Source: an uncultured Nitrososphaera sp. | GTDB taxonomy: Archaea > Thermoproteota > Nitrososphaeria > Nitrososphaerales > Nitrososphaeraceae | Direction of reading: 5' to 3' | Length of the DNA: 5,626 nt | Assembly: GCF_946478925.1 (NCBI RefSeq) | Contig: NZ_CAMLDP010000098.1 | Coordinates: 1-5,626 of the forward strand | In this document: positions 1 to 5,626 of the stretch, one piece after another | How positions within the stretch are numbered: the first letter of the stretch is position 1 | Layout: the number at the start of each line of letters is the position of its first letter | The notes under the pieces: generated by a model | Database searches by the model: none | Seen by the model: only the letters and a program-made list of their open reading frames with translations | What the model was told of the DNA's origin: nothing | Made by a program: the position numbers and the translations under genes

Positions 1-2
1 GG

Positions 3-278
3 AGAAAGGCCCGCTCAATCCTGACAAAGGACAACGTGGTCAGGGGCATATCGTACCTGCTTCACGATTACAAGGTTGGTGACAAGGTTATCATTGAAGT
101 CGACCCGCGTGAGCACGACACCACGCCCCATAGACGCTTCCACGGGCGCATCGGTGTAGTAAAAGAAGTGCGCAAGCGCACGCTAAAGGTGGCAGTGATG
201 TTCGGCTCAAAGGAAAAGATAATCCAGCCCCGCCTCAACCACATCAAGCCTCTGGCCTCTCCGGGGTCGTCAGAATAA
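3..278 (+). CDS. rpl21e: Large ribosomal subunit protein eL21 (L21e), 5'-truncated by window edge
   Basis: Structural protein of the archaeal 50S subunit, found in archaea and eukaryotes but not bacteria. The open frame runs to the window edge, so the GTG at 36 is internal rather than the start: the codons before it read RKARSILTKDNV, which fits the basic N-terminus of this family. About 91 residues are visible and only the first few are missing. The KVGDKV...VDP...RFHGRIGVV core is the typical eL21 SH3-like barrel, followed by KEKIIQPRLNHIKPL, matching the family's C-terminal 'RPEHLKP' region. The TAA stop at 276-278 shares one base with the ATG of the next gene, so the two are translationally coupled. 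It heads the visible part of an operon of translation and transcription genes in a common archaeal order. Confidence 0.95.
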   Translation, partial: RKARSILTKDNVVRGISYLLHDYKVGDKVIIEVDPREHDTTPHRRFHGRIGVVKEVRKRTLKVAVMFGSKEKIIQPRLNHIKPLASPGSSE

Positions 279-610
279 TGACCGAGACACTGAAAAAAGA
301 GATAATCACGACCGCACAGGTAAAGGAGATACTGGACGCTGTCAAGTCAGACGATATGGATCAGATTCAGCGCTGGACTTCGGACTATGTGGGCAAGTTC
401 GCAAAAACCGACGCCAAGTCGGCGGCAAAGATGGTAAAACAGCTAGTCGAGCAGTGCGACCTCACACAGGAAGAGGCAGTCGAGGTCGTAAACGTCATGC
501 CGACCACCCTTGAGGAGCTACGGGCTTTTACGTTTGGGTGGAAGAAACTCATACTTACCGAGACCCTCGAAAAGATGCTTTCTATACTAAAGTCAGAGAG
601 CCAAGGCTAA
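278..610 (+). CDS. rpoF: DNA-directed RNA polymerase subunit F (Rpb4-like)
   Basis: Predicted Rpb4 homologue, which pairs with RpoE (Rpb7) to form the stalk of archaeal RNA polymerase near the RNA exit channel. At 110 residues it has the usual length for archaeal RpoF. It is almost entirely helical and charged: an N-terminal tip-associated part (residues 1-25), a helix-rich middle (about 28-60), and the Rpb4/HRDC-like C-terminal core (about 62-106) with LTQEEAVEVVNVMPTTLEELRAF, where the 'T..EEL' turn is characteristic. The ATG at 278 overlaps the upstream TAA (TAATG), which fixes the start and implies coupled translation. Position between eL21 and DUF655 is the conserved archaeal context and strongly supports the call. 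The sequence itself is weakly conserved, as is normal for Rpb4. Confidence 0.9.
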   Translation: MTETLKKEIITTAQVKEILDAVKSDDMDQIQRWTSDYVGKFAKTDAKSAAKMVKQLVEQCDLTQEEAVEVVNVMPTTLEELRAFTFGWKKLILTETLEKMLSILKSESQG

Positions 611-632
611 ATAGCAATTATTCTACAGTATA

Positions 633-640
633 GGGGAGGA
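633..640 (+). promoter_or_regulatory. Shine-Dalgarno for the DUF655 gene
   Basis: GGGGAGGA contains GGAGG (635-639), complementary to the archaeal 16S 3' end, and lies 12 nt before the TTG at 653. It decides that TTG as the start, because no in-frame ATG exists nearby. It is the clearest SD in the window and sits in the only sizeable gap (42 nt) of the operon. Confidence 0.7.
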
Positions 641-652
641 GAGTCACACACA

Positions 653-1288
653 TTGTCAGCAGCACAAGATCCAGCGACAGGGACAGCAGGCCAGCCACCG
701 GCAAGGGCCGAAGCGGGTCACGAACACGATCATGACCACGGCCAGAGAAAATACGAAGAGTATGCCTACGTCCTGGACTATACTCCGAGGGGCAAGTCTG
801 CCACCGTGAGGGGAAGAGAGGGCGTCATAGTGCAGGCCATAGGCGAGGAGCGCCTGACGCTTCTGGAGCTACTGGGAGTGCAAAACTCTACCTTTGATGT
901 CGGCGAGCGCCTCTACATCGGCCGGGAAGGGCGCAACAAGATAATGAGCGTGCTTGGGAGGCTGGACTATAACGACGTCTCGCAGTCGGCCAAGAACGAG
1001 CTTCCGCCCATAGTGGAAAAAGTGGTTCTGGCAAACGAAAAGAGGTTTGTCGACTACATCAACATGTCTCAGCCAATAACTCCAAGAATCCACGCGCTGG
1101 AGCTGATACCTGGCATAGGCAAGACCTACATGATGACGATAATTAAAGAGCGGGAAAAGAAAAAGTTCGAGGGCTTTGCGGATCTGCAGGCGCGGGTAGG
1201 GCTGAGGGAGCCGGCAAAGCTGGTGGCCAAGAGGATAATAGAAGAAATAATGGGCCAGGCCAGGATGAACCTTTTCGTCAGAAAGTAA
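653..1288 (+). CDS. DUF655 family protein (OB fold plus helix-hairpin-helix), probable RNA/DNA-binding
   Basis: Conserved archaeal protein of unknown exact role, usually encoded between rpoF and ksgA, as here. Length is 211 residues. Residues 1-35 are a low-complexity, Ala/Pro/Gly-rich extension with a histidine-acid cluster (HEHDHDHG, 23-30). Residues about 36-110 are the conserved beta-rich OB-like domain (YAYVLDYTPRG..., VQAIGEERLTLLELL). Residues about 147-200 hold a helix-hairpin-helix pair: LELIPGIGK (149-157) is a textbook HhH hairpin, with KKFEGFADLQARVGL continuing into the second motif. The architecture suggests nucleic-acid binding, possibly rRNA given the neighbours; that function is inference. 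The start is TTG with an SD 12 nt upstream. The stop TAA at 1286-1288 is immediately followed by the TTG start of rsmA. The His-rich N-terminus could bind metal ions and may be lineage-specific. Confidence 0.88.
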   Translation: MSAAQDPATGTAGQPPARAEAGHEHDHDHGQRKYEEYAYVLDYTPRGKSATVRGREGVIVQAIGEERLTLLELLGVQNSTFDVGERLYIGREGRNKIMSVLGRLDYNDVSQSAKNELPPIVEKVVLANEKRFVDYINMSQPITPRIHALELIPGIGKTYMMTIIKEREKKKFEGFADLQARVGLREPAKLVAKRIIEEIMGQARMNLFVRK

Positions 1289-2005
1289 TTGCCAAGGCGC
1301 ACCAAGACGCAGGCACTGGGACAGCATTTCCTCCTTGACCGCCGGGTTCTTGCCAAGATACTCGATGCTTCTGCCGTAGGCAAGGGCGAGACGGTGTGCG
1401 AGGCAGGAACGGGCAACGGCATCCTGACAGAGGAGCTATGTAGGCGCGCCAGGCGCGTAGTTTCATACGAAGTCGACAAGGCGCTCTACGCTAGTGCAAA
1501 AGCCGCACTCGTCTTTTCTAACTTGGAGCTTGTAAACGCGGACCTGTTCAGGCGTGACGAAAAGTTTGACGTGTTTGTGTCAAACCTGCCATATTCAAAA
1601 AGCCGCGACGCGGTAGAGTGGCTTGCCACAAAGAAATTCGACCGCGCAATCGTGATGGTACAAAAGGAATTCGCTGACAAGCTGTCGGCAAAACCCTGCG
1701 ACCAAAACTATCGGGCAGTCTCTGCGATTGCGTCCTACTGCTTTTCCATAGATAAGCTGTTCGATGTGGACAAAGAATGCTTCCAGCCTCAACCGCTTGT
1801 AGAATCGACAGTCATCCGGGCGACTCTGAAACATCCGATAACACCCGAGATTGTAAAGAACGTCAACAGACTTTTTTCGCAGCGCAACAAGCGCGCGTCG
1901 AGCGTCGCTGCAAGATTTGGCGCCCCTATGGACTTTGGCAGTGACAGGCGCGTGGACCAGCTTGCGCCAGAGCAGATAATTGCGCTTGCAGGGATGGTCA
2001 AATGA
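1289..2005 (+). CDS. rsmA: 16S rRNA (adenine-N6,N6)-dimethyltransferase RsmA/KsgA
   Basis: SAM-dependent enzyme that dimethylates two adjacent adenines in the 3'-terminal hairpin of 16S rRNA, a late step of 30S assembly. Motifs seen: GQHFLLD (11-17), the N-terminal KsgA/Dim1 signature; SAM motif I EAGTGNGILT (38-47); acidic E61 for the ribose; NLPY (99-102), the catalytic motif that positions the target adenine; MVQKEFADKL (123-132); FQPQPLVEST (165-174), the family's 'F.P.P.V.S.V' motif; and FSQRNKRAS (196-204) in the C-terminal helical domain. Length is 238, somewhat shorter than typical bacterial KsgA, mostly in the C-terminal part. The TTG start directly abuts the DUF655 stop; only 10 residues precede GQHFL, consistent with this start. 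No SD is evident, so translation is probably coupled. The SK after NLPY replaces the more usual IS/VS-type residues. Confidence 0.94.
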   Translation: MPRRTKTQALGQHFLLDRRVLAKILDASAVGKGETVCEAGTGNGILTEELCRRARRVVSYEVDKALYASAKAALVFSNLELVNADLFRRDEKFDVFVSNLPYSKSRDAVEWLATKKFDRAIVMVQKEFADKLSAKPCDQNYRAVSAIASYCFSIDKLFDVDKECFQPQPLVESTVIRATLKHPITPEIVKNVNRLFSQRNKRASSVAARFGAPMDFGSDRRVDQLAPEQIIALAGMVK

Positions 2006-2006
2006 C

Positions 2007-2519
2007 ATGTACGTGCCTGCAGAAGACACGCTCTTTTTGATAGAATGCGCAAAAAAATACCGCGGCACGTGGGCACTTGAAATAGGCACCGGATCGGGCG
2101 CAGTCGCACAGTCTCTCCTTTCAAATTTCAAGAACGTGGTGGGAACGGACATTGACCTCGCATCGCTTGCGTACTGCAGGGGAAAAGGAGGCGTGATGCT
2201 TGTTTGCTGCGACGCCGCATCAGCACTTTGCGGCAGGTTCGACCTCGTGGTTGCAAACCCGCCGTACCTGCCCGGCGACCCAAAGGCGGACGCAACCGTG
2301 CACGGAGATCCCGCCGGCATAGAAACAACGATACACTTTATCGAGTCGGCGCTTTCGCTCTTGTCGGAAAAAGAAGGCAGGATGCTCGTGATAGTGTCGT
2401 CGCTTGCAGACCCGTCCGCATTGGACAGATTCATGCGAGAGAAAAAGCTAAAGAAAAGGGTGGTCGCAGAAAAGGCGCTTTTCTACGAGCGCCTTTATGC
2501 AGTCGAGCTTACTTTTTGA
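2007..2519 (+). CDS. HemK/PrmC/Mtq2-family N5-glutamine methyltransferase, probably acting on release factor aRF1
   Basis: Class I SAM methyltransferase of 170 residues. From the ATG at 2007: MYVPAEDTLFL (1-11), the characteristic start of archaeal HemK2/Mtq2 proteins; SAM motif I EIGTGSG (25-31); D48/D50 of GTDID as motif II; and NPPY (84-87), the signature of glutamine and adenine N-methyltransferases. As known for the family, archaeal and eukaryotic members methylate the GGQ glutamine of the class-1 release factor together with a Trm112 partner; no Trm112 gene is in this window. A TTG at 1980 would add nine residues inside the rsmA coding end, but the YxPAEDT motif argues for 2007, giving a 1-nt gap after the rsmA stop. 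The 3' end overlaps the convergent dehydrogenase gene by 11 nt. Specificity is inferred from motifs and context. Confidence 0.88.
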   Translation: MYVPAEDTLFLIECAKKYRGTWALEIGTGSGAVAQSLLSNFKNVVGTDIDLASLAYCRGKGGVMLVCCDAASALCGRFDLVVANPPYLPGDPKADATVHGDPAGIETTIHFIESALSLLSEKEGRMLVIVSSLADPSALDRFMREKKLKKRVVAEKALFYERLYAVELTF

Positions 2520-3534
2520 GCAGTTTTGCTGACCTTGCTGCTATCTGGTCGGCCATCTTTGACAGAGATGCCGTGCCTCCAAGGTCGTAGGTCACGTACT
2601 TGTTCTCGTTGATGACATCCTCAGTGGCCTTGAATATCGCCTTGCAGATTTCCCGCTCGCCGAGGTAGTCTGCCATCCACGCGCCCGACAATACCGTTGC
2701 TACGGGGTTGACCTTGTCCTTGCCTGCGTATTTTGGCGCAGAGCCGTGCGCCGGCTCGAACATGGCATAGTCGTCGCCATAGTTGCCAGAATACACGTTG
2801 CCGATGGAGCCGACGTTTCCCGACGCGCATTCGGATATCACGTCCATGAACAGATTGGTGCTGACGAGCACGTTCTTGTTAAAGCGCTCAGGGTTCTTTA
2901 CCAGCTGCTGCGTCATGTTGTCGATATAGTATTCCTCGTACTCTATCCCCTTGAAGTTCTTGCTTGCGTTTTCAATCGACGACCAGAATATGCCGTCAGT
3001 CTCCTTCAGGATGTTGCGCTTTGTTATTGCGACTACTTTTTTCCAGCCATAATCCTTGGCAACCTCAAACGCCTTTCTTGCGATGCGGTCGCAGCCCTTC
3101 CTCGTCGTCTTGCGGATTGCGATTGCCGAGTCGTCGCTCGTCTTGAACTCGATTCCCGCGTACAGACCTTCAGTCGCTTCGCGGACGCAGATAAAGTCAA
3201 GCTGCTTTTCGGCGTTTGCGTACGTCTTTATCGGGCGCAGGTTGCCATAAAGCTGGAACTTTTGCCTGATGCTGACTGCCACGCTCCTTGGGGCGTTTGG
3301 CACGGGGACCGTTGTGGTCGGGCCCTTGAAGCAGGCGTCCGAGTCCTCCAATAGCTTCCAGACCTCCGGCGAGATGTACGAGCTGCCGCCGTTCTTCTCC
3401 CACCACTCGGAGCCGGCATCGCACTGGACCAGCTCCATCTTTGTGTTGCACGCCTGCAGGACCTTTATCATCGCGTTTACGAGCTCCGGGCCTGTCCCGT
3501 CACCTCTGATTATAGCGGCGGTCTTTTTAGCCAA
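2509..3534 (-). CDS. Isocitrate/isopropylmalate dehydrogenase family; most like NADP-dependent isocitrate dehydrogenase
   Basis: Beta-decarboxylating dehydrogenase, 341 residues, cytosolic. Motifs: GDGTGPE (11-17); substrate loop RSVAVSIRQ (83-91) with Ser84 and Arg90, resembling the isocitrate enzymes (E. coli Icd Ser113/Arg119) rather than the Glu/Leu loop of isopropylmalate dehydrogenase; LYGNLRP (95-101); [13 protein letters not shown] (117-129) with Arg118 and Tyr125; Lys172 in ITKRN; metal-site Asp231 in NLFMDVISE. In the nucleotide site, [15 protein letters not shown] (263-277) aligns Lys268-Tyr269 with E. coli Icd Lys344-Tyr345, the NADP discriminators. In an ammonia oxidiser it would supply 2-oxoglutarate for glutamate synthesis; this is inference. 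Oddities: the second metal-site Asp is Glu235, and Asn115 of E. coli is Ala86. The start is TTG. A homoisocitrate or other malate-type substrate is possible. Confidence 0.88.
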
Positions 3535-3545
3535 ATTGAATCAAA

Positions 3546-3557
3546 GCGGGAGTCCGC
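3546..3557. repeat. Short GC-rich inverted repeat between TATA box and start of the dehydrogenase gene
   Basis: GCGG-GAGT-CCGC forms a perfect 4-bp stem with a 4-nt loop, followed on the minus strand by TTTGATT. It sits between the predicted TATA box (3565-3572) and transcription start (about 3542). It could be a weak terminator for the upstream minus-strand gene or an operator of the dehydrogenase promoter. The stem is short and chance is possible. Confidence 0.3.
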
Positions 3558-3564
3558 ACTTTCC

Positions 3565-3572
3565 TATTTAAT
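3565..3572 (-). promoter_or_regulatory. TATA box of the dehydrogenase gene
   Basis: The minus strand reads ATTAAATA here, close to the archaeal TATA consensus. Its centre is about 34 nt upstream of the TTG start, so initiation about 26 nt downstream (near 3542) would leave a leader of only about 8 nt. This agrees with the absence of an SD. Confidence 0.55.
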
Positions 3573-3581
3573 CCTACTTGC

Positions 3582-4145
3582 CTACTTGTGTGTGAGCTCC
3601 ATCCTTATCACCATCTCCTTGGTGAAGGGCGGGACGCTCTTTACGTCGGGGACCTTGGTAAACTCGTTCTTTTCAGAAAAGTACGAGTACTGTATGTTAT
3701 AGTCGCTCAGGGTCAATACTTGAGGCACATTGGTGCCAGTCGAGTTGTTGACGACTGTTATCGTCTTGTTGTCGTACTCGTAGACGCGCATAAAGTCGAC
3801 CATCGAAAGTTTCACTGGCCTGATGTACTCTATGTGTATGTCGTTTCCTACCTTGTCGGTGCGGATTGGGCGTACGCATTCCTTACCGTCCTTGGGCTGG
3901 TGGCCGAGGTTGTCAGGCAGCTGCATGGGATGGCCGTCCACTATTACCTCGACTCTGGGGAAAAGCTGGAACGTCTCGACGTTCACGTTTTTCAGGCACA
4001 CGTCTATGGGGCTTGGAGGGGGCGAGAGCCACACGAGCAAGAGCGAGCCAAGCGTAGCCGCGCCCATGATTATCGGGATGATGAGCATCTCCTTTTTGCC
4101 AAGCCTCTTTCGCGGCTTGTCCTCCTTTATCTTGCGCTTTGGCAT
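3582..4145 (-). CDS. Membrane-anchored hypothetical protein with one N-terminal transmembrane segment
   Basis: Not assignable to a named family; 187 residues. Residues 1-19 are strongly basic (MPKRKIKEDKPRKRLGKKE). Residues 20-40 are a hydrophobic helix (MLIIPIIMGAATLGSLLLVWL), followed by SPPPSP. By the positive-inside rule the rest, residues 46-187, should face outward. The soluble part is rich in beta-prone sequence, with PRVEVIVDG (63-71), a Leu-Pro..Asn-Leu-Gly stretch (76-81), Cys50 and Cys90, ECVRPIR (89-95) and NDIHIEYIRP (101-110). From memory, this order resembles a group of thaumarchaeal extracytoplasmic proteins with 'IDG..Q.IP.NIG ... C.RPIHTHD..G.IHIE ... F.LGDFF'; here the HTHD histidines are replaced (RTDK). 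It has its own divergent promoter shared back-to-back with the phosphoesterase gene. The start is ATG; function unknown. Confidence 0.82.
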   Translation of the reverse strand: MPKRKIKEDKPRKRLGKKEMLIIPIIMGAATLGSLLLVWLSPPPSPIDVCLKNVNVETFQLFPRVEVIVDGHPMQLPDNLGHQPKDGKECVRPIRTDKVGNDIHIEYIRPVKLSMVDFMRVYEYDNKTITVVNNSTGTNVPQVLTLSDYNIQYSYFSEKNEFTKVPDVKSVPPFTKEMVIRMELTHK

Positions 4146-4181
4146 TTCGCTTTTGCTGTCCTACTAGCTATTTGGAGGCGT

Positions 4182-4190
4182 TAATATAAC
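4182..4190 (-). promoter_or_regulatory. TATA box of the membrane-protein gene
   Basis: The minus strand reads GTTATATTA. Its centre is about 41 nt upstream of the ATG (4145), predicting initiation near 4160 and a leader of about 15 nt. It forms the left arm of an inverted repeat whose right arm is the phosphoesterase TATA box. Confidence 0.5.
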
Positions 4191-4222
4191 ATTGCTTTTT
4201 TTCACTGCTGGCAACGTTATAT
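4184..4222. repeat. Imperfect 12-bp inverted repeat holding both divergent TATA boxes
   Basis: ATATAACATTGC (4184-4195) and GCAACGTTATAT (4211-4222) are reverse complements at 11 of 12 positions, separated by 15 nt. Read outward, each arm gives GCAAYGTTATAT, a TATA box with the same six bases upstream where TFB binds. The arrangement makes two back-to-back promoters of near identical core sequence, for the membrane protein (-) and phosphoesterase (+). Confidence 0.6.
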
Positions 4223-4224
4223 AG
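4216..4224 (+). promoter_or_regulatory. TATA box of the phosphoesterase gene; points to a leaderless start
   Basis: GTTATATAG has its centre about 26 nt before the ATG at 4246, the normal TATA-to-start distance in archaea. Initiation would therefore fall on or next to that ATG. This favours 4246 over the in-frame ATGs at 4231 and 4240. Confidence 0.55.
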
Positions 4225-4245
4225 CGCGGGATGCAAAATATGCAG

Positions 4246-4995
4246 ATGCGTCTTGTACAGCTTTCAGACATCCACGTAGGCAGCCTCTTTTCGCAGCAGG
4301 TGTTTGACACCGTAATCGACGAAGTGAACAAGCTCAAGCCAGACGCAATTATAATCACAGGCGACCTCACAGACGAGGGCATACTGCCGCAGTTTGAAAA
4401 GGCGCGCAGCGAAATAAAGAGGTTTGAGTGCCCAAACATCATAGTAATTGCGGGCAACCACGACTACAGGCACACCGGCTACTTGCTGTTCAAAAAGTTC
4501 TTTCCGACAAAGCATGTCTACGAGTTTGGCGACGTCGTCATCCTGACGCTTGGCACCGCAAGGCCAGACAGAGACGAGGGCGAGGTCGGCTACCGGCAGA
4601 ACCTGTGGATGGAAAAGACGCTTGCAAAATACGCGGACAAGGTCAAGATAGTCGCGATGCACCACCACCTGGTGGGAATACCGGACACGGGTACCGACAA
4701 GATACTCATACTTGACGCCGGCGACACTCTCCGTACGTGCCTCCAGTCAAAGGTGAACCTCGTCCTGTGCGGGCACAAGCACAGGCCCTGGGTGTGGAAG
4801 CTGGGGTCGCTTGAGATAGGCTACGCCGGCACTACCTCGTCAAGCAGGTTCAGAGGGTTCTTTGAAAACTCGTACAACATCATCGAGGTGGAGGACCACA
4901 AGGTGCGCGTCGACATCAAGATAGTGGGCAAAAAGCGCTTTCCCCTCTCAGACCTCGTGGAGATGTACAAGCCGTTCCTTGAAGAAAAGCCATGA
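4246..4995 (+). CDS. Calcineurin-like metallophosphoesterase (Icc/CpdA-type)
   Basis: Binuclear-metal phosphoesterase, 249 residues from the ATG at 4246. All signature blocks are present: SDIH (Asp8, His10); GDLTDEG (Asp40); GNHDYRHTG (Asn71, His72); AMHHHLVG (His139-His141); and GHKHRP (His177, His179). These are the residues known to bind two divalent metals and the phosphate in this family. Layout resembles cAMP phosphodiesterase CpdA/Icc and related cytosolic enzymes, but the substrate cannot be read from sequence; cyclic nucleotides, phospholipid or nucleotide esters are all possible. No signal peptide or membrane segment is seen. In-frame ATGs at 4231 and 4240 would add five or two residues (MQNMQ), but MRLVQLSDIHVG is the usual family N-terminus and the TATA spacing supports 4246. 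It is divergent from the membrane-protein gene with mirrored promoters, which suggests co-expression. The stop overlaps the region just before the sRNA promoter. Confidence 0.93.
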   Translation: MRLVQLSDIHVGSLFSQQVFDTVIDEVNKLKPDAIIITGDLTDEGILPQFEKARSEIKRFECPNIIVIAGNHDYRHTGYLLFKKFFPTKHVYEFGDVVILTLGTARPDRDEGEVGYRQNLWMEKTLAKYADKVKIVAMHHHLVGIPDTGTDKILILDAGDTLRTCLQSKVNLVLCGHKHRPWVWKLGSLEIGYAGTTSSSRFRGFFENSYNIIEVEDHKVRVDIKIVGKKRFPLSDLVEMYKPFLEEKP

Positions 4996-5005
4996 TTATT
5001 AATAT
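4996..5005 (+). promoter_or_regulatory. TATA-like element upstream of the box C/D sRNA
   Basis: TTATTAATAT directly follows the phosphoesterase stop and is centred about 26 nt before 5026-5027, where the sRNA terminal stem begins. The spacing matches archaeal core promoters and suggests the sRNA has its own promoter. Confidence 0.45.
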
Positions 5006-5025
5006 GCGGGCGTCCCAAGCTTGGC

Positions 5026-5091
5026 TGGCAGCTGTGAAGATTCAGAGTTAATCCTGACCTGATGAAGAGAAGGCATTTGACTGAGCTGCCA
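5026..5091 (+). ncRNA. Box C/D guide sRNA (2'-O-methylation guide), predicted
   Basis: About 66 nt with the full archaeal order of elements. The terminal stem is TGGCAGC (5026-5032) paired with GCTGCCA (5085-5091), 7 bp and perfect. Box C is GTGAAGA (5034-5040), one mismatch from RUGAUGA. The first guide is 5041-5053. Box D' is CTGA (5054-5057). Box C' is TGATGA (5060-5065), perfect. The second guide is 5066-5080. Box D is CTGA (5081-5084), abutting the stem. Such RNAs bind L7Ae, Nop5 and fibrillarin and methylate the target base paired with the fifth nucleotide upstream of D or D'. Weak points: guide lengths of 13 and 15 nt are slightly above the usual 12, the D'-C' spacer is only 2 nt, and box C has A for the fifth U. 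The TATA-like element at the right distance and the recognisable rRNA target support it. Confidence 0.72.
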
Positions 5092-5154
5092 CCGCTATAT
5101 CATAAGGCAAAGCCAAAATAACCACAGGCCTTACAAAAGATGTACAGCTGGGTT

Positions 5155-5172
5155 GCAAGCCTTGCTCTTTTT
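5155..5172 (+). terminator. Possible hairpin/T-rich terminator
   Basis: GCAAGCCTTGC (5155-5165) can pair 4 bp around a 3-nt loop and is followed by TCTTTTT (5166-5172). It could end plus-strand transcripts from the phosphoesterase or sRNA before amoC. The stem is short; in archaea the T-run alone may suffice. Confidence 0.3.
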
Positions 5173-5209
5173 GGCGATTTTCAGATGGGGAGCAAAGCGA
5201 TTAGCGTCA

Positions 5210-5220
5210 ATGATAATCAT
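5210..5220. repeat. Perfect short palindrome upstream of amoC
   Basis: ATGAT-A-ATCAT is a perfect 5-bp palindrome around one central base, about 125 bp before the predicted amoC TATA box. It has the shape of a dimeric regulator site, but there is no second copy in the window to support this. Confidence 0.25.
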
Positions 5221-5235
5221 GCGTGCTTAGACTTT

Positions 5236-5290
5236 GGTATAGATTATAATTATATCTTTTTAACTTTTAAATTAAATAATTATTATTTCA
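5236..5290. other. AT-rich tract upstream of amoC
   Basis: About 55 bp are nearly all A/T, including the perfect palindrome TATAATTATA (5245-5254) and TTTTAAATTAAATAATTA (about 5265-5282), in a window that is otherwise GC-balanced. Several TATA-like octamers lie within, so a distal amoC promoter is possible, as is a binding site for chromatin proteins. No gene is seen here. Confidence 0.5.
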
Positions 5291-5296
5291 TAGGTC

Positions 5297-5312
5297 GTAA
5301 CGAGCAGGTTAC
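5297..5312. repeat. Small inverted repeat upstream of the amoC promoter
   Basis: GTAAC (5297-5301) and GTTAC (5308-5312) are perfect reverse complements across a 6-nt spacer, about 34 bp before the amoC TATA box. The position suits an activator or repressor site, but the arms are short. Confidence 0.25.
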
Positions 5313-5345
5313 TCTATAATCTGTTGTCAATTTTTGAAATGCAGA

Positions 5346-5354
5346 TTAATATAG
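5346..5354 (+). promoter_or_regulatory. Predicted amoC TATA box
   Basis: TTAATATAG is centred about 27 nt before the amoC ATG (5377), placing initiation at about 5375-5377, so the transcript would be leaderless or carry 1-2 nt. The competing view is that an upstream promoter is used: AGGT (5368-5371), 5 nt before the ATG, could then serve as a weak SD. Confidence 0.55.
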
Positions 5355-5376
5355 TCGATTATTCACTAGGTAATTC

Positions 5377-5626
5377 ATGGCGCAGATGCCAGCACTGATC
5401 CCGAAGGAAGTCGAGATCCAAAGACTGAAGAAGATCTACATCATGGTGATCATGCTCGGTTCCATCGCAGCCTCCGTCGAAGTAGACAACTTCGTCGATG
5501 GCTCGCTGCACCAGACTGCAATCAGAGACTCGGCCTTTACACCGGCCCACTGGTGGCTGTACAGCCACTTCGTGGCTCTCCCGGTCGGCTGGGGTATGGT
5601 TGCAATCTACGACAGAAGAGTCCCGA
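5377..5626 (+). CDS. amoC: Archaeal ammonia monooxygenase subunit C, 3'-truncated by window edge
   Basis: Membrane subunit of the copper enzyme that oxidises ammonia to hydroxylamine, the first energy step of ammonia-oxidising archaea. The 83 visible codons start MAQMPALIPKEVEIQRLKKI, the usual thaumarchaeal AmoC N-terminus, and run into a hydrophobic helix (about 20-34) and WWLYSHFVALPVGWG (59-73). Asp41, His45 and His58 (D-x3-H-x12-H) have exactly the spacing of the metal ligands Asp156/His160/His173 of methanotroph PmoC, so the CuC site is intact. About 190 residues are usual, so over half is missing here. No other amo gene is seen on the upstream side. All eight Ile codons are ATC, whereas neighbours often use ATA; this fits strong codon selection on a very highly expressed gene. 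The ATG start is supported by homology and the TATA spacing. Confidence 0.96.
   Translation, partial: MAQMPALIPKEVEIQRLKKIYIMVIMLGSIAASVEVDNFVDGSLHQTAIRDSAFTPAHWWLYSHFVALPVGWGMVAIYDRRVP

Follow-up and report, generated by a model that had tools for sequence, protein, structure and literature searches.

A putative box C/D double-guide sRNA, conserved across many relatives of Nitrososphaera, is predicted to target two nearby sites in 23S rRNA

The 66 nt at positions 5026–5091 on the + strand of a 5,626-nt stretch of DNA from an uncultured Nitrososphaera sp. (hereafter, the window, meaning the whole stretch analyzed) almost certainly form a gene for an archaeal box C/D double-guide sRNA, which would direct methylation at the equivalents of Escherichia coli A1912 and A1938 in 23S rRNA. 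The original prediction, which had read this segment as a box C/D guide sRNA, is supported by the conservation of the element, by two adjacent targets in 23S rRNA and by a conserved AT-rich, promoter-like element. This kind of RNA is already known; we found no listing of this particular RNA, and the breadth of its conservation is the notable point.

Results

Anatomy of the Element

As predicted, the element lies between a calcineurin-like phosphoesterase gene (4231–4995) and amoC, which starts at 5377 and encodes a partial AmoC scoring 21.8 bits, under the Pfam cut-off of 26.7. Along the sRNA, the order is stem, a single T, box C, a 13-nt guide, box D', CCTG, box C', a 12-nt guide, box D, and stem. 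The features are as follows.

5026–5091, + strand: putative box C/D guide sRNA gene, 66 nt, whose homologues share boxes, guides, and stem
4996–5005, + strand: putative TATA-like promoter element TTATTAATAT, about 26 bp upstream of 5026
5026–5032, + strand: terminal stem, 5' arm TGGCAGC (from sequence and covariation)
5034–5040, + strand: box C, GTGAAGA (from sequence and alignment)
5041–5053, + strand: D' guide, 13 nt, with pairing stretch UCAGAGUUA at 5042–5050
5054–5057, + strand: box D', CTGA (CUGA in the RNA; from sequence)
5062–5068, + strand: box C', ATGAAGA (AUGAAGA), overlapping the string TGATGA at 5060–5065
5069–5080, + strand: D guide, 12 nt, with pairing stretch AAGGCAUUUG at 5070–5079
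5081–5084, + strand: box D, CTGA (CUGA), directly abutting the stem
5085–5091, + strand: terminal stem, 3' arm GCTGCCA (GCUGCCA; from sequence and covariation)

Boxes C, D', C', and D do occur in the order claimed for them within a perfect 7-bp terminal stem, box D runs straight into the 3' arm of that stem as had been noted, and the TATA-like element is where it was said to be. Boxes D and D' are exact CUGA motifs, and C and C' both read RUGAAGA, one base off the box C consensus RUGAUGA (PMC7994747). Alignment A1 consists of the window and 13 other rows, and because 8 of these 13 have RTGAAGA after a variable linker of 3–4 nt, we placed C' at 5062–5068, which gives a D spacer of 12 nt, despite the presence of the TGATGA string. 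A coding gene was rejected, no ORF of at least 60 aa overlapping 5026–5091, and a tRNA search of the window found none.

A covariance search of the segment had been proposed with the original prediction. Two C/D families from Rfam, sR14 (RF01145) and SNORD11B (RF01192), match at the same place, with scores of 20.5 and 24.8 bits that fall short of their gathering scores (38 and 50 bits, respectively), on which grounds we rejected membership in either. The C/D box layout is common to both families and to the window RNA; the sR14 match rests on the boxes, its guide letters being different when compared by eye. In 20 further loci (17 distant ones together with L106, L111, and L123), no Rfam C/D family scored over threshold.

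Conservation and Reach of the RNA

Using an 86-nt region in blastn, we could recognize the RNA beside the phosphoesterase gene in 13 of 80 loci, which are the best 80 of 118 obtained with the phosphoesterase query. In alignment A1, 39 positions are invariant, most of them in the stem, boxes, and guides, while the D'–C' linker is variable both in length and in sequence and the flanks are dissimilar. The spacer leading toward amoC (5092–5376) gives only weak blastn matches in relatives, with a best E of 0.007. As the original prediction required, relatives keep the boxes and stem, and the guides too, whereas the spacer beside them has diverged. The closest phosphoesterase relative (L001) has no copy of the RNA at its phosphoesterase locus; a copy is found elsewhere in the same genome, upstream of amoC (L106).

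A model built from the 14 rows of A1 (R1) was run on 26 genomes chosen among these 80 loci, 13 of which had supplied its rows. It returned a single strong match (E of 3.3e-11 or better) in 25 of the 26, the next-best match in any of them having an E of 0.05. Among the 13 genomes outside the building set, 12 were matched, the miss being G012. In samples drawn for G001, a relative, R1 matched 175 of 398 genomes of the phylum at E ≤ 0.01. A broader model, R2, built from 74 rows (70 distinct), matched 350 of 400 sampled class genomes and 235 of 398 sampled phylum genomes at E ≤ 1e-4, leaving 50 and 163 without a match, respectively. Setting aside the genomes that had contributed rows to R2 (by our count, 52 in the class sample and 51 in the phylum sample) leaves matches in 298 of 348 class genomes and 184 of 347 phylum genomes. 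Reverse gyrase was found above cut-off in 16 of 24 genomes, comprising 16 of 20 distant ones and none of the four others (G001, G023, G029, and G414). Because of its presence in those 16 distant genomes, the RNA family would reach genomes of hyperthermophile type, and some RNA-bearing relatives are apparently heat-loving, as judged from this one gene.

Across the 74 rows, the box C motif RTGANGA is present near the 5' end in 58 and an exact CTGA at box D in 63. A strict CTGA is absent from box D' in 25 rows, some of which have long D'–C' linkers. The guide cores TCAGAGTTA and AAGGCATT[TA] are present in 64 and 65 rows, respectively, and occur together in 56; by eye, 3 of the 20 distant rows (L157, L159, and L160) keep only the D guide.

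As for the terminal stem, all seven pairs show two-sided changes among the 70 distinct sequences. These amount to 41 cells, against a mean of 11.6 after shuffling, in an alignment (A2) that was fitted to the model and is for this reason biased toward the stem structure. Of 463 stem cells, 87.0% are paired, and slid stem controls were lower on all five measures. Pairing fails most visibly at the outermost pair (30 of 70 rows) and at the fifth (25 of 63 rows). Taken as covariation, these changes support the predicted terminal stem.

Conservation extends upstream of the RNA. Counted from the start of the model, positions −27 to −22 have an A/T content of 96–100% in 54 of the 74 rows and 65–95% in the remaining 20, which are distant stretches. 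This conserved AT-rich element fits a TATA box belonging to the sRNA itself. In having such an element at its own start, the window RNA differs from the archaeal double-guide sRNAs reviewed in PMC7994747, where a TATA-like motif is reported for just 20% of the C/D genes of six model archaea.

Predicted Targets in 23S rRNA

We searched for targets in the rRNA of relatives rather than in that of the window's own genome, with E. coli numbering taken from L154 and the target stretch aligned ungapped by eye. The D' guide stretch UCAGAGUUA pairs over 9 bp with UAACUCUGA in the helix-69 loop of 23S rRNA (E. coli 1911–1919), which puts its N+5 base (5049) opposite A1912; in the window's D' duplex, the third guide position away from box D' is mismatched. 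The D guide stretch AAGGCAUUUG pairs over 10 bp with CAAAUGCCUU (E. coli 1935–1944), a strand of the helix 70/71 region, with its N+5 base (5076) opposite A1938. The two sites are 26 nt apart. The modification predicted as most likely is thus 2'-O-methylation at the equivalents of A1912, in helix 69, and A1938.

In two 23S loci of relatives (L081 and L082), the best ungapped matches of both guides lie side by side, although in L082, the D guide matches another site equally well, one located beyond the 23S gene and off the N+5 base. The same target is seen in L083. On one 23S rRNA (L082), both guides form at least 9 bp of contiguous Watson–Crick pairing that covers the N+5 base, at sites 26 nt apart; when letter-shuffled guides were held to the same requirement, a joint match within 100 nt was obtained in 5 of 200,000 trials. 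In the one 16S rRNA searched (L086), there was no guide match of at least 8 bp covering N+5. The target stretch is unbroken in five of six 23S loci (L081, L082, L083, L151, and L153), and in the sixth, L152, an insertion separates the sites. The L152 locus, from a genome that also holds L022 (G020), carries a group I intron in its 23S gene at 3511–3785 (Rfam RF00028, 53.5 bits, gathering score 50); with this intron between them, the two targets adjoin only after splicing.

The register of the D guide is nearly constant, N+5 falling on A1938 in 70 of the 74 rows, with no call in the other four. The register of the D' guide differs by lineage, with A1912 in 38 rows and A1913 in 11.

With its box order and stem, its covariation, and rRNA guides paired at N+5, the element appears to have what identifies an archaeal box C/D guide sRNA. 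From this anatomy, the conservation, and the complementarity, together with the fibrillarin and Nop domains present in all eight relatives searched, we infer how the RNA would be expressed, assembled into an RNP, and used for methylation and chaperoning. A TATA promoter of its own probably drives transcription of the sRNA. Its terminal stem and boxes C and D would form a kink-turn, C' and D' would form an internal loop, and L7Ae, Nop5, and fibrillarin would bind to both. Pairing would then be established by the D' guide at the helix-69 loop and by the D guide at the helix 70/71 strand, 26 nt downstream. Fibrillarin would 2'-O-methylate the base opposite guide nucleotide five, as counted from each box, and pairing may also assist folding of the subunit-interface region.

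A different balance between these two activities can be imagined, in which the C/D sRNA is chiefly a folding chaperone that holds the helix 69–71 strand with both guides, methylation being secondary or lost at D'. Such a role has been proposed for some C/D sRNAs (PMC4644070), and in several relatives, the D' box degenerates and the D'–C' linker lengthens, while the core of the D' guide stays mostly intact. However, the N+5 geometry needed for methylation is kept at the D site in nearly every row, and the D' box of the window is a perfect CUGA. We consider a mainly chaperoning RNA unlikely and prefer to read the element as a methylation guide with two targets.

Gene Neighborhood and the Question of amoC

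The original prediction had drawn attention to the position of the RNA just upstream of a key metabolic gene. Four window neighbors were looked for around the RNA (amoC, the phosphoesterase gene, the gene at 3582–4145, and the isocitrate/isopropylmalate dehydrogenase gene), and at least one was seen in 22 of the 74 rows, 20 distant rows being too short to show neighbors. Of the 53 loci with flanks, nine have amoC downstream of the RNA (L093–L096, L098–L100, L106, and L123). It was not found in 43 of the 44 others, each with at least 350 nt downstream and flanks of about 1.5 kb or less; the remaining one, L097, ends 13 nt downstream of the RNA and is uninformative on amoC.

These counts bear on whether the RNA could instead act on amoC, as its leader or as a regulatory element, for example a cis-regulatory RNA or an sRNA that controls ammonia monooxygenase in trans. 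The spacing has some appeal, since amoC lies 192–344 nt downstream on the same strand in all nine other loci, even in L106, where the phosphoesterase gene is located elsewhere. However, a cis-regulatory amoC RNA would be expected next to amoC wherever it occurs, which is not the case for this element in the flanks examined, and the conserved letters are those of the boxes and the 23S guides, while the spacer toward amoC is only weakly matched in relatives. Moreover, most of the distant RNA-bearing genomes have reverse gyrase, which suggests thermophiles. Because amoC follows in so few loci, a role in regulating it is unsupported, as is the functional link implied by the position. These counts and the weak spacer matches led us to discard control of amoC as the RNA's chief function, and we regard any reading of this sort as very improbable. 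We take amoC to be a lineage-specific neighbor of what we read as a guide sRNA gene.

Two other features of the window can be mentioned here. At 5243–5286, about 90–135 bp before the amoC start, there is an imperfect AT-rich inverted repeat with 21-nt arms that are 76% complementary, which could belong to the amoC promoter region. At 1289–2005, there is an rRNA adenine dimethylase-type gene (PF00398), a second rRNA modification gene in the window, with genes for L21e, an Rpb4-like protein, and DUF655 upstream of it.

Chance and Folding Tests

The four-box pattern, a lenient one that was composed after the site had been seen, matched none of 2,000 dinucleotide shuffles of the window. Within the window, it matches at this site alone, from three overlapping start offsets. 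Minimum free energy folding is unremarkable (z of −1.63), 13 of 200 shuffles folding equally well. A chance arrangement of boxes or a C/D sRNA pseudogene, which would agree with the imperfect C and C' and with a total folding energy inside the shuffle range, is scarcely conceivable given that no shuffle reproduces the box pattern and that the element is conserved and its stem covaries.

Discussion

The closest known counterparts of the window RNA are the archaeal double-guide sRNAs reviewed in PMC7994747, which have the same length, box order, terminal stem, and 12–13-nt spacers, and whose two guides likewise aim at rRNA sites separated by under 100 nt. That review lists seven species with RNA-seq data, among which there is no ammonia-oxidizing archaeon, and it states that no methylation position is common to all seven. 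Among the literature matches listed, largely the main texts of open papers, we found no description of C/D sRNAs of ammonia-oxidizing archaea; one paper on these organisms (PMC4836417) has a snoRNA program among its references.

The predicted targets lie in a region where methylation has been described before. In hyperthermophiles, predicted methylation is dense in helix 69 around A1912 (PMC4644070), which is the same rRNA site and involves the same kind of guide as the window RNA. The sections of that study covered here name no single guide that pairs with both the helix-69 loop and the region of A1938, and its supplementary lists may hold an orthologue from one of the species surveyed. In Haloferax volcanii, three ribose methyls have been reported in 23S rRNA, the one in helix 69 being at 1909 (PMC2584109) and not at the sites predicted for the window RNA.

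The comparison can be carried to yeast, where two separate snoRNAs are at work and the window has one double guide. Yeast positions 2256 and 2280/2281 presumably correspond to E. coli A1913 and 1937/1938, respectively, at an offset of 343. On this presumed correspondence, the yeast methylations Am2256, made by snR63, and Am2280/Am2281, made by snR13 (PMC5199042), fall in the same rRNA region as the targets of the window RNA. The helix-69 base in the window, A1912, is one off that of yeast, and the comparison with snR63 and snR13 is one of position.

What these observations may mean is an RNA of considerable age, a possibility to which we give an even chance. It would be a double guide of ancient origin, nearly universal in the phylum, that predates the split between ammonia oxidizers and hyperthermophiles and persisted as the majority of archaeal guides were replaced. 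A single RNA would do the work of yeast snR63 and snR13, serving both the helix-69 loop and the region around A1938. The D' register would have moved by one base, from A1912 to A1913, in some lineages, and elsewhere, D' methylation may be lost, with pairing kept for folding.

A single double guide that occurs in as many as 350 of the 400 class genomes sampled, and that can be followed into genomes with reverse gyrase, would be exceptionally stable for a guide RNA. For annotation, it supplies a model of an RNA gene that scores under threshold with every Rfam family, and it makes directly testable why the subunit-interface region carries ribose methyls in both archaea and yeast.
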